Part shown: in pieces, positions 1 through 64,000 of the stretch | Numbering within the stretch: the stretch's first letter is position 1 | Layout: every line of letters starts with the position of its first letter | Notes under the pieces: generated by a model | Told to the model about the DNA's origin: nothing | The model's database searches: none | The model's input: the letters and a program-made list of their open reading frames with translations, nothing else | Program-made: the position numbers and the translations under genes | Assembly (NCBI GenBank): GCA_026002875.1 | Contig: BPGE01000001.1 | Location: 2,294,001 to 2,358,000, forward strand | Direction of reading: 5' to 3' | Origin: Bryobacteraceae bacterium | Lineage (GTDB): Bacteria; Acidobacteriota; Terriglobia; Bryobacterales; Bryobacteraceae | DNA: 64,000 bases

Positions 1-734
1 TCGTCCGTCCAGTCCATCGGTTCGACGGAGCTGATGCGGAGCCGCTGCACGCCGGTTTCGTCGAGAATGCGGCGGAGCAGATCGTGGAGGCGGCGCGGCG
101 CGCCGAAGCCCCGTTCCCTGCCCCACCGGCCGAGATTGATGCCCGTGAGCACGACCTCCGCGTAGCGGGCGGCGAGGGCGCGGATCTGGCGCAGAACTTC
201 TTCTTCCGGCATGCTGCGGCTGGGACCGCGGACCGACGGGATAATACAAAACGCGCAGGGATTGTTGCAGCCGTCCTGGATCTTCAGATTGGGCCGCGTG
301 CGGTCGCCGGAGGCGTCTTCCACGGGAGCGGAGAGGAAGGACGCCTGGCGGGAGATCTCGCCGACGCGGATCTCGCCGTGGTAGTCTTCGCACCCGTCGA
401 GGACGCTGGCGAAAGCGCCGACCTGGTCCTTGTGGGTGTTGCCAGCGACGAAGGCGACGCCGGGCAGGCGGGCCAATTCCTCGGGCGAACGCTGGGCGTA
501 GCAGCCGGTGACGATGATGCGCGCGCGGGGGTTTTCGCGGTGCAGCCGGTGAATGGCTTTGCGGGCGTCTTCGTCAGCCGCGGCGGTGACCGTGCAGGTG
601 TTGACGATCACCAGATCGGCGGCGGCGGGATCGGCGGCAGCGTGGAATCCCTGCTGGCGCAGGAGTCCTTCCATCGCTGCGCCATCGGCCTGGGAAGCGC
701 GGCAACCGAAATTCTGGACGAAGAACCGGCGCAC
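1..734 (-). CDS. mtaB: tRNA t6A37 methylthiotransferase MtaB (3' end outside window)
   Basis: This is a radical-SAM methylthiotransferase that adds a methylthio group to threonylcarbamoyladenosine-37 of tRNA. About 244 codons are visible; the rest lies before base 1. The N-terminal UPF0004 domain carries the three cluster cysteines C11 (NFGCR), C47 (VNTCTVT) and C78 (VTGCYAQ). The radical-SAM motif CNNPCAFC sits at residues 156-163, and the radical-SAM barrel follows (for example LTGINLGRWG and SSVEPMDW). The VNTCTVT...VTGCYAQ spacing resembles MtaB more than RimO or MiaB, but the C-terminal TRAM domain cannot be checked. The start is the GTG at 734, because an in-frame TAG lies at 744-746. 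No strong Shine-Dalgarno is visible. It is divergent from fliM. Confidence 0.88.
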   Translation of the reverse strand, partial: MRRFFVQNFGCRASQADGAAMEGLLRQQGFHAAADPAAADLVIVNTCTVTAAADEDARKAIHRLHRENPRARIIVTGCYAQRSPEELARLPGVAFVAGNTHKDQVGAFASVLDGCEDYHGEIRVGEISRQASFLSAPVEDASGDRTRPNLKIQDGCNNPCAFCIIPSVRGPSRSMPEEEVLRQIRALAARYAEVVLTGINLGRWGRERGFGAPRRLHDLLRRILDETGVQRLRISSVEPMDWTD

Positions 735-822
735 ACTTCCAGTCTAACAGCGGCAGTTCTGGCGGCTGCCGGCGCTGGCGGGGGATATGCCGGGACGGGT
801 GGCGGGATAGGGTGAATCGAGA

Positions 823-1827
823 ATGTCGGAGAGGAGAGCGAGGGACGATGATTGGATCAGTATGGCATCGGACCGGCTGCTGAGCCAGGAGGAAATCGAC
901 AACGTATTCCGGACCGCCAAGGGAGTCCGGGCGAAGGACGATCCTGCCAAACGGGCGCAGGTGTATGACTTCCGCCGGCCGGACCGGATCGCGAAGGATC
1001 AGCTGCGGGCGATCCACCTGCTGCACGACAACTTCGCGCGGTCGCTCGCGTCGAGCCTGTCGGCGTACCTGCGCGCCTATGTGATGGTGAACCTGATCAG
1101 CGTGGAGCAGCTGTCGTTTCTGGAGTTCTCGCAGTGCCTGCCCGCGCCGACGTGCATCGTGAGCCTGAGCATGCGGCCGTTCGACGGGAGCTCGATTCTC
1201 GAGATGAACCCGCAGATGGTCTTCCCGATCCTGGAGATGCTGCTGGGCGGGTCGGGCAAGACGCCGCTGAAAGAAAACCGGGAAATCACGGAAATCGAGA
1301 GATCCATTCTGACGGGTGTTTTCCGCATTATTCTGCATGATCTGCGGGAGGCCTGGGCGCCGATCACGCAGATCAACTTCTCGATCGAATCGTTCGAGAC
1401 GGAACCGCAGCTGCTGCAGATCCTGGCGCCGAACGAGGCGGTGGTCGCCATCGGCATCGAAATCCGGATCGGCGAAGTGTCGGGGATGATGAACCTGGGC
1501 ATTCCGTCGATCATCGTGAAGATGCTGCGGCAGAAATTCGACCAGCAGTGGTCGGTCCGCAAGTCCGAATCGACGGAGGCGGAACAGGAGCGGATGTGGC
1601 GGCTGCTGCAGCCCGCCGTGTTGAAGTTCGACGCCCGGATGACGGGGCCGATGCTCACGGTGGAGCAGATGCTGGATCTGAAGGAAGGCGACATCCTCGA
1701 CCTGGACTACCCGTTGCAGAAGCCGCTGGATCTGATCGTCAACGGCACGCGGAAGTATACGGGGCGGATCGGCACGAACGGCAGAAAACGGGTGTTCCAG
1801 ATCGAGAGCGTGCTCGCGCCGGAGTGA
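823..1827 (+). CDS. fliM: Flagellar motor switch protein FliM
   Basis: FliM is the C-ring component that binds CheY-P and transmits the rotation switch. The protein begins with the CheY-binding peptide (LLSQEEIDNVF). A CheC-like middle domain containing the LLGGSG motif follows, then a C-terminal SpoA (FliMN_C) domain (GDILDLDYPLQKPLDLIVNG). The length of about 320-334 residues is normal. Two starts are possible: ATG 823, or ATG 862 (MASDRLLSQEE). The second matches the usual FliM N-terminus better; neither has a clear ribosome site. No other flagellar gene is nearby, so the gene is isolated from its usual operon. The hairpin repeat array begins about 235 bases downstream. Confidence 0.95.
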   Translation: MSERRARDDDWISMASDRLLSQEEIDNVFRTAKGVRAKDDPAKRAQVYDFRRPDRIAKDQLRAIHLLHDNFARSLASSLSAYLRAYVMVNLISVEQLSFLEFSQCLPAPTCIVSLSMRPFDGSSILEMNPQMVFPILEMLLGGSGKTPLKENREITEIERSILTGVFRIILHDLREAWAPITQINFSIESFETEPQLLQILAPNEAVVAIGIEIRIGEVSGMMNLGIPSIIVKMLRQKFDQQWSVRKSESTEAEQERMWRLLQPAVLKFDARMTGPMLTVEQMLDLKEGDILDLDYPLQKPLDLIVNGTRKYTGRIGTNGRKRVFQIESVLAPE

Positions 1828-2061
1828 GCCAGCGCTGGAGGGGCGGGCGGGTGAGGGTGCGCAAGGGTGGCGCCTGCGGCCCTGCGGAAAGCGAGGATCG
1901 ACCGGATTTGCGGCGCCGTGCGGCGCGCCCCGCGCAGGGGAACGAAGGGGGCGGCCGGGAGCAATCCGTCGTCTGTGCCGCTTTCGCGGAGAGGACGGTT
2001 TTTCTCAGGGTGGCGTTGCTCCGGAAGCGCGCAAGGGTGCAAGGGCGGCGGGGAACAGCGC

Positions 2062-4290
2062 GGGACACGGTCGGGATGCAGCCCTCGCGCAAGCGCGAGG
2101 GGAAACCCGTTGGGAGAGGGCGCGAGCGAACATCGTTGGGAACCGCTTGCTCTCGCGGGTCAGGGGAACATGGTTGGGATGCAGCCCTCGCGCAAGCGCG
2201 AGGGGAAACCCGCAGGAGAGCGCGGCTGGGGCACAGTTTGGATGCAGCCCTCGCGCGAGCGCGAGGGGAAGCCCGTGGGTGAGGGCGCGAGCGAACATCG
2301 TTGGGAACCGCTTGCTCTCGCGGGTCAGGGGAACACGGTTGGGATGCAGCCCTCGCGCAAGCGCGAGGGGAAACCCGTGGGCGAGGGCGCGAGCGAACAT
2401 CGTTGGGAACCGCTTGCTCTCGCGGGTCAGGGGAACACGGTTGGGATGCAGCCCTCGCGCAAGCGCGAGGGGAAGCCCGTGGGTGAGGGCGCGAGCGAAC
2501 ATCGTTGGGAACCGCTTGCTCTCGCGGGTCAGGGGAACACGGTCGGGATGCAGCCCTCGCGCAAGCACGAGGGGAAGCCCGTGGGGGGAGGGCGCGAGCG
2601 AACATCGTTGGGAACCGCTTGCTCTCGCGGCTCAGGGGAACACGGTTGGGATGCAGCCCTCGCGCAAGCGCGAGGGGAAGCCCGTTGGGGGGATCGCGCC
2701 GGGGCACGGTCGGGATGCAGCCCTCGCGCGAGCGCGAGGGGAAGCCCGTTGGGGGGATCGCGCCGGGGCACGATCGGGATGCAGCCCTCGCGCGAGCGCG
2801 AGGGGAAGCCCGTGGGTGAGGGCGCGAGCGAACATCGTTGGGAACCGCTTGCTCTCGCGGGTCAGGGGAACACGGTCGGGATGCAGCCCTCGCGCAAGCG
2901 CGAGGGGAAACCCGTTGGGGGGGATCGCGCCGGGGCACGGTTGGGATGCAGCCCTCGCGCAAGCGCGAGGGGAAACCCGTGGGCGAGGGCGCGAACGAAC
3001 ATCGTTGGGAACCGCTTGCTCTCGCGGGTCAGGGGAACACGGTCGGGATGCAGCCCTCGCGCAAGCGCGAGGGGAAACCCGTGGGCGAGGGCGCGAACGA
3101 ACATCGTTGGGAACCGCTTGCTCTCGCGGGTCAGGGGAACACGGTCGGGATGCAGCCCTCGCGCAAGCGCGAGGGGAAACCCGTTGGGAGAGGGCGCGAG
3201 CGAACATCGTTGGGAACCGCTTGCTCTCGCGGGTCAGGGGAACACGGTTGGGATGCAGCCATCGCGCAAGCGCGAGGGGAAGCCCGTGGGCGAGGGCGCG
3301 AGCGAACATCGTTGGGAACCGCTTGCTCTCGCGGGTCAGGGGAACACGGTTGGGATGCAGCCCTCGCGCAAGCGCGAGGGGAAACCCGTGGGGGAGGGCG
3401 CGAGCGAACATCGTTGGGAACCGCTTGCTCTCGCGGGTCAGGGGAACACGGTTGGGATGCAGCCCTCGCGCAAGCGCGAGGGGAAGCCCGTTGGGGGGAT
3501 CGCGCCGGGGCACGGTTGGGATGCAGCCCTCGCGCAAGCGCGAGGGGAAACCCGTTGGGAGAGGGCGCGAGCGAACATCGTTGGGAACCGCTTGCTCTCG
3601 CGGGTCAGGGGAACATGGTTGGGATGCAGCCCTCGCGCAAGCGCGAGGGGAAACCCGTTGGGGGAGGGCGCGAGCGAACATCGTTGGGAACCGCTTGCTC
3701 TCGCGGGTCAGGGCAACACGGTTGGGATGCAGCCCTCGCGCAAGCGCGAGGGGAAACCCGCTGGGGGAGGGCGCGAGCGAACATCGTTGGGAACCGCTTG
3801 CTCTCGCGGGTCAGGGGAACATGGTTGGGATGCAGCCCTCGCGCAAGCGCGAGGGGAAACCCGTTGGGAGAGGGCGCGAGCGAACATCGTTGGGAACCGC
3901 TTGCTCTCGCGGGTCAGGGGAACACGGTCGGGATGCAGCCCTCGCGCAAGCACGAGGGGAAGCCCGTGGGGGGAGGGCGCGAGCGAACATCGTTGGGAAC
4001 CGCTTGCTCTCGCGGGTCAGGGGAACATGGTTGGGATGCAGCCCTCGCGCAAGCGCGAGGGGAAACCCGTTGGGAGAGGGCGCGAGCGAACATCGTTGGG
4101 AACCGCTTGCTCTCGCGGGTCAGGGGAACACGGTTGGGATGCAGCCCTCGCGCAAGCGCGAGGGGAAGCCCGTTGGGGGGATCGCGCCGGGGCACGGTCG
4201 GGATGCAGCCCTCGCGCAAGCGCGAGGGGAAACCCGTTGGGGTAGGGCGCGAGCGAACATGGTCGGGGACCGCCCGCTCTCGCGGCTCTG
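2062..4290. repeat. Non-coding array of 24 hairpin repeat units with two spacer lengths
   Basis: A core beginning GATGCAGCC and followed by a perfect dyad (arms CCCTCGCGC and GCGCGAGGG, loop AA or GA) occurs 24 times. Cores start at 2075, 2178, 2241, 2343, 2445, 2547, 2650, 2714, 2778, 2880, 2945, 3047, 3149, 3252, 3354, 3456, 3520, 3623, 3726, 3829, 3932, 4035, 4138 and 4202. Seventeen intervals are 102-103 bases and six are 63-65 bases. The long spacer contains a second imperfect dyad (GCGCGAGCG ... CGCTTGCTCTCGC); the short one reads GGGGATCGCGCCGGGGCACGG. Interval lengths are not constant modulo 3, yet frames stay open throughout, so the long frames here are composition artefacts. The array lies between convergent gene ends (fliM and the gene at 4374-4805). 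Confidence 0.95.
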
Positions 4291-4373
4291 AGCCCGTCGG
4301 CCAGCCCATGCCGATGCGGCCTGATGGGCGAGTTGCGCGGTATTGAGATTGCGCGGGGATGCGCAGTTGTGGC
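4262..4373. other. Degenerate array flank and intergenic spacer
   Basis: The first 30 bases contain a diverged copy of the long-spacer module (GGGACCGCCCGCTCTCGCGG), which marks the decaying right edge of the array. I see no gene or clear terminator in the rest, up to the stop of the minus-strand membrane protein. Confidence 0.5.
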
Positions 4374-4805
4374 TCAGGGGAGGGTGAGCCAGGCGGAGGC
4401 GAAGAGCGCGCGCAACGTCCACACGGCGGTCCGCCACCAGTGGGAAACCACGAGCCTGCGATGCAGGGCGGGATCGAAGCCGCCGGAGAGCTTCGAGTGC
4501 AGAGGCACCTGGACCGCGAAGGTCGACAGCCAGACGACGCCCACAAGGAGGACCCCAGCCCAGAGCTGCCAGACCGGGACACCCTCAGGCTGCACGGCTG
4601 CGAGCCAGAGGGACAGGACGGCTTCGGCGGTCATCAGCGGCGCGGCGATCCATGTCGTGCGCTGCTGGTGGAGGCGCTCGTAGCGCGGAAATTCATTCCG
4701 GCCGACTTCGGCCATCAGAGGGTAGTGCACCAGAGCCACGAACCAGGACAGGCCGGTCATGGCCGCGGTGACGGCAGCGTGGAGGGACAGGACGAGGGGC
4801 GTCAT
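4374..4805 (-). CDS. Conserved hypothetical membrane protein, four TM segments
   Basis: This 143-residue protein is almost wholly hydrophobic, with about four membrane helices. It carries conserved-looking polar residues between them: ALVHYPLMAEVGRNEFPRYERLHQQRTTWI near residues 25-52, and VQVPLHSKLSGGFDPALHRRLV near 98-119. The pattern matches a widespread family of small uncharacterised bacterial membrane proteins, and I cannot assign a function. It is transcribed away from the FAD enzyme's 3' end, with 76 bases between them. Its own 3' end faces the hairpin array. Confidence 0.7.
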   Translation of the reverse strand: MTPLVLSLHAAVTAAMTGLSWFVALVHYPLMAEVGRNEFPRYERLHQQRTTWIAAPLMTAEAVLSLWLAAVQPEGVPVWQLWAGVLLVGVVWLSTFAVQVPLHSKLSGGFDPALHRRLVVSHWWRTAVWTLRALFASAWLTLP

Positions 4806-4881
4806 TCCGTCTGCTCCGGGACACGCAGTTCACAGGAAGAGCGCGAGCGCCGCGGGACCCGCAGGGGAAGCCGGCGAACGG

Positions 4882-6138
4882 TCATTGGCGGGGCGCCGCA
4901 ACACGGAGGTCTTCGAGGACGGCTTCAGCGGCGAGGCGGCCGCTCTCGAGCGCGCCGTTGATGGAGGGCGTGGCCCGCCAATCGCCGCAGGCGTACACGC
5001 CCGGCGCAATCCGCGGCGAGGCCCCGGGCTCCAGGGGGAGCAGGGCCGGCAGAGCCCGCTCGATGTGGTAGTGGCGGAGGAAGCGCCATTCTTCAGCGGC
5101 AGCGCCGAACCAGCGGCGGGCCTGGGCGCGGACGGCGGAGATGAGGCTGCCGGGCTCGCGCTGCTCGTAGCCGATGACGCTGGCGGAGATCAGGTGCTGG
5201 CCGCCGGGGGCGTAACCCGGTGCGATCAGGCTCATCACGGCGAGGTTCGTGATGGGCCCGCGGCCGCCGCCGCTGAGCACGAGCAGCGGCTCCTCGACCG
5301 GCGCCTCGCGGGAGGAGAAATAGAGGCACCAGACGGAGCGCCAGGGAACCGCCTTTTGAAGCCGGAGCAGGCGGGCCGCTTCGCTGCCTTCGGCCGCGAC
5401 AACGATAGCTTTGGCCGGGATTCTGTCTCCGCCGACGAGCCGCACGGCGCCCTCCTCCACGGCTTCCACGCGCTGCTGCAACTGAAGAGTTCCATCCGGC
5501 AGGGATGCGGCCAGCTGGGCGGGGATGGCGCCCATGCCCGCGGCGGGCACGGCGGCGTCTCCCGTCGCAAACATGCGGAACATGAACTCGAACATGCGCG
5601 AGGAGCCTGAGAGCGACGTATCCAGCATGGCGCCGCCGATCCAGGGGCGGAAGAAGTAGTCGATGAAGCGGCGGGAGAAGCGGCGTTCGCGCAGCGCCTC
5701 CAGCACTGTGGTCTCCGGCGCGGCGAAGATCTCTTCCAGGCTCTTTCCCAGCACATCGCGGCGGAGCCGCAGCAGGCGCCAGTAGTCGCCCCAGCGGGGG
5801 ACGGGCGCCAGCAGGGTCGGCCAGAGCGAGGCGCGGTCGCGCCAGGGATCGCCCAGATGGTAAAAGCGTCCGTGGTAACGGACGAGGGCGCCGGGCAGGA
5901 AGGCGTGCAGCTTCAGGGCCGGGTAGTCGAGCACGGCCTGCGCTTCCGGATAGGCCGTGAGCAGCACCTGGAATCCGCGGTCCAGAAGGAAGCCATCCAC
6001 CGCGTCGGTCCGGACACGGCCGCCCACGCCGTCGGAGGCTTCCAGCAGGCGGAAACGGAGGCCGGCCTGAGCCAGCCGGCGGGCGCAGGCCAGGCCGGCC
6101 AGCCCTGCGCCCACGATAAGCACGTCGCAGTCAGGCAT
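4882..6138 (-). CDS. FAD-dependent amine-oxidase/phytoene-desaturase-like oxidoreductase
   Basis: This 418-residue protein has a Rossmann FAD site at its extreme N-terminus ([19 protein letters not shown], residues 4-22), then GVGGRVRTD. That arrangement is typical of the amine oxidase, protoporphyrinogen oxidase and phytoene desaturase superfamily. A C-terminal FAD-contact segment is also present ([26 protein letters not shown]). The substrate cannot be told from sequence. The ATG overlaps the stop of the upstream M50 protease by 8 bases (6131-6138), which suggests the two are translated from one message. No signal peptide is seen beyond the FAD motif. Confidence 0.85.
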
Positions 6139-7273
6139 CGCCTTTGGACAACCCCTCCTGTGTCGCGCTGCGGGCTTCGCGCAGCTTCTTCAGCACAAGA
6201 TACTCCGAGAGATTCTCGGCCGTCAGCATGCCGACGAGCCTTTCGTCTTCAAAGACAAGCGCGCAGGCGCCGCCGCTGATGGCGCCGGCCGCCTCGGCCA
6301 GATCCATGTCGGGATGGAGGCGGGGAAATTCGCGGTCCATGGCGGAGGCGACGTAGCCGTCGGGCCCCTCGGCGGCGAGCGCCCGCAGCAGGTGGTTGCG
6401 GCTCAGCAGGCCGGTGACGCGGGGGCCGGCCACGACGGGGAAGTCCTGCTGCGAGGTGGCCAGAAGCATTTCCGCCGCATCCCGGATCGTGTCGCCGTGG
6501 TTCAGAGTGCGGAAGTCGGTGACCATGGCCTCGCGCACCTTGGCGCCCTGCATGAGCGCCTGCGCCGTGGCGGCCATGGATTCCTGCATGGCGCCGATGT
6601 AGATGAAAAGGGCGATGAAGAGCAGAAGGAAATTCGCCTGCAGCAGGCCGACGAGGGCCATCAGAGCCGCAATGCCGGTGCCGATGCGGGCGGTGAGCCT
6701 TGTGGCTTCCTCGTAGGCGCGCTTTTCGGCCAGCAGCGAGCGCAGCACGCGCCCGCCGTCCATGGGAAAGGCGGGCAGAAGATTGAACAGCGCGAGCACG
6801 AGATTGGCGACGGCCAGGCGGCTGGGGATGTTTGCGTCGGCGGCTTCGCGCCAGTGGGAGATGGAAACGCCGCCGCCGCTCCAGAAGGAGACGCCCAGCA
6901 AAAGGAGTCCGATGGCCAGATTGACCAGCGGCCCGGCGAAGGCGACCCAGAATTCCTCCGGCGCACGCGGCTGGCGCTCGAGCCGCGCCAGACCGCCGAT
7001 GGGCAGCATGACGATCTCCACCGTTCCGATGCCGTAGCGGCGGGCCATCAGGGCGTGGCCGGCTTCATGCAGAAGGATCGAGAGGAACAGTCCCAGGATG
7101 AACAGCGCCGCTCCGGCCACGGAATGCTTGCCGCCGGAGGCGAGCACGATCATCCAGATCACGATCAGCCAGAACGTGAAGTGGAACCGCACCGGCACGC
7201 CGAACAGGGTGATGGAGCCGGCGATGCCGGGGACTCGGCCTGCGGGCCGGGGAGGCTCGGGGCTGGGGCTCAT
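6131..7273 (-). CDS. Site-2 protease family (M50B) zinc metalloprotease with CBS pair
   Basis: This is a predicted intramembrane protease of 380 residues. The zinc motif HEAGH is at residues 69-73 inside a membrane helix, and the second motif [12 protein letters not shown] is at about 164-175. Further helices surround both. A C-terminal cytoplasmic part of about 140 residues looks like two CBS domains ([16 protein letters not shown] and [19 protein letters not shown]), which often sense adenine nucleotides. M50B members with CBS domains cleave unknown membrane-bound substrates, in some cases regulators. The gene overlaps the downstream FAD oxidoreductase by 8 bases and probably forms an operon with it. 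Start ATG 7273 has GCAGGATG just upstream. Confidence 0.9.
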
Positions 7274-7328
7274 CCTGCTGCCATGATAGCGTTCCGGCGG
7301 AACGGGTCCGCCGGGCCAGACGGGATTG

Positions 7329-8306
7329 TCAGCGGTCGCTGAATTCGGGGGCGGCGTAATTCCTGCCGGTGACGAGGGCCATATAATCAGGCCGGTCGGC
7401 CGCGCTCTGGTGGCGGTAGCTGCGCAGGATTTCGCCGTGGAAAAGGAGGAAGACGCCGGGCATCTGGAATCCGTCGCCCATCAGTTTGCCGACGCCGTGG
7501 CCGCCAAGGACGCCAGCCTGGAAGCCGCGCCACCAGACCTTGGGGCCGAGAACGTCGCCGAACCGGCCGCGCGGCAAACCGAAGGCGCGGTACAGGGTGC
7601 GCTCGGGGTCGCTGATCCGCTGCACGTCGTCCAGCCCGTAGCGGGCGAAGAAGCGGGCGGCGGTTTCTTCGGAGCTCATGTGCACCAGAACCAGCCGCGC
7701 GCCTTCCTGCTCGATCTGATTGCGCATGGCGGCGAGGTCGGACAGCGCTTCGCGGCAGAAGGTACAACCCATGTGACGGAGGAAGACGAGAAGAACGGGG
7801 CTCAGACGGGAAAGCTCGTCCAGGGAGACGCCGAGATTGGTCTTGCGGCGCAGGGCGAAGCGGAGGACTTCGGGTGCGATGGTGCGCTTCTGCGCCAAAG
7901 CAGCCTCGTACGCGCTCTGGAGAATGGCCAGGAAGGGGACGCTCCAGGCAACGGTGTCGAGGCCGATCCACCACCACATCAGGGACGGGGCACGGCCGTG
8001 GAGAATGTCCCATCCAATCCAGACTCCCGTGCCGAGTTTGCTGAGCAGGCCCATCAGGACCACCGGCCAATGCCGGTAGGCGTCCCGCGCCGCCAGGAGG
8101 AATCCGAGGCCGAACACAGCCATCCACACGGCCAGCGCGTGCCAGCCCTCCGACATCAGGGGACTGGGAGGGGTCGAGCCGCCCAGGCGGCGGTCCAGCC
8201 ATTCCGCCATCACAATCACGCCGGCGGCGGCGATGACGTTGTACATTCCGGCCGACTGAAGGACGATGCGCGTCCACGCGGGCGGCCGTTGCGAAGCAAT
8301 ACTCAT
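7329..8306 (-). CDS. Membrane protein with C-terminal SelL-like/AhpC-TSA redoxin domain
   Basis: The 325-residue protein has an N-terminal membrane part with about four helices (residues 15-135). A thioredoxin-fold domain follows, with the redox motif CTFC at residues 181-184 (LLVFLRHMGCTFCREAL). The soluble part resembles SelL/peroxiredoxin-like redox proteins (LVHMSSEETAARFFARYGL, ISDPERTLYRAFGL). It probably acts at the membrane in thiol-disulfide or peroxide chemistry; the partner is unknown. The canonical SelL motif can contain selenocysteine, but here both positions are cysteine. It is a probable single gene between the M50 and GH42 genes, with no clear ribosome site. Confidence 0.75.
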   Translation of the reverse strand: MSIASQRPPAWTRIVLQSAGMYNVIAAAGVIVMAEWLDRRLGGSTPPSPLMSEGWHALAVWMAVFGLGFLLAARDAYRHWPVVLMGLLSKLGTGVWIGWDILHGRAPSLMWWWIGLDTVAWSVPFLAILQSAYEAALAQKRTIAPEVLRFALRRKTNLGVSLDELSRLSPVLLVFLRHMGCTFCREALSDLAAMRNQIEQEGARLVLVHMSSEETAARFFARYGLDDVQRISDPERTLYRAFGLPRGRFGDVLGPKVWWRGFQAGVLGGHGVGKLMGDGFQMPGVFLLFHGEILRSYRHQSAADRPDYMALVTGRNYAAPEFSDR

Positions 8307-8369
8307 GCCTTAGATATGGATGACTGCCCGCCGGGCCGGAATCAGAATTATTTGACCGCCGGCCGGGTC

Positions 8370-10421
8370 TCAGTTCTCGGCCAGGATCGCCGCCTCCCAC
8401 GGCCCGAGGCGCAGCTGCGAGCCCGCCGCATGGCGGCCGCCGCCAAGCAGCTCCGTGGCCGAACCATAAGTATAGGAAAATGTTTGTTCCTGCGGCGAGT
8501 AGTTGAAATAGAAATGGACCGGCCTGCCCTGAACGAGGCCGTGCTTGACGCGCACGGCTGCCGGGAGCTTCTGGTCGGGGCCGGCGAGGCCGGCGCGGGA
8601 CAGAACGTCCAGCACGACGGCCCGCTGAAGGGCGTCGCTGAGGACGGTGCCTTCATACGTGAACGTGCCCTTGCCATGGCGGTTGCGCGTGATGGCCGGG
8701 TAACGGCCGAAGAAGGGGTGATCGTACCAGGCGAGCGCCTCCGCCGATTCGGGGATCAGCATCTCGGCCCACTCGGAGACGCGGTTGTCCGGTCCGGCGC
8801 GGAAGGGATCGTCCCGCAGGGGGAGCGGTTCGCGAAGATTGGAGAATTCCTGATAGCGGAAACCGGCCGCCTGCCGGAGCGGACCGGGCATCATGACATG
8901 GCGCACGGTGTTGAACTCGTTGGTGAAGCCGCTCTTCAGCGTGGCGATGACATGGCCGCCGCTGGCGACGAACTTCACGATCTTTTCGAGAGCCGAGTCG
9001 GAGGCGACGTAGAGCGGCGGCACGAGCAGCACGCTGTAGCGCGACCAGTCCGAGTCCGGCGTGACGAAGTCGACGCCCACGTTCAGACCGTAGAGGGTCT
9101 TGTGGAACTGGCGGACGAAGGTCTGGTAATTCACCCGGTCGCTGAAGGGCATGAACTGGATGCCGTGATGGCTGTCGATGCTGAAGAGGATGGCGGCGCG
9201 ATTGCGGCGCTCGACGTTGGCCAGCTGGGGTCCCAGGCGCTTGAGTTCGGCGGCGGTGCGCGCGAATTCTTCATACACGCGGTTCGGTTCGAGGTCGTGC
9301 GAGAGGACGCCCTTCCAGTAGGTTTCCTGGCCGTAGTGGAGCGAGTGCCAGTGCCAGTAGGCCACCATGTTGGCGCCGTCGGCGATGTGGCTGTACACGT
9401 TGAGGCGGAGCTGGCCGTCGTAGGGCGGGAACTGGGTTTTCGAGTCCCAGCCGATGGTCTGGGCGTTGGTTTCGGTGACGAGGAAATTGCCCATTTTGAG
9501 AGAACGGGCGACGTCGTCCGTGAACGTGGCCGAATGGCCGTCCAGCTTGTCCTGGACGTCGTAATACGGGTTGACGGCGGCGATGTCGAGGTGGCGGGCG
9601 ATGTCCCACTGGTCGATGTCGGTGTGGGCGCCGCCTGAGAAATCGTGCGTAATAAACTGGTCTTTCCGCTTGTATTCGTTGACGATTTTCGCCTGCCAGG
9701 CGAGGAAATCCGTGACACGATCCCGCTGGAACCGCTCCCATTCCAGCTTGTACCCAGGATTCAGAATGCCGTCCCGGGGCGGCATTTCGTCCCAGTCCTG
9801 CACGAGCTGGCCCCAATACACGAAGCCCCACGCGCGGTTGAGGAAGTCGACGGTCCTGTATTTCTTCTTCAGGTATTCGACGAAATTCTTCTGCACCAGC
9901 GGCCCGGCGGCGCCGTAGGGAGAGGTTTCATTGTCGATCTGGTAGCCGATGACAGCGGGGTGGTCCTTGTAGCGGGAAATGATGTTGCGGATGATCCGCT
10001 CGCAATAGAAGCGGTACGCGGGATGGGTGATGTCCATGTTCTGGCGGATGCCGTAGGCGGCTTTACGCCCGTCGAGGTGGGTGACGAGAATCTCGGGGTG
10101 CTTGTAGTAGAGCCACGGGGGGATCGAATAGGTGGGCGTGCCGAGGATCACCTTGATGCCGGCCTTTTGCATGGCTTCGACGACGCGGTCGATGTAGCCG
10201 TATTCGAACCGGCCGTCGCGGGGCTCCCAGCTTGACCAGGTGGACTCGCCGATCCGGACGACAGTGACGCCGGCCTTTTTCATCAGCTCGACGTCTTTTT
10301 CGAGGCGCTCCTCGGGCATGTATTCGTGGTAGTAGGCGGCGCCGTAATAGACCGTGGGAAACCGCGGCACCTGGGCCAGTGCCGGAAACAGCAGGGCGAA
10401 ACAGAGGACCTGGAGGCGCAT
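8370..10421 (-). CDS. Secreted GH42 beta-galactosidase
   Basis: This 683-residue enzyme has a signal peptide (MRLQVLCFALLFPALAQ) and so probably acts outside the cytoplasmic membrane. The GH42 (clan GH-A) barrel starts at about residue 22 (YYGAAYYHEYMPEERLEKDVELMKKAGVTVVRIGE). The acid/base glutamate is E165 in YQIDNETS and the nucleophile is E317 in LVTETNAQT. A trimerisation-type domain and a small C-terminal beta domain follow. Reaction: hydrolysis of terminal beta-galactosides, with exact specificity unknown. TAGAAT lies only 9 bases before the ATG (10431-10436) and no Shine-Dalgarno is present. It lies 29 bases downstream of the minus-strand small membrane gene. Confidence 0.92.
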   Translation of the reverse strand: MRLQVLCFALLFPALAQVPRFPTVYYGAAYYHEYMPEERLEKDVELMKKAGVTVVRIGESTWSSWEPRDGRFEYGYIDRVVEAMQKAGIKVILGTPTYSIPPWLYYKHPEILVTHLDGRKAAYGIRQNMDITHPAYRFYCERIIRNIISRYKDHPAVIGYQIDNETSPYGAAGPLVQKNFVEYLKKKYRTVDFLNRAWGFVYWGQLVQDWDEMPPRDGILNPGYKLEWERFQRDRVTDFLAWQAKIVNEYKRKDQFITHDFSGGAHTDIDQWDIARHLDIAAVNPYYDVQDKLDGHSATFTDDVARSLKMGNFLVTETNAQTIGWDSKTQFPPYDGQLRLNVYSHIADGANMVAYWHWHSLHYGQETYWKGVLSHDLEPNRVYEEFARTAAELKRLGPQLANVERRNRAAILFSIDSHHGIQFMPFSDRVNYQTFVRQFHKTLYGLNVGVDFVTPDSDWSRYSVLLVPPLYVASDSALEKIVKFVASGGHVIATLKSGFTNEFNTVRHVMMPGPLRQAAGFRYQEFSNLREPLPLRDDPFRAGPDNRVSEWAEMLIPESAEALAWYDHPFFGRYPAITRNRHGKGTFTYEGTVLSDALQRAVVLDVLSRAGLAGPDQKLPAAVRVKHGLVQGRPVHFYFNYSPQEQTFSYTYGSATELLGGGRHAAGSQLRLGPWEAAILAEN

Positions 10422-10450
10422 TCCGCGCCGATTCTATCACCCGAGGCTGT

Positions 10451-10864
10451 TCACAACAGCAGTGCGGCCAGGCCGGCCATGGAGCCCGCCGCGGCGGAGG
10501 CGGCCGGACCTGCGCGGCGCACCGCCATGGCTGCCAAAAGACAGAAGATGGTTCCGAGGGTTTCCGTCTGCAGAACGGGGGTGGAAGCGCCGGCCAGGGC
10601 GCGGGCGGCGAGGAACAGGACTGCGGCGGCAGACGCGCCCGTCCAGCTCCATCGCCAGACGGCCGCGCCTGCGCACCCCATGGCGAAGGGGAACAGCAGG
10701 CGCGCATCGCCCGTCGACCACTCGAGGGCCAGCCAGAAAGCCGCCGCCACCACAGCGGCCGCGGCTGATGGAAGCCCGGCGCGGCGCCACAGAGCGCCGG
10801 CGAGGACGGCCGCGAGGGCGATGTGACTGGAAACGCGGATCAGCAGCTCAGAACTCAAGGGCAA
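10451..10864 (-). CDS. Small hypothetical membrane protein
   Basis: The 137-residue product is dominated by alanine-rich hydrophobic stretches that form about four or five helices (for example HIALAAVLAGALW, AAAVVAAAFWLALEW and AAVLFLAARALAG). I do not recognise a family. Its ATG lies inside the last codons of the upstream glycosidase-like gene (17-base overlap), which suggests translational coupling. The next minus-strand gene is the GH42 enzyme. Because composition can keep such frames open by chance, confidence is moderate; the tight overlap and consistent hydrophobicity support a real gene. Confidence 0.55.
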   Translation of the reverse strand: MPLSSELLIRVSSHIALAAVLAGALWRRAGLPSAAAAVVAAAFWLALEWSTGDARLLFPFAMGCAGAAVWRWSWTGASAAAVLFLAARALAGASTPVLQTETLGTIFCLLAAMAVRRAGPAASAAAGSMAGLAALLL

Positions 10865-12923
10865 TCATCTGATGCCCGTCGAGCACCGGCAGCCGGAAAA
10901 CCGTGTAAGGGCCTTCGCGGCGCACTTCTATCGCGCGGCCTTCCGGAGCAAGCGCGGCGCGGCGCACCGGGCGCGGCGTTTTCACGCGCACGTCGATGTT
11001 GGCCGCCGGGATGACGTCTTCAATCACGTCGAAGGCCTGGCCGCGGCGTTCGGGGATGTAGTGAAGCAGGTGGACGACCCAGCGGTTCTCGTTCGGCTGC
11101 TCGTTGACGGCGGAGAGGACGGAGCTCGGCCCCTTCACCTCCATTACCGGATCCGGCAGCAGCCGCTTGAGAGCGTTGCCGACCAGGCGTTTGACCCAGA
11201 GCGGAGCGTTGGCCTGATATTGCGCGAAGACGGGGTGCATGAAGTAGATGCAGCGGCCGTTCTGCACGATGCCCGGGCCGCCGGGTTTGCCCGCTGAAGG
11301 GGTGTGGCGGTGCGAGAAGAAGTGGTCCCACGTACGGTTGAAATACGGCACGTGGGTTCCCATCAGCACCTGCGCGCCCGGGCGCGGTTTTACGGCTTTA
11401 CCGCGCATATACATGACGAGCTCCGTTTTCGGGAGCCCCTCGGCCAGCGGTCCGTCGATGACCAGGAAGTCCGGGCTGAACTCGGCTTCGCCCGCGTACT
11501 CCAGCCCGAGGCAGTCCAGCGCGAAGCGCTCGCCCTTCGGGTCGAGCCCCGAGGCGTAGGAAGCCAGAAGGCTGCCCCCCTTTGCCACGTAGTCCTGGAT
11601 CTTCCGCGCCAGTTCGGCGTCCACGACGATCCCGTCCGGCAGCACGAGCACGCGGTAGCGCGAGAAGTCGCTCTTCGAGTCGAGGACGTCGAACTGCGCC
11701 TTCAGCTCGGTCAACATCCGGGTGAAGCCGAAGCAGGCGGGAGGAATCTGGCGGTCGGGGCCGACGTAAAATTCTTCCGGCGTCAGCACGCCGACGTCGG
11801 AGATGGCGCGCGCGCCGCGGCACCATGGCTCTTTGGCCTCCACCTGTTTGTACACGGCGCCGATGAGATCGTAGGTGGCGTCATCGAGTTTGCCCGAGGG
11901 GTGGAGCTGATCGCCGACGGAGCACTTGGCGCCGAGGGCGAGCATCTGGAAGCACTCGTATTCCAGCGCCGCGCGGTTCTTGAGCGAATGGAAGTCTCCC
12001 CAGGAGGTGTGGAACTTGCCTGTCATGCCGAGCGAGTCGAGGCCAAGAGTGCGCGTGTAGCGGATCTTGAGCGGGAAATCGAGGTAGCCCCAGCCGCCGC
12101 TTGGCAACGATTCAAGCTCCCAGTGGGTGAACGAGGGGGCCATGCGGCGGTGGCGCGGACCGACGTGGCCGGCGTTATAGAAAATGGTGGCGTCCTTGTG
12201 GTAGCGCCGCACCAGCGCGCTCATCTCAGCCTGCCAGTCGAGCATGGTCTGGTGCATGAAGCGCCAACGCTGCTCGGCGTTGGCGGGATCGATGCCTTTC
12301 CTCACCATGAGTTCGCGGCAATAAAAACAGGCGCAGGGGATGTCGTGGACGATGTCGAAGAAGAAACCGTCCACGGGCAGCGTTTCGCAGATCTCGGTGA
12401 CATGGCGCCGCAGGAACTCGCGATAGGGCGTGTTGTAGCAGAGACGGCGGTAGAATCCGGCTTCAAAGATGGGAGTGCCGACGGGCGCGCCTCTTTCATC
12501 CACGATCAGCCAGTCGGCGTGGCGCTGCGCCGTGTAGTGGTCCCACATGATGGTCACGTAGATGGGGACGCGGATATTGCGCTTGTGGCACGCCTCGATC
12601 TGCTCCTTCAGGAGGTTGCGCTTCAGGTGGGGGTGGCGGCGTTCCGGGTTGATTTTTGTGTCGTAGTAAATCCAGCCGTGGTGGCAGCGGGCGAAGCAGG
12701 TGACGGAGTTGACGCGGGCGCGTTCCAGCGTGCGGGCGAATTCGTCCGGGTCGAACTGGGCGGCGATGCCTTCGACGTGCTCGCTGGTATGAAAGTCGAG
12801 ATGGATCTGCCGGAAGCGCAGCTCGGGCGCGCCGGGAGCCAGCTGCGAGGAGGCCCAGGCGAGGTTGGGCGCGGCAAGCGCAGTGGAGGAAAGCAGGAGT
12901 TCACGGCGGTTGAGGTGAGCCAT
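10848..12923 (-). CDS. Tat-exported glycosidase-like protein (GHL6 type with beta-galactosidase trimerisation-like domain)
   Basis: From ATG 12923 the product has 691 residues and starts with a twin-arginine signal (NRRELLLSSTALA). A longer frame to 13109 exists, but its N-terminus is not signal-like and it would overlap the divergent gene. The body resembles the hypothetical glycosyl hydrolase 6 barrel (HLDFHTSEHVEGIAAQFDPDEFARTLERARVNSVTCFARCHHG, VDGFFFDIVHDIPCACFYC). A GH42-type middle domain follows (FDVLDSKSDFSRYRVLVLPDGIVVDAELARKIQDYVAKGGSLLASY). The substrate is unknown. It neighbours the GH42 beta-galactosidase. TAGAAT at 12931-12936 lies 7 bases before the ATG, which suggests a very short leader. 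Confidence 0.78.
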   Translation of the reverse strand: MAHLNRRELLLSSTALAAPNLAWASSQLAPGAPELRFRQIHLDFHTSEHVEGIAAQFDPDEFARTLERARVNSVTCFARCHHGWIYYDTKINPERRHPHLKRNLLKEQIEACHKRNIRVPIYVTIMWDHYTAQRHADWLIVDERGAPVGTPIFEAGFYRRLCYNTPYREFLRRHVTEICETLPVDGFFFDIVHDIPCACFYCRELMVRKGIDPANAEQRWRFMHQTMLDWQAEMSALVRRYHKDATIFYNAGHVGPRHRRMAPSFTHWELESLPSGGWGYLDFPLKIRYTRTLGLDSLGMTGKFHTSWGDFHSLKNRAALEYECFQMLALGAKCSVGDQLHPSGKLDDATYDLIGAVYKQVEAKEPWCRGARAISDVGVLTPEEFYVGPDRQIPPACFGFTRMLTELKAQFDVLDSKSDFSRYRVLVLPDGIVVDAELARKIQDYVAKGGSLLASYASGLDPKGERFALDCLGLEYAGEAEFSPDFLVIDGPLAEGLPKTELVMYMRGKAVKPRPGAQVLMGTHVPYFNRTWDHFFSHRHTPSAGKPGGPGIVQNGRCIYFMHPVFAQYQANAPLWVKRLVGNALKRLLPDPVMEVKGPSSVLSAVNEQPNENRWVVHLLHYIPERRGQAFDVIEDVIPAANIDVRVKTPRPVRRAALAPEGRAIEVRREGPYTVFRLPVLDGHQMIALEF

Positions 12924-13035
12924 GCGAGACATTCTATCGATCTCCGTTCCGGACCGCTGTTGGATATACTCGCGGTCGAGTGGCGCCGCCGCATCGTCCG
13001 GCGGCTGGAGAATTGGACGAAAGGAGTTCACGCTG

Positions 13036-13470
13036 ATGGCAAGATCCAGGAGAACGTTTCTCGCCGGGGCTGCGCTGGCGGCGCCCGCGGCTGCGCAGGC
13101 GCAGGACAAGCCCGTAAAAAAGGTGCACTATCGCGGCGCAAAACCGCAGAAGACGCCGCTCTTTTCCAGCGCCGTGTCTTATGGAAATCTGCTCTTTATC
13201 GCCGGAAAAGGGTGGCACAAGGGCGGCGATATCAAGGTGCAGACGGCCGGAGTGCTGGACGAGATCGAAGCCGAGCTGAAGAACGCCGGTTCGTCGATGG
13301 AGAAGGTGCTCAAGTGCAACGTCTATCTGAAAACGCTGGAGCACTACAAGCCGATGAATGAGGTGTTTCTTGGCCGCTTCGGCCCGGAGCCGCCCGTGCG
13401 GACCACGGTCGCTGTCGCTGACATCCCGGGCGACTCGCTGATCGAGATCGACGTGATCGCCTTCATCTGA
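13036..13470 (+). CDS. Tat-exported RidA/YjgF-family protein
   Basis: The product has 144 residues. A twin-arginine signal (MARSRRTFLAGAALAAPAAAQA) precedes a complete RidA/YjgF/UK114 domain (PLFSSAVSYGNLLFIAGKG ... VLDEIEAELKNAGSSMEKVLKCNVYLKTLEHY ... RTTVAVADIPGDSLIEIDVIAFI). Cytoplasmic RidA deaminates reactive enamine/imine intermediates; an exported form must have another role, which is unknown. The Arg of the RidA active site appears to be in PPVRTTV. Start ATG 13036 has a good AAAGGAG ten bases upstream, and TATACT lies at 12963-12968. The last 17 codons recur, diverged, at 15676-15729 beyond IS copy 1. Confidence 0.85.
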   Translation: MARSRRTFLAGAALAAPAAAQAQDKPVKKVHYRGAKPQKTPLFSSAVSYGNLLFIAGKGWHKGGDIKVQTAGVLDEIEAELKNAGSSMEKVLKCNVYLKTLEHYKPMNEVFLGRFGPEPPVRTTVAVADIPGDSLIEIDVIAFI

Positions 13471-13610
13471 TGCCCCTTTGCGCGCTGCGGCCGGACCACC
13501 GCAGGGCGGCCGCAGCGCCAGACGGCTCCTTGTTGACCGGCGGATAACATAGACCGGAAGTGATTTCTGTATTGTGAATTCTATTTCGCAAATCGGATTC
13601 TCCTGTAGCC
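13471..13610. other. Intergenic region ending in the IS target duplication
   Basis: There is no gene. The stretch from about 13540 is visibly more AT-rich than its surroundings. It ends with the 9-base duplicated target CCTGTAGCC at 13602-13610. Confidence 0.5.
13602..13610. repeat. 9-bp target site duplication flanking IS copy 1
   Basis: CCTGTAGCC at 13602-13610 is repeated exactly at 15000-15008, immediately outside the two IS ends. A short direct repeat flanking an element is the signature of staggered-cut insertion. Confidence 0.95.
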
Positions 13611-14999
13611 CACTGCTGTCCAAATTAGCCACCGAACCGGTTTGGTCTGACTGATTGGACTGGGTTTATCTCTGCTATCTCTTCTTTCCACCGAACCAGA
13701 CCCCCCATCCGTTGGCGCCTGCTGTCCAAACTCATCCGAACTCGAGCATCAGTTGCGAGGCCGCGTCCAGTTGGGGCGGCGGCTCGAACGGCGCCTCCAG
13801 CCAGGCCATCAAGTCGCGGTAGACAAACAGTTGTTGTCTCAGCAGCGCCACCAGGTTCGACAGGCTCCAGTTGAAGCTGCTGCGCAGTTGCATGTACTTC
13901 ACCAGCAGCATCGCGATCAGTGCTGTCCAAATCTGGATCTGCACCGCATTGGCGCTGGTGCCCACAAACGTCTTGATCCGCAACGACTGCTTCAGCGCCT
14001 TGAAGAACAACTCGATCTGCCAGCGCTCCCGGTAGACCGCCGCGACCGTCGCCGCCGACAACTTCAGATGATTCGTCACCAGCACCACCGTCTCGCCCTC
14101 TGCGCCCTCCACTTCAATCCGCCGCAGCAACGCCGCCGGCCCAGCCTCCTGCGTCCGGCTCAGCAGGATCACCTCGTCGCGCAGGATCGACTTCCGCCTG
14201 TCGGCCTCGCGCTGTTCGACGATGCCGTAGCTGGCCACGTCTTTCAGCCGCGTCACGAACCACACCTTGTGGCGCGACAGATCCAGCCACCAGTCATAGT
14301 CCTGGTAGCCGCGGTCGAACACCAGCATCGTGCCGGGTTCGAAGCGCTGCCGGCGGGCGACGTCCACGTCCGACGTCTTGCCCTCGGTGATGACGGCGAA
14401 GCCCGGCAGATAGCCGTCGTGGTCCAGCACCAGATGCAACTTCACCGCGCCCTTGCTGCGCCCGAACTGAGCCCAGTCGAACATGCTCAGGCAGAGTGGA
14501 ATCAGCGTTGCGTCCAGGCTCATCAGCTTATGCTTGAAGCGAAATTTGCGCTTGCAACGCTGAGCTGCTTCCGAGGCGCAACGCTGATAGAGCGCGTAGA
14601 AGACCGATTGAAACAACTCCCACGGCCGGTGCTCATTGGCATAGGCCAGCGTCGAGCGCTTCGGCGCCGAGGCCACGCCGAGATGCTGCAGCTTGCCTTC
14701 GCAAGACGCCAGGCCACCCACGATTTCACGCAGCGACTGGGCGCGTCCCAGGTGGCAAAACAGCATGGCGACAAGCTGCGTCCAGCACCGGAATCCGCGG
14801 GCGTGGCGCTCGGCGCGATGCTGGCGGACGGCCGCCTCGAATTCCAGGCGCGGAACGAACTTCAAGACCTGGGAGAAAATACTGCATACTCGATTCATGG
14901 CGGTGGCCTCCTGACCGGCTGAATGGGCTTCTGGCGAAACCTCACTCAACCTACCAGAGCCGCCGCCTCACTGGTCAAAAGCTAATTTGGACAAGAGTG
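13611..14999 (-). mobile_element. IS4-family insertion sequence, copy 1 (1,389 bp)
   Basis: The element starts CACTGCTGTCCAAATTAGC, and its other end reads, on the opposite strand, CACTCTTGTCCAAATTAGC. That gives 19-base terminal inverted repeats with two mismatches. It is flanked by the 9-base direct repeats CCTGTAGCC and encodes one DDE transposase on the minus strand. An 11-base motif from the left end, TGCTGTCCAAA, recurs at 13720-13730 and 13921-13931; these may be subterminal binding sites. The element appears identical to the copy at 54413-55801, so one or both transposed recently. It sits intergenically between the RidA-like gene and a decaying small gene. Confidence 0.97.
13732..14898 (-). 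CDS. IS4-family DDE transposase, copy 1
   Basis: The 388-residue product has an N-terminal DUF4372-like segment (MNRVCSIFSQVLKFVPR). A DDE_Tnp_1 catalytic core follows: first Asp in LMSLDATLIP, second Asp in MLVFDRGYQDYDW, and Glu in the IS4 signature YRERWQIELFFKALKQ. ATG 14898 is preferred over the upstream ATG 14949 because AGGAGG lies eight bases before it and the family usually begins with MNxxxxxF. All catalytic residues are present, so the enzyme is probably active. The same protein is encoded at 54534-55700. Confidence 0.95.
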   Translation of the reverse strand: MNRVCSIFSQVLKFVPRLEFEAAVRQHRAERHARGFRCWTQLVAMLFCHLGRAQSLREIVGGLASCEGKLQHLGVASAPKRSTLAYANEHRPWELFQSVFYALYQRCASEAAQRCKRKFRFKHKLMSLDATLIPLCLSMFDWAQFGRSKGAVKLHLVLDHDGYLPGFAVITEGKTSDVDVARRQRFEPGTMLVFDRGYQDYDWWLDLSRHKVWFVTRLKDVASYGIVEQREADRRKSILRDEVILLSRTQEAGPAALLRRIEVEGAEGETVVLVTNHLKLSAATVAAVYRERWQIELFFKALKQSLRIKTFVGTSANAVQIQIWTALIAMLLVKYMQLRSSFNWSLSNLVALLRQQLFVYRDLMAWLEAPFEPPPQLDAASQLMLEFG

Positions 15000-15034
15000 C
15001 CTGTAGCCGTGAACAATTCAATCACCATTCAGGG

Positions 15035-15063
15035 TTGACTTCTCCGCGTTTTCAGCGTATATT
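15035..15063 (+). promoter_or_regulatory. Consensus sigma-70-type promoter
   Basis: TTGACT at 15035-15040 and TATATT at 15058-15063 are separated by exactly 17 bases. This is the best textbook housekeeping promoter I noticed in the window. It starts 27 bases beyond the right target duplication of IS copy 1 and points at the leader hairpin and small gene that follow. Confidence 0.75.
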
Positions 15064-15092
15064 TCGTCCCCGGAAAAGCCTTGACAGCCATT

Positions 15093-15137
15093 CTCCCGTT
15101 GCGGCCGGGAGGCCGAATGGCCTCTGCGCAACGGGAG
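15093..15137 (+). promoter_or_regulatory. Strong nested hairpin in 5' leader
   Basis: An 11-bp perfect outer stem (CTCCCGTTGCG with CGCAACGGGAG) encloses a second 6-bp stem, GAGGCC-gaat-GGCCTC, at 15109-15124. The structure lies between the consensus promoter and the GAGG/ATG of the gene at 15151, so it would be in the untranslated leader. There is no T-run after it, so it is not a simple terminator. It could be a regulatory or protective RNA structure, or part of a mobile repeat. Confidence 0.7.
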
Positions 15138-15150
15138 TGTGAGGATACCG

Positions 15151-15729
15151 ATGCCGGGAGCAGGATTGCGGGTACTTGCGGCGCTCCTGGCTCTCACGGC
15201 AGAGGCCGGGGAGCTGCGGCTGGCGTGGAAGGATCTGAATCAATGGATCGGGCCGGATAAACGGATCCGTGTGGAGACGAAGGAGAAGGTGGTGCTGGTG
15301 GGCGTTCTGGAGGAGGTTCAGCCGCAGTCGCTGAGGGTGGACGCGCGGTCCTCCTCCGACCAAAGGCGCCATGCCAAGGGAGAAACCGTCATCCCCTACT
15401 CTGCCATCAGCCGCGTCGCCGTCCGGAAGGAGACAAACAAGGGAAGGCGTCGGCGAGTGCTCATCATGCTGCCCCTGGTGGCTTTGAGTGCACCTATTGC
15501 CGGCCAGGGCGCCAGTTCGAAAGCAGGAGTCGTGGCGGCAGGCATCATAGGCGCTGCATAGGTGGGATTGGCCTACCTCCTTGGACGCAGCGTCGATAAT
15601 CGGTGGACGTCCGTGACGCTGAAGCCGCCGCCCGCGGCCGCGAGTCCGGAACAGGCGCCTGCCGAGGACGTCCCGGCCGACATTCCGGACGACTCGCTGA
15701 TCGAGATCGTTGTGGTCGCCTTCATTTAG
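15151..15729 (+). pseudogene. Interrupted small secreted/membrane protein with RidA-like tail
   Basis: The frame opens with a signal-like N-terminus (GLRVLAALLALTAEAGELRL) and a basic, beta-rich region, then ends at TAG 15559-15561 within a glycine/alanine-rich segment (VVAAGIIGAA). In the same frame it continues sensibly (VGLAYLLGRSVDNRWTSVTLKP) to TAG 15727-15729. This looks like one gene with a premature amber codon. The final residues (DIPDDSLIEIVVVAFI) closely match the end of the RidA-like protein at 13036-13470 (DIPGDSLIEIDVIAFI), so the 3' end is chimeric. ATG 15151 has GAGG upstream; a GTG at 15139 is an alternative. A paralogue of the first part lies at 15967. Confidence 0.65.
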
Positions 15730-15966
15730 CCGCCGTGCCGCACTTCGGCGCCGCAAGGCCGGCGCCGGCTGAGGCACTGTCCCCGGATTGCACCGGCCGT
15801 GCAATAGGCACGCTGGTTCCTCTGGAGAAGCGCACCCTGGCCCTGCGGCGGGCCTCGTTCCCGGCCTCGAGGATCGCTATCGAGTATGAGGGCGGGGGCG
15901 CGTCGTTTCCCGTCCATCCGAGCCAGTGCATGAGCGGGACTAGGTGCACGAGGGAGGTCTCCGGAG
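15730..15966. other. Intergenic region with no recognisable gene
   Basis: I see no supported gene or structured element. The last bases contain a good ribosome site (GGGAGG) for the gene at 15967. Confidence 0.4.
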
Positions 15967-16296
15967 ATGACCAGACCGTTTCTCCTGGCGGCGATGTTCG
16001 GGCTGTTGGCGCAATCCGGAGAATTGCGCCTCGAGCGGGACGAGCTGAAAGCCCGGACGGTGCCTCAAAACCGCGTGAAGATCGTGACCCGCCGGGATGT
16101 CCGGCTGGAGGAGCGGATTCAGACCGTGCATGAAGACTGGCTGGTCCTTGCCGTTCTGAAATCCTCGGACAAGAAGCGCTACGCGCTGGGCGAAGCCGTT
16201 GTGGAGCGCGTCGAAATCAAGGACATCGCCCTGCGGCGGGAGTCGACACGGGCGCGGCGGCCGGCGCGATCACCATGGGCAGCCTCGGCGCGTTGA
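15967..16296 (+). pseudogene. Paralogue of the 15151 gene, probably truncated by frameshift
   Basis: The 109-residue frame has a signal-like start (MTRPFLLAAMFGLLAQSGELRLERDEL). Its core matches the product at 15151: GELRL, a basic beta-rich stretch, a SS(D)xxRxAxGE motif, then RxE and a basic cluster. After about 16245 the frame becomes RARRPARSPW and stops. The +2 frame reads GAAAGAITMGSLGALKAPM, which is the glycine/alanine-rich segment expected at that point in the family. A single-base indel near 16245 would explain this. The function of the family is unknown, and it may instead be a short intact protein. Its ribosome site GGGAGG is good. Confidence 0.5.
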
Positions 16297-16493
16297 AGGC
16301 GCCGATGACCCACGGCAACGCCCCGGGCGCCGTGAAGGCGCTGGCCGCCTGGGCCGGTGGGTCAGACCGCAGGCCGCGAGAGCGAGCAGTCCCGACGGGG
16401 CGTCAGCCAGGCGAAGTTGCCGTGGGCGGGACGCGTGACATTGGGCCGCTTGTTCCGCGCCTTCGGCGCTTCACGCGCGGCACTCCCGGCCGA
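16297..16493. other. Gene remnant and intergenic spacer
   Basis: This stretch probably holds the out-of-frame 3' remnant of the preceding gene up to about 16360. A diverged dispersed repeat follows (16364-16400), then spacer to the stop of the SelA-like gene. Confidence 0.4.
16364..16400 (-). repeat. Isolated diverged copy of the hairpin-array spacer module
   Basis: The segment containing CCGCGAGAGCGAGCAGTCCC resembles, on the opposite strand, the long-spacer module of the array at 2062-4290 (CCGCGAGAGCAAGCGGTTCCC). It suggests the array is built from a repeat that is also dispersed as single copies. The similarity is short and judged by eye. Confidence 0.45.
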
Positions 16494-17684
16494 TCACGCC
16501 GCCGCGCGCGACAGGATCTCGCGCACGCGGCGTCCGACGATCTCGGCATCGCCCTTCTGCATCATCCAGACGGTGAAAACGAGCGCTTCTTTGTTGGTCA
16601 TCGGGCAGGCTTCGATCGACGGGCGGCCTTCGCGCAACTGCTTCATGACCTCGGGCGGCGTGATTTTGACGACGCTCTGGTCCCAGCGGATGCGCAGGTG
16701 CGGCGTGTGGTTGGCGATCGGGGGCAGGTGGACTTCGGTGGTGACGGTGTTCACGCGCCTCGCCTCGCGGGCGATGATTTCGACGCGGCGGTCCCATTCG
16801 CGCGCTTCGGCGGCGTGGTCTTTCTTCAGATACAGCTCGAGCGCGACGAGCATGCCGACCATCTCTTCCTTGTTCACCTTCATGCCGCGCGCGATGGAAT
16901 CGCTGTAAGGGGAAGTGTTCAGGCGCGCGGCTTCGATCAGCTCTTTTCTCCCCAGAAGCAATCCGGCGCTCTGCGGACCGCGGATTCCTTTCCCTCCGCT
17001 GAAGGCGACGAGGTCGAAGCCCATTTTCGTGTAGCGGCTGAGGTTTTCGACCGGCGGCACGTCGGCGGCGCAATCGTTGAAACTCGGGACGCCATGCTTC
17101 CTGCAGAGAGAAACGAATTCTTCCGCCTTGATGGCGCCCCGCGGCTCGGCATCGTTGAAGAAGAGCGCCATGGCGGTCTTGTCACTGACGGCGCGCTCGA
17201 ACTGCTCCGCCGATTCCACCTCCACCATGCGGATGCCGGTGGCGCGCACGGCATGATCGTAGGCGAAGCGGTGGGACTTCTGAATGATGACTTCGCTCTT
17301 CATGCCCGTCAGATCAGGGATGCGGCGGATCTTGTCCGGGTCCTTGCCGGTGATGCAGGCGGCGGCGCCGACGGTCAGCGCGCCCGCCGCGCCGGAAGTG
17401 ACCATGGCGGCTTCGCAGCCGAGCAGTTCGGCGATGCGCCTGCCGACGGCGTCCTGCAACTCGGTCAGGTTCACATAGTGTCTTGACGCCACGCGCATCG
17501 CCTCGAACACTTCCTCCGGCATCAGCGACGCCGTCAGCATCGTGTAGGTGCCCGCAGCATTGATGAACGTGCGGACGCCGAGCTCCGAGATGACATCGCG
17601 GCGGCGGGGCGCGGCGAGCCCGGCTCTGCTGAAGACGGGCAGGCTCCCAAGCGCGCCCAGAAACGGTCTTCGGCCGAAGATCAT
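16494..17684 (-). CDS. Tat-exported SelA-like PLP-dependent enzyme
   Basis: The 396-residue protein begins with a twin-arginine signal (FGRRPFLGALGSL). The rest is a fold-type I PLP enzyme of the SelA/D-glucosaminate-6-phosphate ammonia-lyase group: INAAGTYTMLTASLMP, VTSGAAGALTVGAAACITG, the Asp of NDCAAD (D204), and the Schiff-base lysine K232 in FSGGKGIRGPQSAGLLLG. It lacks the N-terminal tRNA-binding domain of true selenocysteine synthase, so it probably acts on an amino acid or amino sugar. Export of such an enzyme is unusual. It lies 56 bases downstream of uxaC on the same strand, which hints at a role in sugar-acid or amino-sugar breakdown. Confidence 0.82.
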   Translation of the reverse strand: MIFGRRPFLGALGSLPVFSRAGLAAPRRRDVISELGVRTFINAAGTYTMLTASLMPEEVFEAMRVASRHYVNLTELQDAVGRRIAELLGCEAAMVTSGAAGALTVGAAACITGKDPDKIRRIPDLTGMKSEVIIQKSHRFAYDHAVRATGIRMVEVESAEQFERAVSDKTAMALFFNDAEPRGAIKAEEFVSLCRKHGVPSFNDCAADVPPVENLSRYTKMGFDLVAFSGGKGIRGPQSAGLLLGRKELIEAARLNTSPYSDSIARGMKVNKEEMVGMLVALELYLKKDHAAEAREWDRRVEIIAREARRVNTVTTEVHLPPIANHTPHLRIRWDQSVVKITPPEVMKQLREGRPSIEACPMTNKEALVFTVWMMQKGDAEIVGRRVREILSRAAA

Positions 17685-17740
17685 GGCAGACTCCTTGCGC
17701 CTACTATCCTGTCACCGGCGCGCGCGCCGCGCCAGCCGGG

Positions 17741-19144
17741 CTACAGAGGCAGACCGAAGTAGCGCTCGGCGTTCGAGTAGCAGATGCGGCGGACCATGCC
17801 GCCCACCAGACCGTAGTCCGCCGGCAGCAACCCTTTCTCGATGTCGTCGCCCAGCAGGTTGCACAGCGTGCGGCGGAAATATTCGTGCCGCGGATAGGAC
17901 ATGAAGCTGCGGGAGTCGGTGAGCATGCCGACGAAGTGCTCGAGAAGGCCGCAGTTGGAGAGCGCGTTGATCTGCCACTCCATGCCCTCTTTCTGGTCGA
18001 GGAACCACCAGCCGCTGCCAAACTGGATTTTGCCCGGGACCGAGCCGTCCTGAAAATTGCCGATCATGGTGGCGAAGGCGTAATTCCAGGCAGGGTTCAG
18101 GTTGTAGAGAATCATTTTCGGCAACGCGCCTTCGCTTTCGAGCAGATCCAGGTAAGCGCCGAGCGCGTCCATCTGCGGCCAGTCGCCGATGGAGTCGAAC
18201 CCGGTGTCAGGGCCGAGCTCGCGGAAGCGGCGCGAGTTGTTGTTGCGCCGCGCCATCAGGTGGAGCTGTTTGGTCCAGCCTTTCTCGGCGTCGAGCCGGC
18301 CGAAAAACAGCATCATGAACGAGGCGAACTGCACCTGATCTTCATCGGATACCGGGATAAAGGCGCGGGCTTTTTCGAAGATTTCCGATGCTTTTTCCTC
18401 CGAGCACGGGGTCGCGAAGCACACGGTCAGGCCGTGATCGCTCAGCCGGCAACCGAGCTCATGGAAGGCGTCGTGGCGTTTTTTCAGAGCATCGAGAAAG
18501 CTCTGGAAGTCGGCGATGTCCGTGTTGGCCGTTTCTGCGAGGCGACCGAGCCAGGTGTTGAACAGATCCGGTTGATGAACGAGAAACGCGCGGTCCGGGC
18601 GGTAGGTGGGAAACACCTTTGTCTTCAGCCCGGACGCGGCAATCTGTTTGTGCCAGCGCAGGTCGTCGGCGGGATCGTCGGTGGTGCAGACGGCGCGGAC
18701 CTTGAACTTTTCGAGGATGCCCCAGGCGCGCAGGCTCTCGCCGGCGAGCATGGCGTTGCCCTGCTCCCAGACGCGCTCGGCGGAGGCTTCGTCGAGCAGA
18801 TCCTCGATGCCGAAATAGCGCTTCAGCTCGAGGTGGGTCCAGTGGTAGAGCGGATTGCGCAGGGTGGCGGGAACGGTAGCCGCCCAGGCGAGGAACTTCT
18901 CTTTGGGCGAGGCGTCGCCTGTGACGAGCCTTTCCGGCACGCCATGGGCGCGCATGGCGCGCCACTTGTAATGGTCGCCCTCGAGCCAGATCTCGAAGAG
19001 GTTGGCGAAGCGCCGGTTTTCGGCGACATCCTTCGGCGGAAGGTGGCAGTGGTAGTCGAGGATGGGCTCGTCTTTGGCGTACTCGTGGTAAAGGCGCCGG
19101 GCGGCCGCGGTGGACAGCAGGAAGTCCTCGTGGATGAAGGCCAT
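17741..19144 (-). CDS. uxaC: Glucuronate isomerase
   Basis: UxaC interconverts D-glucuronate/D-fructuronate and D-galacturonate/D-tagaturonate, the first step of uronate catabolism in the cytoplasm. The 467-residue length is normal. The amidohydrolase-fold metal site is visible in LDYHCHLPPKD (residues 29-39). Family motifs follow (LFEIWLEGDHYKWRAMRAHGV, VCTTDDPADDLRWH), and late motifs include GSGWWFLDQKEGMEWQINALSNCGLL and MLTDSRSFMSYPRHEYFRR. The start at 19144 has GAGGTAAACCC upstream and TATACT at 19170-19175. It is divergent from the ROK-family gene and adjacent to a SelA-like enzyme. Confidence 0.97.
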   Translation of the reverse strand: MAFIHEDFLLSTAAARRLYHEYAKDEPILDYHCHLPPKDVAENRRFANLFEIWLEGDHYKWRAMRAHGVPERLVTGDASPKEKFLAWAATVPATLRNPLYHWTHLELKRYFGIEDLLDEASAERVWEQGNAMLAGESLRAWGILEKFKVRAVCTTDDPADDLRWHKQIAASGLKTKVFPTYRPDRAFLVHQPDLFNTWLGRLAETANTDIADFQSFLDALKKRHDAFHELGCRLSDHGLTVCFATPCSEEKASEIFEKARAFIPVSDEDQVQFASFMMLFFGRLDAEKGWTKQLHLMARRNNNSRRFRELGPDTGFDSIGDWPQMDALGAYLDLLESEGALPKMILYNLNPAWNYAFATMIGNFQDGSVPGKIQFGSGWWFLDQKEGMEWQINALSNCGLLEHFVGMLTDSRSFMSYPRHEYFRRTLCNLLGDDIEKGLLPADYGLVGGMVRRICYSNAERYFGLPL

Positions 19145-19212
19145 ATGGGTTTACCTCGTCTGAAATGCCAGTATATCGCCCCGGCGCTGGCCGTCATAAT
19201 GGAAAGGTGACC

Positions 19213-20622
19213 ATGCCCACGTCGTCATCCCCCCTCGTCATCCAACCCCGATTCATTCCCGAGCTTGATCCGAAGTTCGTTCCGGCATCGCTCTGGAACC
19301 GCGCCTTCCGGGAGCTCGCGCGGCGGCAGGGCGCCGTGCGGCTCGTGCTCGCCGTCGAGCGCAGCGACGGCAGCCTCTCGCGCTACGAGACCGTGGCGCT
19401 GCCAGAGGGCTCGGCGGAGTTCGAGCTGAACCTGCGGTACGCAGAACGGATCGTGAAGTTTCTGCTGTGGCAGCGCGGCGGCTGGAAGGTGTACTGCGGA
19501 GGCCCCGCGGCCATCGGCGAACATCTGCGCGCGGTGTATGCTCCAGGCGGGGCGCGCGCATTCGATCACGAGTTCATGAGCGGCGTCTACGAGCGCGAGT
19601 TCACGGTGGAGATCACCAGCGCGGACCGCGTGCCTGCGGCGCGCGAGACCTCGAGCCCGCTGGGGCGCCACCTGGACGGCTGCCGCGTCGGATTCGATCT
19701 CGGCGCGAGCGACCGGAAGGCGTCGGCGGTGATCGACGGCGAGCCGGTCTTCAGCGAGGAGGTGCCGTGGGATCCGCGCCCGCAGTCCGACCCGCAGTAT
19801 CACTACGACGGCATCATGGACTCGATCCGGCGCGCGGCGGCGCACCTGCCGCGGCTGGACGCGGTGGGCGGCTCGGCTGCGGGCGTGTACATCAACAACC
19901 GCGTGCGCGTGGCGTCGCTGTTCCGCGGCGTGCCGAAGGACGTGTTCGACGCGAAGGTGGCTGACATGTTCCTGCGCATCCGCGACGAGCTGGGCGTGCC
20001 GCTGGAGGTGGTGAACGACGGCGAGGTGACGGCGCTGGCGGGGTCGATGTCGCTGAACGACAATCCGGTGCTGGGCATCGCGATGGGTTCGAGCCTGGCA
20101 GCCGGTTACGCCGACACGCACGGCAACATCACGGGCTGGCTGAACGAGCTGGCGTTTGCGCCGATCGACTATCGCGAAGACGCGCCGGCGGACGAGTGGA
20201 GCGGCGACGCAGGCTGCGGGGTGCAGTATTTCTCGCAGGTGGGCGCCAACCGGATCGCCACGCAGGCGGGGGTTCATTTCGATGCCTCCCTGCCGCTGCC
20301 CGAACGGCTGGTGGAGCTGCAGAAACGCATGAAAGAAGGCGATCCGCTGGTGCGCAAGGTGTACGAGACCATCGGGACCGAGCTCGGCTACGCGGTGGCG
20401 CACTACGCCGATTTCTACGAGCTGAAACACATTCTCGTGCTGGGGCGCGTGACGACCGGCGCGGGAGGCGACATCATGATCGAGCAGGCGCGGCGCGTGC
20501 TGGAAGCGGAGTTTCCCGAGCTGGCCGCGCGGGTGCAAATCGCGCTGCCGGACGAAAAGAGCCGGCGCGTGGGCCAGTCGATCGCCGCGGCGAGCCTGCC
20601 CGTGATTCCGAAGAAGAGCTGA
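19213..20622 (+). CDS. ROK-family sugar kinase-like protein
   Basis: The product from ATG 19213 has 469 residues. A preceding extension from 19165 is unlikely, because GGAAAGG lies just before 19213. The first 155 residues are not a standard ROK part. From about residue 158 an actin-like ATPase domain appears (GCRVGFDLGASDRKASAVIDG), with LDAVGGSAAGVYINNRVRVASLFRG, VVNDGEVTALAG and GIAMGSSLAAGYAD, as in ROK proteins. The usual zinc motif GHxxxCxCGxxGC is replaced by a shorter GDAGCGVQYFSQVGAN. It may phosphorylate a sugar or be a sugar-binding regulator. It is followed after 11 bases by a PIG-L deacetylase, so the two are probably an operon. Confidence 0.75.
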   Translation: MPTSSSPLVIQPRFIPELDPKFVPASLWNRAFRELARRQGAVRLVLAVERSDGSLSRYETVALPEGSAEFELNLRYAERIVKFLLWQRGGWKVYCGGPAAIGEHLRAVYAPGGARAFDHEFMSGVYEREFTVEITSADRVPAARETSSPLGRHLDGCRVGFDLGASDRKASAVIDGEPVFSEEVPWDPRPQSDPQYHYDGIMDSIRRAAAHLPRLDAVGGSAAGVYINNRVRVASLFRGVPKDVFDAKVADMFLRIRDELGVPLEVVNDGEVTALAGSMSLNDNPVLGIAMGSSLAAGYADTHGNITGWLNELAFAPIDYREDAPADEWSGDAGCGVQYFSQVGANRIATQAGVHFDASLPLPERLVELQKRMKEGDPLVRKVYETIGTELGYAVAHYADFYELKHILVLGRVTTGAGGDIMIEQARRVLEAEFPELAARVQIALPDEKSRRVGQSIAAASLPVIPKKS

Positions 20623-20633
20623 GGAGATCCCCG

Positions 20634-21482
20634 ATGCAGTTTCATAAGACAAATTCAGAGATTTATGTTCCGGACGGAACGGCGCTGCCGGAGGCGCTGG
20701 CGCGCACCACACGGCTGGGCATCGCGGCCCATCAGGACGACATCGAGATCATGGCGATGGAGGGCATTCTGGCCTGCTTCCAGAAGCCGGACCAGTGGTT
20801 TTCCTGCGTGATCGTCACCGACGGGGCGGGCAGCGCACGCGAGGGAGACTACGCGCACTACACCGACGCCGACATGATGCGCGTGCGCCGGGTGGAGCAG
20901 AAGAAGGCGGCGATGATCGGCGAATACGGCGCGTGCGTGTTTCTCGACTATCCGAGCCGGGAGATCAAGGACGGCGCGAACCGCAATCCGGCGGAGGACC
21001 TGAAACAGGTGCTGGAGACGGCGCGGCCGGAGATCGTCTACACGCACAACCTGTGCGACAAGCACGACACGCACGTGGCCGTGGCGCTGCGCGCCATCGA
21101 CGCGATCCGCAGCCTGCCGCTCGAGCAGCGGCCGGCGCGCCTGCTGGGCTGCGAAGTATGGCGCGATCTCGACTGGCTGCCCGACGCGAAGAAAGTGGTG
21201 TTCGACGTCAGCGCGCACGAGAACCTGTCGGCCGCGCTGCTCGGGGTATTCGACTCGCAGATCGCCGGCGGCAAACGCTACGATCTGGCCACGCTGGGGC
21301 GGCGCCGCGCCAACGCGACCTATTTCCAGAGCCACTCGGTGGACCAGGCGGAAGCGATCATTTTCGGCATGGACCTGACGCCGCTGGTGACGGACACGTC
21401 GATCGATCCGCTGGAGTACGCGCTGTCGCACATCCGCGAGTTCGAGCAGGAAGTGAAGGAGCGGTTCGCGAAGCTTCGTTGA
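20634..21482 (+). CDS. PIG-L/LmbE-family deacetylase
   Basis: This 282-residue member of the PIG-L family comprises zinc-dependent N-deacetylases of GlcNAc-containing and related substrates. The metal motif AHQDDIE is at residues 31-37, and the later histidine segment is NLCDKHDTHVAV. A long frame continues upstream of 20634, but ATG 20634 follows GAGGAGATCCCCG, an excellent ribosome site, and lies just after the ROK gene stop. The pairing with a ROK protein suggests amino-sugar metabolism, but the substrate is not identifiable. There is no signal peptide. Its 3' end faces the GH3 gene with only 16 bases between stops. Confidence 0.85.
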   Translation: MQFHKTNSEIYVPDGTALPEALARTTRLGIAAHQDDIEIMAMEGILACFQKPDQWFSCVIVTDGAGSAREGDYAHYTDADMMRVRRVEQKKAAMIGEYGACVFLDYPSREIKDGANRNPAEDLKQVLETARPEIVYTHNLCDKHDTHVAVALRAIDAIRSLPLEQRPARLLGCEVWRDLDWLPDAKKVVFDVSAHENLSAALLGVFDSQIAGGKRYDLATLGRRRANATYFQSHSVDQAEAIIFGMDLTPLVTDTSIDPLEYALSHIREFEQEVKERFAKLR

Positions 21483-21498
21483 AGCTGCCCGCAACGAT

Positions 21499-23739
21499 TC
21501 AGCGCAGCGTGAACCCGGCGGTCAGGTTCGCAATCTGGACTCTGTGCTCGCCGGGCTCGAGCGTCCATTTGTTGTCCAGCCCGACGAATGCAAGGTCTTT
21601 TGCGGCCAGGGTGAACTCGACCGTGCGCTCCTCGCCGGGCGCGAGCTCGATCTTCCGGAAGCCCTTCAGCTCTCGATTCGGGGGAGAGACCTGACGGTAG
21701 AGGTCGCTGACGTAGAGCTGCACCACTTCCTTGCCGGCGCGGGGTCCAGTGTTTTTCACTTTCACCGAGACGGTGATGCCGCCCGTGCGCGGCATCGAGT
21801 CGGCGCTGAGCTTCAGATCGCTGTAGGCGAACTGCGTGTAGCTGAGCCCGTGACCGAAGGGGAACTCCCAGCCGGTGGGATTGTCGTGGGTGTTCTCGAG
21901 CGGCTTGTAATCGTACGTCGTGAAGCCGTTGACGTTGCGCGGGTAGCTGAACGGGAGCTTGCCGCTGGGATTGACGTCGCCCAGAAGGACCTCGGCGACG
22001 GCGCGGCCGCCTTCGTTGCCGGGCAGGCCGGCCCACAGGATGGCTTTTGAATTTTTCGTGATGGTGCGGAGCACGCGGGGACGTCCGCCGACGAGCACGG
22101 TGATGACGGGCTTGCCCGTGGCGGCCAGCTCTTCAACGAGCCGGATCTGCGGCTGTGGCAGTGCGAGATCTTCGATGTTGCCAGGCGTCTCGCAGTAAGT
22201 CGGCTCGCCGATCACGGCGATGATGGCATCGGCGGAGGCGGCCGCACTCACAGCGGCCCGGATGTCGATTTCCTTTTCCCACTCGACGCCCTTCACGTAC
22301 TCCACGCTGCCGCCGCTGTTCAGAGACCGGAGAGCTTTGAGAATGGTGAGCTTGCTCCTGGGATACAGCTCTTCCTTGTTGCCCTGCCAGGTGAGCGACC
22401 ACCCGCCGTTGAGGACGCTGAGCAGGTCGGCGTTGGGGCCAGTGACAAGCAGCCGGCGGCCTTTCGGCAGAGGCAGCACGCCTTCATTCTTGAGAAGCAC
22501 GAGGGCTTCGCGCGCCGCCGCCAGGTTCGCCTCATGGAACTCCGGCTTGTCGAATTCCGCCTTCATGGCAGGATCGGGACGCGGGCGGTCGAACAGGCCC
22601 ACCTGCATCTTGACGCGGAGGATGCGGCGGACGGCGTCGTCGATGCGCGACATCGGCACGCTGCCCTCTTTGACGCACTGCAGGAGGAGTTCGGCGAAGC
22701 TGAAATCATAGGGCACCATGCTCATGTCGACGCCGGCCATGACGGCGATGCGGACGGCGTCCTTGGGCGTGGCGGCGACGCGGTCGCGCGTGTGCAGGCG
22801 CTTGATGTCCTCCCAGTCGCTGACGACAAAGCCGCGGAAGCCCCACTCCTTCTTGAGCACCTGGTTGATGAGCCAGGAATTGGCGTGACCCGGAACGCCG
22901 CTGATCTCGCCGGAGTTGATCATGGCCGTGGGTGCGCCGGCGCGCACGACGGCTTCATAGGGAGGCAGGACGACCTGGCGCAGCGTGCGCTCATCCAGGA
23001 TCGCAGGCGTGCGGTCTTTGCCATTGAACGGCATCGAATAGCCGGCGTAATGCTTGACGCAGGCGGCGACCCTGTCCCGGGCGGACATGTCGCTGCCCTG
23101 GAGGCCTTCGGTGTAGACGGCGCCCATGCGGGAGGCGAGATAGACGTCTTCGCCGAAGGTCTCCCAGAAGCGCGGCCACAGCGGCTGCCGGCCGATGTCC
23201 TGCACGGGATAGAACGTCCACGGGATGCCCGAAGCGCGCGTCTGGAAGGCGGAGATCTCGGCCGACCTCTTCACGAGATCAAGGTTCCAGGTGGCGGCGG
23301 CGGAGATGGCGTTCGGGAACAGAACGGCATCAAGGGTGTAATTGGCCCCGTGAATCGAATCGATGCCGTAGAGGACGGGGATCTTCAGCCGGGATTTCTC
23401 GACGACATCCTGGATGGCGTTGAGGACGTCGTGCCAGTGATCCACCGTGTAGGCTTCACCGTTGACGTTGAGGATGGAACCGACTTTCCATTTGAGGATC
23501 GCTTCTTCCAGCTTTTGCGCATCCAGCCGGTGATTGCGGCCGACAGCGTTGGGCGCGGAGACGACGTCGATCGTGACCTGCGTCATCTGGCCGACCTTCT
23601 CTTCGACCGTCATCTGACGCAGGAGCGCTTCGATTTTCGCCTCAGGCCCGGTAGCGGGCGCGCGGCGCTGCGGAGCCTGCTGGCTGGCCATCGGGAGAAC
23701 GCCGGCGAGAACAAGGGGAGCGAGCCATTTCCGGGACAT
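21499..23739 (-). CDS. bglX: Secreted GH3 beta-glucosidase, BglX type
   Basis: From ATG 23739 (GGGAG upstream) the enzyme has 746 residues, close to the usual BglX size. The signal peptide is RKWLAPLVLAGVLPMAS. The N-terminal barrel holds the nucleophile aspartate in FVVSDWEDIKRL. The substrate loops are RDRVAACVKHYAGYSMPFNGKDRT. The C-terminal alpha/beta domain has LLVTGPNADLLSVLNGGWSLTWQG, and a fibronectin-III-like domain ends the protein (VSVKVKNTGPRAGKEVVQLYVSD). It hydrolyses terminal beta-D-glucosyl residues, probably in the periplasm. It starts 50 bases downstream of the LssY_C/hydrolase gene on the same strand. Confidence 0.94.
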   Translation of the reverse strand: MSRKWLAPLVLAGVLPMASQQAPQRRAPATGPEAKIEALLRQMTVEEKVGQMTQVTIDVVSAPNAVGRNHRLDAQKLEEAILKWKVGSILNVNGEAYTVDHWHDVLNAIQDVVEKSRLKIPVLYGIDSIHGANYTLDAVLFPNAISAAATWNLDLVKRSAEISAFQTRASGIPWTFYPVQDIGRQPLWPRFWETFGEDVYLASRMGAVYTEGLQGSDMSARDRVAACVKHYAGYSMPFNGKDRTPAILDERTLRQVVLPPYEAVVRAGAPTAMINSGEISGVPGHANSWLINQVLKKEWGFRGFVVSDWEDIKRLHTRDRVAATPKDAVRIAVMAGVDMSMVPYDFSFAELLLQCVKEGSVPMSRIDDAVRRILRVKMQVGLFDRPRPDPAMKAEFDKPEFHEANLAAAREALVLLKNEGVLPLPKGRRLLVTGPNADLLSVLNGGWSLTWQGNKEELYPRSKLTILKALRSLNSGGSVEYVKGVEWEKEIDIRAAVSAAASADAIIAVIGEPTYCETPGNIEDLALPQPQIRLVEELAATGKPVITVLVGGRPRVLRTITKNSKAILWAGLPGNEGGRAVAEVLLGDVNPSGKLPFSYPRNVNGFTTYDYKPLENTHDNPTGWEFPFGHGLSYTQFAYSDLKLSADSMPRTGGITVSVKVKNTGPRAGKEVVQLYVSDLYRQVSPPNRELKGFRKIELAPGEERTVEFTLAAKDLAFVGLDNKWTLEPGEHRVQIANLTAGFTLR

Positions 23740-23788
23740 AGCGCTCCCATTTTCCTGAATCAGAGCCCAGGGGCGCAATGGCGGCGGG

Positions 23789-25801
23789 TTATTTCTTCTG
23801 CGGCTGGCCCCAGCCTTCAGACCAGGGTCTGGAAGGCTGCGCCACGGCAGCGGCGGGCTTCTTCTTTTTCAGATCCTCCGTCACGAAGCGGTAGACGGAC
23901 TCGAGCAGGGCTGCCCGGGGATACTTCTCGCCCATGACCAGAGCCATGTTGAGGTGGTCGGACCAGCTCATGCCGAGGTAGACGGACTCGGGGATGATCT
24001 GGTCCATGCGCAGGAGCTGCCCGTCGTTTTTCGGATCCCACGCCGAGAGCATTTTGTAGGTCTGCGCGGCGTTCTTCGGCACGCGGTCTGGCGGGATGAC
24101 GGCGGCAAGCGAATAGGCGGGCACGTAGGGGTGCGGATGCGCAGCCAGAAACGCGCGGCGGACATCCTGTTTGAGGCTTTTGAACCCTTCAGCCGGGTTG
24201 CCCTTGCAGCCCGCGCGGTCTTTCACCTTGCCCATCCAGGCGTCCAGCTGCATGGGGAGCGAGTCGGCGATGGGCGAGCCTCCGCTAGCGCCGGCGGTGC
24301 TGATGAAAGCCGCCACCTTCCCGCGCAAAGAAGGATACTTCGCCAGCGCCGTCATGATATCCGGCGCGCCCTTGCTGTAGCCGACCAGGATGAACGGACG
24401 TTTGTCCACGAGCCATTTTTCCTCGATGTAGTCGGAAATGAGCTTTGCATTGTCCTCGCTCGAATCGTTTGGCACGGACAGAATGTCAGTGGAGACGCCG
24501 TATTTTTCAGAGAGGACTTTCCGGCCGACGGCGTAGGCGGGGTTGTCGGAGACGCAGGTGTTGAAGATGCCGGGAACGACGAGCAGGCGGTAGTCCTTGC
24601 TGACCTCGCCCAGAGGGAGATCCTCGCGCCCTGGCGTTTCGAGCCATTGCGAACAGGGCAGGAGGTCTTCGCCATCCGGGTTGTTCTGTTTCAGCACCGA
24701 GCAGAACAGGTCGGAGAACTCCTTCGCGCGGTTTCCGCTGCCGGGGCGGAGATAGATGACAAGGATGCGTCCGTCGGAGAAATACTCCTGGCCGTGGGCG
24801 GTTTTCGCTCTGGTGACGGTGTTTTTCGGCGTCACGTATTCGGTCCTGACGACCTGGCCGCTCTGCCTGAGCGTCTCGCCGATGAACTCGCGCTCCTTAT
24901 CGGTGTCCGGGTCGATGCGGTGCGTGACGCCGCCGGTGCGCTGGTCGCGGTCGAAGCCGACGTCGTGCGTGCCGGCGCCTACCCAGAGAGCGAGGCCGCC
25001 GACCTCGAAAGGCGCCTTCCAGATGCGGAAGTGGTGGCGTTCGGCGACGGTCATGACGGGATCGCTCATGGCGAAGCCGTAGTCCTGGGGACGGCCGAAC
25101 ACATACAGCTCGCTCATGGGCATCGTGAGGTAAGCCTGCCGGGAGAGCGTGCCGAGAGCGCCCCGCAGGATGGTATCTTTCACGGAACGGTCCACGACAA
25201 CCCAGCCGACGTCGAGCAGGGCGCGCTTGACCTGCTCTTCCGTGCCGAGGATGAGGAAGTTGACGCGGTCTCCTTCAAGGCCATCCTTGTCGACGACGCG
25301 GCGGGGAATTTTATCCAGAATTTCTTCGGTGATCGGAGGCAGTTCTCCCTCGAATTTCTCCAGGGCGGCGCCGGCTTTTTCGAGGATTTCCACAGCGACC
25401 TGATACTCGCCGCCGGAGGGCGAGCTGTTCTGGTTGACGCCGATGAAGAGGCGTCCGGCGGCGGTCATGCGGCTTTCCCGCCGCGAACCGACGAGAAAAG
25501 GCCTGGCGGCGGCGCCTTCGCCGACGCGGCCGATGACGGCGCCGCGGCCGGCGTCGTTGAGCGGCATGGCACGGATCAGATCGAGCCAGCCGCGTTTGAG
25601 TCCGTCGGGCGTGGCCTCCTCGCGCGCATCCGGATATTTCAGACGCCCCGTGGCGGTGATGCGCACCAGGTCACCGGGCTGAACGTCGAGGCCGGTGTCC
25701 ACCCAGGTCTGCCTGCCGTCGAGCGTGACGGCGGCTTTCTGTGCCGGGGCCGGGGTTGAAGCCGCCAGCGCGAGCCACGCGAGGATCAGTCCGTATCTCA
25801 T
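23789..25801 (-). CDS. Exported LssY_C domain protein fused to an alpha/beta-hydrolase domain
   Basis: The 670-residue protein has a signal peptide (GLILAWLALAASTPAPAQ). A lectin-like beta domain follows (residues about 22-140: VTLDGRQTWVDTGLDVQPGDLVRITATGRL). Next is a clear LssY C-terminal-type domain (ILDKIPRRVVDKDGLEGDRVNFLILG ... LTMPMSELYVFGRPQDYGFA ... VMTVAERHHFRIWKAPF). The last part looks like an alpha/beta hydrolase, with nucleophile elbow GYSKG inside ILVGYSKGAPDIMTALAKYPSL and a possible late His in SWSDHLNMA. LssY_C function is unknown. GGAGG lies 7 bases before ATG 25801. It probably forms an operon with the GH3 gene downstream. Confidence 0.7.
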   Translation of the reverse strand: MRYGLILAWLALAASTPAPAQKAAVTLDGRQTWVDTGLDVQPGDLVRITATGRLKYPDAREEATPDGLKRGWLDLIRAMPLNDAGRGAVIGRVGEGAAARPFLVGSRRESRMTAAGRLFIGVNQNSSPSGGEYQVAVEILEKAGAALEKFEGELPPITEEILDKIPRRVVDKDGLEGDRVNFLILGTEEQVKRALLDVGWVVVDRSVKDTILRGALGTLSRQAYLTMPMSELYVFGRPQDYGFAMSDPVMTVAERHHFRIWKAPFEVGGLALWVGAGTHDVGFDRDQRTGGVTHRIDPDTDKEREFIGETLRQSGQVVRTEYVTPKNTVTRAKTAHGQEYFSDGRILVIYLRPGSGNRAKEFSDLFCSVLKQNNPDGEDLLPCSQWLETPGREDLPLGEVSKDYRLLVVPGIFNTCVSDNPAYAVGRKVLSEKYGVSTDILSVPNDSSEDNAKLISDYIEEKWLVDKRPFILVGYSKGAPDIMTALAKYPSLRGKVAAFISTAGASGGSPIADSLPMQLDAWMGKVKDRAGCKGNPAEGFKSLKQDVRRAFLAAHPHPYVPAYSLAAVIPPDRVPKNAAQTYKMLSAWDPKNDGQLLRMDQIIPESVYLGMSWSDHLNMALVMGEKYPRAALLESVYRFVTEDLKKKKPAAAVAQPSRPWSEGWGQPQKK

Positions 25802-26309
25802 CACTCTTCCTCCCGGGCGGCGGCGCGGGCGGCCTGCCGGCTGCAGCGTGCCGCAATTCCCATTCCTCCATTCTCATACGGCACTCCCGCAAAAACCGTT
25901 CCGGATCCGGGTGGCGGGGCGTATGGCGGATGGTTGCGCGCTCGCCAACGACGGCAATGACGGCGGAGGCGAGCCCCAGACGTGCGCCGACGCCGCCGAA
26001 TTCGCGCTTCTCTTCCAACGCGAGAACACCGCCCCACGGAATCCGGCATTTGCCCAGCCAGAAAATCCGGCGCTGTTCCACACCGCCGGGGCCGCAGACA
26101 ATCTCGCGCGGCCAGACGGCGAGGAGCCCCAAGGCAAACAGCGCCAGCGCGGCCAGTTCCCGGGGGACGGCCTTCGGAGCGCCGAACTGCATGACGAGCA
26201 GGGATATCAGGACGGCGGCGAACAGGCCCGTCCCGATCAGGATGCGCGTGCGCCAAAGACCGGGGAATCGGAGCAATTCTGGCTGCAGCCGGTCCCGATA
26301 GGAGGCCAC
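25671..26309 (-). CDS. Hypothetical membrane protein with PH-like domain, overlapping the next gene
   Basis: From the GTG at 26309 the protein has 212 residues: two adjacent membrane helices (ILIGTGLFAAVLISLLVMQFG and LAALALFALGLLAVW), then a small beta-rich domain (EIVCGPGGVEQRRIFWLGKCRIPWGGVLALEEK) resembling bacterial PH-like domains. The last 45 or so residues (PAPPPGRKSDEIRTDPRVARAGG) lie over the start of the downstream gene in another frame and look like shadow coding. The original stop may have been lost, giving a 131-base overlap. Family and function are not recognised. Confidence 0.5.
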   Translation of the reverse strand: MASYRDRLQPELLRFPGLWRTRILIGTGLFAAVLISLLVMQFGAPKAVPRELAALALFALGLLAVWPREIVCGPGGVEQRRIFWLGKCRIPWGGVLALEEKREFGGVGARLGLASAVIAVVGERATIRHTPRHPDPERFLRECRMRMEEWELRHAAAGRPPAPPPGRKSDEIRTDPRVARAGGFNPGPGTESRRHARRQADLGGHRPRRSAR

Positions 26310-26367
26310 GAGCCTATTCTGACAGAGTCGCGGCGCAGCGGCCTGCGGCATGGGGGACAATCAGATC

Positions 26368-28728
26368 ATGCCGCGGCTGTTTCTCGTCGACGCTTTCAAT
26401 CTGATCTTCCGCGCCTACCACGCCCGGCAGCGGAGCGGCGCGCCGCCCATGCGCACGTCGCGCGGATCGTCGACCGAGGCCATCTATATTTTTCACAACA
26501 TGATCCGGCGGCTGCAAAAGCAGTACGCGCCTGAATACCTGGCCGCCGTATTCGAGAGCGAAGGGCCGACGTTCCGCGATGAAGCCTATGCCGAGTACAA
26601 GGCGACGCGCGCCGAAACGCCGGCGGAACTGCTCGAGCAGATTCCCGCGATCGAGCGGATGCTGGCCGCCATGCGCGTGCCGGTGGTGAAAGCTGCCGGT
26701 TATGAGGCCGATGATGTGATCGGCACTCTGGCGCGGCGGGCTGCGGAAGCGGGCATCGAAGTCTGGATGATCAGCTCGGACAAGGATCTGCTGCAGCTGG
26801 TGGGGAACGGGATCTTCATGATGGATCCCATGAAGAACGATACGCTCTACGACCCGGCGAAGGTGGCGGAGTTCAAGGGCGTGCCGCCGGAGAGGATCGT
26901 CGACCTGCTGGCGCTGGTGGGGGACTCGTCAGACAACATTCCGGGAGCGCCGGGCATCGGCGAGAAGGGCGCCGTGCAGCTGCTCGGCGAGTTTGGCAGC
27001 CTGGACAAACTGCTGGAGCGCGCCGGCGAAGTGAGCCGGAAGTCCTACCGTGAGAGCCTGCTGAATCACCGCGAGCAGATCGAACTGTCGCGGCGGCTGG
27101 CGACGATCGAGACGAACGTCCCGCTCGACACGGATCTGGAATCGCTGCGCGCGCAGCCGCCTGACCTGGAGGCGCTGGCGGCGTTCTACCGCGAGTACGA
27201 GTTTCTGAGCTTCCTGAAAGAGCTGGAGCTGCCCGCCGCGGCGGCGCCGCAGGAAGCCGAGTCCGCGACAGGAGAGCCCGAACCCGACACGGCGGTGTTC
27301 TACGACTGGAAGGCCGCCGGATGCCCCGATCCTGGCAAGCCGGTGGAGGACGTGCTGCTCTATGCGTTTCTCGTGCTGGCCGACCCGTCCGCGTGCGCGC
27401 TGGAATCGCTGATTGCGCGCTATCTGGAGCGCGCGCCGGCCACGCGCGAGGAGACGCTGAGGGCGCTGGCGCGCAGGCTGCGGCCGCAGGTCACCGGGGA
27501 TCTGCGCCGGCTGTACGAGGAAGTGGACCTGCCTCTGATGCCCGTGCTGCTGCGCATGGAGCGGGCGGGCGTGCGGATCGACACGGAGCGGCTGGCCGCG
27601 CTGTCTGCGGGGCTGGAAGCGGCGCTGGCGAAGCTGACCGACGAGATCTACGCTCTCGCGGGGACGCCCTTCAACATCAACAGCCCGAAACAATTGGGCG
27701 AGGTTCTGTTTGAACGGCTCGGACTGCAGCCACAGGGCAAGACCAGCAAGACGAAGGCCTACTCGACCGCAGCCGACGTGCTGGAGGCCCTCGCCGCGTC
27801 GCATCCCGTGGTGGCGAAGATTCTCGAGTTCCGCCAGATCTCGAAGCTCAAGGGGACGTACGTAGACGCCCTGCCGCAGCTGATTTCGCCCGGGGACGGG
27901 CGGGTGCACACGACGTTCAACCCGGCGGGGGCGGCTACGGGGAGGCTGTCTTCGACGGATCCGAACCTGCAGAACATCCCCGTGCGGACGGAGCTGGGGC
28001 GCGAGATCCGCTCCTGTTTCGTGCCCGAGCCGGGCTGGGTGCTGCTGTCGGCGGACTATTCGCAGATCGAGCTGCGGCTGCTGGCGCATTTCTCTTCCGA
28101 CGCGGCGCTGGTGGAGGCGTTCCGCCACAACGAAGACATCCATACGCGGACGGCGAGCGAGATTCACGGCGTGCCGCCGCTGATGGTGACGCCGGAGATG
28201 CGGCGGGCGGCCAAGGCGGTGAACTTCGGCATCGTGTACGGACAGACGCCGTTCGGACTGTCGCAACAGCTGGGCATTCCGCAGGAAGAGGCGCGGCTGT
28301 ACATCCAGAAATATTTCGAGCGCTATCCGGGCGTGCGCATGTGGATCGACCGCACGATCGAAGAAGTGCGCAGCCGGGGCTACACGCTGACGCTGTGGGG
28401 ACGGCGGCGGCCGATTCCCGACATCGCCTCGAAGAACCCCAATGCGCGCGCATTCGCGGAACGCACGGCGGTGAACACGCCGCTGCAGGGCACGGCGGCT
28501 GATCTGATGCGCAAGGCGATGATTGAAGTGGACGCCGAACTCCAGAGGCGCGGGTGGCGCAGCCGGCTGCTGCTGCAGGTTCACGACGAACTTGTGCTGG
28601 AGTGCCCGCCGGAGGAGCTGGAGGAGGTCCGCGCCATGGTCAAGCGCGCGATGGAAGGGGTGGAGAAGCTCAGCGTCCCGCTGCTCGCGGAGACGGCGGC
28701 CGGGCCGAACTGGCGCGACGTGGAATGA
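26368..28728 (+). CDS. polA: DNA polymerase I without a functional proofreading domain
   Basis: The 786-residue enzyme has a complete 5'-3' exonuclease domain (residues 1-280: LFLVDAFNLIFRAYHA, GYEADDVIGTLARRA, SSDKDLLQLV, GDSSDNIPGAPGIGEKGA). A shortened central region of about 110 residues follows, in which I see no proofreading Asp/Glu motifs. The polymerase domain is complete, with motif A LLSADYSQIELRLLAH, motif B RRAAKAVNFGIVYG and motif C LQVHDELVLE. It fills gaps and removes RNA primers. ATG 26368 is preferred because GGGGGA lies ten bases upstream; ATG 26350 lacks a site. The stop overlaps the next start as ATGA. Confidence 0.96.
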   Translation: MPRLFLVDAFNLIFRAYHARQRSGAPPMRTSRGSSTEAIYIFHNMIRRLQKQYAPEYLAAVFESEGPTFRDEAYAEYKATRAETPAELLEQIPAIERMLAAMRVPVVKAAGYEADDVIGTLARRAAEAGIEVWMISSDKDLLQLVGNGIFMMDPMKNDTLYDPAKVAEFKGVPPERIVDLLALVGDSSDNIPGAPGIGEKGAVQLLGEFGSLDKLLERAGEVSRKSYRESLLNHREQIELSRRLATIETNVPLDTDLESLRAQPPDLEALAAFYREYEFLSFLKELELPAAAAPQEAESATGEPEPDTAVFYDWKAAGCPDPGKPVEDVLLYAFLVLADPSACALESLIARYLERAPATREETLRALARRLRPQVTGDLRRLYEEVDLPLMPVLLRMERAGVRIDTERLAALSAGLEAALAKLTDEIYALAGTPFNINSPKQLGEVLFERLGLQPQGKTSKTKAYSTAADVLEALAASHPVVAKILEFRQISKLKGTYVDALPQLISPGDGRVHTTFNPAGAATGRLSSTDPNLQNIPVRTELGREIRSCFVPEPGWVLLSADYSQIELRLLAHFSSDAALVEAFRHNEDIHTRTASEIHGVPPLMVTPEMRRAAKAVNFGIVYGQTPFGLSQQLGIPQEEARLYIQKYFERYPGVRMWIDRTIEEVRSRGYTLTLWGRRRPIPDIASKNPNARAFAERTAVNTPLQGTAADLMRKAMIEVDAELQRRGWRSRLLLQVHDELVLECPPEELEEVRAMVKRAMEGVEKLSVPLLAETAAGPNWRDVE

Positions 28729-29924
28729 ACGAACTGCTGAAGCGACAACTCGATCAGCTCCGGCAGAAGATCGCCCGGATCGAGGCCCGCGGCGCGGCGC
28801 CCGCTTCCCTGCCCCCGGAGCTCGGCCGCGCCGTGGAAACCGCGCTGGGCTCGCACTGGGAAATCGAGCGCCGCTGGCCGGCGCATCACCGTCATGGCAG
28901 CGCGGACGTGGGCGCGCTGGCGGATCTGCCGGCAGATCTGCTGGCAGTGCTCGATGAAGAAGCAGCGGGCTGCCCGCCCGAGCAGTGGGTGTTTCTCGAT
29001 ACGGAGACGAGCGGGGTCAGCGGCGGCACGGGAACGTTCGCGTTTCTTGTGGGCGCGGGCCACGCCACGCCGCAGGGATTCGTGGTGCGGCAGTTTTTCA
29101 TGCGCGAACACGGAGAGGAGCCGTCGATGCTCGCCGCGCTGGCGCAGCACCTGGAGCGATTCCGGGTTGTCGTCACGTACAACGGCAAGGCGTTCGATCT
29201 GCCGCTGCTTGAAACGCGCTACCGGCTGGCGCGGCAGCGCGTTCCGTTTGCGCACCTGGCGCACGTGGACCTGCTTCGCTCGGCGCGCCGGCTCTGGAGG
29301 CTGGCGCTGGAGTCGTGCCGGCTGATGGAGCTGGAGGCGCGCGTGCTGGGCTTCGAGCGCCACGGCGATCCGGGGGGCGCGGCGGTGCCGCGGCTGTATC
29401 TGGAGTTTCTCCGCACGCGGAATTTCCGGCCGCTGGTGCCGGTGTTCGCGCACAACGCGCACGATCTTCTTTCGCTTGCCTGCCTGACGGCGATCGTGCC
29501 TGCCGCGTTCAGGGACCCGTCGCGGCTGACCGCGCCGGCAGAAATGGTGGCGCTGGCGCGCTATTTCCAGAAGGAGGGGCGGCTGGAAGAAGCGCTGCGG
29601 CTGCTGGGCGAGGCGCTGAAGCGCACGCTGCCCGAGGAGATGCTATGGGAAGCGCTGTGGCAGGCAGCCGAGATGGAGCGCAGGCTGGGCCGCACGGACG
29701 CCGCAGTGGCGCGGTGGTCCGAGCTGTCGACGATCCGGAATCCCTATCAGGCGCAGGCTCTGGAGAAGCTCGCCGTTCATTATGAACACCGGGAGAAAAA
29801 TGCGGCGCTGGCGCTGGAAATGGCGATGGCGGCGTTCCGGATCGAGCCGAGCGAGGAGCTGCAGAAGCGCATCCGCAGGCTTCAGGAGAAGACGTCAAGG
29901 CCGCGTCCGGCGAGGCTGCTCTAA
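28725..29924 (+). CDS. YprB-like ribonuclease-H-fold nuclease with TPR-like C-terminus
   Basis: This 399-residue protein starts with a short coiled coil (LLKRQLDQLRQKIARIEAR). A predicted RNase-H-like exonuclease domain of the YprB type follows (about 88-265), with FLDTETSGVSGGTGTF, VTYNGKAFDLPLLETRY and FAHNAHDLLSL carrying the acidic catalytic set. The remainder (about 275-390) is helical and TPR-like. It could act on RNA or DNA ends. ATG 28725 overlaps the polA stop by four bases, indicating coupled translation and suggesting a shared role in DNA repair or replication. Confidence 0.82.
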   Translation: MNELLKRQLDQLRQKIARIEARGAAPASLPPELGRAVETALGSHWEIERRWPAHHRHGSADVGALADLPADLLAVLDEEAAGCPPEQWVFLDTETSGVSGGTGTFAFLVGAGHATPQGFVVRQFFMREHGEEPSMLAALAQHLERFRVVVTYNGKAFDLPLLETRYRLARQRVPFAHLAHVDLLRSARRLWRLALESCRLMELEARVLGFERHGDPGGAAVPRLYLEFLRTRNFRPLVPVFAHNAHDLLSLACLTAIVPAAFRDPSRLTAPAEMVALARYFQKEGRLEEALRLLGEALKRTLPEEMLWEALWQAAEMERRLGRTDAAVARWSELSTIRNPYQAQALEKLAVHYEHREKNAALALEMAMAAFRIEPSEELQKRIRRLQEKTSRPRPARLL

Positions 29925-29961
29925 AAAAGCGCCGCGGACCACAGATCGTGAGCCGCGGCGC
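29923..29961 (-). terminator. Rho-independent terminator for the repeat-protein gene
   Basis: On the minus strand a 9-bp perfect stem (GCGCCGCGG with CCGCGGCGC, 15-base loop) is followed by TTTTTT. It lies 25 bases after the stop of the 29986-31656 gene. On the plus strand it overlaps the stop of the nuclease gene and may slow transcription there too. Confidence 0.85.
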
Positions 29962-29985
29962 AATCCCTTCCGGGCACAAGGAGAG

Positions 29986-31656
29986 TCAGGGCCCGGCAGC
30001 GCGATACGAAGCGTCGCTGAACTGCCAGGCGCCGTCGATGTAAGACCAGAGCCGCACGTAGACGACCTGTCCGTTGACGGGCAGGTTGCTCACCGTGACC
30101 GAGGTGTTGGTTGCCTGATCCGCCCCGTAAATGTTGTTGTTGCCGAGGCTGGTTCCCACGAAGAGCCAGAACCGCTCCACGCGCGAACCGGGCGTCCAGG
30201 TGAACGTGACTGACGGGCCGGAGAGCGTGGAGCCGGGCGCGGGCGAAGTCAGCTGGCCCTTCTGGGCCGCAGGCTGCGTGCCGGAGGCCGTAAACACGTA
30301 GTCGTTGAATTGCCATGAACCCTGGATGAGGGACCAGAGACGAACGTAGAGCGTGCTGCCATCGGCGGGCAGGTTCGACACTGTGGCGCTGAGGCTCGTG
30401 CCCATATCCTGGCTGAGGATCGTGTTGCCGCCCTGCCAGCGCCCGATGAAGAGGAAGTAGCGCGTGACCGCCTGGCCGGCGCTCCACTGGAAGGTGGCGG
30501 TGGCGCCCGGCAATACCGAGCCGGGCGAAGGCGCGGTGAGCGCGGCTTTGACGGGAGTCACCGAACCCGCCGCCTTGAACGTATAGTCGTTGAATTGCCA
30601 GCTTCCGTCAATAAAGGACCAGAGCCGGACATGGATGGTTGAACCATCCACGGGCAGGTTCGTCACCACCGCCTCGAGCGACGCGCCCATGTCCTGGCTG
30701 AACAGCGTATTGCCTCCCTGCCACAAGCCGACAAAGAGGAAATACCGGACCACTGCGGCGCCCGTGTTCCAGCGGAAGGTTGCCGTCGAGCCGGCGAGCG
30801 TTGCGCCCGGAGCCGGCTCGATGATCTGGGCTTTTGCAGGCGCAACGGAGCCGGCGGCTTTGTACTGGTAGTCGTTGTAGACCCACTGGTTGTCGATCAG
30901 CGACCAGAGCCGGACATAAATCGTGCGCCCGTCCACGGGCAGCCCGCTGACCGGCGCTGACGTCAGCAGCCCCTGATCGGCGGAGTAGAGCGTGTCGCCG
31001 CCGGGCCAGAGGCCGATCATCAGCCAGAACTGCTGGACACCTTCGCCTGGCGTCCACTGGAACGTGACGGCGCTGCCGGGGAGAGTCGAGCCGGGCGCTG
31101 GAGACACCATGGCGCCCTTTTGAGCCGTGCGCGGACCGGCGGAGGCAAGCGTGGCGAGCGCATCGCGCACGGACAGGGCCGCGTCCATCATCCGGGGAGG
31201 GGCCGATGCGGCGCGTCCCAGATCTACGTACAGAACCGGCGGGGAGCTGTCGAAACAGGCGTCGCAGACTTCGGCGAGGCCGCCCGGCGTGCGGCGCTGC
31301 CATTCCCGGGCTGCTTCGCGGGCGGACCGGGACGCAACCGCGGCCGTCTTCTCTGATCCGGAGGAGCGCAAAACGAGCTGGACCTCCGCGTGGGCGGAGA
31401 TTTCTTCAGGCAGGACTTCGAATCCCTCGGCGGCGGCGAGATCGGCCACGAGCGGGCGCAAGCGCGCAGCCTCGGGATCGAGGCTGATGATGCCGAGCCG
31501 GACAGCGCGCGGCGCAGCGGCCTGCTGCACCGCCGGGGCGGCATGGCGTTGAAGATGGCCCGCGTTATCCTGCGGATGCAGGGCGGCGGTGCAGGGCAGA
31601 ACGAGCGGCCATGCGGAAAGGCAGAGGAGGATACGGCTGTCCATCTTCGTTCCCAT
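29986..31656 (-). CDS. Secreted protein with four tandem ~95-residue beta repeats
   Basis: The 556-residue protein has a signal peptide (ILLCLSAWPLVLPCTAA). A mixed domain of about 110 residues follows (LGIISLDPEAARLRPLVADLAAAEGFEVLPEE). Then come four tandem repeats of about 95 residues, each built as S/EPAPGSTLxG, VTFxWTPG, FWLxIGxxxGGxTLYSxD, LPVDGxTIYVRLWSxIxxxW and YxAAGS. They look like immunoglobulin or fibronectin-like beta domains of extracellular proteins. The ligand is unknown. ATG 31644 is an alternative start with GGGA nine bases upstream. A strong terminator follows the gene, and it appears monocistronic. Confidence 0.8.
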   Translation of the reverse strand: MGTKMDSRILLCLSAWPLVLPCTAALHPQDNAGHLQRHAAPAVQQAAAPRAVRLGIISLDPEAARLRPLVADLAAAEGFEVLPEEISAHAEVQLVLRSSGSEKTAAVASRSAREAAREWQRRTPGGLAEVCDACFDSSPPVLYVDLGRAASAPPRMMDAALSVRDALATLASAGPRTAQKGAMVSPAPGSTLPGSAVTFQWTPGEGVQQFWLMIGLWPGGDTLYSADQGLLTSAPVSGLPVDGRTIYVRLWSLIDNQWVYNDYQYKAAGSVAPAKAQIIEPAPGATLAGSTATFRWNTGAAVVRYFLFVGLWQGGNTLFSQDMGASLEAVVTNLPVDGSTIHVRLWSFIDGSWQFNDYTFKAAGSVTPVKAALTAPSPGSVLPGATATFQWSAGQAVTRYFLFIGRWQGGNTILSQDMGTSLSATVSNLPADGSTLYVRLWSLIQGSWQFNDYVFTASGTQPAAQKGQLTSPAPGSTLSGPSVTFTWTPGSRVERFWLFVGTSLGNNNIYGADQATNTSVTVSNLPVNGQVVYVRLWSYIDGAWQFSDASYRAAGP

Positions 31657-31740
31657 TGTCGCCGCGGCTGCTGACGGACGGACGGGAACGAGTCGGCTGT
31701 GAAGGCTAGTACCAGAGTTTACCGGCCGCGGGGCTGGCGG

Positions 31741-32586
31741 TCAGGCAGCCTGGGGCTGGAGAAGGGCGGCGGCGGAGTCGAGGATCTGCGATTCATCGAT
31801 CAGCCCGACGAGTCCGGCGCCTTTTCCGCGCTGGGCGATGAAGCGGATGACGGAGGAATAGCTCTCCACTCCGCGGTCGTCCAGGGGCTGGATGGAGGAC
31901 GGATCGATCAGTTCCACAGACTCGACGCGGTCGACGGTGAGTGCGGCCAGCGTGCCGCAGGTGTTGACGATGATGGCCACGGGGCGGTGATTTTCCAGAA
32001 TGGCTTCTTCAAAATGAGCGAAGATATCCAGCAGCCTGGCCAGGGTGGTTTCGCGGCAGGAGTCGACGAGCCGCTTCGCTTCCTCGAACCTGCCCTCGGT
32101 CTTGAGATTTTCCACGCGGACGGCGAGGGCGTGGATGGCCTTGTGGGGTGCGTCCATTTTGCGGAGCAGCCCAGCCACGGTCAGATTGCTGGTGGTGAAA
32201 TTGTCGTACCACTGGCCGAAAGCGCAGGCATGGGGATCCGTCGTCAGGGTAAAGGGGCGGTGTTCCTCGACGGAGCGGTAGAGCTCTTCCATCCAGGCCA
32301 TGTGATCGGCGGCGCGGGCGGTGATCATGCCCGCCAGCTCGCTGAGCTCGTCTCTGGCGCCAGGCATGCCGAGGCGCAATCGGAGGTCGATGTTGGGAAT
32401 GATTTTCCCGCGCCAGTTCATCACGCCGCGGATGTAGTCCGGCATGCGCGGCACAGGCGTGACGTCCGGCTGGATGACCAGTTCGCGGACCACGGACGAG
32501 TGCACGGCTGCGTTCTGATGGTAGACCTGGACGATCACCCAGGGCTCATGGCTGTTGGCTCGGATCGGATCAGGGGCCGATTGCAT
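31741..32586 (-). CDS. CheW-type scaffold with an inserted CZB zinc-binding domain
   Basis: The 281-residue protein starts as CheW (residues 15-75: WVIVQVYHQNAAVHSSVVRELVIQPDVTPVPRMPDYIRGVMNWRGKIIPNIDLRLRLG). It is then interrupted by a helical CZB (chemoreceptor zinc-binding) domain at about 85-185, with the 3-His/1-Cys set H95, C121 (in CAFGQWYDNF), H148 and H152 (PHKAIHAL). It resumes as CheW after about 200 (VAIIVNTCGTLAALTVDRVESVELIDPSSIQP). CheW links chemoreceptors to CheA; CZB domains bind zinc and respond to oxidants. No other chemotaxis gene is near. This could couple a zinc or redox signal directly to the scaffold. Confidence 0.85.
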   Translation of the reverse strand: MQSAPDPIRANSHEPWVIVQVYHQNAAVHSSVVRELVIQPDVTPVPRMPDYIRGVMNWRGKIIPNIDLRLRLGMPGARDELSELAGMITARAADHMAWMEELYRSVEEHRPFTLTTDPHACAFGQWYDNFTTSNLTVAGLLRKMDAPHKAIHALAVRVENLKTEGRFEEAKRLVDSCRETTLARLLDIFAHFEEAILENHRPVAIIVNTCGTLAALTVDRVESVELIDPSSIQPLDDRGVESYSSVIRFIAQRGKGAGLVGLIDESQILDSAAALLQPQAA

Positions 32587-32673
32587 GAGAATTTCCAGGC
32601 GCTGCCCGGCAGCGCGTCTCCGAGCCTCTTATCGGCAGCGGCGGGAAAGGTTTGAGCCGGAGAAGGCCGTTTG

Positions 32674-33666
32674 TCAGCTGGCCATCTGGGCGCGGTGTCC
32701 GTTGAGAAGGGCGTCTTCGAACGAATAGTCGATCTGCGCCCTGGGGTGATGGCGGAGATACCAGCGGTAGGTCTCTTTCAGCCCGTCGAGGAAGGGGGTG
32801 GGCTTGAAGCGGAGCACGCGCTGGGCCTTGCTGATGACCATGGTGACCGGCGGAAGGTCGAAGTACATGCCGAAGTACAGGCGGGGCCCCATCGGATGGC
32901 CGCCGGCGCGGAGGATGCGCTCGCGCGGCACCCGCGCCACGGCGGTCTGTTTGCCGCAGGCGTTGAAGTAGGCCTCGATCAGCTCGGCCTGCGTGAGCGG
33001 CCGGGCGTTGGCGACGTTAAAGGCATGGCCGAGTGCGGCGGGGACTTCGACGGCGCGGATCATCGCGCCCACCAGGTCCTTGACGTAGACGAACTGCATC
33101 AGGCGCCGGCCGTCGCCCGGCAGGATGATGGGGCGCTTGTCGCGGATGCGGTCCCAGAAGAACTGCTCCCGGTAGATGGGATTGCCGGGGCCGTAGACAA
33201 AGGGCGGCCGGATGGTGGTGATGGGCGTGCCGTGGCGGTGGAAGAGCCGGAACAGCGCCCGCTCCGACTGCGCCTTGTTGCGGACGTAGGAATCGGGGTG
33301 GTCGTCAGCGGCGAGGGCGTCGCCCTCGTGATGGTTCAGCCCGTCGCCGTAAGCCGCAACGGACGAGACAAACACGTAGCGGCCGATGCTGCCGGTGAGG
33401 AAGTGGGCCGTTTCGGCGACGGCTGATGCGGGCGTGCCGCGCTCCCAGTCGTAGGCCAGATCGAAGACGGCGTCGAAGGTCTGTCCGTTCAGCGCCGCCT
33501 TGACCTGTTTGGGATCGTTCCGGTCGGCCTGAAAGTTTGCGACGCGCTTGCCGAAATCGTGATCCGGCTTGCGGTGCAGGATGGCCACTTCGTGGCCGCC
33601 GCGCAGCAGCGTCTGCACGAGGTGCCGGCCGATGAATTGGGTTCCGCCAATGACAAGAGCTTTCAT
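32674..33666 (-). CDS. NAD-dependent epimerase/dehydratase (extended SDR)
   Basis: The 330-residue enzyme has the extended-SDR cofactor motif GGTQFIGRHL (residues 7-16). Its catalytic YxxxK pair is in SYVRNKAQSE, preceded by the SSVAAYG serine segment. Later elements are RPPFVYGPGNP and FVYVKDLVGAMIRAVE. Members act on nucleotide sugars as epimerases, dehydratases or reductases; the exact substrate is not evident. It follows the inositol-phosphate synthase gene on the same strand after 28 bases, so the two are probably one operon, perhaps in inositol or sugar polar-group synthesis. Confidence 0.85.
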   Translation of the reverse strand: MKALVIGGTQFIGRHLVQTLLRGGHEVAILHRKPDHDFGKRVANFQADRNDPKQVKAALNGQTFDAVFDLAYDWERGTPASAVAETAHFLTGSIGRYVFVSSVAAYGDGLNHHEGDALAADDHPDSYVRNKAQSERALFRLFHRHGTPITTIRPPFVYGPGNPIYREQFFWDRIRDKRPIILPGDGRRLMQFVYVKDLVGAMIRAVEVPAALGHAFNVANARPLTQAELIEAYFNACGKQTAVARVPRERILRAGGHPMGPRLYFGMYFDLPPVTMVISKAQRVLRFKPTPFLDGLKETYRWYLRHHPRAQIDYSFEDALLNGHRAQMAS

Positions 33667-33694
33667 TCCGGATTCCGCGCTTTCCCCAAACCGA

Positions 33695-35014
<1,320 letters not shown>

Positions 35015-35113
35015 AGTCAGAAACTCCTTGGGTAGGTCGAACCGAAGTGAAGCCGAATGAAGGCCAAGTCTTATCTTAGCAGCCGACAGGCGGGAGCGGC
35101 GGAATGCGGCTGC

Positions 35114-35119
35114 TATACT
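35114..35119 (+). promoter_or_regulatory. Possible -10 element giving a near-leaderless message
   Basis: TATACT ends only 7 bases before the ATG of the LytTR regulator. No Shine-Dalgarno lies between them and no good -35 hexamer is seen. If used, transcription would begin at or next to the start codon. Confidence 0.4.
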
Positions 35120-35126
35120 GTGGCCG

Positions 35127-35885
35127 ATGAGCGGGCGGACGAGCGCGACGATCCCCACGGTGGTGGCCGACGATGAAGCGCCGGCGCTGGACGAGCTGCT
35201 CTATCTGCTGAAGAGCTTCCCGGAGATCGAGGTGGTGGGCACGGCCACCAACGGCGTCGAGGCGCTGAAGCGGATCGAGGAGCTGGAGCCGGACCTCGTG
35301 TTCATCGACGTGCAGATGCCGGGGCTCGACGGGCTGCGCCTGATCGAGAAGCTGCACGAGCAGAAGGCGCCCGTGCCTGCGTTCGTGCTCTGCACCGCGT
35401 ACGAGCAGTACGCGCTGGAAGCCTTCCGCATGGAGGCGCTCGATTACCTGCTGAAGCCGGTGACGCGCGAGCGTCTGGCGCTGACGATCGACCGGGTGAA
35501 GAGGATGATGCTGGAGCCCGAGCCTGCCGCGGCGCCGGCCGCGCCGCAGGTGCGCAAGGTGCTGATCCGCACCGGCGGGCGGAACCTGATCGTCGACGCC
35601 TCCGACGTGATCTATGCGCGGATTGAAGACGGCCTGATCACGGTGTGCGCCTCGCAGGCCGAGGGCGAGAGCAACTTCAAGACGCTCGAGGAGCTGCAGG
35701 AAAACCTCGATCCGGCCGTGTTCTGGCGGCCGCACCGGAGCTACCTGGTCAACATCCACCGCATCCGCGAAGTGATCCCCTGGTTCAAGTCGAGCTATCA
35801 GATCCGCATGGATGACAAGAAAGGTACGATGATTCCGGTCAGCCGGGTGCAGTCGCGGCGGCTGCGCGAGCTGTTCCGGCTGTAA
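35127..35885 (+). CDS. LytTR-family response regulator
   Basis: The 252-residue protein has a receiver domain (VVADDEAPALDELLYLL with acidic pair D15/D16, phospho-acceptor D61 in VFIDVQMPG, CTAYEQYA, and the conserved Lys in YLLKPVTRER). An alanine/proline linker (about 130-140) and a C-terminal LytTR DNA-binding domain follow (VLIRTGGRNLIVDASDVIYARIEDGLITV ... FWRPHRSYLVNIHRIREVIPWFKSSYQIRM). LytTR regulators often control cell-envelope, virulence or competence genes. No histidine kinase is adjacent, so it is an orphan here. It is divergent from ino1 and convergent with the YdcF gene. Confidence 0.94.
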   Translation: MSGRTSATIPTVVADDEAPALDELLYLLKSFPEIEVVGTATNGVEALKRIEELEPDLVFIDVQMPGLDGLRLIEKLHEQKAPVPAFVLCTAYEQYALEAFRMEALDYLLKPVTRERLALTIDRVKRMMLEPEPAAAPAAPQVRKVLIRTGGRNLIVDASDVIYARIEDGLITVCASQAEGESNFKTLEELQENLDPAVFWRPHRSYLVNIHRIREVIPWFKSSYQIRMDDKKGTMIPVSRVQSRRLRELFRL

Positions 35886-35894
35886 GGGCGGCCT

Positions 35895-36482
35895 TCAGAC
35901 GGCGATGTGCAGGCGCCACAGAAGGTAACCGAAGGCCTGGCGCAGGTAGAGCCACCGCTCCCGCCATCCGCCGCGGCGGGTGTGCGGCCGCGGCGAGCCG
36001 TAGACTTCCATTCCGGCGTGCTGGAGAATGCGCTTGGCGCGGTAGATGTGATAGCCGTCGGAGACCAGGATGGCGCGGCGCAGGCCCATGCGGCGCATCA
36101 CTTCGCTGACAGCAAGGAGCGATTCCACGGTCGTGTCGCCTTCGGTTTCGACAACGATGTTTTCGCTGGCGATGCCGCGCTGGACGAGATAATCGCGCCC
36201 TACCTGGCCCTCGGTGAACTGCGGGTCGCCCCCCGCCCCGCCTGTGGTGAAGATCATGGGCGCGAGGCCGCGCTGATAGAGGTTGTAGGCGTGGTCGAGG
36301 CGGGCTTTGAGCACCGGCGAGGGACGCCCGTTGTATTCGGCCGCGCCGAGCACGACAATGATATCTGCCGCCCTGGCCTCGTCCACCTCCGACTGGCGGG
36401 CGATCCGGTGCGAGATGGCCAGCAGATAAACCGCGAGCGCGACGGCCCCGCCAGTGCCGAGGATGGCGAAGGTCCTCCGCAT
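35895..36482 (-). CDS. YdcF/SanA-like (DUF218) membrane-anchored protein
   Basis: The 195-residue protein has an N-terminal membrane anchor (FAILGTGGAVALAVYLLAIS). A DUF218 domain follows (ADIIVVLGAAEYNGRPSPVLKARLDHAYNLYQRGLAPMIFTTGGAGGDPQFTEGQVGRDYLVQRGIASENIVVE ... ILVSDGYHIYRAKRILQHAGMEVYGSP). The family is linked to envelope and polysaccharide biology, but its activity is not defined. TACAAT lies at 36494-36499, 11 bases before the ATG, and no ribosome site is seen. Its start is divergent from the TrmH-family gene. Confidence 0.9.
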   Translation of the reverse strand: MRRTFAILGTGGAVALAVYLLAISHRIARQSEVDEARAADIIVVLGAAEYNGRPSPVLKARLDHAYNLYQRGLAPMIFTTGGAGGDPQFTEGQVGRDYLVQRGIASENIVVETEGDTTVESLLAVSEVMRRMGLRRAILVSDGYHIYRAKRILQHAGMEVYGSPRPHTRRGGWRERWLYLRQAFGYLLWRLHIAV

Positions 36483-36505
36483 GGTCTGAGATGATTGTAG
36501 CCGGA

Positions 36506-37297
36506 ATGAGCCGCGCTTCCGCCATTCAGAGCCCGCACAACCCTCTGCTCAAGGAGATCCGGCGCGCCCTGGCCCGCGACGGTCTGACGCGCGCGGGGCT
36601 GTGCGTGGCCGAGGGCTTCCATCTGCTGGAAGAGGCTCTCCGCAGCGGGCTGCGCGTGGAGACCGTCCTGGCGACGGAAGCGGCCGCCGCGCAGGCGCTC
36701 GCGCTGATCGGACGCGAGGCGAAGGTGCGGGTCGCCATCGCCGGGGAACGCGTGTTTGCGGCCGTTTCGGCCACCGAACAGGCGCAGGGCGTGCTGGCGC
36801 TGGCCGAACCGCCGCGCTGGCGGGAGGAAGAGCTGTTCGCGCGCCCGGGGCCGGTGGTCGTGCTCGACCGGCTGCAGGATCCGGGCAACGCGGGCGCGAT
36901 CGCGCGCGCGGCGGAAGCGTTCGGCGCCGCGGGCCTCGTGTGGGTGAAAGGCACCGTGGCGCGGTGGAATCCGAAGACGCTGCGGGCCAGCGCCGGGTCG
37001 CTGTTCCGGCTGCCCGTGATCGATGCGGAAGACGCAGCTTCCGCGCTGGCTCTGTTCGCCCGGCGCGCGTTCGCCGTGAGAACCGCCGTGCCGAGGGATG
37101 GCGTCCCGCTGTGGGAAGCCGACTGGCGCGTCCCGTGCGCTCTGGTGATCGGCAATGAGGCGCATGGCGCGGGCGAGGAGTGGATGCGGGCAGGCGAACC
37201 GGTGCGCATTCCGACTGCGGGCGTCGAGAGCCTGAACGCGGCAGCCGCGGCTGCAGTGATCCTCTATGAAGCCATGCGGCAGAGGGAAGCGCCATGA
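36506..37297 (+). CDS. SpoU/TrmH-family RNA 2'-O-methyltransferase
   Basis: The product from ATG 36506 has 263 residues; ATG 36491 would add five. An N-terminal substrate-binding part (QSPHNPLLKEIRRALARDGLTRAGLCVAEGFHLLEEAL) precedes the SPOUT methyltransferase knot: motif 1 VVLDRLQDPGNAGAIARAAEAFG, motif 2 CALVIGNEAHGAG and motif 3 VRIPTAGVESLNAAAAAAVILYE. These enzymes 2'-O-methylate rRNA or tRNA using S-adenosylmethionine; the target nucleotide cannot be told. The stop overlaps rarA's start (ATGA at 37294-37297), so the two are translationally coupled. Confidence 0.92.
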   Translation: MSRASAIQSPHNPLLKEIRRALARDGLTRAGLCVAEGFHLLEEALRSGLRVETVLATEAAAAQALALIGREAKVRVAIAGERVFAAVSATEQAQGVLALAEPPRWREEELFARPGPVVVLDRLQDPGNAGAIARAAEAFGAAGLVWVKGTVARWNPKTLRASAGSLFRLPVIDAEDAASALALFARRAFAVRTAVPRDGVPLWEADWRVPCALVIGNEAHGAGEEWMRAGEPVRIPTAGVESLNAAAAAAVILYEAMRQREAP

Positions 37298-38622
37298 GCC
37301 TGTTCGAGTTTGAGACGCCGCGCGAAGAGGAGCGCCTCGACGAAAGCCGTCCGCTGGCCGAGCGCATGCGCCCGGAGCGGCTGGAAGATTTCGTCGGGCA
37401 GGAGCACATTCTCGGAGCGGGCAAGCCGCTGCGGGTGCAGATTGAGACGGACCGGCTGACGTCGCTGATTCTGTGGGGACCGCCGGGAACGGGCAAGACG
37501 ACGCTGGCGCGGCTGATCGCGCGGACGACGAAGTGCGCGTTCGTTCCCTTCAGCGCCGTGCTGAGCGGCATCAAGGAAATCAGGGAGGTGATGGCGGCGG
37601 CGGAGAAGCACCGGCGGCAGGGGCTGCGCACGGTGCTCTTCGTCGACGAGATTCACCGCTTCAACAAGGCGCAGCAGGACGCGTTTCTGCCTTACGTTGA
37701 GCGCGGCGACATCATTCTGATCGGCGCCACGACGGAGAACCCATCGTTTGAAGTGGTGCCCGCTCTGCTGTCCCGGTCGAAGGTGTACGCGCTGCGCCCG
37801 CTGACCGTCGAGGAGACGGTGACGCTGCTGGAGCGGGCGCTGCCGGTGGTGGGCAAGACGGCGGCGCGCGAGCTGCTCGAACAGATCGCCGTGTACGCCG
37901 GAGGAGACGCGCGGCGCGCCTACAACATTCTCGAGATCGCCGCCGCGGCGAGCGCGGGCGCGGAGCTTGACCGCGCCGCCGTCGAGGACGCCATTCAGCG
38001 CAAGACGCTGCTCTATGACAAGAGCGGCGAGGAGCACTTCAATCTGATTTCGGCGCTGCACAAGAGCGTGCGGTCGTCCGATCCGGACGCGGCGCTGTAC
38101 TGGCTGGCGCGGATGCTCGAAGGCGGCGAGGACCGGCTCTACATTGCGCGGAGGCTGGTGCGCATGGCGATCGAGGACATCGGACTGGCCGATCCGCGCG
38201 CCGTGGAGCAGGCGGTAGCCTGCTGGCAGACGGTGCACTTTCTGGGCGAGCCGGAGGGCGATCAGGCGCTGGCGCAGGCGGCCATTTACCTCGCCGTGGC
38301 GCCAAAGTCCGATGCCGCCTACCGCGCGCTGAATGAAGCCCGCGAGGCGGCGCGGCAGAAGCCCGTGGACCCGGTGCCGATGCAGCTGCGCAACGCGCCC
38401 ACGCGCGCGATGAAAGAGTGGGGCTACGGCGCAGGCTACGAGCACGCGCATCAGCAGGAAGAAGGCCTCACGGCAATGGAATGCCTGCCCGAGTGGCTCG
38501 CGGGACGCCGGTTTTACGAGCCGACAGACCGCGGCGTCGAACAGCGCATCCGCGAGCGGCTGGAGGCGGTGCGGAAGTGGAAGGAAGCACGCCGGGGCGG
38601 GGGCCCGTCTGGCGATTCGTGA
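37294..38622 (+). CDS. rarA: Replication-associated recombination protein A (RarA/MgsA)
   Basis: RarA is an AAA+ ATPase related to clamp loaders that acts at stalled replication forks. The 442-residue length is typical. Visible motifs are LAERMRPERLEDFVGQEHILG, Walker A GPPGTGKTTLARLIA, Walker B TVLFVDEIHRFNKAQQDA, sensor 1 IGATTENPSFEVVPALLSRSKV and the C-terminal FNLISALHKSVRSSDPDAALYWLARMLEGGEDRLYIARRLVRMAIEDIGLADP. It shares the ATGA junction with the upstream RNA methyltransferase gene. Confidence 0.97.
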   Translation: MSLFEFETPREEERLDESRPLAERMRPERLEDFVGQEHILGAGKPLRVQIETDRLTSLILWGPPGTGKTTLARLIARTTKCAFVPFSAVLSGIKEIREVMAAAEKHRRQGLRTVLFVDEIHRFNKAQQDAFLPYVERGDIILIGATTENPSFEVVPALLSRSKVYALRPLTVEETVTLLERALPVVGKTAARELLEQIAVYAGGDARRAYNILEIAAAASAGAELDRAAVEDAIQRKTLLYDKSGEEHFNLISALHKSVRSSDPDAALYWLARMLEGGEDRLYIARRLVRMAIEDIGLADPRAVEQAVACWQTVHFLGEPEGDQALAQAAIYLAVAPKSDAAYRALNEAREAARQKPVDPVPMQLRNAPTRAMKEWGYGAGYEHAHQQEEGLTAMECLPEWLAGRRFYEPTDRGVEQRIRERLEAVRKWKEARRGGGPSGDS

Positions 38623-38690
38623 TGGCAGGCTTTGGGGCGGTGCGAGTCAGGCCTTCAGACGGAACCGCGATCGCGATAGCCTGACGGGAC

Positions 38691-40025
38691 ATGGGACAGA
38701 TCCTCTTTTCGACGGGGGTGGCCAAGGTGTCGGCCGGAATCGGAATGATGGCGGTTATCGGTGAGGCCGCTGCGCCACAGGTGTTTGGCTGGCAGGAAGC
38801 TCTGACGAGCGCGGTCAAGCTGATCCTTGCCTGGAGCGTGTTCCTCGGGGCCTTGTGGCTGCTGAAGCGTCTGCTGGACGGAGCAGCGGAGGCAATCCAG
38901 CGCTGGTTCGCGCGGCTGGCGGAAAGAAGGGCGGCGCAGGGGCTGGTGGCGCTCATGATCGAGCGCATCATGCTGCTGGCGCTGATGGCGGCGCGCGCGG
39001 CAGCGGCTGTGCTGGTTCTGACGGGCGTTTCGGTGCTGCTGACTTACAGCTTCAGCCTGTTTCCAGCCACCGAACACATTTCTGTTTCCCTGCTGGCCGC
39101 CTTCTGGAGCGCGCTGACTGAGGCGTTGTCCGCGTTCGTGCATTACCTCCCGAGGGGGCTGTTCGTTGTCGTGGTCTGCGCGCTTGCCTATTACGCGCTG
39201 CAGATCGCGCGCATCTTTTTCCGCGCCATCGAGCGCGGAGAGCTGCACCTGCGCCAATTTCACCCGGAGACGGCGGGCATCACGTATCAGCTGCTTCGCG
39301 TGGCGACCGTCGTGCTGGTGCTGATCATCGTGTTTCCCTACCTGCCGGGCAGCCATACGGAGGCGTTCCGTGGCGTTTCCATTTTCCTCGGCGTGGTGAT
39401 TTCGCTCGGGTCGAGCTCGGCGGTCAGCAACATGATGGCGGGCGTTGTGCTGGCCTACATGCGGCCCTTCAAGGTGGGCGACCGGGTGAAGATCGCCGAC
39501 ACCGTGGGCGACGTGGCGGCGCGGGGACTGCTGGTGACGCGGCTGCGAACCATCAAGAACGTGGAAGTCACCATTCCGAACTCCGCGATCCTCAGCGGGC
39601 AGATTCTCGATTACAGCGCTTTCGCGCAAAAGCAGGGGCTGATCCTGCACACATCCGTGACCATCGGGTACGACGCGCCGTGGAGGCAGGTGCATGAACT
39701 GCTGAAGCAGGCGGCGCTGGCTACGCCGGGCGTGCTGCGCGAGCCGGCGCCGTTCGTGCTGCAGACGTCGCTGAATGATTTCCACGTCTCCTACGAAATC
39801 AACGCCTACACGGACCGCCCCCATGACATGGTGCAGATCTATTCCGATCTGCACGCCAATATTCAGGATCAGTTCAACGCCGCGGGAGTGGAAATTCTGT
39901 CGCCGGCATACAACGCTCTGCGGGACGGCAACGAGGCAGCGATTCCGGAGGCGGAGAGGAAGCCGCAGACGCCGCCGCGGGCTTTCCGGGTGCGCCGGAT
40001 GGGGGACGGAGAGCAGCGCAGGTAG
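38691..40025 (+). CDS. MscS-family mechanosensitive channel
   Basis: The 444-residue protein has about five hydrophobic helices, the last of which is the MscS pore-like segment (VSIFLGVVISLGSSSAVSNMMAGVVLAYMRPFKVGDRVKIADTVGDVAARGLLVTRLRTIKNVEVTIPN). A C-terminal cytoplasmic beta/alpha domain follows. Such channels open on hypo-osmotic stress to release solutes. An early ATG was taken as start; downstream alternatives exist and the first 25 residues are uncertain. It is a single gene. A 266-base stretch without a gene follows, before the first aldo/keto reductase. Confidence 0.9.
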   Translation: MGQILFSTGVAKVSAGIGMMAVIGEAAAPQVFGWQEALTSAVKLILAWSVFLGALWLLKRLLDGAAEAIQRWFARLAERRAAQGLVALMIERIMLLALMAARAAAAVLVLTGVSVLLTYSFSLFPATEHISVSLLAAFWSALTEALSAFVHYLPRGLFVVVVCALAYYALQIARIFFRAIERGELHLRQFHPETAGITYQLLRVATVVLVLIIVFPYLPGSHTEAFRGVSIFLGVVISLGSSSAVSNMMAGVVLAYMRPFKVGDRVKIADTVGDVAARGLLVTRLRTIKNVEVTIPNSAILSGQILDYSAFAQKQGLILHTSVTIGYDAPWRQVHELLKQAALATPGVLREPAPFVLQTSLNDFHVSYEINAYTDRPHDMVQIYSDLHANIQDQFNAAGVEILSPAYNALRDGNEAAIPEAERKPQTPPRAFRVRRMGDGEQRR

Positions 40026-40291
40026 AGCCGCCGAGGCGGGCGTCCATCGGCATACCGGCGTTGCATCGCTGCGCCGATTCTCAGGCGCGAGAGAAATAGG
40101 CAAAGCCGGGAGAGAATTGCGGTCGCGCATTCAGCCCCCCTGGCCTTAGCATGAAAGCGGAACCTGGAGCCGGGCGCCACGAGCCGGCGCTTCAGCCTGC
40201 GGCTGGATGCGGCGGGGAGAGGCTGTGGCGAAGTCCAGTCCAGCCGGCTTACGGACCGCAGCAGCCGGATGAAGAGCGAAGGGAGGCGCGC
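40026..40291. other. Intergenic region, nothing recognised
   Basis: There is no supported gene. An open extension of the next frame runs through part of it but lacks protein-like features. The ribosome site of the following gene (AGGGAGG) lies at 40280-40286. Confidence 0.4.
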
Positions 40292-41230
40292 ATGAGACGC
40301 AGAGTGTTCGTTGGCGGAGTGATGACAGGGATCGCCGCCGGTGGCGCGGGCGCGCAACCGCGGCGCGCCAGAGAAGGCGGCATTCCCACGGTGGAGTTCG
40401 GAAAGACTGGCGTGCGCGTCAGCGTCGTTGCGCAGGGCGGCGCGCGCATGGATCTGCACCCCGATGTAAAAACGGCAGCCGCTCATGTGCGCCGGATGTA
40501 CGAGATCGGCGTGACGTATTTTGACTGCGCCCGCAGCTACTGGGGAGGACGCGCGGAGGAAGCCTACGGCATCGGGCTGGAGGGCGTGCGGAAGAACATC
40601 TTTCTCACGAGCAAAACCATGGCGCGCACCGCCGGGCAGGCGCGGAAGGACCTGGAGACCTCGCTGCGCCTGCTGAAGACGGACTATCTGGATCTCTGGC
40701 AGATCCACGACATCCGCTCCCCGGAAGACGTCGAGAAGATCCTCGGGCCGGGCGGGGCGCTGGAATTCGTCGAGGCCGCGAAAAAGGAAGGCAAGTGCCG
40801 CTTCATCGGCTTCACCGGGCACTTCGACCCGGAGGCGCACGTCGCCTGCATGAAAGCTTACAGCGGCTGGGACACGGTGATGATGCCGCTGCACGCAGCC
40901 GATCACGCCTATCTCAGCTTTGAAAAAGAAGCGCTGCCGCTGGCGCAGAAACTGGGGCTTGGCGTGCAGGCGATCAAGGTGTTCGGCAAGGCGTTCCTGT
41001 TGCGGTCGCTGAACGCCACCGAGTGCCTGCGCTATGTGCTGAGCCTGCCGGGCATGCACGTGGCCGTGTGCGGGGCGGGCACCGCGGGTCAGATGGAAGA
41101 CAACATCCGCACGGCGCGCACGATGACGAAGATGACGGGCGAAGAGCTGGCCGACGTCCGCCGGCGCGCCGCCGCCGGCGCGGGCGTCTACACCGGGCCG
41201 GTGCTCGAGTACTGGAAGAGGAAGGCGTGA
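40292..41230 (+). CDS. Tat-exported aldo/keto reductase (first of two)
   Basis: ATG 40292 follows AGGGAGG and opens a twin-arginine-like signal (MRRRVFVGGVMTGIAAGGAGA). The 312-residue product then carries the aldo/keto reductase fold: GKTGVRVSVVAQGGARMD, the catalytic Asp and Tyr in FDCARSYWGGRAEEAYG, Lys in FLTSKTMART and His in LWQIHDIRS. C-terminal NADP-site residues are near NIRTARTMTKM. The substrate is unknown; export to the periplasm would require Tat transport of a folded enzyme with cofactor. A homologous Tat-type reductase lies at 41885, separated by one small gene. Confidence 0.87.
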   Translation: MRRRVFVGGVMTGIAAGGAGAQPRRAREGGIPTVEFGKTGVRVSVVAQGGARMDLHPDVKTAAAHVRRMYEIGVTYFDCARSYWGGRAEEAYGIGLEGVRKNIFLTSKTMARTAGQARKDLETSLRLLKTDYLDLWQIHDIRSPEDVEKILGPGGALEFVEAAKKEGKCRFIGFTGHFDPEAHVACMKAYSGWDTVMMPLHAADHAYLSFEKEALPLAQKLGLGVQAIKVFGKAFLLRSLNATECLRYVLSLPGMHVAVCGAGTAGQMEDNIRTARTMTKMTGEELADVRRRAAAGAGVYTGPVLEYWKRKA

Positions 41231-41278
41231 GTCTTCTATTCCGGAATGCACCGTTCGAAAAAACCGAGCTGTTTCGAC

Positions 41279-41746
41279 ATGAAACTGGCAACGGGCGTCA
41301 TTGGCTTGACTCTGCTCGCCGCGCAATTGCGCTTTCCGCAGGAGCGGCGGAACATGCTGCCTGCCCGGACGCACTCGCCGGAGGAACAGGCGCTGCTCGA
41401 GCTCTCGCGGCAGAAGTGGCTGTGGATGGCGGAGCGCAAGGTGGATGAACTGGCCGCGCTCTTCCACCCCGATTCCGTCTTCGTCCACATGGGGGCCACG
41501 ATGACGAAGAGCCAGGAGCTGGGCGTCATCAAAGGCGGCGGCATCCAGTACAGGCAGGCGGAGATCTTCGAAGCCTCCGCGCGGATTCTTGGAGACACGG
41601 CGATTGTGCTTAACCGCATCCGGCTGACGGCGGTGGTGGGCGGCAACGAGGTGGTCAATCCGTTCATGGTCACCGAGACATACGTGCGGCAGAACGGCGC
41701 GTGGAAGCTGGCGGCTCTGTCGTTCACGCGCCTGCTCGGCCAGTAA
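41279..41746 (+). CDS. Exported SnoaL/NTF2-like (DUF4440) protein
   Basis: The product is 155 residues from ATG 41279. A short hydrophobic start (KLATGVIGLTLLAAQLRF) looks like a signal peptide. The remainder is an NTF2-like alpha-beta cone of the DUF4440/SnoaL type (LLELSRQKWLWMAERKVDELAALFHPDSVFVHMGATMTKSQELGVI ... NPFMVTETYVRQNGAWKLAALSFTRL). These domains are often enzymes or binding modules of unknown substrate. It sits between two aldo/keto reductase genes on the same strand, 48 bases after the first and 138 before the second, so a shared pathway is plausible. Confidence 0.8.
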   Translation: MKLATGVIGLTLLAAQLRFPQERRNMLPARTHSPEEQALLELSRQKWLWMAERKVDELAALFHPDSVFVHMGATMTKSQELGVIKGGGIQYRQAEIFEASARILGDTAIVLNRIRLTAVVGGNEVVNPFMVTETYVRQNGAWKLAALSFTRLLGQ

Positions 41747-41884
41747 ATCCGCATGCGGCCGCGGCGGTGCCGCTCAGGCCGGCCGCCGCGCGCCGAGCAG
41801 GCGCAACCCGGCGCCGAGGGCCCGCCTCCGACGCGAGTTTTGCCGGCGCGGTTCGCATAGAATGGCAGCGGAGGCCGAGGGACG

Positions 41885-42862
41885 ATGACGACGATCAACC
41901 GGAGACAACTGTTTGCCGCAGGCGCTGCAGCGGCGGCCGCGGGAACGCGGGCAACGGCTCAGGGCAGCGGGATTCCCACGCGGCCGCTGGGCAGGACGGG
42001 CGTTCATGTTTCCATCCTGGGCCTCGGCGGGCACCATCAGGCCCGGCCGAAAGACGAAAACGAATCGATCCGGCTGGTGCACGCGGCCGTGGACGCGGGC
42101 ATCACGTTCATGGACAACGCGTGGGACTATCACAACGGCCGCGCGGAAGAAGTGATGGGCAAGGCGCTGGCCATGGACGGCTACCGCAAGCGCGTGTTCC
42201 TGATGACCAAGGTCTGCGCCCGGGACTATGAAGGCGCGATGAAGCATCTGGAGGACAGCCTGCGGCGGCTGCGGACGGACGTCATCGACCTGTGGCAATT
42301 CCACGAGTGCAATTATTACAACGACCCGGAATTTCTGATGGAAAAAGGCGGATTACGGGCCGCTCTGGAGGCGAAAAAGCAGGGGAAAGTCCGCTTTCTC
42401 GGATTTACCGGCCACAAGCACCCGCGCATTCACCGCAAGATGCTGGCGCTGGATTTTCCCTGGGACGCCTGCCAGATGCCGATCAACATCATGGACCACA
42501 GCTTCGAGAGCTTCCGGCATGAAGTGGCGCCGGAGTGCGAGAGGCGCGGCATCGGCGTCATCGGCATGAAAGGTTGCGGCGGCGACGGGCGGATGCTGTC
42601 CGACGGAGTGGTGACGGTGGAAGAATGCTACCGCTATTTCCTGTCGCAGCCGGTCAGCGTGCAGGTGGTCGGATTGGCTTCGATGGAAGATCTGAACAGG
42701 GCGGTGGCGATTGCGCGGAATTTCCAGCCGCTGACGATGGGGGAGCTGTCGGCGCTGCTGAAGCGCGTGCATGAAGTGAGCGGCGACGGCCGCTACGAGC
42801 TGTTCAAGACAACGCAGCGCTTCGACGCCGGGCTGCACCGTCAGCAGCACGGATTCTCATAA
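41885..42862 (+). CDS. Tat-exported aldo/keto reductase (second of two)
   Basis: The 325-residue enzyme starts with a twin-arginine signal (INRRQLFAAGAAAAAAGTRATAQ). Its aldo/keto reductase residues are D and Y in FMDNAWDYHNGRAEEVMG, Lys in FLMTKVCARD and His in LWQFHECNY. The body resembles the enzyme at 40292 but is clearly diverged (GGHHQARPKDENESIRLVHAAVDAGITF). GAGGG lies close before the ATG, and TAGAAT lies at 41858-41863. It is probably part of the same oxidoreductase set as its neighbours. Its 3' end is convergent with the winged-helix/TPR gene, 21 bases apart. Confidence 0.88.
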   Translation: MTTINRRQLFAAGAAAAAAGTRATAQGSGIPTRPLGRTGVHVSILGLGGHHQARPKDENESIRLVHAAVDAGITFMDNAWDYHNGRAEEVMGKALAMDGYRKRVFLMTKVCARDYEGAMKHLEDSLRRLRTDVIDLWQFHECNYYNDPEFLMEKGGLRAALEAKKQGKVRFLGFTGHKHPRIHRKMLALDFPWDACQMPINIMDHSFESFRHEVAPECERRGIGVIGMKGCGGDGRMLSDGVVTVEECYRYFLSQPVSVQVVGLASMEDLNRAVAIARNFQPLTMGELSALLKRVHEVSGDGRYELFKTTQRFDAGLHRQQHGFS

Positions 42863-42883
42863 AGCGGCGGCCTCGCGGCCGGC

Positions 42884-44740
42884 TCAGGCAGCCAACCCGA
42901 TCCGGGCGAGCAGTTCCCTGCCCCGGGCGGTGGCCCGCTGCTCGGCGAAGCGGGGATCGACGCGGAACCAGGCGAGGGCGATTTCGCGCTTTGCGAGAGA
43001 TTCTTCCAGCAAAGACAGCGCCGCGGGCGTGTCGCCGCGGCCTGCGGCCATGAGGGCGCGCAGGTAGGCCATGCGGTCCAGGCGGCAGCGGGCCGCCACC
43101 TCGCGAGCGCGGGACGACTCGCCCGCCCGGAACAGGGCGTGAGCCAGGGCGGCCGCGGCGCGATGGTCGTCCGGCTCGGCCGCCACGAGGGGCTCGAGCC
43201 GGCGGAGCGCTTCCCGCGGACCGGCGGTCTGTTCCAGAGCCAGAGCTTCGATCCAGGCGCCGGTGCGGTCTTCGGGTGATTTTTCCAGAATTCTCCGGGA
43301 ATGCCGGAGCATTTCCGGATAATTGCCGCGGTGATATTGAAGCATTGCGGCCGCGTAGGCTGCGAGCCTGTGTCCGGGCAGCACGGCCGTGAGGACGCCG
43401 AAAAAGGCCGCGGCTTCATCCGCGCGGCCGGCGATGGCCTGGCTGTCGGAGAAGTAGCGGACCTGCTCGAGCCGGAGCGGCGCGGCCTGCATCGCGGCGC
43501 GGAAGGACTCCGCCGCCCGGGTGAACTGCCAGTCGCGGAAGAAGCGGACGTAGCCCAGGTTGAAGTGGGCCTTCCAGATGCGCGTGTCCAGCGCCACGGC
43601 TCTCTCGGCCGACTCCCGGGCGCGGGCAAACAGCCGGGGATCGTAGGCGGCGCCCAGAACATTCAGCCAGGCCAGCTGGGCGTGGGCGGCGGCGAACGAA
43701 GGCGCCATGGCGGCCACGCGTTCCATGCGGGCGACGCCGGAGAGCAGATCTGCCAGAGGCCAGCCCTGCTCGATCTCCCGGGCGGTGAGCAGCAGAGAAT
43801 CCTGACCCTTGCGGAATTCCGCCAGAACCTCGGCATACAGACTGCGGGCCGCTTCAGGGATGCGCCGCGACTCGTCGCGCGACTTCTGCAACGCCTCAGC
43901 AAGACGGCGGGCGAAAGCGGCGGCGCCGCCGGGTCCTGTCACCGATTCCAGACCGCCCCACACGGCCAGGGTGGTGATTTCCGTGGCGGTGGCGCCCGCT
44001 TCGGCCACGAGCACTGCCTTCTCCTCCGGGCCGTGCTGCATGCCTGACAGCACCATGCCGTAGCGGCCGGCGGGTGTCTGCCCGCCGCCAGGGTGAAGCT
44101 CCTGCAGAGAGCCTGTCAGACTGATGGAGAAACGTTCGCGGCGGCGGCCCAGTTCGTGCGCCAAAGCCAGCCGGAAACGGTCGGCCGCATCGCCCGACTG
44201 CGACTGTCCCGTGCCGAGGTGGAGAAGCGCCAACTCTTCCTCGGCGGAATTCCGCCACACACGCCATCCAGCCCAGAGTGCGGCCGCGCTGCCAGCGGCT
44301 GCGCCCGCCAGCCAGATGCGGCGGGCCACCCGCGGCTGGCTCTGCGATGGCGGCTGGACGGCGGCGGGCGGTTCTTCCGCGGCTGTCTCTTCCTCCCGGA
44401 ACCGGAAGAGAGGGACGTAGGCGCCCTTTGGCAATTCGATGCGAACCTCGGGCGGGGAGGCCAGGTCCTGATAATACTCATCGAGCCGGGCACGCAGCCG
44501 GGTGGCTTCTACGCGCACGATCGAATCGAGTTTGGGGTCGAAATCGACGCCCCGCTGATAGACCTCGGTGGCGATGACATATTCCTTGATTTCGCCGGCA
44601 CGGCCTTCCAGGGCCATTTCGACGGCCAGGCGGAGGAACGCGGACACGCGGGGCGTCTGCTGGAACTGAGGGCTGGACAGCAGGCGAGCCAGTTCTTCGC
44701 GCACCGCCCGGATTTTTTCTTCCGGCTGCATCGGGTCCAA
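42884..44740 (-). CDS. Winged-helix-like/TPR membrane regulator
   Basis: The 618-residue protein begins with a segment typical of large acidobacterial regulators (QQTPRVSAFLRLAVEMALEGRAGEIKEYVIATEVYQRGVDFDPKLDSIVRVEATRLRARLDEYYQD ... IELPKGAYVPLF, residues 25-112). This probably forms a DNA-binding winged helix. A proline-rich linker and one membrane helix follow (IWLAGAAAGSAAALWAGWRVW, about 142-162). The rest is a long TPR-like helical region with an FAAAHAQLAWLNVLGAAYDPRLF start and repeated A-L-F-R-A-G units. It may sense something across the membrane. It is divergent from the PEP-CTERM gene. Confidence 0.75.
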   Translation of the reverse strand: MDPMQPEEKIRAVREELARLLSSPQFQQTPRVSAFLRLAVEMALEGRAGEIKEYVIATEVYQRGVDFDPKLDSIVRVEATRLRARLDEYYQDLASPPEVRIELPKGAYVPLFRFREEETAAEEPPAAVQPPSQSQPRVARRIWLAGAAAGSAAALWAGWRVWRNSAEEELALLHLGTGQSQSGDAADRFRLALAHELGRRRERFSISLTGSLQELHPGGGQTPAGRYGMVLSGMQHGPEEKAVLVAEAGATATEITTLAVWGGLESVTGPGGAAAFARRLAEALQKSRDESRRIPEAARSLYAEVLAEFRKGQDSLLLTAREIEQGWPLADLLSGVARMERVAAMAPSFAAAHAQLAWLNVLGAAYDPRLFARARESAERAVALDTRIWKAHFNLGYVRFFRDWQFTRAAESFRAAMQAAPLRLEQVRYFSDSQAIAGRADEAAAFFGVLTAVLPGHRLAAYAAAMLQYHRGNYPEMLRHSRRILEKSPEDRTGAWIEALALEQTAGPREALRRLEPLVAAEPDDHRAAAALAHALFRAGESSRAREVAARCRLDRMAYLRALMAAGRGDTPAALSLLEESLAKREIALAWFRVDPRFAEQRATARGRELLARIGLAA

Positions 44741-44870
44741 GACGATGATTCTTCAATGTTACCTGCTGTTACGTAGCCCCGCTTGAGCCAGCCCTAACTT
44801 GGATTGCGGACCTCCACCGGCGCAGACTGGATGGGACTGGCGCTGATTCAAACCCGAGGGGGAGACGACG

Positions 44871-46067
44871 ATGGCAATGCGTGCGAGCTTGACGATTCGA
44901 TGGCAGCGCTGCTGGCTGCTGGGAGCGTGGATGATGCTGGCTGCCGTCCCGGCGGTCCGGGCTGATGTGCTGCGCGGCTTCGAGATCACGGTGGAAGCGG
45001 CGAGCGACCGCTACGGAATCTTTCATTCGCTGACGACCCAGGTGAATGCACTGGCGTCGCCATACACCCATTTTTTTGCCAAAGCCGACGCGGCCGAGGG
45101 GACGAGTTCAGGACCGGCCTTCCCGCCTGGTTTTGGCGACTCTTTCCTGAATATTCCCGGCGAGAGCACGAGAGCAGGCGCCCTGGTTTCGCCGGATCCG
45201 TTTTACGTGCGGGCAGGAGCGTATGTCAGAACGCCGAATGAAAACCCATCGCTGGGAGGCAGGGCCGCAACGAGCGTCTATTTCGGCGATGTGATCCGCG
45301 TCAACGGGCCGGCCCAGGCGGCCGTGCCTGTGCAGTTCAAGGCAGAGTGGACGCTCACGCGCACGGCGGCGTTTCCGCAGTCTTTCGCCGCTTCCGCGCT
45401 CGGCATTTACGATCCATTGGGCGAAGACCCGCAAATCGACGTGGGACTGCTTCGGTATTTCTTCCTGCTGGCGCTGGAGGACGGCATTCCTCTCCCGGGC
45501 GGCGGGTGCGATCCCGGAGAGGAGGGCCCCTGTCTCGGCGGTCCGGAGGGTCCGGCGTCGATCTTTCTGGCTTCGTACCAAAAGGACTTCCGATTCGATG
45601 GCAATATCGTGGAGCATCCATTCCAGGGGCTGATCTGGCAATACAGCGGCGTGACGGAAGAAACTCAACTCTACGGCGATGGAGCATACCAGTTCCAGCC
45701 GATTCCGCCGATCATCATGGGCGGACCACCCGTGTCGGGTAGCACCCGGATCACCTGGACCCATACAGCGCTGCTGCCCGTGGGCCAGGATCTGTATCTG
45801 AGCGGCGGTTGGGGGGCCACGGCCGATTGCAGCGCGCCTGATTGCTACACCAACTATTTCTCGTTCAATAGCGCGGCTCTTTCCATCGTGTTGCCGGAAG
45901 GATATTCGATGTGGAGCGAACAGGGTTACCGCTATCTCGGGCTGCAGGGCGAACCGGAAGACCCTGTCGATGGCGAAGTACCAGAACCCGGAACCGCACT
46001 CCTGGTCATTTCAGGGCTCCTGGCTGCAGCGGTCTCCCGCCGCCGCAGCCTGACGCCGAGGGCGTAA
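44871..46067 (+). CDS. PEP-CTERM sorting domain exported protein
   Basis: The 398-residue protein has a signal peptide (RCWLLGAWMMLAAVPAVRA). A large beta-rich domain without a known family follows, ending in a PEP-CTERM tail (VPEPGTALLVISGLLAAAVSRRR). That tail directs sorting by an exosortase, usually in organisms with extracellular polysaccharide. A cysteine-rich loop (GGGCDPGEEGPCLGG) and a second Cys pair (DCSAPDCYTNY) are notable. The ribosome site GGGGGAG is strong. No exosortase or polysaccharide cluster is visible in the window. Confidence 0.85.
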   Translation: MAMRASLTIRWQRCWLLGAWMMLAAVPAVRADVLRGFEITVEAASDRYGIFHSLTTQVNALASPYTHFFAKADAAEGTSSGPAFPPGFGDSFLNIPGESTRAGALVSPDPFYVRAGAYVRTPNENPSLGGRAATSVYFGDVIRVNGPAQAAVPVQFKAEWTLTRTAAFPQSFAASALGIYDPLGEDPQIDVGLLRYFFLLALEDGIPLPGGGCDPGEEGPCLGGPEGPASIFLASYQKDFRFDGNIVEHPFQGLIWQYSGVTEETQLYGDGAYQFQPIPPIIMGGPPVSGSTRITWTHTALLPVGQDLYLSGGWGATADCSAPDCYTNYFSFNSAALSIVLPEGYSMWSEQGYRYLGLQGEPEDPVDGEVPEPGTALLVISGLLAAAVSRRRSLTPRA

Positions 46068-46194
46068 CAAGCCCCGCGAGTCCTGAAGAACCGCGAACCT
46101 GCCCGGGGCGTATTCGGAGGAGACGCACCGGGCAGCCGCGGGTGCTGAGCCGCGAGATCCGCCGCAAACCGGCGCCGCTTCATACAATGAACAC

Positions 46195-47469
46195 ATGGAG
46201 TTGCCCCGTTGCGCGCTGATCCGGCAGAATTTTCCGCGGCGCGGGCTGGGAGATGTGCGCGCGGCAGTGCGGGAGGCCATTCAGTCTGCGCGCCAACTCG
46301 ACCGGCTCCCGCATGGCGCAAGCGTGGCCGTGGGCGCGGGCAGCCGGGGCATCGCGCGGATCGATGACATCGTCAGCGAGCTGGTGGCGTGCCTCAGAGA
46401 GCGGGGCTTGCGGCCATTTCTGTTTCCCGCCATGGGCAGCCACGGCGCGGCGACGGCGCGCGGGCAGGCGGCGGTGCTCGAAAAGCTCGGCCTCCCGGAA
46501 GAACGCACAGGCGCGCCGATCCGGAGTTCCCTCGACGTCGTCGGACTGGGAAAAACCCCGGAAGGGATCGATGTCGTCTGCGACCGGCTGGCGTTCAGCG
46601 CGGATGCCATCGTGCTGGTGGCGCGCGTCAAGTGGCATACGGACTTCGCCGGAAGGCTCGAAAGCGGCCTGTTCAAGATGATGGCCATCGGGCTGGGCAA
46701 GTATGCCGGCGCGCAGGTGTATCACGCGTTCGGGCACAGGCTGGGGCTGGAGGCGGTGATCCGCTCGGTGGGAAGGCAGGTGCTGTCGACAGGCAAGATT
46801 GCCGGCGGGCTGGCGATTCTGGAAGACGCCTGGCACGAGGTGGCGCACGTCGAGTTCGTCCCGGCTGAGGCGATGGAAGCGCGCGAAGAGGAACTGCTCG
46901 AGCAGGTCAAAAGCTGGATGCCGCGGCTGCCGGTGGATCAGATCGATCTGCTGCTGGTGGATGAGATCGGCAAGAACTGGTCGGGTTCGGGCATGGATCC
47001 GAAGATCATCAACCGCGACATCCATGGCAACGTCAATCCATGGCCGTTTGCGCCGAAGGTGGGGCGCGTGATCGCGCGCGGCCTGCACCCGCTGAGCTAT
47101 GGCAACGCGATTGGCATCGGGATGGCGGATGCGGTGCACCAGCGGCTGGTCAAGGCGATGAAGCGTCGGCCCACCTACGTCAACGGCCTGACGTCGGGCG
47201 CCCTGGCGTGCCTGAAAATTCCCGCCACGTTCCGGTCAGACCGGGAATGCCTGAAGGCCCTGGCGCGCAGCACCGGCTGTTTGCGCGCGGAAGACCTGCG
47301 TCTTGCCTGGATCCGCAACACGCAGGACCTGACCGTCGTGGCGCTGTCGGAAAACCTGCTCGAGGAGGCGCTGGCGCGGCCTCACGTGGAGCTTGTGCAG
47401 CCGCCGAAGCCACTGGAATTCAGTGAACAGGGGGATTTGCGGGAGTGGCTGCAGAACAGGGATCTCTGA
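46195..47469 (+). CDS. LarA-like (DUF2088) protein
   Basis: The 424-residue protein matches the DUF2088/nickel-dependent lactate racemase (LarA) fold. The N-terminal half has GASVAVGAGSRGIARIDDIVSELVACLRERGLRPFLFPAMGSHGAATARGQ and FSADAIVLVARVKWHTDFAGRLESGLFKMMAIGLGKYAG. The C-terminal half continues with VDQIDLLLVDEIGKNWSGSGMDPKIINRD. LarA uses a nickel-pincer nucleotide; homologues act on other 2-hydroxy acids. I do not see larB, larC or larE in the window. It is not coupled to a neighbour on the same strand. Confidence 0.75.
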   Translation: MELPRCALIRQNFPRRGLGDVRAAVREAIQSARQLDRLPHGASVAVGAGSRGIARIDDIVSELVACLRERGLRPFLFPAMGSHGAATARGQAAVLEKLGLPEERTGAPIRSSLDVVGLGKTPEGIDVVCDRLAFSADAIVLVARVKWHTDFAGRLESGLFKMMAIGLGKYAGAQVYHAFGHRLGLEAVIRSVGRQVLSTGKIAGGLAILEDAWHEVAHVEFVPAEAMEAREEELLEQVKSWMPRLPVDQIDLLLVDEIGKNWSGSGMDPKIINRDIHGNVNPWPFAPKVGRVIARGLHPLSYGNAIGIGMADAVHQRLVKAMKRRPTYVNGLTSGALACLKIPATFRSDRECLKALARSTGCLRAEDLRLAWIRNTQDLTVVALSENLLEEALARPHVELVQPPKPLEFSEQGDLREWLQNRDL

Positions 47470-47470
47470 A

Positions 47471-47516
47471 AACGGCGAGGGCCGGCGCCCCGCACCGCGG
47501 GGTGAAGCCGGCCCTC
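47471..47516 (-). terminator. Nested GC hairpin, probable terminator for the Flp pilin gene
   Basis: A 10-bp perfect stem (GAGGGCCGGC with GCCGGCCCTC) encloses a second stem (CCCCGC with GCGGGG). On the minus strand it is followed by CGCCGTTTTC. It lies 22 bases after the stop of the pilin gene and just after the stop of the convergent LarA-like gene, so it may serve both directions. Confidence 0.75.
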
Positions 47517-47537
47517 CGCCTTCGGTCTGAGATGAGT

Positions 47538-47735
47538 TTACTGCTGGCTGGCGCTGTTCGAGAGCACGCCCGAGATGTTCTGGAAGATGCTCCGGATGCT
47601 GGTGACCACGCCGGGGATGACGGCGCCGGCCGCCACCGCGATGAAGCCGACCATCAGGGCATACTCGATCAGGTCCTGGCCGCGGGTGTCCTTGAAGATC
47701 CGCAGCTTCCAAATCAGGGTGTTGAGTTTCTTCAT
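47538..47735 (-). CDS. Flp/Fap-type IVb pilin
   Basis: The 65-residue protein has the Flp prepilin pattern: short basic leader, then RGQDLIEYALMVGFIAVAAGAVIPGVVTSI. The conserved Glu-Tyr of mature Flp pilins is the EY in LIEYAL, and TadV-type cleavage would occur before it. It would assemble into a Tad pilus for adherence. No tad or cpa secretion genes are in the window, so the secretion machinery must lie elsewhere. The ATG follows GGAGAAAGAGACAGA, an acceptable ribosome site. The gene ends at a strong hairpin and looks monocistronic, fitting an abundantly expressed structural subunit. Confidence 0.93.
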   Translation of the reverse strand: MKKLNTLIWKLRIFKDTRGQDLIEYALMVGFIAVAAGAVIPGVVTSIRSIFQNISGVLSNSASQQ

Positions 47736-48060
47736 TCTGTCTCTTTCTCCTCTCCCGAATTCGCAACTCTTGTCCGTTGCTAGATCAAGCGTAACGGTAC
47801 TCCGGTTCTACTCAAATCCGAGGGAAACCTTAGTTCGCACGGCGGAAATGTCTCACTCTGGTTCTTTTCCGCCCGCAGAATACGGCCTGTGCGGGAGGAA
47901 CCGGCCCTTGCGGGCGGGCGCGGGGCGGATCCGGGCCTCTGTCAGCTAGACTGTGACAGTGTCGGCGGCCGTGAGCGGCCGGCGCCCGGCGGTTGACGGC
48001 GCCGGAAGCCTGCCGCGACGCCCCGCAGGAACGCATCAGACAACGAGGAGCGAAACAGGC
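47736..48060. other. Divergent intergenic region upstream of the pilin gene
   Basis: There is no gene. The 100 bases next to the pilin gene are more AT-rich than elsewhere and presumably hold its promoter, but I see no consensus hexamer pair or sigma-54 motif. A GAGGAG ribosome site for the next plus-strand gene lies at about 48045. Confidence 0.4.
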
Positions 48061-48342
48061 GTGGATACGCGATACATTCTGCTCTGGCTGATCCGGAAAG
48101 CCGTGCCCTGGGCTGCCCTGCTGCTGGCGCTTTCCTGGATCGCCGGAACGGCGTCGGCGCTGATGGGCAAGGACTCATGGATCGAAGTCTGGATCGCGTG
48201 GATGGGCAACGCCCGGGTGACGCGCCTGTCGGCCATCATTTTCGGGCTGGCCGGAATCGCCTACGGGCTGCAGCAGCGGGCTCTGCGGCGCGGGCTGGAA
48301 AGAACGCTGGCCGAGTATCTGGCCGAGAGGCGGCAGGGATGA
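48061..48342 (+). CDS. Small membrane protein, hypothetical
   Basis: From the GTG at 48061 the product has 93 residues with two hydrophobic segments (AVPWAALLLALSWIAGTASALMG and LSAIIFGLAGIAYGLQQRAL) and a basic, amphipathic C-terminus (RRGLERTLAEYLAERRQG). GAGGAG lies about ten bases upstream of the GTG. The longer frame starting at 47953 lacks a site. No family is recognised. The stop overlaps the next ATG as ATGA, so the two small membrane genes form a coupled pair. Confidence 0.6.
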   Translation: MDTRYILLWLIRKAVPWAALLLALSWIAGTASALMGKDSWIEVWIAWMGNARVTRLSAIIFGLAGIAYGLQQRALRRGLERTLAEYLAERRQG

Positions 48343-48761
48343 GCGCGTGGTCCGCAACAGGGGTTTCTTTCACTCTGCTGTCGTGGGTTCTCACCTGGTG
48401 GCTGCTGTTCGAGCTCTGGCCGGAGCTGCACGCCGCCAGACTGAGGCTGCGGCTGCGGCGGATGCAGCTAGAACAAAAAGACCGGGACCTCGTTCCTGCG
48501 CTCGATTCGGCCGTGCGGCATGCCGAAGAGTTCCGGTGGCTGCCGCTGCTGCTGGCGGCGGAACGCGCGCCCGCGCGTCCTGCAGAAGAGCAGGTTGCCT
48601 GGGAGATCGTCCGGCATGCGGCCTGGGGCGCGCCGTGGCTCTGGCTCGGACTGGGAGGCCAGGCGGGGCGGGGCCGCTGGATGCGCCGCGCATGGGGGAT
48701 GCTGGCGGCGCTGGAAGCGGATCCTCCTGACAGCGGAACCGCCAGCGGTTCCCGGGCTTGA
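48339..48761 (+). CDS. Small membrane-anchored protein, hypothetical
   Basis: The 140-residue product has one strong membrane helix near its start (FTLLSWVLTWWLLFELW), then a basic stretch (ARLRLRLRRMQLEQKDRDLV) and a helical remainder. ATG 48339 overlaps the preceding stop by four bases. I do not recognise the family. The pair with the gene at 48061 suggests a small membrane complex; the neighbours give no clue about its role. Confidence 0.6.
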   Translation: MSAWSATGVSFTLLSWVLTWWLLFELWPELHAARLRLRLRRMQLEQKDRDLVPALDSAVRHAEEFRWLPLLLAAERAPARPAEEQVAWEIVRHAAWGAPWLWLGLGGQAGRGRWMRRAWGMLAALEADPPDSGTASGSRA

Positions 48762-48783
48762 GATCAGCGCGCCGATCCCCCTC

Positions 48784-49407
48784 TTACGTCAACCAGGAAA
48801 CCAGCAGCCAGGTCACTGTCCCGAAAGTGAAAAAGCCGGCGCCGGCGATGAATGGAATCCTGTATCTGCTTTCGAATCCCGCGAGGCCGGGCTCAAGAAC
48901 AGACAGTTGCGGCTTTTCCGGATGCCGGCGCGCCGTCACCACAGCGCCAGCCGGGTATTTCGCAACCCAGGCTTGCGCGTCAGCGCTGGAAAAATTCACG
49001 TGGACGGCAATCAGATTGTTCGAGTGGCAGGTGCGTCCCCCGACTTCATACTCGTACTCGATTTCCGGATGGTAGAACAGCATATGCTGGGGGCCCATGG
49101 AAAAGCTGCTGCCCGGAGACCGCGACACTTCTTCCGTCACTTCCGAACGGACGATTCTGGCGCGGACGGGCAGCCAGTGGAGGCTTTCCTCCGCCATTCT
49201 TCTCCGGCGCACCGCGTAGACCAGGATTCCCACGCCAAGCACGGTGAACACGGCCGCGTAGAACCGGACGAGATTCCATTCACCGAAACGGCTCCAGATC
49301 CAGAAAGTCAGACCGAGAAATAGGGGGCCGAAAATCCAGCAGGGTTTCTCCCAAATCCGCCCAGGCAGCGACACACTGCGGGCGGGGGCCTTACTCGGGC
49401 GGGCCAT
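48784..49407 (-). CDS. DUF3592-type membrane protein
   Basis: From ATG 49407, preceded by GGAGGAGATC, the product has 207 residues. It has two N-terminal helices (PCWIFGPLFLGLTFWIWSRF and AAVFTVLGVGILVYAV) and one C-terminal helix (GFFTFGTVTWLLVSWL). The middle domain has the DUF3592 pattern (WLPVRARIVRSEVTEEV ... YHPEIEYEYEVGGRTCHSNNL ... AQAWVAKYPAGAVVTARRHPEKPQLSVLEPG). Function is unknown. It lies downstream of the TonB-type gene on the same strand. Confidence 0.8.
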   Translation of the reverse strand: MARPSKAPARSVSLPGRIWEKPCWIFGPLFLGLTFWIWSRFGEWNLVRFYAAVFTVLGVGILVYAVRRRRMAEESLHWLPVRARIVRSEVTEEVSRSPGSSFSMGPQHMLFYHPEIEYEYEVGGRTCHSNNLIAVHVNFSSADAQAWVAKYPAGAVVTARRHPEKPQLSVLEPGLAGFESRYRIPFIAGAGFFTFGTVTWLLVSWLT

Positions 49408-49470
49408 GATCTCCTCCGCGCCAACTTTACAGGGGATGCCGGAATCCGTCAAGAGGCAGGGCGGGACGGC

Positions 49471-50838
49471 TCACCGGGAGGCAGCCGCGCCGCCGGCGGA
49501 GGCGTCCGGGGCGGCCGCAATGGAGACTGGAATTTCGAACAGCGCATCCACGGCAATCCGGGCCGGACCGCGCAACGCCGGCAGGAAGGTCCACTTCGCC
49601 GCAGCCTCGAGCAACGGCGGTTCCAGCGCATCGTCGGGGCTCTCGAGAATCCTCAATTCCGTCAGGAATCCGTCCGCGCTGATAACGGCTGCCAGGCGGA
49701 TGGTTCCGCGGATGGCGCGGGGGGACCGCGAGCCCGGACCGAACGGATCGGTGTGGCGGAACGGCACAGGAGCATGCATCGACTGCCCGCCGGCGGCGGT
49801 CTGCCCGCGTTCGGCGAACCAGAGAAGGATGTCGCCCGTGTAGTGGCGCGGATTGGGCTTTTCGAGAAACGTCAGGTAAACTGTCCGGTTGCCGAACAAC
49901 TGCTGAGCCGTTTCCGGCACCATGGCCAGACGGACAGGCACGGAGACCGTGCTGCGCCGCTGTTCGATCTCGGCGCGCGTGAACATGACCGTCTGTGGAA
50001 CGAACACGGGCTTTCCCGCCAGACCGGCCGCGGAGCCGCCTCCGCTCGAGATCAGCTCGATCCCAGAAGCGGGCGAAGGGTTGAGCGCGCCTCCTTTTTC
50101 GCTGCCCCCCGCCGGACCGGCGGACACGCTCGCCGGGCGGTTGCCTTCCGGCAGAACGGGCGGCGCGCCCGGCATAGGTTTGACTCCCGTCACCACGGCC
50201 GTGAGCTGGCCCAGAGCAGCCAGGTTCGGCAGGGCGTCGATCGGAGCTTCACTCAGTTCGACCGGTCTGGGTTTGCGCGGCGCAGACGGCGGGGGCGGGG
50301 TGAAAGCCCGGAGAACCCGTTTCGGCGCGGGCGGAGGATCCGGCGGCGGCGACTCGGTTTTCGGCTCGATCTTCGGCGGTGGCGGCGGCTCGGTCGGAGG
50401 CGCTGGCTGAAAAGCAGCCATGTTCGGCAGCGGGACGCTTTTGGGAAGCTCGGCGGGCGCGGAGGGCTGGAAGATCAGCTGGTCGCGGGCCGGAGCATCC
50501 GGCACGGAAGCCTGAATGGCGACCTCTTTCGAGCGGAAGCGCGCCCGCGGGGGGCGCTGGTCGTACCGCCGTCCAATGGAGACGTCCGGCATTCTGGTGT
50601 CGAGCCTGTACCAGACCAGCTTCCGGTCCGATGGCGGAAGGGGAAGAGGCCGGTGATCCTCGAGCCGGAACGGCCGGGGATTGGCCGCCGGGAGGTGGAA
50701 AAGGATCGCCAGAACGGCTGTGTGGAGTGCGGCCGAGCCCAGCAGCGAGACAGGCCGAGGCCGCACGGCAGGCTCCAGCAGCGCCTGCGCCAGAGGGGCT
50801 CGAGATTCCGGAGAGTTCCCAGCCGATGCGGGTATCAA
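49471..50838 (-). CDS. TonB-like protein with proline-rich spacer
   Basis: The 455-residue protein has a cytoplasmic start and one membrane helix (SLLGSAALHTAVLAILFHLP, residues 31-50). A long proline-rich periplasmic spacer follows (EPPPPPKIEPKTESPPPDPPPAPKRVL). The C-terminal domain resembles TonB_C (PRAIRGTIRLAAVISADGFLTELRILESPDDALEPPLLEAAAKWTFLPAL). TonB transmits proton-motive energy to outer-membrane receptors. No ExbB or ExbD is adjacent. The nearest receptor gene, upstream on the same strand, is the one disrupted by the IS, separated by a terminator and one hypothetical gene. Confidence 0.82.
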   Translation of the reverse strand: MIPASAGNSPESRAPLAQALLEPAVRPRPVSLLGSAALHTAVLAILFHLPAANPRPFRLEDHRPLPLPPSDRKLVWYRLDTRMPDVSIGRRYDQRPPRARFRSKEVAIQASVPDAPARDQLIFQPSAPAELPKSVPLPNMAAFQPAPPTEPPPPPKIEPKTESPPPDPPPAPKRVLRAFTPPPPSAPRKPRPVELSEAPIDALPNLAALGQLTAVVTGVKPMPGAPPVLPEGNRPASVSAGPAGGSEKGGALNPSPASGIELISSGGGSAAGLAGKPVFVPQTVMFTRAEIEQRRSTVSVPVRLAMVPETAQQLFGNRTVYLTFLEKPNPRHYTGDILLWFAERGQTAAGGQSMHAPVPFRHTDPFGPGSRSPRAIRGTIRLAAVISADGFLTELRILESPDDALEPPLLEAAAKWTFLPALRGPARIAVDALFEIPVSIAAAPDASAGGAAASR

Positions 50839-50935
50839 GAAGGAATTATAGCGGCCGTGGTTGGAGCATGACAGGTTAGGGCGGGCGCGGGGCGCGGCCC
50901 GCAGCGGGGGCGCGGATCCAGACGCGGTCTTTCAG

Positions 50936-51376
50936 CTACGACGCGGCTTCCTGAGGGCTGGCAGGGGAGTTCTGGAGAGGCTGGACCTGCCCGGGCGCCT
51001 GCGGAACGCTGCTGCCCGCGCTCGTGTGTTCGACGAGGCTTGCCAGACTGTCCGTGATCCCCGGTGAAGCGCAGATCAGGAAGCTGCCGGCGCGGCAGAA
51101 CTCGGCCAGAAGATGCAGCTCGTGGCCAAGGTGGCGGTCGGAAGCCAGCGCCCGCCACAGGGCGGAAGCCAGCGCCAGAGCGTCGGATTTCGACACCTGC
51201 TGGCCCGCCGCGGGGTCGTAGGCGCCGTGCCACAGCACGGGCGCGCGATCGAGATCGACCGGAGGCGGCAGGGTGCCCCTCGGCTGCCAGCCCGCAGACC
51301 GGGCCAGTTCGAGCGCGGAACGCCAGAGACCGGGGCTGAGAACGAATGCTTCGCCGTTTGCGTGGTACAGGATCAC
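50936..51376 (-). CDS. Hypothetical protein between TonB-like and receptor genes
   Basis: The 146-residue product starts at a GTG with GGAGG six bases upstream (51383-51387), which strongly supports the start. It has no signal peptide or membrane helix. Visible segments are WRSALELARSAGWQPRGTLPPP, SKSDALALASALWRALASD and HELHLLAEFCRAGSFLICASPG. The last 40 residues are low-complexity. I do not recognise a family. Confidence 0.65.
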   Translation of the reverse strand: MILYHANGEAFVLSPGLWRSALELARSAGWQPRGTLPPPVDLDRAPVLWHGAYDPAAGQQVSKSDALALASALWRALASDRHLGHELHLLAEFCRAGSFLICASPGITDSLASLVEHTSAGSSVPQAPGQVQPLQNSPASPQEAAS

Positions 51377-51494
51377 ATCCGGCCTCCAGAGAATAGTGGC
51401 TTTCCGGAAGCATTCGTATCGACAGGAATGGATGGTCCTGAGAGGAAATTTTTGTCCGCGAATCCGTTTCAGGCCAGGCGGCGGTCAGAAACGG

Positions 51495-51529
51495 AAAACC
51501 CCCCGGGGACCGCGCGGGTCCCCGGGGGA
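51495..51529 (-). terminator. Rho-independent terminator after the TonB receptor gene
   Basis: On the minus strand a very GC-rich stem (CCCCCGGGGACC pairing with GGTCCCCGGGGG around a short loop) is followed by TTTTCC. It lies about 32 bases after the receptor stop at 51561, separating it from the downstream hypothetical and TonB-like genes. Confidence 0.8.
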
Positions 51530-51560
51530 TGGTTGTGCGCCGGGGCGCCTTGGGAGCCGG

Positions 51561-54412
51561 TCAGAAACGGATCCGGGCGCCGAGCTGAATGTTGCGCGGG
51601 AAGTTCAGCTGCGCCACCGGGAGCACGCCGAAATCGGCGCCCGCCGGGTTGGTCGACGGCGGGTCGCCGCGGAGAGGCGTATTGAAGGCATTAAACGCCT
51701 CGCCCCGGAACTCGACACTCCAGCCTTCCCGGGGCAGGTTGAAGCGCTTCGACACCATGAAATCGAACTGCGGCGCCGTGTGGGAGCGGATCTGGTGGAA
51801 GCGGTTGGGCAGGTCGCGGTACTCGAAGGGACGCAGCTGCCGCCAGCAGTCGCTGAAGCGGGTGCGGTCGTTGAAGAACCAGCGCGTTTCCGTGATCTCG
51901 ATCCCGGCGCGGGGGTCGCCGCAGCGGAACTCCCAGTCGCGCCAGGCTGCCAGCGGCACGCCGCTCTGGTAGATGAGGTTCATGTTCATCGTCCATCCGC
52001 CGGCGAGGAAGTCGACCACCTTGGGAGCATTGGCGCCGAACCGGCGGTTCCGGCCGAAGGGCAGATCCCAGATGGCCGCTGTGGTGAAGTTATGCGTGCG
52101 GTCCTCGGCCGTCACCTGATTGCGCATTTCCTGCCAGGCGAAGGCGTAGTCGTTGCGGAGGAAGTTCTCCATCATCTTCGACCAGGTGTAGGCGGTGATC
52201 CAAGTCGTGGCGCCGAAACGGGAGCGGTCGCCAAGCATGCGCTTCTCGAAGCGCGTCTGCAGCGCGTGGTACCAGACGCGGCCTGAGGGGTTGATGTTGT
52301 CGAATACGCTTGTGAAGCCGGGGAACGCCCGCAGCAGGTCGCGGCGGGAGATGTTAGCCTGCGTGTTCAGCGTCGTGCCCGGGCGCGCCTGGCCGAAGAA
52401 CGGGTTCGGCACGGCCTGCTGGTAGAAGCTGACGTTGGCCGGATCCTGGGCGCGGTCCCAGTGTTCGTGGGGCATGTCGCCGATCTGGATGCCGCGGCCC
52501 TCCTGCGTCGTGCGCGAGCCGACGTAGCTGGCCTCGATCACCATCGCCCACGGCAGCTCCCTCTCCAGCGTCAGCGACCACTGGCGCGTGCGCGGGATAG
52601 GGCGGTTCGGGTTGTCGAAGCTGACGCCGCCGCCGAAATTCGTCTGGATGCCCAGCTGGTTGCCGAAGGGCCTGACCACGCCGTCCGGGAAGGGGTTTTC
52701 CAGCGAGTACGGCCCTGTCAGACGGCTGGAGGGCGTCTGGCCGGCGTCGAAAGTGTTGATGTAGTCGGTGTTGATGCTGAAGCCGGTGGTGAGGTTGCGG
52801 CGCGTGTCCGTGCGGTGGAAGATGCCGAAGCCGCCGCGAAATACGGTCTTGTTCAACAGGTTGTACGCGAATCCGAACCGCGGCTGGATGTTGGTGAGAT
52901 CCCAGTTGTAGGTGCGCCGCGGCTCGCCCTTGACGCCGGCGAACTTCAGGCCGCCCACGATCGCAGTTGGAGGGGCCGGATATCCGGCTCCCTGTGCTGC
53001 GGCGATCTGACGCCAGCGGTCGAGAATCTGCGGACTGTTGGGGTGGACCGCTGTGTAGTCGAAGCCGCGGTTCACGCGGTTGTGGATCTCGTATTGCGGC
53101 CATTGCACGTCGTAGCGAAGCCCGAGGTTGAGCGTGAGGCGCCGTGTGACCCGCCAGTCGTCCTGGATGAAGCCGGCGGTGTACGACTCCCGGCGCAAGA
53201 ACGTGTCATTGAACGCCATGAACCCGCTCCAGATGTTGCCAAGCAGCAGGTCGGCCACGGAGCTGCCGTCACGCACCCCCTGGCTGACGCCGAAGAACTG
53301 CCGCGTCCACTGTCCGTTGAACGTGAACTCGCCGCTGGCCCGGCCGGCGGCGCGGTTGTGGAACAGCAGCTGCGCCAGCTCGATGCCGTATTTCAGCGAA
53401 TGCTTGCCCCGCGTTTCGGTCATGTTGGCCTGGAAATTGATCTGTTGCCGGGAGCTCTCATTAATGAAGTTGTTCCCGAAAAGGGCCGCAAATCCGCTGA
53501 CATTCACGCGCGGCGCAAGGTTCGTTGGAAACGTATCAACCTGGGGCATCTGGCGGATTCCGAGCTTGTCCCGCGTGAAAGCCGGGTCCGAAACATCCGG
53601 AAAATTTTGCACGAACCGATCGTAATTCGACTGCAGATGCAGCACCCGGGACGGTGAAAGGATACGGTCGTAGCTGATCAGATAATTCTGGTTCCGCCGC
53701 ACCGTGCCCGGCATGTTGCCGGTCTGCGCCGGGGGATCGAAGCCGTTCTGGTTGCGGAATTCGCTCCCATCCTGGAAAGTGAACATGAAGTACAGCCGGT
53801 TGTTGTCATTGATCACCTTGTCATAGCGAGCGATCGGCTGCTCGTAGCGGTACTTGCCGAGATTGTCCGGCCGGGTGAAGTTGTTCACGAGAGACTGCGG
53901 CTGGAAGTTGGGCGCCGGATAGTAGCCGAGGATCGCCCGTCCGATCGGGCTGATGCGCGCTGCCGGGATCATGTTGCCGGGGAAGGGATCGCGCCGGAAG
54001 ACGCCGCCCGAGATGCAGGTCACTTCGCCTCCGCAGGGACGGGAGGTCAGGGGATCGTGAATGGCGATCGGCCCCGTCTGGCCCTGGGGCGTAAAGCCGC
54101 TGAAATTGCCTTGCCGGATTTCCATCGGAGGCACGCTCACATTTGAAGGAAACGGCACGCGCTCGCGCCATCCCTCGAAGGAGAAGAACACGAAGTCCGT
54201 GTTTTTGCGCAGCGCGAAGCCCAGCGTGCCGCCGAACTGGTGCTGGTTGCGGAACCCGCGGCCCACGCCCAGTGCGTTGTTCTGCCGCGTGTTGGCGTCC
54301 AGAATCCGGTTGCGCCAGAAGTTGAACAGCGTGCCATGAAGGTCGTTGGTGCCCGACTTCAGCGTGGTGTTGACATGGCCCCCGCCTGACCGCCCGTACT
54401 GGGCGTCGTAGG
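51561..54412 (-). pseudogene. TonB-dependent receptor, 3' fragment (IS-disrupted)
   Basis: This holds about 948 codons of the receptor's barrel and late plug region. It begins with YDAQYGRSGGGHVNTTLKSGTNDLHGTLFNFWRN, typical of Oar-like receptors, and ends in LNFPRNIQLGARIRF with the terminal aromatic of outer-membrane barrels. The signal peptide and N-terminal domains are on the other side of the IS. A GTG inside the IS end (54434) would allow translation of this fragment in frame, but without a signal peptide it could not reach the outer membrane. Joining base 54403 to 55802 restores the gene. Confidence 0.95.
54404..54412. repeat. 9-bp target site duplication flanking IS copy 2
   Basis: CGTCGTAGG at 54404-54412 recurs exactly at 55802-55810, on the two sides of the element. 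It lies inside the receptor coding sequence. Confidence 0.95.
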
Positions 54413-55801
54413 CACTGCTGTCCAAATTAGCCACCGAACCGGTTTGGTCTGACTGATTGGACTGGGTTTATCTCTGCTATCTCTTCTTTCCACCGAACCA
54501 GACCCCCCATCCGTTGGCGCCTGCTGTCCAAACTCATCCGAACTCGAGCATCAGTTGCGAGGCCGCGTCCAGTTGGGGCGGCGGCTCGAACGGCGCCTCC
54601 AGCCAGGCCATCAAGTCGCGGTAGACAAACAGTTGTTGTCTCAGCAGCGCCACCAGGTTCGACAGGCTCCAGTTGAAGCTGCTGCGCAGTTGCATGTACT
54701 TCACCAGCAGCATCGCGATCAGTGCTGTCCAAATCTGGATCTGCACCGCATTGGCGCTGGTGCCCACAAACGTCTTGATCCGCAACGACTGCTTCAGCGC
54801 CTTGAAGAACAACTCGATCTGCCAGCGCTCCCGGTAGACCGCCGCGACCGTCGCCGCCGACAACTTCAGATGATTCGTCACCAGCACCACCGTCTCGCCC
54901 TCTGCGCCCTCCACTTCAATCCGCCGCAGCAACGCCGCCGGCCCAGCCTCCTGCGTCCGGCTCAGCAGGATCACCTCGTCGCGCAGGATCGACTTCCGCC
55001 TGTCGGCCTCGCGCTGTTCGACGATGCCGTAGCTGGCCACGTCTTTCAGCCGCGTCACGAACCACACCTTGTGGCGCGACAGATCCAGCCACCAGTCATA
55101 GTCCTGGTAGCCGCGGTCGAACACCAGCATCGTGCCGGGTTCGAAGCGCTGCCGGCGGGCGACGTCCACGTCCGACGTCTTGCCCTCGGTGATGACGGCG
55201 AAGCCCGGCAGATAGCCGTCGTGGTCCAGCACCAGATGCAACTTCACCGCGCCCTTGCTGCGCCCGAACTGAGCCCAGTCGAACATGCTCAGGCAGAGTG
55301 GAATCAGCGTTGCGTCCAGGCTCATCAGCTTATGCTTGAAGCGAAATTTGCGCTTGCAACGCTGAGCTGCTTCCGAGGCGCAACGCTGATAGAGCGCGTA
55401 GAAGACCGATTGAAACAACTCCCACGGCCGGTGCTCATTGGCATAGGCCAGCGTCGAGCGCTTCGGCGCCGAGGCCACGCCGAGATGCTGCAGCTTGCCT
55501 TCGCAAGACGCCAGGCCACCCACGATTTCACGCAGCGACTGGGCGCGTCCCAGGTGGCAAAACAGCATGGCGACAAGCTGCGTCCAGCACCGGAATCCGC
55601 GGGCGTGGCGCTCGGCGCGATGCTGGCGGACGGCCGCCTCGAATTCCAGGCGCGGAACGAACTTCAAGACCTGGGAGAAAATACTGCATACTCGATTCAT
55701 GGCGGTGGCCTCCTGACCGGCTGAATGGGCTTCTGGCGAAACCTCACTCAACCTACCAGAGCCGCCGCCTCACTGGTCAAAAGCTAATTTGGACAAGAGT
55801 G
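54413..55801 (-). mobile_element. IS4-family insertion sequence, copy 2 (1,389 bp)
   Basis: The element has the same length, terminal repeats and gene as copy 1 at 13611-14999, and the two copies show no difference that I could find by eye. It is inserted in the same orientation, within codon 232 of a TonB-dependent receptor gene. The 9-base duplication CGTCGTAGG shows a simple insertion. Direct repeats of the IS 40.8 kb apart are a potential recombination substrate that would delete everything between. Confidence 0.97.
54534..55700 (-). CDS. IS4-family DDE transposase, copy 2
   Basis: This encodes the same 388-residue protein as 13732-14898. The D, D and E catalytic residues and the YRERWQIELFFKALKQ signature are intact, and AGGAGG precedes ATG 55700 by eight bases. 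It is oriented in the same direction as the interrupted receptor, so receptor transcription would read into it. Confidence 0.95.
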   Translation of the reverse strand: MNRVCSIFSQVLKFVPRLEFEAAVRQHRAERHARGFRCWTQLVAMLFCHLGRAQSLREIVGGLASCEGKLQHLGVASAPKRSTLAYANEHRPWELFQSVFYALYQRCASEAAQRCKRKFRFKHKLMSLDATLIPLCLSMFDWAQFGRSKGAVKLHLVLDHDGYLPGFAVITEGKTSDVDVARRQRFEPGTMLVFDRGYQDYDWWLDLSRHKVWFVTRLKDVASYGIVEQREADRRKSILRDEVILLSRTQEAGPAALLRRIEVEGAEGETVVLVTNHLKLSAATVAAVYRERWQIELFFKALKQSLRIKTFVGTSANAVQIQIWTALIAMLLVKYMQLRSSFNWSLSNLVALLRQQLFVYRDLMAWLEAPFEPPPQLDAASQLMLEFG

Positions 55802-56495
55802 CGTCGTAGGTGTTCACCATCACCTTCATCTCCTGGATCGCTTCCACGTTCGGGGCCAGGTTGAATGTACCGTCAGAGGAAATCGGCGAGCCGTTCAGCA
55901 GGAACTGGTTCGAGCCGCTGCGGCCGCCATTCATCACGAAACTCCCGTTGACGTCCCATCCGCGGGTCCCCGAGAATCCGGTCGCGCCGAACGTCCTCTG
56001 CACGAACATCACGCCCGGCGACAGCCTCATCAGCATGTAGGCCTGCCTGCCGTTGAGAGGAATCTCCTGCATCTTGATCGGATCGAACACGACACCCCGG
56101 CTCGCCGTGGCCGTCTGCACGAGCTCCTGCTCGCCCACCACGGTGATCTCCTGCGCCAGCGAACCGACCTCAAGACGGATGTCCATGTTCAGCTTCTCGG
56201 CCACCTGCAGCACGATTTCATTGCGCCGCACCGTCTGGAAACCTTCCTTCGTATAGACCACGTTGTAGCGTCCGGGATCCAGTCCCGGCAGCGTATAAAA
56301 TCCCTCAGCCGTTGTTTCTGTTTCACGCGAAACCCCCGTGTCGATTTTCGTGGCGCGGATTTTCACTCCCGCCACGGGCAGGCCTGAGGGATCCAACACC
56401 TGACCGAGGATGGAGGCCCGGAATTCCTGTCCGAAAACCGTGCTGAAACACAAGACGACCACACTGCAAGCACAAATTCGGAACATTTTTAACAC
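55802..56495 (-). pseudogene. TonB-dependent receptor, 5' fragment (IS-disrupted)
   Basis: This fragment supplies the signal peptide (FRICACSVVVLCFSTVFGQ) and a CarboxypepD_reg beta-sandwich (ASILGQVLDPSGLPVAGVKIRATKIDTGVSRETETTAEGFYTLPGLDPGRYNVVYTKEGF). The first part of the plug follows (ITVVGEQELVQTATASRGVVFDPIKMQEIPLNGRQAYMLMRLSPGV ... VNGSFVMNGGRSGSNQFLLNGSP). It breaks after VMVNTYD. The IS then adds ALLSKLAFDQ before a stop. Residues 1-231 plus one base join the 3' fragment without a frame change. The intact product would have 1,178 residues, the usual size for Oar-like receptors. Confidence 0.95.
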
Positions 56496-56675
56496 TCCTT
56501 TCGAGATCGAGTGTGGCGACAGGCTATCAGAGGAAGGTCAGGAAGTCAAGGGTTGCCTTTTTGCCCCACGGAAACGCTGGGCGCAGCTTGCAGAAGAGGC
56601 AGGCGGCGGATGGTGGTGACGCTTCTCAGGACTTGCGCAGGATCCCCGCCACCGCTGCTGGGGGCGGCGTGGCGT
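56496..56675. other. Intergenic region upstream of the receptor gene
   Basis: There is no gene. It is probably the promoter region of the receptor; no consensus promoter was recognised. Confidence 0.4.
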
Positions 56676-57224
56676 TCAGAGCGGCCGGATGGCCTCGCGG
56701 TCGATCTCGACGGCCACGGAGCGCTGCAGGAGCGTGACGCTGATGACCAGCCGGAACTCGTCGCGGATGCGGAGCAGGATGCCCTGCAGCCCGCGCATCG
56801 GCCCGCGCGCGACCTCGACGCGCTGCCCCTCGCGCAGGTAGGGCCACGGCGCCAGCGCCGCGCCGCTCGACGCCGCTGTCAGTAAGGCGCGGATCTCCTC
56901 GCGGTCCACCGGCGTCGGCTCGCCGTTGAAGGAGACGAAATGCAGCACGCCGGGAGTCTGCAACACCGGCAGCCGCTGCCGCACATCCAGGCTGCAGAAC
57001 ACGTAGCCCGCGAACAGCGGCAGCTCCACCAGCTTGATGCGGTCCGACCAGCGCCGCCGCTCTTGATACAGGGGCAGAAACGAAGCCATGCCCTTGGCCG
57101 CCAGCGCGCAGGCCACTGTCCGTTCAAACTTCGGCTTCACCCGCAGCGCGTACCAGGGCCACTCTGTCAAAGGACAATCAGCAGGATTCGAATCGACCGG
57201 GGACGACTCCACGCCGGCGCTCAT
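56676..57224 (-). CDS. NusG-family antiterminator, UpxY-like
   Basis: The 182-residue protein has the NusG N-terminal domain (PWYALRVKPKFERTVACALAAKGMASFLPLYQERRRWSDRIKLVELPLFAGYVFCSLDV). A KOW-type C-terminal part follows (LREGQRVEVARGPMRGLQGILLRIRDEFRLVISVTLLQRSVAVEID). This is the pattern of specialised NusG paralogues (UpxY or RfaH type) that let polymerase read through long surface-polysaccharide operons. No such operon lies downstream here. ATG 57224 is preferred, with GGAGG six bases upstream. It is divergent from the acylase gene. Confidence 0.88.
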   Translation of the reverse strand: MSAGVESSPVDSNPADCPLTEWPWYALRVKPKFERTVACALAAKGMASFLPLYQERRRWSDRIKLVELPLFAGYVFCSLDVRQRLPVLQTPGVLHFVSFNGEPTPVDREEIRALLTAASSGAALAPWPYLREGQRVEVARGPMRGLQGILLRIRDEFRLVISVTLLQRSVAVEIDREAIRPL

Positions 57225-57333
57225 CTGCAACCTCCCGAACAGCCTATTGTACCTTCAGCAGGAAAACAAAACCCACGGGGGATGGTTTCATTCCCTCCAC
57301 CCCTGGGCTGCCAACCAGTACTATGAAGAAATC

Positions 57334-59553
57334 GTGTGGAAACGCGTCGTCCGGATCGTGAACTGGGTTCTGGCTCTCGCTGCTGCCGGTCTCGCTGCGG
57401 CGGCATGGTGGGTCGTCTGGCGCCCCGGGACAGGGCTGTCGGGGAGCGCCCCGGCACCCGTGTCGGCCGAGGTGCTCGTCGAGCGCGACCGGCTGGGCGT
57501 TCCGCACATTCGGGCGGGTTCGGTCGAGGACGCCCTGTTCGCGCAGGGCTACGTGACTGCGCAGGACCGGCTGTGGCAGATGGACAGCCTGCGCCGCCTG
57601 GCCGCGGGCGAACTGTCGGAGATCGCCGGCAAAGGCGCCCTGGAGCTGGATCTCCGCGCGCGCCAGTTGCGCATGCGCTGGCTGGCGGAGCGGTGGTCGT
57701 CCCTTCTGCCCCCGGCGCAGCGGGCGCTGATCGCCGCCTATGCGCGGGGCGTGAACCATTTCATCGAACAGAGTCTGAAGCGCCTGCCGCCCGAGTTCAC
57801 GCTGCTGGGCTATTCGCCGAAACCATGGACCGTCGCGGACACGCTTTTGTGCGCTCTGGAGATGAACCGCACGCTTTCGGGCAACTGGGAGCACGACTTG
57901 CTGAAGCACCGCATGGCGAAGACCGGCCAGCGGTCTCTGGTCGAGCAGCTCTTTCCGCCCCGGCTGGGCGTGGAGCCGCTGCCCGGGTCCAACGCCTGGG
58001 CAGTCAGCGGCGCGAAGACCGCTTCGGGCAAGCCGCTGCTGGCCAACGACCCGCATCTGCCGTGGACGCAGCCCGCCACCTGGCACCTGGTGGGCCTGCG
58101 CGCGCCCGGGCTGAACGCCGCAGGCGCAGCGCTGCCCGGAATTCCCGGCGTCATTATCGGGCACAACGACCGGATTGCCTGGGGCATTACCGCCCTGCAG
58201 TTCGACAATATGGATCTTTTTTACGAGAAGCTGGACGGCCGGACCGGCCGCTATGAATACGCGGGGCGGCTCCTTCAGGCGCAGCGCGCCGCGGAGCGGA
58301 TCGCCATCAAAGGGGAACGGCCGGCCGAGGCCGCCTTCTGGGTGACGGTGCACGGTCCCGTGATCGCGGAAGAAGAGGGCCGCCCCCTGGCTCTGGCATG
58401 GTCGGCAGCGCAGGCGGATGGCGCGGAATTCCCCATCCTCGACTGGAACCGCGCCCGGAACTGGCAGGAATTCCGCGAGGCGCTGCGGCGGCTGCCGGGC
58501 CCGAACATCAACGTGCTCTACGCCGATGTGGAGGGCAACACGGGCTGGCAGGTGGCCGGCAGGCTTCCCGTCCGCGAAGGCTTCGATGGAAGCGAACCGG
58601 CGGACGGAAGCACGGGCAAATTCGACTGGAAAGGCTTTGTTCCGTTCGACGAATTGCCCTCGTATTTCAACCCTGCTGGCGGGCTTCTGGTATCGGCAAA
58701 CCACAATCCTTTTCCGGCAAAAACCCCCTACACGGTCAGCGGCTTTTTCTCGTCGCCGGACCGGGCGCTGCAGATCACGGCGCGGCTCGCCCGGAAGCAG
58801 ACGCTCTCGCCTGCCGACATGCTGGCCGTGCAGAAGGACGTTTACTCGGCGCTTCACCACGGGCTGGCCAGGGCGGCGGCGGAGGCCGTGAAGCGGCGCG
58901 GCGACTCCAGCGAGGCGGCGCAGGCTGGCGCGCGGCTGCTCGAGGGCTGGGACGGCCAGATGCGGGCCGATTCCGCTCCCGCCTTCCTGGCTCACCTGCT
59001 CTACCAGCACCTGAGGCGCGCCATCGGAGAAAAGGCGTCCCCGAAGCATGGCGCGGCGTACCGCACCTTCATGGCGCCAGGCGTCGTCGCGCAGATCGTC
59101 AGAGAGCGCAGAAAGGCATGGTTCGACGATTTCGATCTCGTGCTCGCCCACGAACTGGCCGATGCTGTCGAGGAGGGCCGGCGCATGCAGGGGCGGCGTC
59201 TGGAGAAATGGCGCTACGGCCTGGCGAACCGCGTTTCCCTGTCCCACCCCGTCATGGGCCGCATTCCCTGGCTCGGGCGGTATTTCAATTTCGGGCCCGT
59301 GGAGATGGACGGCGGAGTCACCACGGTGCGCGCCGTCACAGAGGCTTATGGCCCTTCCATGCGCTTCGTGGCAGACCTCTCGAATCTCGACGAGAGCCTG
59401 GTCGTCATCCCCACCGGCCAGTCCGGCCACCGCTTTTCGGGCCACTATGGCGATCAATGGAAGACTTACCTCGGCGGGGGCGCGTTCCGGCTCGAGTTCG
59501 AACGGGTTGAGGCAAAGGCCACGCTGCGCCTCATCCCCGATGGCAGGCGTTAG
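57334..59553 (+). CDS. Penicillin acylase-family (Ntn) amidohydrolase
   Basis: The product has 739 residues if the GTG at 57334 is used; an upstream extension would overlap the divergent NusG-like gene. A membrane anchor (IVNWVLALAAAGLAAAAWWVVW) is followed by a short A-chain-like region (DRLGVPHIRAGSVEDALFAQGYVTAQDRLWQMDSLRRLAAGELSEI). The autocatalytic serine is in PGSNAWAVSG, where cleavage would expose the nucleophile Ser. The B-chain has LLANDPHLPWTQPATWH and GVIIGHNDRIAWGIT. Such enzymes hydrolyse acyl amides, including acyl-homoserine lactones or beta-lactam side chains; the substrate here is unknown. Confidence 0.9.
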   Translation: MWKRVVRIVNWVLALAAAGLAAAAWWVVWRPGTGLSGSAPAPVSAEVLVERDRLGVPHIRAGSVEDALFAQGYVTAQDRLWQMDSLRRLAAGELSEIAGKGALELDLRARQLRMRWLAERWSSLLPPAQRALIAAYARGVNHFIEQSLKRLPPEFTLLGYSPKPWTVADTLLCALEMNRTLSGNWEHDLLKHRMAKTGQRSLVEQLFPPRLGVEPLPGSNAWAVSGAKTASGKPLLANDPHLPWTQPATWHLVGLRAPGLNAAGAALPGIPGVIIGHNDRIAWGITALQFDNMDLFYEKLDGRTGRYEYAGRLLQAQRAAERIAIKGERPAEAAFWVTVHGPVIAEEEGRPLALAWSAAQADGAEFPILDWNRARNWQEFREALRRLPGPNINVLYADVEGNTGWQVAGRLPVREGFDGSEPADGSTGKFDWKGFVPFDELPSYFNPAGGLLVSANHNPFPAKTPYTVSGFFSSPDRALQITARLARKQTLSPADMLAVQKDVYSALHHGLARAAAEAVKRRGDSSEAAQAGARLLEGWDGQMRADSAPAFLAHLLYQHLRRAIGEKASPKHGAAYRTFMAPGVVAQIVRERRKAWFDDFDLVLAHELADAVEEGRRMQGRRLEKWRYGLANRVSLSHPVMGRIPWLGRYFNFGPVEMDGGVTTVRAVTEAYGPSMRFVADLSNLDESLVVIPTGQSGHRFSGHYGDQWKTYLGGGAFRLEFERVEAKATLRLIPDGRR

Positions 59554-59614
59554 GACCGCGCCGGCTCCGGAGTGAGGCCGCCCGCTGGCCTATACTGGAA
59601 TAAAGGATATACAG

Positions 59615-61807
59615 GTGCGAATTCGGGTGCGGATTACGGGGGCTGTGCAGGGTGTCGGCTTCCGCCCGCATGTGTTCCGGATGGCGCAGCAGCATGGTGT
59701 GGCGGGGTTCGTGCTCAATTCCCCGTCCGGAGTGACCGTGGAGGCGGAAGGAGAAGACGGGCGGGTGCGCGCCTTCGTTGAAGACCTGCGCGGCAATCCC
59801 CCTCCGCTGGCGGTCATCGCGTCTTTTCGCACGGAGACGCTGCCCGACCAGGGAGATGGCGGCTTTCGCGTCGAGCAGAGCGACCCAGAGGGAGAGCGCG
59901 AGGCGTTTCTCCTGCCCGACCTCGCGATGTGCGCCGAGTGCCGCCGGGAAATTTTCGATCCGCGCAACCGGCGCTTCCGCTACCCTTTCACCACCTGCAC
60001 GCACTGCGGACCGCGGTATTCGATCGTCGAATCGCTCCCGTACGACCGCCCGCGCACGTCGATGCGGGACTTCCCCATGTGCCCGCAGTGCGAAGCCGAG
60101 TACCGCAACCCCGCGGACCGGCGGTTCCACGCCCAGACCAACTGCTGTCCGGAGTGCGGTCCGCACATCGAGCTGTGGGCGCCGGACGGAACGGTTCTGG
60201 CGCTGCGGGACGAGGCGCTGCTCGGGGCGGCGCGGGCGGTGCGCGAGGGGCGCATCGTGGCGCTGAAAGGCATCGGCGGATTCCACCTGATCTGCGACGC
60301 GCGCAGCCGCGCAGCGCTGCTCGAGCTGCGCCATCGCAAACGGCGCCCCGCAAAGCCCTTCGCCGTGATGCTCCCCGAGCACGATCACGCCCTTCTGCGC
60401 ACGCCCGCTTCGCCGATCGTGCTGATCGAGAACCGCCTGGATCTGCCCGCGGCAATCGCGCCCGGCAATCCGCTGCTCGGGGTGATGATCCCGTACTCGC
60501 CGCTGCACGCGCTGCTGATGGACGAGCTCCGCTTCCCCATCGTCGCCACCAGCGGCAACCTGACGGACGACCCCATCTGCATCGGCGAGCGCGAAGCCCT
60601 CGAGCGTCTGCGGGGCGTCGCGGATCTGTTTCTCGTGCACAACCGCCGCATCCTCCGGCCTGTGGACGACAGCATCGTCCGCGAGATCGATGGCGAACCG
60701 GTGGTCCTGCGGCGCGCGCGCGGCTATGCGCCGCTGCCCGTGGAAGCGCCGCGCGAGCTGCCGGAGATGTTTGCGACCGGCGGGCACATGAAGAACACGG
60801 TCGCTTTTGCGCGGGGACGGCGCGTCTTCCTGTCTCAGCATCTCGGGGATCTCGACACGCCCGCCGCGCTCGACAACCACCGGCGCATGACGGCCGATTT
60901 CCGCCGCATCTACGAAGTGCGTCCCCTCGCCGCAGCCTGCGACCTGCACCCGGACTACGGCTCGACCGCCACGGCGCACGAACTCGGCGTGCCCGTGTCC
61001 GCCGTGCAGCATCATGTGGCGCATCTGTTCTCAGCAGTGCTCGAACACCGGCTCGAACCTCCCGTGTTCGCTGCCTCGTGGGACGGCACGGGCGCCGGTC
61101 CCGACGGGACGGTGTGGGGCGGCGAGTTCCTGCTGTGGCAGGGCAGCACGGTGAAACGTACCGGTCATCTCCGCCCGTTCCGCCTGCCCGGCGGCGAGCA
61201 GGCGGTGCGTGAACCGCGCCGCGCGCTGCTGGGCGCGGCCTGGGAAATGGGCCGCCCGGAACTGGCGCGGCCGCACTTCGGGGACAATGAATGGCAGGTG
61301 CTGCTGCGGATGCTGGAGCGCGGCTTCAACGCGCCCTGGACCACCAGCGCCGGGCGGCTGTTCGACGCCGCCGCGGCGTTGCTGGGCCTGTGCGGGCGCG
61401 CTTCCTTCGAGGGCGAGGCGGCGATGCGCGTCGAGTTCGCAGCGCGCGGAGCAGCCGCCGTGGAACCTGTCGCCATGGAAGAAGACTGGGCGCCACTGTT
61501 CGAGCGGCTCGCGGACGCGAACCTGTCCGGCGGCGAAAAGGCCGCCCTGGTGCATGGTTCGCTGGCCGAGTCGATCGTCTCGGCGGCACGGCGCGCCGGG
61601 GTTCCTACGGTGGTCCTGACGGGCGGCTGTTTTCAGAACGCGCGGCTGGCGGAAACGGCCGCCCGCCGGTTGCGCGAGGAAGGGTTCCGGCCGGTGCTGC
61701 ACCGCCAGGTCCCGCCCAATGATGGCGGTCTGGCGGCCGGACAGCTGCTGGCCGCGGCATGGGAGGTGAAACTCGATGTGTCTGGCGATTCCGGGCGAGA
61801 TCATTGA
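59615..61807 (+). CDS. hypF: Carbamoyltransferase HypF
   Basis: HypF makes carbamoyl-adenylate from carbamoyl phosphate and transfers it to HypE, the first step of CN ligand synthesis for NiFe hydrogenases. The 730-residue protein has the acylphosphatase domain (GAVQGVGFRPHVFR), two zinc fingers (CAECRREIFDPRNRRFRYPFTTCTHCGPR and CPQCEAEYRNPADRRFHAQTNCCPECGPH) and a YrdC-like domain (ALKGIGGFHLICDARS). The Kae1-like domain carries QHHVAHLFSAVLEH and SWDGTGAGPDGTVWGGEF. The GTG start follows AAAGGA, and TATACT lies at 59591-59596. It overlaps hypC by 32 bases. Confidence 0.97.
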   Translation: MRIRVRITGAVQGVGFRPHVFRMAQQHGVAGFVLNSPSGVTVEAEGEDGRVRAFVEDLRGNPPPLAVIASFRTETLPDQGDGGFRVEQSDPEGEREAFLLPDLAMCAECRREIFDPRNRRFRYPFTTCTHCGPRYSIVESLPYDRPRTSMRDFPMCPQCEAEYRNPADRRFHAQTNCCPECGPHIELWAPDGTVLALRDEALLGAARAVREGRIVALKGIGGFHLICDARSRAALLELRHRKRRPAKPFAVMLPEHDHALLRTPASPIVLIENRLDLPAAIAPGNPLLGVMIPYSPLHALLMDELRFPIVATSGNLTDDPICIGEREALERLRGVADLFLVHNRRILRPVDDSIVREIDGEPVVLRRARGYAPLPVEAPRELPEMFATGGHMKNTVAFARGRRVFLSQHLGDLDTPAALDNHRRMTADFRRIYEVRPLAAACDLHPDYGSTATAHELGVPVSAVQHHVAHLFSAVLEHRLEPPVFAASWDGTGAGPDGTVWGGEFLLWQGSTVKRTGHLRPFRLPGGEQAVREPRRALLGAAWEMGRPELARPHFGDNEWQVLLRMLERGFNAPWTTSAGRLFDAAAALLGLCGRASFEGEAAMRVEFAARGAAAVEPVAMEEDWAPLFERLADANLSGGEKAALVHGSLAESIVSAARRAGVPTVVLTGGCFQNARLAETAARRLREEGFRPVLHRQVPPNDGGLAAGQLLAAAWEVKLDVSGDSGRDH

Positions 61808-62024
61808 AATCACGGGCGCCGATCCCCTGACGCGGATGGCCCGCGTCTCGTTCGGGGGCGTCGTCCGCGAGGCGTCGCTGGCCTACGTCCCCGAAGCAAA
61901 ACCGGGCGATTATGTTCTGGTGCACGCGGGCTTCGCCCTCCAGACCATCGACGAGGAAGAGGCGCGCCGGACGCTCGAGCTGATCGCGCAGATGGGCGGC
62001 GCGGAGGAGGAAGGCGCGCCGTGA
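61776..62024 (+). CDS. hypC: Hydrogenase maturation chaperone HypC
   Basis: The 82-residue protein begins MCLAIPGEI, whose Cys2 is essential in HypC for holding the Fe(CN)2CO intermediate with HypD. The remainder matches the HypC/HupF beta domain ([42 protein letters not shown]). It starts inside the end of hypF and its stop overlaps hypD's GTG by four bases (GTGA), which ties the cluster together at the translational level. Confidence 0.97.
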
Positions 62025-63112
62025 AGCATCTGGACGAGTATCGCGATGCGGGGCGCGCGCGGGCGCTGGCGGCGGAGATCGCGCGCACGGCGACGCGTCC
62101 GTGGCGGATCATGGAAATCTGCGGCGGACAGACGCACGCCATCCTGCGTTTCGGCATCGATCAGCTTCTTCCGCCGGGGCTGGAGCTCGTTCACGGTCCC
62201 GGCTGCCCGGTGTGCGTGACGCCGCTGGAACTGATCGACCGCGCGATCGAGCTGGCGCAGACGCCGGGCGTCGTACTGGCTTCGTTCGGCGACATGCTCC
62301 GCGTGCCGGGCTCGAAGACCGATCTGCTCGCGGCGCGCGCCGCCGGCGCGCGGGTGGCGATGGTGTACTCGCCGCTCGAGGCCGTGCGGCTCGCCGGAGA
62401 AAAACAGGATCAGCAGATTGTGTTTTTCGCCGTGGGCTTCGAGACCACCGTGCCCGGCGTCGCGCTCGCCGTGCGCGAGGCGCGCCGTCTCGGCCTGCAG
62501 AACTTCTCCATCCTGCCGGCGCACGTGCTGGTGCCGCCCGCTCTGCGCGCCATTCTCGGCTCGCCGCAGAGCCGGATTCAGGGCGTCCTCGCGGCGGGCC
62601 ACGTCTGCACGGTGGAAGGCTACGAGGACTACGAGCCCCTTGCGGCGGATTTCGGCGTGCCGGTGGTCGTGACCGGGTTCGAGCCTGTCGATCTGCTCCA
62701 GGGCATTCTGCTCTGCGTGCGGCAGCTGGAGCAGGGCCGCGCAGAGGTGGAAAACCAGTATGCACGCGCCGTGCGGCGCGAGGGCAACCGCGAGGCGAAG
62801 GCGCTGGTGCGGGAGATGTTCGAGCCGGTGGACCGCAAATGGCGCGGCATCGGCGTGATTCCGTCGAGCGGCCTTGCGTTGCGCCCCGCGTGGCGCGAAT
62901 TCGATGCCGAGGCGCGCTTCGCCCTGTCGACGGGCGCGGTGGAAGAGCCTTCCGAGTGCATCAGCGGCCTGGTGCTGCAGGGTGCGAAGAAGCCTTACGA
63001 ATGCGCTGCGTTCGCCACGCGCTGCACGCCGGAGCGGCCGCTGGGCGCGCCGATGGTGTCGAGCGAGGGCGCCTGCGCCGCGTATTACCGATACGGGAGG
63101 CACCATGTCTGA
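62021..63112 (+). CDS. hypD: Hydrogenase maturation protein HypD
   Basis: HypD is the Fe-S scaffold on which the Fe(CN)2CO group is assembled with HypC. Family motifs visible are [31 protein letters not shown] and [13 protein letters not shown], and the C-terminal region includes [27 protein letters not shown] with its cluster cysteines. The 363-residue length is normal. A GTG start overlaps the hypC stop. The end overlaps the hypE start by eight bases. Confidence 0.97.
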
Positions 63113-64000
63113 CTTCGCGCTTTCCTGCCCTGCTCCGCTCGCGCAACACGACCGCGTGCTGATGGCGCATGGCGGCGGCGGGCGGCTGATGCGCGAACTG
63201 ATCGAACGGATGTTCGCCGCGCGTCTGGATCCGCAGCACGAAACGGATGCCGCGACGCTGGCATTGGGCGGCAGGAGGCTCGCGCTGACAACGGATTCAT
63301 TCGTCGTGCGCCCGATTTTCTTCCCCGGCGGGGACATCGGCTCGCTGGCCGTGCACGGCACGGTGAATGACCTGGCGATGGCCGGCGCGGAGCCGGTGGC
63401 GCTGTCCGCCGCGTTCATCCTGGAAGAAGGGCTCGAGATGGAAACGTTGAGCCGCGTGGTCGACTCCATGGCCGAAGCGGCGCGGCGGGCGGGCGTGCGG
63501 ATCGTCACCGGCGATACGAAAGTGGTGGAGCGAGGCCACGCCGACCAGCTCTACGTCACCACCACGGGCGTCGGCGTCCTGATCCACGACGGCGAACTGG
63601 CGCCCTGGCGCGTGACAGAAGGCGATGAGGTCGTGCTGTCGGGCGACATCGGGCGCCATGGCATGGCCGTCATGAGCGCGCGCGAGGGCCTGGAATTCGA
63701 ATCGGAAATTGTTTCCGATTCCGCCCCCGTGCACCGCGAAGCGCTGGGACTGCTCTCGAGCGGCATCCGCGTGCACTGCATGCGCGACCTGACGCGCGGC
63801 GGGCTGGCTTCGGCCGTCATCGAAATTGCGCGCTCGGCCCGCGCGCGGGTGGAGCTGGACGAGACGCGCATCCCGGTGCGCGAGGACGTCCGCGCTGCCT
63901 GCGAGCTGCTGGGCTTTGATCCGCTGTATGTCGCCAACGAGGGGCGCTTCATCGCCTTCGTCGCGGAAGGCGATGGCGAGCGCGCTGCGGCGTTGCTGCC
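63105..64000 (+). CDS. hypE: Hydrogenase maturation protein HypE (3' end outside window)
   Basis: About 298 codons are visible. HypE dehydrates the thiocarboxamide made by HypF to a thiocyanate, supplying the CN ligands. The N-terminal half matches the PurM-like ATP-binding fold ([86 protein letters not shown]). The C-terminal cysteine that accepts the carbamoyl group lies beyond the window. ATG 63105 is preceded by GGGAGG, five bases upstream, and overlaps hypD. Confidence 0.96.

Follow-up and report, generated by a model that had tools for sequence, protein, structure and literature searches.

A two-hairpin tandem array beside fliM in a Bryobacteraceae genome, probably a mosaic of REP-like elements related to class-3 Y1 transposases

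Genes for class-3 TnpA-Y1 transposases with flanking atypical hairpins have been described by Quentin et al. (2018, PMC6006769). In the part of that account drawn on here, the hairpins have a 5' CnGA foot and number about 600 in Solibacter usitatus, Acidobacteria are among the hosts, and the proteins share the signature NHVH, W[TA], YV[VI][AENY]EQ. The same pages give the basic unit of BIMEs and REPINs as two REPs in inverted orientation (PMC6006769). Tandem arrays made of two REP types, GI and GIII, have been described in P. fluorescens (PMC3116915, also drawn on in part).

The array reported here lies in a window of 64,000 nucleotides (the whole stretch of DNA that was analysed), positions 2,294,001-2,358,000 of G000, a single-contig genome of 4.86 Mb. 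It sits between convergent genes, as the first-pass annotation had stated: on the left fliM (823-1827, + strand; TIGR01397, 264.7 bits, and PF02154), encoding a flagellar motor switch protein, and on the right a 143-aa ORF (4374-4805, - strand) that is found in 5/5 genomes of the genus and gives no Pfam or NCBIfam match at E 0.001. The core, GATGCAGCCCTCGCGC, is present in 24 copies from 2075 to 4217, all on the + strand, of which 23 are exact and one has a single mismatch; with up to three mismatches allowed, the window gives 27 matches and its shuffles 4.4 ± 1.9. The 23 core-to-core intervals fall into the two classes originally noted, 102-103 (17 intervals) and 63-65 (six). A perfect Watson-Crick 9-bp dyad, claimed at first for every core, is found in 21 of the 24; the cores at 2554-2573 and 3939-3958 each contain one non-Watson-Crick pair (a wobble on the minus strand), and that at 3259-3278 has one mismatch in the stem. 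The 24 units comprise 23 distinct sequences, which argues, at the level of the assembly rather than of reads, against a simple assembly echo.

We refer to these elements as type-1 hairpins. The array of 24, supported by core matches and the covariation of the genome-wide family, spans 2075-4239 on the - strand, with 20-nt stems at 2082-2101, 2185-2204, 2248-2267, 2350-2369, 2452-2471, 2554-2573, 2657-2676, 2721-2740, 2785-2804, 2887-2906, 2952-2971, 3054-3073, 3156-3175, 3259-3278, 3361-3380, 3463-3482, 3527-3546, 3630-3649, 3733-3752, 3836-3855, 3939-3958, 4042-4061, 4145-4164 and 4209-4228. No gene was called by coding score in 1828-4373, so the array does not contain the internal transposase gene of an IS200/IS605 element. 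Between 1500 and 4800 there are no intrinsic terminators (a hairpin followed by a T run; 0 sites against 2.3 expected) and no sigma-70 promoters were found, and an Rfam scan of the window gave no match at gathering scores. The array is not CRISPR, as had been concluded, because its spacers repeat each other rather than being unique. Folding of single units as DNA had a mixed outcome: the four strands gave z-scores of -1.7, -1.2, -2.4 and 0.3, and the inner type-1 hairpin is predicted in the best structures of three of them, but the 103-nt unit as single-stranded DNA folds not clearly better than its shuffles (z -1.2 for the minus strand, 0.3 for the plus).

The long spacer places CTGA-CCCGCGAGAGCAAGCGG-TTCCCAACG between type-1 units, and within it is the weak second dyad that had been noticed from the letters. 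We call this module type 2; its foot and hairpin overlap, the C and A of CTGAC being common to both. Since shuffles fold about as well as the long unit, the dyad is supported by comparison and not by energy. Seventeen modules of the form CTGAnCCGCG...GCGG lie on the - strand at 2143-2163, 2308-2328, 2410-2430, 2512-2532, 2615-2635, 2845-2865, 3012-3032, 3114-3134, 3217-3237, 3319-3339, 3421-3441, 3588-3608, 3691-3711, 3794-3814, 3897-3917, 4000-4020 and 4103-4123, and a diverged element with a CAGA foot (4270-4290, - strand; a weak profile match, E 4.7) stands at the 5' end of the array as read on that strand. A CnGA foot is thus present in all 18 type-2 modules of the window array, 17 as CTGA and one as CAGA.

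A type-2 profile was made from the unselected 3' flanks of 34 other arrays with at least three copies, leaving out the window array. It matches 17/17 long spacers, at E 1e-4 to 3e-3, and its one other match in the 64 kb, at 4260-4287, is weak; the first ~8 bases of the profile belong to type 1, and still none of the six short units was matched. At E 0.001 the long-spacer sequence itself gives 18 matches in the window array and one 23-nt match at 456 kb. We had considered the long spacer as a local oddity and rejected this, profile relatives being found at the ends of other arrays. In a shuffle test, flanks resembling the type-2 module at p<0.01 number 6/34 on the 3' side and 6/34 on the 5' side (10/34 and 13/34 at p<0.05), so that many array flanks are without type 2. 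Counting both strands, two or more copies of the motif CnGAnCCGCG(5-45)GCGG lie within 700 bp at 11/21 class-3 loci against 8/280 control windows (1.4 kb each, from G000 alone), and at 9/18 class-3 loci outside G000; the 10/21 loci without two motifs include gene A (see below), which has none within 700 bp. Judged by profile and motif, relatives of type 2 flank some other arrays and, of the class-3 loci examined, about half, that of gene C among them. Together, the profile matches and the class-3 flanking identify the long unit as type 1 plus type 2 and the short unit as type 1 alone; the two spacer modules proposed initially do exist, but what sets the two apart is whether a second hairpin element is there, and they are not two arbitrary spacers. 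Further single matches to the type-2 motif are seen in the window at 158-188, 10810-10843 and 17123-17149 (-) and at 38189-38215 and 52873-52922 (+).

The type-1 hairpin is dispersed through the chromosome. The 103-bp unit has 332 matches genome-wide in G000, and the sites studied are those among the 103-bp matches listed together with an even sample; the stretches searched were 28 around listed sites, three around Y1-type genes and 20 evenly spaced samples of 20 kb. At up to three substitutions we find 370 type-1 hairpins in the fetched stretches, whereas 20 shuffles of 59.6 kb gave none, so the genome-wide search proposed in the first-pass annotation returns a dispersed family. The even sample holds 76 hairpins, of which 24 are the window array and 52 lie in the other 380 kb, giving a genome-wide estimate of ~660 with a wide error because the copies are clustered. 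The first 31 stretches contain 39 clusters, 33 of them with at least three copies, and the spacing of other arrays is mostly ~63, with 63 + 50, 43 + 40 and 64 only also seen. Among 61 genomes, from genus to class, the 64-bp unit is matched in four: G000 (152), G004 (13), G003 (2) and G033 (1).

Read on the minus strand, a type-1 hairpin sets a 7-base arm and its partner around a 2-base loop, with CGG[A/G][T/C]TTCCC ahead of the first arm and GGCTGCATCC after the second; the consensus is ACGGGTTTCCCC...GGCTGCATCC, in which CC/GG lengthen the stem to 9 bp. Among the 370 hairpins the dominant stems are CCCTCGCGC (255), CCCTCGGCC (43), CCATCGCGC (15) and CCGCCGCCC (13), each with the matching partner, and 332/370 stems are perfect when G-T is counted as a pair. 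The feet in the window are CGGG in 24/24 and CnGA in 0/24, and CGGA is the foot of 74/370 hairpins in the fetched stretches; by eye, the GT[AG]G foot of class-2 REPs is absent from the consensus stem. We aligned 63 type-1 hairpins, one per distinct foot and stem. Of the alignment cells 91.7% pair, against 84.1 in shuffles, and 47 cells, which count sequences and not events, carry a change on each side; shuffles give 12.7 (0/500 as high) and slid structures 0-3; the covariation score is 0.209 versus 0.084. Two-sided change is seen at 4/9 inner pairs, where shuffles give 3.8 and 375/500 reach the same number, and the count of pair types is marginal (21/500 shuffles). On this comparative evidence the type-1 stem is kept by compensatory change. 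An outer 4-bp stem, GGRT/ATCC, is possible and has no two-sided change.

A RAYT-type transposase, which the first-pass annotation suggested looking for, is encoded in the genome, and the likeness to REP/BIME clusters drawn there is supported. A Pfam search of G000 found two Y1_Tnp genes. Gene A (G000:2167718-2168167, 149 aa; PF01797, 28.1 bits, cut-off 23) is bracketed by two identical 57-nt copies of an extended type-1 variant, and downstream of it are two plain type-1 hairpins. Its motifs, HVH, WA and YVVEKQ, differ from the class-3 signature (PMC6006769) at two residues, and gene A may be said to fit that signature largely, as given in the part of the source drawn on. It is without the VDRRHN block and the RHGST motif of other class-3 proteins, and its NCBIfam scores stay under the cut-offs, at 27.9 for IS200 (cut-off 55) and 19 for REP transposases (cut-off 80); because of the two missing blocks and these scores its activity is doubtful, and it may be inactive. 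The extended variant around gene A (L023:1549-1605 and 2370-2426) carries a nested hairpin insert, with similar ones in L035, and a DDE transposase gene (PF13751, PF05598, PF01609; L023:13-1401) lies directly upstream of gene A.

Two further class-3-like genes have hairpins or repeats of their own. Gene B, at 2,182,253 in G000, has the motifs HVH and YVIEEQ and is surrounded by CGGAGCCGCG repeats; gene C, at about G000:800884-801378 (placed at 800,893 by the protein search), has HAH and YVADRQ, type 2 around it and CAGAGCCGCG...GAGCGGTCCCAACCGTG repeats on both sides. Relatives of these proteins were found by protein search in 15/61 genomes, G000 included, and Pfam Y1_Tnp matches 4/9 class-3 members. 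G004, with its 13 type-1 matches, is without a close gene A homologue and has the gene-B orthologue alone. For the G004 class-3 protein a single-sequence structure model came out poor (mean pLDDT 55.6); the model's best 27 Foldseek matches are IS200/IS605-type transposases, none at E<0.001, and at rank 33 is 4er8, a REP transposase bound to a REP hairpin. A class-3 alignment compared with solved structures gives, at E<=1, an acetyltransferase (0.35) and the IS200-type transposase 2f4f (0.39). As a partner transposase we also considered, and rejected, the gene at G000:3427295 (L009), which resembles ordinary REP transposases (NF047646, 78.6 bits, cut-off 80); no type-1 hairpins were found in 3.5 kb around it. 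G053, of the same order, has nine class-3-like matches, a number that fits an active insertion sequence better than a lone REP transposase.

Comparison among arrays and among genomes suggests that arrays grew in place. Over the 23 arrays of at least six copies, spacer identity is 0.79 within arrays and 0.59 between them, and core identity 0.935 and 0.909. One array (L024) has 23 copies in G000 and four in the sister genome G004, where the flanks are the same and the spacer is similar; since G004 is a draft, the 4-copy array may be a collapsed assembly. Array-specific spacers and the 23 versus 4 copies suggest that units were duplicated or lost in place once an array had been founded. The convergent pair that borders the window array is kept in G003 and G004, both drafts, and by eye no type-1 or type-2 repeat is seen in the G003 intergene (~135 bp) and no type-1 or type-2 element in that of G004 (~750 bp). 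In G001 the two neighbour genes are on different contigs, and in G002 they are ~3.7 Mb apart by contig coordinates.

Placement was examined for the 27/33 arrays, window array included, that have a called gene on both sides at most about 1.5 kb away, the other six being dropped. Their neighbours are convergent in 13 cases, co-directional in 12 and divergent in two, whereas the gene gaps of the even sample are 43 convergent, 169 co-directional and 34 divergent. Convergent arrangements are thus commoner at arrays (13/27) than among gaps >80 bp (21/91, p 0.016) or all gaps (43/246, p 0.0006), but the excess is gone when gaps are weighted by intergenic bases, some of which are in arrays (p 0.33). 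Arrays are also oriented. The 5' foot lies on the strand that is C-rich at third codon positions in 32/36 arrays, one site being counted twice, in 25/28 merged sites (p 3e-5) and in 29/31 where the skew is >0.1; the exceptions among the 28 are at 1,586,630, at 1,955,275 and the copies beside gene A. Third-position GC skew (sampled in L087-L106) belongs to the strand: genes share it whichever way they point, and along the chromosome its sign flips many times, as though numerous segments had been inverted. At the rplB and rpoB loci the coding strands are C-rich at third positions; these loci do not fix the leading strand, because codon choice can explain their C-richness. By eye, outer words such as GAAAATC (5') and GATTTTC (3') recur at several array flanks and are perhaps the ends of a larger composite element.

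We consider it likely that two kinds of REP-like, non-autonomous hairpin, both made by class-3 Y1 (HuH) transposases coded elsewhere in the chromosome, form the array as a mosaic, and that it grew in place, most likely as a passenger. A founding element would have come into the fliM intergene in single-stranded form, with a class-3 protein handling the DNA, a route that we infer from the protein family, and the row would then have grown by unequal tandem duplication of a 64-bp (type 1) or 102-103-bp (type 1 + type 2) unit. The array would persist because a convergent intergene without promoters tolerates it. A local tandem repeat raised by slippage, with no mobile element at its origin, would equally give array-specific spacers and a copy number that differs at an orthologous site, but the same hairpin is found in 39 clusters over 31 stretches, flanks a transposase gene and has a co-varying stem; dispersal and covariation make this account hard to hold, and we regard it as very improbable.

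That the array serves transcription between the convergent genes, by terminating transcripts, insulating them or shielding mRNA 3' ends, seems quite unlikely to us. Such a role would agree with the convergent excess as counted by gaps, with the inner hairpin predicted in three of four folded strands and with the conserved stem; the excess vanishes under weighting by intergenic bases, the region has no T-tract terminator, G003 has the same convergent pair with no repeat seen, copy number differs at an orthologous site (with the draft caveat) and the long unit has no folding advantage over its shuffles. The first-pass annotation had offered transcription insulation or a structured non-coding RNA as roles, and the missing terminator, the Rfam result and the orthologous site of two relatives, where no repeat is seen, leave both without support; the array is most likely a genomic passenger and not a transcription-insulating device. 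It is unlikely, too, that arrays are polar chromosome markers with an orientation selected for a replication, segregation or topology protein. The foot on the C-rich strand (32/36 arrays, 25/28 merged) and a skew that belongs to the DNA strand and not to gene direction speak for such markers, but strand-biased insertion of single-strand DNA elements gives the same pattern, no array is seen at the orthologous site in two relatives, and the 64-bp unit is in only 4/61 genomes, G000 included. A bolder extension of the mosaic reading, which we put forward tentatively and think rather unlikely, is that class-3 HuH transposases spread the two hairpin families strand-specifically during replication, polar arrays then marking replication direction along a skew-flipping chromosome. 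If so, arrays would either preserve a fossil record of fork direction or serve as signals that the host reads. G000 is a tractable case: its one chromosome holds hundreds of hairpin copies and three class-3-like genes, each next to a hairpin type of its own, array length seems to vary from one sister species to another, and the strand polarity can be compared with fork direction.

The GI and GIII hairpins of P. fluorescens are of the GTAG type and go with a class-2 RAYT. Their arrays are the closest precedent for the two-hairpin grammar (PMC3116915), which the first-pass annotation had thought unusual; tandem REP arrays of two types were already on record. As far as that source was drawn on, the hairpin families are different, the two types alternate there whereas type 2 is optional here, and the window array, with 24 + 18 elements, is bigger (PMC3116915). 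For the elements themselves the closest precedent is class 3, with its ~600 hairpins in Solibacter (PMC6006769). The genome resembles that system in having Y1 HuH genes with Y....Q (genes A, B and C), hairpins with a CnGA foot around the gene (here CTGA/CAGA in type 2, and CGGA in type 1 at gene A) and a high copy number, ~660 estimated here (PMC6006769). It departs from it in the CGGG feet of type 1 in the window and the divergence of gene A, and in tandem arrays, two interleaved hairpin types and strand polarity, which the part of PMC6006769 drawn on does not mention. Like BIMEs and REPINs, the arrays are mosaic intergenic clusters of short palindromes tied to a Y1 transposase, but 24/24 window cores are on one strand and there are no inverted pairs. 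Small palindromes, clusters, some conserved spacers and head-tail dimers are shared with the GTAG and CGTC REP superfamilies, as described in the part of PMC3733652 drawn on; by eye, neither tag is at the type-1 stem foot. A limited literature search found nothing on intergenic repeats in Bryobacter, and nothing joining REP elements, lagging strand and orientation bias. Against these precedents, and within that limited literature, what looks new is the size of the array, the optional second hairpin, the strand polarity of class-3 elements and a possible change of copy number between sister species.
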